From Candidatus Nanoarchaeia archaeon (GTDB taxonomy: Archaea > Nanoarchaeota > Nanoarchaeia > SCGC-AAA011-G17 > JAFCDX01): a DNA stretch of 10,395 nt. Below the pieces are notes generated by a model. That model was given only the letters and a program-made list of their open reading frames with translations. It searched no databases and was not told the DNA's origin. The stretch spans positions 1 to 10,395 of the forward strand of contig JAQUND010000050.1 of assembly GCA_028717785.1 (NCBI GenBank), read 5' to 3'. Positions 1-10,395 of this stretch are shown in pieces. Made by a program: the position numbers and the translations under genes. Every line of letters starts with the position of its first letter. The first letter of the stretch is position 1.

Positions 1-98
1 AAACCTTTAATACCGTTTATCATACCAGAAATTAAAAAACTCAACCAAACTAATAAACCTAATCCACCAACTAATAAACTAATTATCATTATTGTCAT
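1..98 (-). CDS. Small membrane protein, 3' part beyond window
   Basis: This partial reading frame starts with ATG at 98 and stays open to the window edge, giving 32 codons. The start is preceded by GGAG seven bases upstream (in GACGGAGCATCAAC), a convincing ribosome binding site. The visible residues are almost entirely hydrophobic (M-T-I-M-I-I-S-L-L-V-G-G-L-G-L-L-V-W-L and onward), so an N-terminal membrane segment or signal anchor covers about residues 3-25. The start overlaps the end of the upstream 115-aa membrane-protein gene by 20 bp, which suggests translational coupling. Two adjacent small membrane proteins after a late promoter could belong to lysis or envelope functions, but nothing here identifies them as holin or spanin. 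Function unknown. Confidence 0.65.
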   Translation of the reverse strand, partial: MTIMIISLLVGGLGLLVWLSFLISGMINGIKG

Positions 99-426
99 GT
101 TGATGCTCCGTCAAGTAAGAGTTATATTTTTTACTCCATTCTTCAAATTGACCAGGTTGAGTATATAAATTTTGTACGTTTTCTTTTAATTTAATTAATA
201 AACTATCGTAGTCTAGTATATCCATTTCGTTCCACATTTTAAATAATGATACATTAATTATATTCCATGTTTGTAGACTGCCTGTTTTAAATCCTTCAAC
301 TTTACCTAATGATATTTGTTGTTCTGAAGGATTGTTTTGATTTTTATTAGAATATGAAAGTTCTAATAGTCTAATACATACAAACAAAATTAAAGCTTGA
401 ATGATTAGTAATGCTGTTATTCCCAT
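79..426 (-). CDS. Hypothetical membrane-anchored protein, 115 aa
   Basis: I do not recognise this protein. Residues about 3-22 (ITALLIIQALILFVCIRLLE) form one hydrophobic N-terminal segment, probably a signal anchor. The remaining ~90 residues are polar and soluble, with a Trp-containing stretch (TWNIINVSLFKMWNEMDILD) and a His/Asn/Asp-rich tail. An N-in anchor with the body on the far side of the inner membrane is the simplest topology. A TATAAATA late-promoter box lies at 480-487, so the gene is probably transcribed late. The ribosome binding site before the ATG is weak (AAAAGG with only four bases of spacing). The 3' end overlaps the next small membrane-protein gene by 20 bp. The pair could act in lysis or lysis control, but no motif proves that. 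Confidence 0.75.
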   Translation of the reverse strand: MGITALLIIQALILFVCIRLLELSYSNKNQNNPSEQQISLGKVEGFKTGSLQTWNIINVSLFKMWNEMDILDYDSLLIKLKENVQNLYTQPGQFEEWSKKYNSYLTEHQHDNNDN

Positions 427-479
427 AGAGCCTTTTATAAATGAATGAAATTGTAGATACTATTAATATAACATATTCA

Positions 480-487
480 TATTTATA
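480..487 (-). promoter_or_regulatory. T4-type late promoter box, 115-aa gene
   Basis: The minus strand reads TATAAATA, identical to the T4 late-promoter consensus recognised by gp55-type sigma factors. It lies about 54 bp before the ATG at 426, in the intergenic region after hsp20. Transcription would start near 473. Confidence 0.6.
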
Positions 488-507
488 TATCAAGAGTTTA
501 ATCAATT

Positions 508-522
508 AGTTTACTGGCAAAA
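508..522. repeat. 15-bp inverted repeat, arm downstream of hsp20
   Basis: AGTTTACTGGCAAAA on the plus strand is the exact reverse complement of 1082-1096. The two arms flank hsp20. In an hsp20 transcript this arm reads UUUUGCCAGUAAACU in the 3' untranslated region and can pair with the leader arm. Confidence 0.75.
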
Positions 523-550
523 CCGTTATAATTAAACCTTTTGGGTAACA

Positions 551-574
551 TTTATTATCAATTTAGATAATAAA
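551..574 (-). other. AT-rich stem-loop after hsp20
   Basis: A perfect 9-bp inverted repeat (TTTATTATC / GATAATAAA) with a 6-nt loop begins 10 bases after the hsp20 stop codon. It has no GC-rich stem and no following U tract, so it is not a textbook terminator. It could stabilise the 3' end or pause transcription. Confidence 0.4.
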
Positions 575-583
575 ATATACACG

Positions 584-1033
584 TTATTGAATTTTAACTT
601 CTATCTGATTTGACTGCTTTTCTGGTGCAATAGGAATAGTTATTTTCAAAAGTCCTTTATCAAGTGAAGCATTAATTTTAGTTAAGTCAAACTTATCATT
701 AATGCGCCACGCCATATTAAATGACTTCTGTGTAATTCCTTGATATGCATAACGTTTTTCTGTTAAACTTGCTTTAGTAATGGGTTCTTTTTCTCTTTTA
801 TTATGTGAAATTGAAAGTACATCATCTTTAACATCAATCTTAATATCTTGTTTATCTAATCCTATAGCTGCAATATTAAGATTTAATCCTTCATTAGTTT
901 CATATATATCAACAGGATAATCAATCTTTTTTAATAAAGGAAGAGGGCTAAAAAAATCATTACCATTAAAAAAGTCTTTAAAAAATACATCTTCAAAAAT
1001 TGAGGGAATATCATTTGTAGTTAAGTAGTTCAT
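584..1033 (-). CDS. hsp20: Small heat shock protein, Hsp20/alpha-crystallin family
   Basis: This is a 149-aa small heat shock protein, an ATP-independent holdase that binds unfolding proteins in the cytoplasm. An N-terminal arm rich in Phe and Asp (residues 1-36) precedes an alpha-crystallin domain at about 37-136, beginning with the typical YPVDIYETNEGLNLNIA strand. The family signature A-x-LxxGxL-x-I-x-IP appears as NASLDKGLLKITIPI near residue 122. The C-terminal I-E-V tripeptide (near residue 144) fits the I-x-I/V motif used for oligomer assembly. Length is normal. A strong AAGGAGG site lies six bases before the ATG. A T4-type late promoter at 1109-1116 drives it. Hsp20 genes are common in T4-like marine phages, where a role in virion protein folding is assumed rather than shown. 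Confidence 0.96.
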   Translation of the reverse strand: MNYLTTNDIPSIFEDVFFKDFFNGNDFFSPLPLLKKIDYPVDIYETNEGLNLNIAAIGLDKQDIKIDVKDDVLSISHNKREKEPITKASLTEKRYAYQGITQKSFNMAWRINDKFDLTKINASLDKGLLKITIPIAPEKQSNQIEVKIQ

Positions 1034-1036
1034 ACT

Positions 1037-1056
1037 AAACCTCCTTTAAATGGTTT
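1037..1056 (-). promoter_or_regulatory. SD-sequestering hairpin in hsp20 leader (candidate RNA thermometer)
   Basis: In the hsp20 leader RNA, AAACC (1056-1052) can pair with GGUUU (1041-1037), leaving a 10-nt loop. The GG of GGUUU is the last GG of the AAGGAGG ribosome binding site, so this weak 5-bp stem would partly mask it. Small heat shock genes are often controlled by such heat-labile hairpins (ROSE, fourU). The fit here is an inference from pairing alone. Confidence 0.35.
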
Positions 1057-1060
1057 GTTT

Positions 1061-1079
1061 GGATTCCCTAAGGTAATCC
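1061..1079 (-). other. Leader hairpin upstream of hsp20
   Basis: The minus strand reads GGATTACCTTAGGGAATCC. GGATT pairs with AATCC, then after an A-G mismatch CC pairs with GG around a TTA loop. It lies between the late promoter and the ribosome binding site, so it is in the hsp20 leader RNA. Its role is unknown. Confidence 0.5.
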
Positions 1080-1081
1080 GA

Positions 1082-1096
1082 TTTTGCCAGTAAACT
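1082..1096. repeat. 15-bp inverted repeat, arm in hsp20 leader
   Basis: TTTTGCCAGTAAACT on the plus strand is the exact reverse complement of 508-522. It lies just downstream of the late-promoter box, so the arm would be in the first bases of the hsp20 mRNA. Confidence 0.75.
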
Positions 1097-1108
1097 TATT
1101 TCAAATAC

Positions 1109-1116
1109 TATTTATA
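1109..1116 (-). promoter_or_regulatory. T4-type late promoter box, hsp20
   Basis: Exact TATAAATA on the minus strand lies 76 bp before the hsp20 ATG, in the gap after the 83-aa gene. Expected start is near 1102, giving a leader of about 70 nt that contains one arm of the 15-bp repeat and two hairpins. Confidence 0.7.
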
Positions 1117-1120
1117 TATT

Positions 1121-1372
1121 TTACATTACAGGATCGCCATCAGTATTGTAGTTAATCCACGTACGAACGGCTAAATCAGCTGCTTTTTCAAAAGTAACAG
1201 TATCTACCGGACTAAAATCACCAGTAGTTGCTTCTGGAATAAGTTCTGCTACTTTTGCCCAAAAAGCTTCTGTTGCTAAAGCTACGATTTTATCTGTTCT
1301 TTCTTTTGAAAATACTTCTGTTTGTTCTGTTAAATATCTATCTGCACATTTCATATAATTATTGTTTTTCAT
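1121..1372 (-). CDS. Hypothetical protein, 83 aa, with CTS-like leader
   Basis: I do not recognise this protein. It is soluble, with no membrane segment. Residues 9-17 (ADRYLTEQT) contain the aromatic-L-x-E pattern found near the start of all five genes in this late block. In T4, similar N-terminal peptides target internal proteins to the prohead and are cut after L/I-x-E by the gp21 protease. The rest is helical (KIVALATEAFWAKVAELIPEA) and ends in a short tail, NYNTDGDPVM. The AAAGGA ribosome binding site lies just before the ATG, nine bases after the stop of the 95-aa gene, so the two are co-transcribed. A minor internal virion protein is the best guess; it is inference only. Confidence 0.8.
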   Translation of the reverse strand: MKNNNYMKCADRYLTEQTEVFSKERTDKIVALATEAFWAKVAELIPEATTGDFSPVDTVTFEKAADLAVRTWINYNTDGDPVM

Positions 1373-1381
1373 AGTTTTCCT

Positions 1382-1669
1382 TTAGATATCAATATTCATT
1401 AGTCTAACCAATTCGTCTGCTATTACAGTAAACATTGGTTTTTTTGATAGGGTTTCTATAATTTTATCGTTACCGTACTTATCGTCTTCAACAACATTTA
1501 AACTATTTCTTAAAGCCATCATAATATTTTTTTGACTTTCTTCATCAAGATTATCGAAGTATATTTCAATTTTATCAGTAGGTTCAATATTTGTACTATC
1601 TGATTCTTCTGGATCTTGTTCCATCAGATAATTAGCCTTTCCTAAATATTGATCTCTAAATTTTATCAT
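1382..1669 (-). CDS. Hypothetical protein, 95 aa, with CTS-like leader
   Basis: This is an unrecognised acidic soluble protein. Near the N-terminus, residues 14-19 (YLMEQD) carry the aromatic-L-x-E pattern that recurs in the neighbouring genes and resembles a T4 gp21 cleavage site (L-x-E). The rest is rich in Asp and Glu, with predicted helices such as DEESQKNIMMALRNSLNVVE and a hydrophobic C-terminal helix (MFTVIADELVRLMNIDI). Its ATG directly abuts the TAA of the upstream 83-aa gene, with no base between them. Its ribosome binding site AAGGA lies inside that gene's last codons, so translation is coupled. The function is unknown, and packaging into the head is inferred from the leader only. 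Confidence 0.8.
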   Translation of the reverse strand: MIKFRDQYLGKANYLMEQDPEESDSTNIEPTDKIEIYFDNLDEESQKNIMMALRNSLNVVEDDKYGNDKIIETLSKKPMFTVIADELVRLMNIDI

Positions 1670-1921
1670 TTATACAATCCTTGGGAGATCTTTAGCAATT
1701 CTTGGCCATACTTCTTGTATAAGAGTTGCATAAACAGTTTCAGCTAATTCGTCTTCGCCGGTTTCTTCTTTAGCCAATCTTAAAACGATTTCTTTAAACT
1801 CTTCACCAGTAACAATTTGGTCTAAAAGAAATTTAGCTGTTTCAATAGCAATATCACCTTCTAAATCCATTGTATATTCTTCAAGAAAACGATCTACTAC
1901 TTTCTTATCTCTTGTATCCAT
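1670..1921 (-). CDS. Hypothetical protein, 83 aa, with CTS-like leader
   Basis: This is an unrecognised small acidic protein, predicted all-helical. The start region VVDRFLEEYTM (residues 8-18) matches the ADRYLTEQT region of the other 83-aa gene two positions downstream, so the two may be distant paralogs or share only a leader. FLEE gives the L-x-E tripeptide expected of a T4-type prohead protease site. The ATG follows GGAGATATTAAA, a good ribosome binding site. The gene sits 12 bp after the 448-aa gene. A TATAAATA box at 1972-1979, inside the 3' end of that gene, could give it an additional late promoter. Confidence 0.8.
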   Translation of the reverse strand: MDTRDKKVVDRFLEEYTMDLEGDIAIETAKFLLDQIVTGEEFKEIVLRLAKEETGEDELAETVYATLIQEVWPRIAKDLPRIV

Positions 1922-1933
1922 TTTAATATCTCC

Positions 1934-3280
1934 TTATTCTGGACTTTCAGGGCTCTGAGTTAATCCATACTTATTTATAATATTTGTCTTATCAACTACA
2001 GATTTAGCCTTATCATCATATCCTATAAAGTATTTATTGTTTTTGTTTTGATAAATGAAAATTACACCGTTATTTTTTAATACATATCTCCAGCCATTTT
2101 TAACTTTATCAGTTGGTTGTATAGAATTTGGAGCTTGTTTTAATTCATTATCAAGTTCAAATGCTAATATACCTAAAGCTTGTTTGTTTTTACTTGTATC
2201 AGTTGTTATTTCTGGTTTATCTTCAACATCATTTGTTTTAGTATCTATTGTATTAGTTTCTGGTGTTTCTTCAGTATTAGTATCTTCAGTTGGTGGATTT
2301 TGTTCGTTTTTAATTAGTTCGTCTAGTTCCTTTTGAAGATCTTCGTCTTTATCAAGTTTTTTAGCTTTTTCTTTGCTTCCTGTAGGTTCGTCTGTTTTAA
2401 CAGCTATATAGTTATGTTTAGGATTAAAAGAGAATTCAATTGGATTATTTTTAGAACTCGAGGCAACAATCCATTTTCCATCTTTATCCTTAAAAACATA
2501 TTTTTCTTCTTCATTAATAAAACAAATATCTTCTACAAACAAATCATATAAGTCTTTATCATATTCAACAGATGCAGCTAAAGGAAATTTCCAATCCTTC
2601 CAACTGACTTTATTTTGTTTCATTTTTTCAGGATTTGGAACTAATGAAGAGTAATCATTTTTATTTATTTCTACTTTAAATGGAATACCTTTAGTTTTCT
2701 TAGTCTTTTCACCTTTTGATATATCTGATAAACTAAATACGTCTTGACTTTTTTGTGCTGCTATCCAAGACTTAAATAACATTCCTAATCCACCTTGTTT
2801 ATTAGGAGCTGCGAAATATTTTTCACCAGAACCATCTATACCTACAAAATATCTATCATCGCCTTCTTGATCTTTAATATGATATAAAACTATAGCTCCA
2901 CCGTTATTTAATCTATAAACAGCAGTTGATTCTTGATCCCCTAAAATTTCAGCTATATTATCTGATGCATCTTTATCATTCCATTTACCATTAAAAAGTT
3001 CTTTAATATAATACTTTAGCCTTTCTTTATTAGATTTATTAATATCAGCAGTTAGTTTACCAAATATATTCGAATAACCTTTTTGGCTGACTTCTGTAGT
3101 ATTATACTGTTTTGGTATGATTTTACGTGATGTAGAACCTGCAATTTTTCTAAGAAAGTTCATTGAGTTTCGTGGATCAAAGTCTTTCCAATGACCGGCT
3201 AACCATTGTAAACCTAATATTTCATTTAATGGTTCTTCAGTAAAATAATACTTATTAAATGATACATTATTGCAATTCAT
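1934..3280 (-). CDS. Hypothetical late protein, 448 aa, repeated beta motif and acidic linker
   Basis: I do not recognise this protein by family. The N-terminus (residues 8-20, FNKYYFTEEPLNE) has the aromatic-F-x-E leader shared by five adjacent genes. Two copies of a motif Y-x-L-[NK]-N-x-G-x-I-x-[LI]-Y, followed by [RK]-Y-F-[VI]-G-[IY]-D, are visible at about 122-149 and 399-423. The upstream 332-aa protein has a third. These look like short beta-sheet modules. Residues about 300-366 form a low-complexity Thr/Glu/Asp/Lys linker between the modules. The start codon lies 14 bp inside the end of the upstream gene and is preceded by GGAGATATTA, so the pair is translationally coupled. Likely a late, possibly packaged, structural or ejected protein; this is inference from promoter, leader and position. 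Confidence 0.8.
   Translation of the reverse strand: MNCNNVSFNKYYFTEEPLNEILGLQWLAGHWKDFDPRNSMNFLRKIAGSTSRKIIPKQYNTTEVSQKGYSNIFGKLTADINKSNKERLKYYIKELFNGKWNDKDASDNIAEILGDQESTAVYRLNNGGAIVLYHIKDQEGDDRYFVGIDGSGEKYFAAPNKQGGLGMLFKSWIAAQKSQDVFSLSDISKGEKTKKTKGIPFKVEINKNDYSSLVPNPEKMKQNKVSWKDWKFPLAASVEYDKDLYDLFVEDICFINEEEKYVFKDKDGKWIVASSSKNNPIEFSFNPKHNYIAVKTDEPTGSKEKAKKLDKDEDLQKELDELIKNEQNPPTEDTNTEETPETNTIDTKTNDVEDKPEITTDTSKNKQALGILAFELDNELKQAPNSIQPTDKVKNGWRYVLKNNGVIFIYQNKNNKYFIGYDDKAKSVVDKTNIINKYGLTQSPESPE
1972..1979 (-). promoter_or_regulatory. Candidate T4-type late promoter inside 3' end of 448-aa gene
   Basis: Exact TATAAATA on the minus strand lies 51 bp before the ATG of the 83-aa gene at 1921. 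It overlaps codons for Ile-Asn-Lys, so coding use alone could explain it. The spacing to the next gene is like that of the intergenic boxes. Confidence 0.45.
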
Positions 3281-4265
3281 TAATATCTCCTTTTATCCAT
3301 CTTATTTTTGAGCCACCTGGTTTAGTTCTCCAAACTTCAAGCATACCAATACCATTAGCCCATACATACGAATCCTTACCTTCAAATATTAACAATCCAT
3401 TTACATTGTCTTTTAAGTCTAATAAATAAACCGATTTATTTCCACTATAATATTTATATCCGGACCCTAAATTATTATAAAATCTATCGCGTTTAAAAAC
3501 CCTATCAAAATGATACGGTTCTTTAGCTAATGTACTACTTTTTTTACCATCGCCCCAAAATCTTTCTAGCATATTATATTCATCAATAGATATATCAACT
3601 ATACCTAAATCAGTTTCATTTTTAGTAGTTGTATCTATAGACAATGGAGCTGCACGTTTTTTAGGCTTTAATACCTGATAAAAATCATCATCAACAAAAG
3701 AACTAGCTTTTACTAATGGCTGATTTTTTGTTTTAGCTAATGCATCTGCGGAAAATTGCTGAAACGTGGTTCCTATCTTACTTACAAAAAAATCATTAGT
3801 CTTAGTCTTATCTATTCCAATAAATCTACTAATATATCCGCTTGAGTCTTCAGTAGTAAATAATATAATTTTTCCACCATTATTTAACTCATAAACTGTT
3901 ATTGCTAATACATTTACAAAGTTATCTAATTTTTCACCTTTATCATCTAGTTCACCAGTATAAACATTTTTAACGTATATATCACCTAAATCTTTTCTCA
4001 GACGCTTCTTTAAAAGTACTGGACTGACTTTTCTAGCTTTTTCTAATTTTTGATTATATTCTTCTGTAGTTCTAATTGTGGAAACTATTTCTCTCTTTAA
4101 AGTATCAGAAACCTTATCATATGACTTTTCATCAACTTTAGATAGATACTTTAGTTTATCTGCATTTACACCAACAACTCTCTTTTTTAATATATTACTG
4201 GTAAATGCTCTACGAATATCATCTAATATACTCTCAGAGATGAAATAATAATTGGTAAAATCCAT
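3267..4265 (-). CDS. Hypothetical late protein, 332 aa, shares domain with 448-aa neighbour
   Basis: The family is not recognised. The N-terminus DFTNYYFISESILDD has an I-S-E site after an aromatic run, like a T4 capsid-targeting leader. Residues about 20-100 are charged and helical. Around 124-153 lies the module VYELNNGGKIILF followed by RFIGIDK, which closely matches VYRLNNGGAIVLY and RYFVGIDG in the next gene; the surrounding 60 residues also align loosely. A more divergent beta-rich segment (SVYLLDLKDNVNGLLIFEG) is near 278-296. The ATG has AAGGA upstream with good spacing, and a late promoter lies at 4303-4310. It overlaps the 448-aa gene by 14 bp. The two are probably products of an old duplication and may act together; packaging in the virion is an inference. 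Confidence 0.8.
   Translation of the reverse strand: MDFTNYYFISESILDDIRRAFTSNILKKRVVGVNADKLKYLSKVDEKSYDKVSDTLKREIVSTIRTTEEYNQKLEKARKVSPVLLKKRLRKDLGDIYVKNVYTGELDDKGEKLDNFVNVLAITVYELNNGGKIILFTTEDSSGYISRFIGIDKTKTNDFFVSKIGTTFQQFSADALAKTKNQPLVKASSFVDDDFYQVLKPKKRAAPLSIDTTTKNETDLGIVDISIDEYNMLERFWGDGKKSSTLAKEPYHFDRVFKRDRFYNNLGSGYKYYSGNKSVYLLDLKDNVNGLLIFEGKDSYVWANGIGMLEVWRTKPGGSKIRWIKGDINELQ
3451..3458 (-). promoter_or_regulatory. TATAAATA inside 332-aa gene (probably fortuitous)
   Basis: An exact late-promoter octamer occurs within coding sequence (Tyr-Lys-Tyr codons), about 170 bp before the next start at 3280. It is the only one of six boxes not close to a gene start. It is listed for completeness. 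Confidence 0.2.
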
Positions 4266-4280
4266 TTGAATTCCTTGATT

Positions 4281-4330
4281 GGATAAAATAGTTTCTCTCT
4301 ATTATTTATATAAATTGAAACTATTTATCC
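4281..4330. repeat. Imperfect palindrome around a late promoter
   Basis: Arms at 4281-4295 and 4317-4330 are complementary over 14 bp with a single bulged A (GGATAAATAGTTTC on the minus strand, then its complement). The 21-nt loop carries the TATAAATA box. The first arm includes the last two codons and the stop of the HNH gene. In RNA it would form a hairpin at the end of the HNH message. Confidence 0.7.
4303..4310 (-). promoter_or_regulatory. T4-type late promoter box, 332-aa/448-aa operon
   Basis: Exact TATAAATA on the minus strand lies 38 bp before the ATG at 4265, in the 55-bp gap after the HNH gene. It sits in the loop of a 14-bp palindrome. It probably starts the late operon that runs through five genes. 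Confidence 0.65.
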
Positions 4331-4884
4331 TGATCAAGTTCAACATTCCAATAAATAAACTGTCTCCATTTCTCATTATTCATCATATTAGTTATATGAC
4401 TGAATTTGTTCATTATACTACTAGTAAAATCTTCTGCTAATAATGGAGCATATGGTTTTTGTAAAATTTTCATTCCTGCTTCTTCTGGAAGTCTATTATT
4501 TTTCTTAGAGTTACATTTTAAGCAAGAACATACTATATTATTCCAATTAGTAGACCCACCCCTACTTTTAGGGACAATATGGTCAAACGTAAACTTATTT
4601 AATGAAACTGAACTTCCGCAATAAGCACACTTACCATGATCACGAACATATACATTTCTACGCGTAAATGGCTGAAAAAACTTAATATTTTTACGTGGCT
4701 TAATAAAATATAATAGCCTAATAACACATGGCATATTCATTGCTGTAGACCATGATCTAAGCATCTTATCATCATAAGATTCTAATATTTCAGCCTTATT
4801 TGTATACCATAAACATATAGCTTCCTGCCAACTAACTATACTTAAAGGCATATAAGCCGCATTTAATACTAGTACTTCGTTCAT
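4321..4884 (-). CDS. HNH endonuclease, 187 aa
   Basis: This is an HNH-family nuclease, a metal-dependent DNA-cutting enzyme with a beta-beta-alpha active site. The zinc knuckle is complete: C86-x-x-C89 (KCAYCG) and C121-x-x-C124 (CLKC). The catalytic region includes D101-H102 in FDHIVPKSRGG, then N116 in NWNNIVCSC and N125 after the last Cys. The N-terminal ~70 residues (MNEVLVLNAAYMPLSIVSWQ...) are typical of a widespread bacterial and phage HNH family whose natural target is usually unknown. The gene starts eight bases after the methyltransferase stop, with GGGAGAT as ribosome binding site overlapping that stop, so the two are one translational unit. It may be a homing or packaging nuclease, or a restriction partner of the methyltransferase. 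The nuclease family call is firm; the role is not. Confidence 0.93.
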   Translation of the reverse strand: MNEVLVLNAAYMPLSIVSWQEAICLWYTNKAEILESYDDKMLRSWSTAMNMPCVIRLLYFIKPRKNIKFFQPFTRRNVYVRDHGKCAYCGSSVSLNKFTFDHIVPKSRGGSTNWNNIVCSCLKCNSKKNNRLPEEAGMKILQKPYAPLLAEDFTSSIMNKFSHITNMMNNEKWRQFIYWNVELDQDK

Positions 4885-4892
4885 ACATCTCC

Positions 4893-5786
4893 CTAACCAA
4901 ACAATGTTGTCAGTTCGTTTTCTCCATAGTTTTCTAAGCGTTTAAGTGATTTATCTACATATTCCTGATTAATATCTATACCAATAAATTGTCTTCCTGT
5001 TCTTTTAGCTTCTTTAACTGTAGTACCAGAACCCGAAAACGGGTCTAAAATTATATCTCCTTTATTACTCCACGTTATAATATGGTCATGGGCTAACTGT
5101 GATGGGAACACTGCAGGATGCCACGCCCATTCCTCAATATTTTTAACATTAGCTGACTGCTCAGTATTTATTATCCATATATTATATCTTGCTCCGAATT
5201 CTTTTAATGGGTTATTTTCAAAGTCTCTACATTCGACTAAATCATCATCCCATTTTCTTTTGTTCTTAACATTACCATGATGCGGTAATTTATTCTTATT
5301 ATACGTTACATTTTTTCTATCCTTAATTAAATTTACAGACTTGGGCTTGCCCTTTGATAAAATAAACATATATTCAAAACACTGATGATATCTAATTTGG
5401 TCTGGATATCTAACACCCGGTTTTTGATATATCATAGTATCATGTAAATTAAATCCTATATCCATAAAGTGTAATGCCTGTCTAAAAGAATTACCTGTTT
5501 CCGTTTTACCATCATCAGTTCCATCTACTGTTTGATCTCCTACTACCCACGCAACTACTCCGCCCATTTTTGTAACTCTAAACAATTGAGCCGCTAATTT
5601 CTCAAAAGGAAACGAAAAATTACCTATAACCTTCTGATTTGTATCTAACTTATTATTATAATTGCGTATAGCGTCATACGGCGGACTTGTAACGCACATA
5701 TCAATACAATTATCCGGAAAATCAGTTAATACATCTACGTTACTTCCACACACAATATTATTTAAACATTCTTCAAATTTATACAT
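4893..5786 (-). CDS. DNA methyltransferase, N4-cytosine/N6-adenine type, beta class
   Basis: This 297-aa enzyme transfers a methyl group from S-adenosylmethionine to the exocyclic amine of cytosine or adenine in DNA. The catalytic motif IV is T33-S-P-P-Y-D38 near the N-terminus. Motif I, the SAM-binding DPFSGSGTT, is at about 248-256, followed by the motif II-like FIGIDIN near 267. The order IV before I makes it beta class (N6_N4_Mtase family). S-P-P-Y is common in N4-cytosine enzymes but occurs in N6-adenine ones too, so the base is not settled. The middle section (about 150-220) is the likely target-recognition region. A strong AAGGAGT site precedes the ATG. It follows the tRNA-Ser(GGA) gene and precedes the HNH gene. 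Phages use such enzymes to evade restriction. Confidence 0.95.
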   Translation of the reverse strand: MYKFEECLNNIVCGSNVDVLTDFPDNCIDMCVTSPPYDAIRNYNNKLDTNQKVIGNFSFPFEKLAAQLFRVTKMGGVVAWVVGDQTVDGTDDGKTETGNSFRQALHFMDIGFNLHDTMIYQKPGVRYPDQIRYHQCFEYMFILSKGKPKSVNLIKDRKNVTYNKNKLPHHGNVKNKRKWDDDLVECRDFENNPLKEFGARYNIWIINTEQSANVKNIEEWAWHPAVFPSQLAHDHIITWSNKGDIILDPFSGSGTTVKEAKRTGRQFIGIDINQEYVDKSLKRLENYGENELTTLFG

Positions 5787-5807
5787 TCAATACTCCTTAT
5801 TAAACAA

Positions 5808-5896
5808 TGGTGGAAGGTACAGGACTTGAACCTATAAGTCTATTTCTAGGCGGTAGATTTCCAATCTACTAGCTTACCAATTAGCTATAACCTTCC
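5808..5896 (-). tRNA. tRNA-Ser(GGA), class II, CCA encoded
   Basis: The acceptor stem GGAAGGT/ACCTTCC is perfect, the T arm has loop TTCAAGT, and the anticodon stem GTAGA/TCTAC closes the loop TTGGAAA, giving anticodon GGA with a normal U33. A long variable arm contains CTA-GAAA-TAG. CCA is encoded. Discriminator base 73 is A, which is unusual for a bacterial tRNA-Ser (normally G) and is the leucine identity base. The D arm is slightly irregular: TAGC/GCTA leaves no base 26. Confidence 0.85.
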
Positions 5897-5906
5897 GTAA
5901 TATTCG

Positions 5907-5994
5907 TGGTAGTGATAGGATTTGAACCTATAAAACCATTGCTGGTTTAAACAGTTTTCGAGACTGCTTGACTTTCCCTACTGTCAACACTACC
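5907..5994 (-). tRNA. tRNA-Ser(CGA), class II, CCA not encoded
   Basis: The acceptor is GGTAGTG/CACTACC, the T arm ATAGG-TTCAAAT-CCTAT, and the anticodon stem GCAGT/ACTGT with loop CTCGAAA, giving CGA. The variable arm is a very clean 6-bp hairpin, AAACCA-GCAA-TGGTTT. Base 73 is A, followed by CGA rather than CCA, so the tail would have to be added after processing. A73 in a serine tRNA is again unusual. Confidence 0.88.
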
Positions 5995-5997
5995 TTA

Positions 5998-6078
5998 TGC
6001 TCTTGACAGGACTTGAACCTGCACGGTTTTCACCGGTAGATCTTAAATCTACTGCGTCTGCCATTCCGCCACAAGAGC
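5998..6078 (-). tRNA. tRNA-Leu(TAA), class II
   Basis: The acceptor is GCTCTTG/CAAGAGC, the D stem GCG/CGC, the anticodon stem GTAGA/TCTAC with loop TTTAAGA (anticodon UAA), the variable arm CGGT-GAAA-ACCG, the T arm loop TTCAAGT, and A73 as expected for leucine. CCA is not encoded. It reads UUA, likely a heavily used codon in this AT-rich genome. It begins directly after the stop codon of the zinc-ribbon gene and ends 3 bp before tRNA-Ser(CGA). Confidence 0.95.
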
Positions 6079-6567
6079 TTATCGATATCCAAAAATTCTA
6101 GCTAAATCTACTAATTCTTTTATTTCTTTATAAAACTCTTCTGTACTTTTCTTTTTTAAACCAGTTAAAGATTTACTAACAGCATTTCCATTAAAATTAA
6201 TATGTTCTGTCGGTCCATAACAAGAACAATGAGATAAATTAAAAACATACCAACCATCATCTTTTAAAGCTATCATAGCACCAGATCCTTCATAAGGCGC
6301 TGTTGCATACCAATAAAACGCTGTTGTAATGTTATATGCATTTAATTTTTCAATATCATAATTATTTAATTTACTAATAGTATAACCACCATAATTGTTT
6401 AAACTGTTAGGAATATGATCTAATTCAACAAATCTTTTAACAAATAAATCACTTGATACATTTGGTTTATTATCATATATTTGTACAAGATCATCAATAA
6501 GGCATCCACAATCACAACAATATTTATGTGAACTATCTTGCTCAAATCCACAACTAGGACATATCAT
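6079..6567 (-). CDS. Zinc-ribbon protein with HCSCYGP domain, 162 aa
   Basis: Function unknown. The N-terminus is a zinc ribbon: C3-x-x-C6 (CPSCG) and C17-x-x-C20, with extra Cys at 18 and 22. A charged linker leads to a C-terminal domain in which YEGSGAMIALKDDGWYVFN is followed by the striking H113-C-S-C-Y-G-P119 motif. I recall similar YEGSG...HCSCYGP segments in other phage and bacterial proteins of unknown function, but could not check this. The Cys/His pair could bind metal or form a reactive site. The ATG is 12 bp after the lipoprotein stop, with AAAGGAA as ribosome binding site, and the stop codon touches the first base of tRNA-Leu(UAA), so it is part of a mixed protein and tRNA operon. 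Confidence 0.85.
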   Translation of the reverse strand: MICPSCGFEQDSSHKYCCDCGCLIDDLVQIYDNKPNVSSDLFVKRFVELDHIPNSLNNYGGYTISKLNNYDIEKLNAYNITTAFYWYATAPYEGSGAMIALKDDGWYVFNLSHCSCYGPTEHINFNGNAVSKSLTGLKKKSTEEFYKEIKELVDLARIFGYR

Positions 6568-6579
6568 ATTTATTTCCTT

Positions 6580-6768
6580 TCAAAACTTAGTTATTACTTT
6601 TAAGTTACCATTTTTTAAAGTATCAATTTTAACTATTTTAACACCGTTTTTCTGCCACTGTTCTATAAAATGAATATCAGATTTATTTACGGTAACAGTA
6701 CTTATATGAGTATTAGTATGACTACAACTTAAAAATAAACATATGAATAAAAGTATAATATATTTCAT
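6580..6768 (-). CDS. Small lipoprotein, 62 aa
   Basis: The first 14 residues (MKYIILLFICLFLS) form a short signal peptide ending in a lipobox, L-F-L-S-C15, so Cys15 should be lipidated after signal peptidase II cleavage. The mature part has only about 48 residues, with no recognisable domain; it is polar, with a short amphipathic tail (GVKIVKIDTLKNGNLKVITKF). AAAGGAG lies eight bases before the ATG. Phages encode small lipoproteins as superinfection-exclusion factors (the T5 Llp type) or as outer-membrane spanin subunits. Without a partner i-spanin next to it, exclusion or receptor masking seems at least as likely, but neither is shown. The gene sits between tRNA-Leu(CAA) and the zinc-ribbon gene. 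Confidence 0.85.
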   Translation of the reverse strand: MKYIILLFICLFLSCSHTNTHISTVTVNKSDIHFIEQWQKNGVKIVKIDTLKNGNLKVITKF

Positions 6769-6792
6769 TTTTAATCTCCTTTATATTTAAAA

Positions 6793-6874
6793 TGCTACTG
6801 GAGAGACTTGAACTCTCAATCCATTTAGGCATATATTTTTGAGATATACGTGTATGCCCTTCCACCACAGTAGC
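6793..6874 (-). tRNA. tRNA-Leu(CAA), class II
   Basis: The acceptor is GCTACTG/CAGTAGC, the D stem GTG/CAC, and the anticodon stem TATAT/ATATA with loop CTCAAAA, giving anticodon CAA (reads UUG). The variable arm is short, with only CC/GG paired; the T arm is GAGAG-TTCAAGT-CTCTC, and base 73 is A as for leucine. CCA is not encoded. The gene begins three bases after the stop codon of the TerD-like gene. Confidence 0.93.
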
Positions 6875-6877
6875 TTA

Positions 6878-8839
6878 TTATTTAGTTAATAACTTTATAA
6901 AGCTTTCTTTAGTAATATTTTCCGGTGACAAATCAATATCTATTTTATCATCCTTATTAACAACTATTTTTGCACCAGCATCTTTTAATATTTCTTTTAA
7001 ACTTACAGATCCTTTAAAATAGTTTATAAAGTAATTTAATGTATGTTTAGAAACTTCATTATTTGAAGAAGTTATATTTCTTCCTCCATCAAATTCACTA
7101 AAGTAAAAACGACATGTATTAGGTGATATATCAATAAATCCTAATACTTTTTGTTTTTTATTTATTTTAGTTTTAGCAATACATATAGATTCGTTTGGAT
7201 CTATCATATAATTTTTATTAAATTCATCCTTTTTCTTTTTAGCAACAACAATTTTAAATGGAACTTCAGCCTCTTTGAGATATTCAAAATTAAAGAAATT
7301 AAGCATTAAAAGATATTGACCTTTTGCTTGTTTTTGAACATAAAACAATTCGCTCGCTCCTTTTGGTAAAGGTGCTGTTGTATTATCACCAGAAAACATA
7401 ATATCTGCTTTGTCTGAACGATAATAAGAATCCCATCCATATTTCTTATCAATAGATAATAAAGAAAGATCTAAATCAATTCTATCATTATCATACCAAC
7501 TATCTGAATTCTTAGATTCATTACCATTTAAATTATTCCAATGAACTCCAACAACCATATCAGTAGGCACAGTAACATAAGAGCCTGATGGAATATTACC
7601 TGTAAACTGTTTTTCAGTTGCTGGTAATGCATATTCTATATCTTTTGGTATGTAAATAACTTTATTTTTAACATTATCACTTATATCATGAGCTATAGAA
7701 TCCTTTAATATCTTAATCAATTTATTAATTTTAACAGCTTGATGTTCAAATGAAAAATCTGTAGCATAAGAAGATCCATTACGAACTTTATAGACTATAG
7801 ATTCAGCATCTGATAAACGATAATTTAATGCATATAATAGTCTAACTTTTCTAAAAACATTAACTTTTGATACCTCTTTCTGAAATGTTTCTAAATTGAT
7901 AGTCTTATTATTTTTCAATTGGGCTGTAATAGTATTCAAGTAATCCTGATGCATTGGCTTATGATGTATATCTGCATATCTTCTAAGTTCATTAATATAT
8001 CCTGACATTTTATCGTGTTGCTTAAATGCAAGAAATATTGGTTTGAAACGTAAAAATATCTCTGATAACTTAGGAAGCCCATAAGCCTTTTCATATTGTT
8101 TAAAATATTTTATTGTGTTTTTTCTATCTCCACTTAATTTAATTTTATCAATAACAATACGGTTTTTAATCAATAAAGTTGTTTGTGTAGCCTTAAATAA
8201 TATATAACGTAAAAATTCAATTGGTTCTGATGGAACTAAGTCTAACTTATCATATAAGGCTATTTTAACTTCTTTATTTTTAACAGCAATAATTTCTTGT
8301 TCTGTAATTTTAAGAATATTACATATTTCAATACAATCATTAACGCTTTGTTCTGATAATGCAACTCCTGAATTCAACAGATTTAAAATCTTTTCTTTGA
8401 TCTGCTCAATAGTATAACCACGAATAATAGACAACTTTATTTTATCATCTTTAATATCCGGTATCTGTAATTTTTCAGAAGGTATATAAACCGCATTTGG
8501 ATCCGCAATACCTAATGATTCATATCCATATGTTGTAATATAATGAATAAGCTGTTCTATAATTAATTGATTAATATCAGCCGTTGCAACTTTCTTCCAT
8601 GACTTATGAAACGAACTATTCATCTGATCTGGTGTTAATCCAACTTCTTTTTCAACCAATTGAATATAACCATTTAATTCTTCTTCATCAACATTAGAAT
8701 ATATTTCTGGTGCAAAAACAAAACCCCTGCTTATAGTCTGTTTAAGAACATTAGCAGGAACTTTTTTCTTAGACTTTTTAATTGAATTAACAACAACGGC
8801 GTTAAACAATCTGATTACTGCAGCTTTTGGCAATGACAT
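6878..8839 (-). CDS. Large protein with C-terminal TerD-like domain, 653 aa
   Basis: Residues ~1-400 are helical and charged, with a basic stretch KKSKKK near 21-26; I find no nuclease or nucleotide-binding motif there. From ~420 the pattern changes to beta-rich and resembles a TerD-family domain: VGVHWNN (430-436), D452-R-I-D-L-D-L-S-L, then MFSGDNTTAP (481-490) and GASELFYV (494-501), matching the TerD plan in which DLD acidic residues bind calcium. TerD proteins belong to tellurite and chemical-stress systems that are linked to phage defence in bacteria. The layout, a long helical part followed by TerD, recalls bacterial TerD-associated proteins, but I cannot confirm homology. The start is fixed by AAGGAG seven bases upstream. 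Its leader holds three structured RNAs and a sigma70-type promoter, so expression may be early and RNA-controlled. Confidence 0.75.
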   Translation of the reverse strand: MSLPKAAVIRLFNAVVVNSIKKSKKKVPANVLKQTISRGFVFAPEIYSNVDEEELNGYIQLVEKEVGLTPDQMNSSFHKSWKKVATADINQLIIEQLIHYITTYGYESLGIADPNAVYIPSEKLQIPDIKDDKIKLSIIRGYTIEQIKEKILNLLNSGVALSEQSVNDCIEICNILKITEQEIIAVKNKEVKIALYDKLDLVPSEPIEFLRYILFKATQTTLLIKNRIVIDKIKLSGDRKNTIKYFKQYEKAYGLPKLSEIFLRFKPIFLAFKQHDKMSGYINELRRYADIHHKPMHQDYLNTITAQLKNNKTINLETFQKEVSKVNVFRKVRLLYALNYRLSDAESIVYKVRNGSSYATDFSFEHQAVKINKLIKILKDSIAHDISDNVKNKVIYIPKDIEYALPATEKQFTGNIPSGSYVTVPTDMVVGVHWNNLNGNESKNSDSWYDNDRIDLDLSLLSIDKKYGWDSYYRSDKADIMFSGDNTTAPLPKGASELFYVQKQAKGQYLLMLNFFNFEYLKEAEVPFKIVVAKKKKDEFNKNYMIDPNESICIAKTKINKKQKVLGFIDISPNTCRFYFSEFDGGRNITSSNNEVSKHTLNYFINYFKGSVSLKEILKDAGAKIVVNKDDKIDIDLSPENITKESFIKLLTK

Positions 8840-8857
8840 ACAAACACTCCTTATAGG

Positions 8858-8906
8858 AAAGCGGATAGTATTATGGTAGTTTTTTATTAGGAACTATCTT
8901 TGCTTT
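8858..8906 (-). ncRNA. Structured RNA element 3 of 3, next to the SD
   Basis: The outer stem AAAGC/GCUUU and inner stem GAUAGU/ACUAUC are separated by an A-rich bulge (AAA opposite C). The loop begins UCCUAAUAAAA and ends with AUAAU, as in the other two copies. It ends five bases before the AAGGAG ribosome binding site of the 653-aa gene, so its folding could affect translation. No known RNA family recognised. Confidence 0.7.
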
Positions 8907-8919
8907 AATTTTCAAAAAG

Positions 8920-8979
8920 ATGAAAGGCGAAAGGTAATTATCTCCAATGATTTTATTAGGAACCTTTTATGCCTTTCAT
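8920..8979 (-). ncRNA. Structured RNA element 2 of 3
   Basis: The outer stem AUGAAAGGC/GCCUUUCAU is 9 bp and perfect. The inner stem is AAGGU/ACCUU. Between them lie AUAA on one side and UC on the other, as in element 1. The loop begins UCCUAAUAAAA and ends GAUAAUU. The stems differ in sequence from elements 1 and 3 but keep pairing, which supports a selected RNA structure. Confidence 0.72.
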
Positions 8980-8986
8980 AATTAAA

Positions 8987-9040
8987 GGGCGAGAAGTATT
9001 ATCTATTAACAGTAGGTTTTATTAGGAACTTCTTTTGCCC
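8987..9040 (-). ncRNA. Structured RNA element 1 of 3
   Basis: The outer stem GGGC/GCCC and inner stem GAAGU/ACUUC are separated by AAAA on the 5' side and UC on the 3' side. The loop begins UCCUAAUAAAA and ends GAUAAU. It lies about 17 nt after the predicted start of the sigma70-type promoter, so it would be near the 5' end of the transcript. Confidence 0.72.
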
Positions 9041-9063
9041 ATTATTTTTCAAAGAACATTACA

Positions 9064-9092
9064 AATATAACATCTTCTTATTTCTATGTCAA
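9064..9092 (-). promoter_or_regulatory. Sigma70-type promoter for leader RNAs and 653-aa gene
   Basis: A perfect -35 box TTGACA (9092-9087) is followed after 17 bases by TATATT (9069-9064), one base off the -10 consensus. Transcription would start near 9057, just before the first RNA element. The -35 box begins three bases after the CCA of tRNA-Ser(UGA). This would be used by the unmodified host polymerase, hence early. Confidence 0.7.
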
Positions 9093-9095
9093 TGT

Positions 9096-9189
9096 TGGCG
9101 GTGAGTGAACGATTTGAACGTTCGAATCCCATATTTGAGATTTTTAGTTTTCAGGACTAACGCCATAAGCCAGACTCGGCCAACTCACC
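9096..9189 (-). tRNA. tRNA-Ser(TGA), class II, CCA encoded
   Basis: The acceptor is GGTGAGT/ACTCACC, the D arm has GCC/GGC with G18-G19, and the anticodon stem TTAGT/ACTAA holds loop CCTGAAA, giving anticodon UGA. A long variable arm pairs AATCTC with GGGATT around AAATAT, then the T arm GAACG-TTCAAAT-CGTTC. Discriminator G73 and encoded CCA fit serine. Base 33 is C instead of the nearly universal U. It follows GroES by 10 bp. Confidence 0.92.
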
Positions 9190-9199
9190 GTAATATTAT

Positions 9200-9493
9200 T
9201 TATTCCTCTACAGCATAAACATCAGTATCAGCTAACAACAGCTTTATTGGATTACCAGAGATATCAAACTCTATACCCATTCCGGAGTTTTTTAGAAACC
9301 ATGCAATTTGACCTACTTTAATATCCATTTCAATTCTTTGAGCATTCTGGTAATGACCCTTACCAACTGAAACTACCTTACCTTTTTGATAAGGCTGAAC
9401 TTTGGACGGCATAAACAATCCGGCTGCTGTCTTCATACTTTCTTCTTCTTTAATAACTTCTACAATGACCTTGTTATAAAGAGGAACTAACAT
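9200..9493 (-). CDS. groES: GroES-like co-chaperonin, 97 aa
   Basis: This is the Cpn10/GroES family lid of the chaperonin chamber; it forms a heptameric ring that caps GroEL and closes the folding cage. Its length is the family norm. PLYNKVIVEVIKEEES matches the first strands. The mobile loop at residues 17-31 (SMKTAAGLFMPS) carries the hydrophobic LFM where bacterial GroES has IVL, the tripeptide that binds GroEL. KGKVVSVGKG (38-47) and KVGQIAWFL (59-67) are the other signature parts, and DTDVYAVEE closes the fold. It resembles bacterial GroES more than T4 gp31, which does the same job for the T4 capsid protein. AGGAG lies just before the ATG, and a TATAAATA late promoter is at 9525-9532. 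It sits among tRNA genes, with tRNA-Ser 10 bp after its stop. Confidence 0.94.
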   Translation of the reverse strand: MLVPLYNKVIVEVIKEEESMKTAAGLFMPSKVQPYQKGKVVSVGKGHYQNAQRIEMDIKVGQIAWFLKNSGMGIEFDISGNPIKLLLADTDVYAVEE

Positions 9494-9524
9494 AAGTAAA
9501 TCTCCTGTTAATGGTTTAAATTGA

Positions 9525-9532
9525 TATTTATA
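9525..9532 (-). promoter_or_regulatory. T4-type late promoter box, groES-like gene
   Basis: Exact TATAAATA on the minus strand lies 32 bp before the ATG at 9493, in the gap after the Cys-anticodon tRNA. It would make the co-chaperonin and the following tRNA-Ser late transcripts. Confidence 0.65.
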
Positions 9533-9562
9533 ATATAATATATTCTTTAATAAAAATCAAAT

Positions 9563-9652
9563 TGGAACTCGTGGTGAGATTCAAACTCACGACCCGTTTT
9601 GGGCTTATGACGGTTTTGCGGACCGTTGCCTTATCAACTTGGCTACACGAGT
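9563..9652 (-). tRNA. Unusual class II tRNA with Cys anticodon GCA
   Basis: The acceptor is ACTCGTG/CACGAGT, the D arm GCC/GGC, the anticodon stem ACGGT/ACCGT with loop CCGCAAA, and the T arm GTGAG-TTTGAAT-CTCAC; discriminator U73 and CCA are encoded. GCA plus U73 are the main cysteine identity signals. The variable region is 19 nt with a GCCC-AAAAC-GGGT hairpin, a class II feature that bacterial tRNA-Cys lacks. Base 33 is C. A19 and U56 replace the usual G19-C56 tertiary pair as a matched change. Confidence 0.82.
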
Positions 9653-9658
9653 ATATTT

Positions 9659-9732
9659 TGGTTGGCATTAATGGAATTGAACCATTATCCTCAGCTTCAA
9701 AGACTGTCGCACTACCGTTGTGCTAAATGCCA
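9659..9732 (-). tRNA. tRNA-Gln(TTG), CCA encoded
   Basis: The acceptor TGGCATT/AATGCCA begins with U1 as is typical for glutamine tRNAs. The D stem is GCAC/GTGC, the anticodon loop CTTTGAA gives UUG (reads CAA), the variable region is short, the T arm is AATGG-TTCAATT-CCATT, and ACCA is encoded. Pair 27-43 is A-A, a mismatch. The first 10 bases overlap the end of the RNA ligase gene, whose TAG stop uses tRNA bases 8-10. Confidence 0.9.
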
Positions 9733-10395
9733 GTTATTTTATTTAAATAAGTAAACCAATATGTTTTTGCTTTAGCTGATATAAAAGATCCTATTTTCTT
9801 AACATCAATACCATTTTTAACTATCGTATCCATTTCTTCCTTAATAACATCTTCAAAAACCCATCGTATATAAGTTCCAGTAGACTTCATTTCATATGGA
9901 ACTCCTAACTCTTTCATCTTATCTATACCTTGTTTCATTCTATTCTCTGTTACTGCATATTCTACAAACTCTCTTATATTATTAACTTCTTCAACATCAA
10001 TAGAAGCTAATTTTTTAACCTTACTATTTTGATGCTTTTCTCCTTTTACCTTAAATATATATCTAGTTGTATCGTTTATATATTCCCATACACATCCTTC
10101 ACCTACACCTTCAATACCAAAATATTTACCAACAGGGCATTGTGCTTCAACTTTCTGTGTAAGTTCAACTAATTTATTTTGTGCTATTTCAGGTTCGTTA
10201 AAGTTAATATCTAACTCATAATTCTCAAACTGATATATATTAAATACTCTATGTTCTTCATCCTTTAAATGCTTATAATTTCTCATATCCTGATATACAT
10301 CGTCTATTTTTACAGCAAACAAAACCCACATCTTAGGTAATGAACTAATTGCTACTCCTTTTTGTATACCTTGACCACACCATTCTCCGTATATA
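9723..10395 (-). CDS. RNA ligase, C-terminal part (5' end beyond window)
   Basis: This is an ATP-dependent RNA ligase that seals 5'-phosphate and 3'-hydroxyl RNA ends by a nucleotidyltransferase mechanism. The frame is open to the window edge, so the internal Met at 10331 is not the start. The added upstream codons read YGEWCGQGIQKGVAI, matching motif III (GE-x-x-G) of the Rnl2/DRB0094-type phage ligases. Further on are motif IV, IEGVGEGCVWE, and motif V, FKVKGEKH, with the two essential lysines. The motif I lysine (KxDG) must lie outside. About 80 helical residues follow motif V. It runs straight into tRNA-Gln, sharing 10 bp. In T4 such ligases repair tRNAs cut by host anticodon nucleases; the tRNA neighbourhood suits that role. 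Confidence 0.93.
   Translation of the reverse strand, partial: IYGEWCGQGIQKGVAISSLPKMWVLFAVKIDDVYQDMRNYKHLKDEEHRVFNIYQFENYELDINFNEPEIAQNKLVELTQKVEAQCPVGKYFGIEGVGEGCVWEYINDTTRYIFKVKGEKHQNSKVKKLASIDVEEVNNIREFVEYAVTENRMKQGIDKMKELGVPYEMKSTGTYIRWVFEDVIKEEMDTIVKNGIDVKKIGSFISAKAKTYWFTYLNKITGI

Follow-up and report, generated by a model that had tools for sequence, protein, structure and literature searches.

The stretch of DNA analysed here, hereafter the window, comprises 10,395 nt of contig JAQUND010000050.1 in assembly GCA_028717785.1, which is assigned to a Candidatus Nanoarchaeia archaeon. Its minus strand encodes an RNA ligase truncated by the window end, GroES, an N4/N6 DNA methylase, an HNH protein, Hsp20 and seven tRNAs, and we regard it as probably a fragment of a large phage; Megablast of the window against phages returned zero matches. 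Along that strand the order runs RNA ligase, tRNA-Gln, tRNA-Cys, GroES, tRNA-Ser, three hairpins and a 653-aa protein. As context, the presence of an RNA ligase and of tRNA genes hints at RNA repair or tRNA protection while the phage infects its host. Elsewhere in the window (6079-6567), a 162-aa, zinc-ribbon-like protein with two N-terminal CxxC pairs adjoins tRNA-Leu and tRNA-Ser genes, and its PHROG matches are weak only.

Three tandem hairpins had been proposed at this site from the letters alone, and all three are indeed there on the minus strand (Table 1). They follow a common plan, in which a stem P1 of 4-9 bp ending in a C-G pair is followed by a 3x1 internal loop and a 6-bp stem P2 closed by GU/AC, and their loops of 23-30 nt open with UCCUAAUAAAA. 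The pairing claimed for each copy stands, with the register corrected: P2 is exactly 6 bp, and the internal loop, described before as varying in shape, is always 3x1 (AAA/C, AUA/C and AAA/C). The window has exactly three occurrences of the motif GTTCCTAATAAAA, all within the array; when up to two mismatches are allowed there are four matches against 1.3 expected, and 13 of 200 shuffles reach four. Folded singly, copies 1, 2 and 3 give -11.1, -19.0 and -7.1 kcal/mol, with z-scores of -2.8, -5.1 and -4.0 against dinucleotide shuffles, and the 256-nt leader as a whole gives a z-score of -2.76. A search of the window against the 4227 families of Rfam 15 at E ≤ 1 returned tRNAs only, in agreement with the earlier note, which had recognised no riboswitch, thermometer or toxin-antitoxin RNA with this consensus. 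The loop of copy 2 (8961-8936) also holds a mini-hairpin, UCAUUGGAGA, whose AUUGG(C/A) tip is frequent in several relatives within the 39-copy alignment described below, and this tipped mini-hairpin is possibly a second conserved element.

Table 1. Features of the array and its surroundings, in window coordinates. R1 is the covariance model described in the text; all three window copies were among its training sequences.
Feature	Position	Strand	Details
tRNA-Ser (TGA)	9096..9189	-	55 nt upstream of the array, same strand; ARAGORN and Rfam tRNA
Hairpin copy 1, overall	8987..9040	-	30-nt loop; R1 53.2 bits, E 1.7e-12 (training sequence)
Copy 1, P1	9040-9037, 8990-8987	-	GGGC/GCCC
Copy 1, internal loop	9036-9034, 8991	-	AAA vs C
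Copy 1, P2	9033-9028, 8997-8992	-	AGAAGU/ACUUCU
Hairpin copy 2, overall	8920..8979	-	26-nt loop; R1 62.0 bits, E 4.6e-15 (training sequence)
Copy 2, P1		-	9 bp, AUGAAAGGC/GCCUUUCAU
Copy 2, internal loop	8970-8968, 8929	-	AUA vs C
Copy 2, P2		-	AAAGGU/ACCUUU
Hairpin copy 3, overall	8858..8906	-	23-nt loop; R1 53.5 bits, E 1.5e-12 (training sequence)
Copy 3, P1		-	AAAGC/GCUUU
Copy 3, internal loop	8901-8899, 8863	-	AAA vs C
Copy 3, P2		-	GAUAGU/ACUAUC
AGGAG, presumed ribosome-binding site of the downstream gene	8847..8851	-	6 nt past hairpin 3; read from the sequence
653-aa protein, proposed RNA partner	6878..8839	-	helical N-terminal part to ~390; C-terminal TerD domain ~424-600

TerD proteins are known mainly from phage and tellurite resistance. 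The description of the downstream gene as TerD-like is right for the C-terminal domain of the 653-aa protein, which has the TerD fold by structure comparison, and not for the remainder. With the whole protein as query, the sole Foldseek match in the PDB under E 0.001 was 9a6r_B, over the TerD part. The 172-177-residue chains of the TerD-domain proteins 3ibz, 2kxt and 2qz7 likewise cover that part only and have no counterpart of the helical N-terminal half of the family. A weak match to the MXAN_6230/SCO0854 RING proteins (NF041916) was obtained with three of five proteins tried, at 12.3-26.3 bits against a cut-off of 600 and confined to the TerD-like stretch; PADLOC gave five proteins no match, and a search of plasmids with the C. 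vrystaatense protein found no relative. Elsewhere relatives are numerous (1643 among 7995 candidates scored), and named carriers include Chryseobacterium defluvii, Mesonia aestuariivivens, Marinicella meishanensis and cyanophage S-CRM01. Long fold matches in BFVD came from Siphoviridae ctFn287, Campylobacter virus IBB35 and Lactobacillus phage LpeD (TM 0.45-0.54). Since the best candidates in phages LpeD and CP21 (Campylobacter) reach only E 0.35 and 0.13 and are not convincing as hairpins, we claim the RNA link for the sequence family only. In two relatives the gene itself is interrupted (L137, 4995-7800; L142, 4995-7534), with stops at 5864 and 6017 and homology resuming further on; the L137 insert has cysteine pairs near 6073, which hints at either an intron or an intein that bears a frame of HNH type. 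In another locus (L122, ~9900-9960) the downstream frame reads NNFIANGFVSHNS, which resembles an intein C-terminus.

The earlier note had named as its refuting outcome that related phages would hold no further copies with compensatory changes. Such copies were sought and found. A first set consisted of 23 viral loci encoding relatives of 41-52% identity, and a script that requires pairing located an upstream copy in 22 of them, L133 being the exception. From these, 40 copies with loops of 18-33 nt were picked, one (L130) was dropped after misaligning, and the covariance model R1 was built from the alignment of the remaining 39. With the repeats L131, L132 and L139 omitted, R1 at E ≤ 0.01 matched all 20 first-set loci, L133 included, and the window, with 64 matches, of which 39 are the training copies; 62 lie upstream of the gene and two just downstream. 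A second set of 63 loci came from a wider protein search of bacterial and archaeal genomes, and here 57 loci gave 84 matches at the same threshold. For the third set, a second viral search, the best 80 of 110 loci were taken and 24 repeats or overlaps omitted; 52 of the 56 loci scanned gave 139 matches. Near-identical loci (L164/L165/L166 and L285/L287) are retained in these counts. Every match at E ≤ 0.01 in the three sets lies on the gene's strand. Among the loci left unmatched, L152, L252, L267 and L273 are represented by stretches that begin at or within the gene, so that the upstream region is absent; L177, L200, L209 and L277 have upstream sequence and no R1 copy at E ≤ 0.01; and L159 and L160 carry tRNA-like copies, visible by eye, that R1 missed. 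Even in three named phages whose proteins are distant relatives (27.8-28.9% identity), S-CRM01, S-CBWM1 and Phass-1, the hairpin is present in three of three. The hairpins are a real RNA family that is absent from Rfam 15.

What is constant in this family can be read from the 275 of 293 rows that are in simple register and represent 267 distinct copies. The internal loop has A at position 1 in 99% of copies, T/A/C in 51/33/13% and G in 3% at position 2, and A at position 3 in 96%, and the base opposite is C in 98%. The GU that ends P2 stands at 94 and 100%, and the loop starts with UCCU, each of these positions being near 100%, and has U as its last base in 99%. P1, the outer part of P2 and the remainder of the loop vary, and loop length ranges from 12 to 92 nt with a median of 29.

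In the 39-copy alignment 423 of 423 pair cells are paired, with two-sided changes at 9 of 11 pairs; this is no stand-alone proof of covariation, because the picking script demanded pairing. The alignments of the two later sets, which were fitted to the structure and include five and one rows above E 0.01, have 98.7% and 97.1% of cells in standard pairs and two-sided changes at 10 of 11 pairs, and sliding the partner by one base lowers the pairing to 37-51%. Because of that fitting we ran a further test anchored on letters only, in which each GTTCC was scored for its full two-helix partner in three sets of 21, 63 and 56 loci. Within 1 kb upstream of the gene and on its strand, 54/68, 70/141 and 93/151 occurrences were structured, against 0/16, 0/50 and 0/42 on the opposite strand of the same region, 1/27, 2/87 and 1/79 on the sense strand inside the gene, and 0/62, 8/208 and 6/88 elsewhere on the gene's strand (gene and 600 nt downstream excluded). 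Loci without a strict copy were L133 in the first set, 13 of 63 in the second and 10 of 56 in the third, and several of them carry model matches; the 'both sides' labels that this test gave L142 and L257 are unsupported by R1 and were not used. The earlier proposal of tandem RNAs whose structure is under selection is supported.

The association with the gene is also specific. A loose hairpin descriptor proved unspecific: shuffled sequence gave a mean of 120 matches, and the 1.31 Mb of loci gave 286 among those listed. Strict descriptors and R1 were adopted in its place. A pattern scan of viral contigs for GTTCCTAATAAAA...ATAAT gave at least 120 stretches, 100 of which served as a control; in these 100 other viral loci (892 kb) R1 found nothing at E ≤ 0.01, the best values being 0.18 and 0.46. 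Phages P100, LpeD and CP21 gave no match at E ≤ 0.1, nor P100 at E ≤ 1. Across six whole bacterial genomes (at most 150 candidates scored per genome), R1 gave 11 matches at E ≤ 0.1, all beside the gene and in five genomes. The sixth, Marinicella, had no R1 match at E ≤ 0.1; by eye, two tRNA-mimic copies and a shortened third can be seen before its gene, their P2 being mismatched at the outer end. The third Marinicella hairpin (L160, ~2900-2985) holds the 3' half of a tRNA-like module only, its 5' half and the closing P2 strand being apparently absent before the start codon.

The tRNA-like copies lead to the question of kinship with known RNAs. Y RNAs and their protein partner Ro60 are known in animals and bacteria, where YrlA-type Y RNAs bind Ro60 orthologues, and the role of Y RNAs and of their tRNA mimicry is still debated. 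Chen et al. (2014) are said to have described widespread bacterial Y RNAs that mimic tRNAs. The loop of the third L136 copy contains parts of a tRNA in a permuted arrangement, namely T arm, acceptor stem and D arm, with the anticodon stem toward P2, and a permuted tRNA-like module occurs also in S-CRM01 and in several genome and viral loci; the three window copies have none. A script run over 140 loci reported 35 permuted tRNA-like patterns. Eleven of them, spread over eight loci, lie inside a recognisable hairpin; other modules were recognised by eye. Among the remaining patterns are ordinary tRNA neighbours, chance matches and copies whose stem the script missed, such as S-CRM01 and L160. 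The near-identical L164 and L166 were counted with a wrong 3' partner, and the right one is visible for L164. For one such copy (L264, 2549-2692) the minimum-energy fold itself comprises P1, P2, T arm, acceptor and D arm (-44.6 kcal/mol, z -3.3). In 4 of the 11 modules, in L161, L262 and L264, the acceptor strand is followed by GCCA and a linker before the 5' half, and three further modules in L159 and L160 have the same arrangement. This layout is like that of permuted tRNA genes, as if the 3' end of a tRNA were encoded, and such modules could be processed into two-piece RNAs.

The Rfam model of YrlA (RF02553) matched L145, L161, L164, L172, L224, L262 and L264 at E ≤ 0.01 with 32-39 bits, and no tRNA-module copy reached its gathering cut-off of 69 bits. 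L136 scored 19.7 bits (E 9.8), L163 gave no match at E ≤ 0.01, and the window was unmatched; L209 scored 51.5 bits, and since its gene match is doubtful it was not counted. As with YrlA, the present RNAs are probable non-coding RNAs beside a probable partner gene, with a terminal stem that bears an internal loop and, in some copies, a circularly permuted tRNA-like module of T arm, closed acceptor and D arm. Unlike YrlA, their terminal stem is marked by the AHA/C internal loop, the 6-bp P2 and UCCU, most copies lack a tRNA module, multi-copy arrays are common, and the partner is no detectable Ro60. Of two marks of a bacterial Y RNA, a tRNA-like module in some copies was found (8 of 140 loci by script), and an adjoining Ro60 orthologue was not, with no TROVE domain detectable by sequence. 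The Y-RNA link is visible solely in those relatives that have the module.

We consider it probable that the array encodes Y-RNA-like non-coding RNAs bound by the adjacent helical-plus-TerD protein. This could hold in two ways. Quite possibly, though we put it forward tentatively, phages, bacteria and archaea-binned contigs possess a second, Ro60-independent kind of Y-RNA ribonucleoprotein, built from a TerD-domain protein and an RNA handle of its own. It is rather unlikely, yet deserves serious weight, that the hairpins are true Y RNAs of a much-diverged Ro60, whose N-terminal TROVE part has passed beyond sequence detection and whose von Willebrand A domain has been replaced by TerD. The RNA layout with its tRNA mimic matches the latter possibility, and so does the helical N-terminal part, whose predicted structure is good in the context of the full protein but reaches only pLDDT 72 when taken alone. 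Like Ro60 and Rsr, the proposed partner is encoded beside its own RNAs, and three phage TROVE genes (L326, L328, L329) lie near tRNA genes, as here, two of them with YrlA-like RNAs. TROVE membership, which was our main hypothesis, nevertheless failed on sequence: Pfam TROVE (PF05731) matched 0 of 24 family members, and hhalign against 17 TROVE proteins gave probabilities of 0.1-0.2%. A search of PDB sequences with the family profile returned two chance-level matches only. Fold searches of the PDB with the whole protein and with its N-terminal part had no Ro60 chain among the matches listed, and these barely covered the helical part; for that part, whose counterpart in Ro60 is a HEAT-repeat ring, no clear PDB match emerged. 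At the C-terminus the von Willebrand A domain is absent, TerD standing in its place. The R1 hairpin, for its part, is absent at E ≤ 0.01 from 16 bacterial TROVE loci (~1 kb flank; best E 1.6) and from all five phage TROVE loci. Three Chryseobacterium genomes (G003, G004, G007) own a canonical TROVE gene and, in a separate place, a TerD-domain gene with hairpins, which also speaks against a diverged Ro60.

Beside canonical Ro-like/TROVE genes, YrlA scored 36-44 bits, likewise under its cut-off and in the range of the tRNA-module copies, in two of the five phage loci, Gordonia phage Trax and Rhizobium phage RHph_TM39, where the YrlA-like RNAs lie upstream of the TROVE gene and are not among the listed features; the other three gave no YrlA match at E ≤ 0.01. 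For Listeria phage CKA15, passages of PMC12282133 describe unannotated transcripts of high abundance, no more than 2 kb upstream of an Rsr-matched gene, near phage tRNAs, and suggest Y RNAs; the protein there is about 57 kDa, and P100, the phage of the same genus examined above, is one of those without an R1 match.

The position of the copies bears on another explanation, that the hairpins form a cis-regulatory leader in which they serve as mRNA operators: by binding them, the protein or some other factor would control whether ribosomes reach the nearby ribosome-binding site. We judge this improbable. Most arrays do lie upstream and share the strand of the gene, and those of the first set usually finish no more than a few tens of nucleotides from the start codon, just as copy 3 of the window stops 6 nt short of AGGAG. 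Against a leader, R1 finds downstream-only copies at five loci (L187, L191, L192, L240, L260) and copies on both sides of the gene at six (L126, L135, L190, L210, L238, L253), and S-CRM01 has copies before its gene and one just after. In S-CBWM1 one copy precedes the gene and another lies 2.5 kb off between tRNA-Pro and tRNA-Glu. Phass-1 has five copies past two downstream genes, three of these copies overlapping an annotated hypothetical frame, and three further copies ~10 kb upstream; all eight are on the gene's strand and none adjoins the gene's start. tRNA-like modules in the loop would also be unexpected for a plain operator. The downstream and ~10-kb-distant copies mean that the hairpins are not merely a leader, and so flexible a position favours RNAs acting as separate molecules. 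Among the three roles suggested beforehand, a protein-binding array and processed small RNAs therefore fit better, and a tandem cis-regulator is least favoured because of the downstream copies (11 loci and S-CRM01), the S-CBWM1 copy between tRNAs and the lack of any copy at the start of the Phass-1 gene. Directly after the array of Phass-1 (L144, 6572-7010) we also noted an unlisted tmRNA gene (RF00023, 77.9 bits, E 8.7e-29).

That the hairpins are stable phage RNAs processed from a tRNA cluster, like RNAs C and D of T4, and unrelated to the neighbouring protein is very hard to credit: the window array follows a tRNA gene, and tRNA genes lie near the copies of S-CRM01, S-CBWM1 and some later-set loci (such as L161, L164, L172, L224 and L262), but ARAGORN detects tRNA genes at just two of the 20 first-set loci, all 20 of which have a hairpin beside the gene, and five of the six bacterial genomes have it only there.

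Under the preferred reading, a Y-RNA-like array with its own protein, the protein-binding handle would be the constant part of the hairpin, made up of P1, the internal loop AHA/C, a P2 of 6 bp with GU/AC as its closing pairs, and UCCU. The loop beyond it would be an effector end that varies between copies: in the window it is short and A/U-rich, other copies have a small hairpin there, and a minority have a circularly permuted tRNA-like module. Array and gene would be co-transcribed, some genomes having the array among tRNA genes, and single RNAs would probably be cut out and remain protein-bound. The bound RNA might gate the protein or tether it to other RNA enzymes, as a Y RNA does with Ro60 or Rsr, and through the copy that adjoins the ribosome-binding site the protein could also repress its own translation. 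In the Ro60-independent form of this reading, the exchangeable ends would have bare loops at one extreme and circularly permuted tRNA mimics at the other; a CCA end is encoded in some of the mimics, which tRNA enzymes could process into two-piece RNAs. Counting against the preferred reading are the difference between the constant hairpin and the YrlA stem, the rarity of the tRNA-like module, the failure to detect a Ro60 in the protein, the leader position of most arrays, and the four loci (L177, L200, L209, L277) that have upstream sequence and no R1 copy.

Published work touches this picture at several points. Passages of PMC12282133 and PMC8058203 state that bacterial Y RNAs bind Ro60 orthologues and report the gating or tethering role for Rsr with PNPase. 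According to passages of PMC7824862, some jumbo phages have TROVE proteins and others standalone TerD genes, and TerD and phage resistance are linked; passages of PMC11208441 report a TROVE protein in Borgs, and a protein related to Ro60 is mentioned for a Vibrio phage in PMC7765460. In these passages of PMC7824862, PMC11208441, PMC7765460 and PMC12282133, neither a TerD-domain partner nor the R1 hairpin is described, nor did a literature search of partial coverage bring up such an array with a TerD protein. If the proposal is true, a separate protein family with the Y RNA layout, in arrays of varied copies, would show what is essential in it, a constant handle with exchangeable ends, and TerD proteins would gain a concrete RNA link. 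As there are named strains and isolates among the carriers, the idea is directly testable.

Relatives of the 653-aa protein also occur on archaea-binned contigs (L147, L148, L150, L151, L166, L206), from bins of Pacearchaeota, Lokiarchaeota, Borrarchaeum, Methanobrevibacter and one unclassified archaeon; these contigs may be viral or misbinned, both being possible, and one of them, L166, is near-identical to the bacteria-binned L164 and L165.
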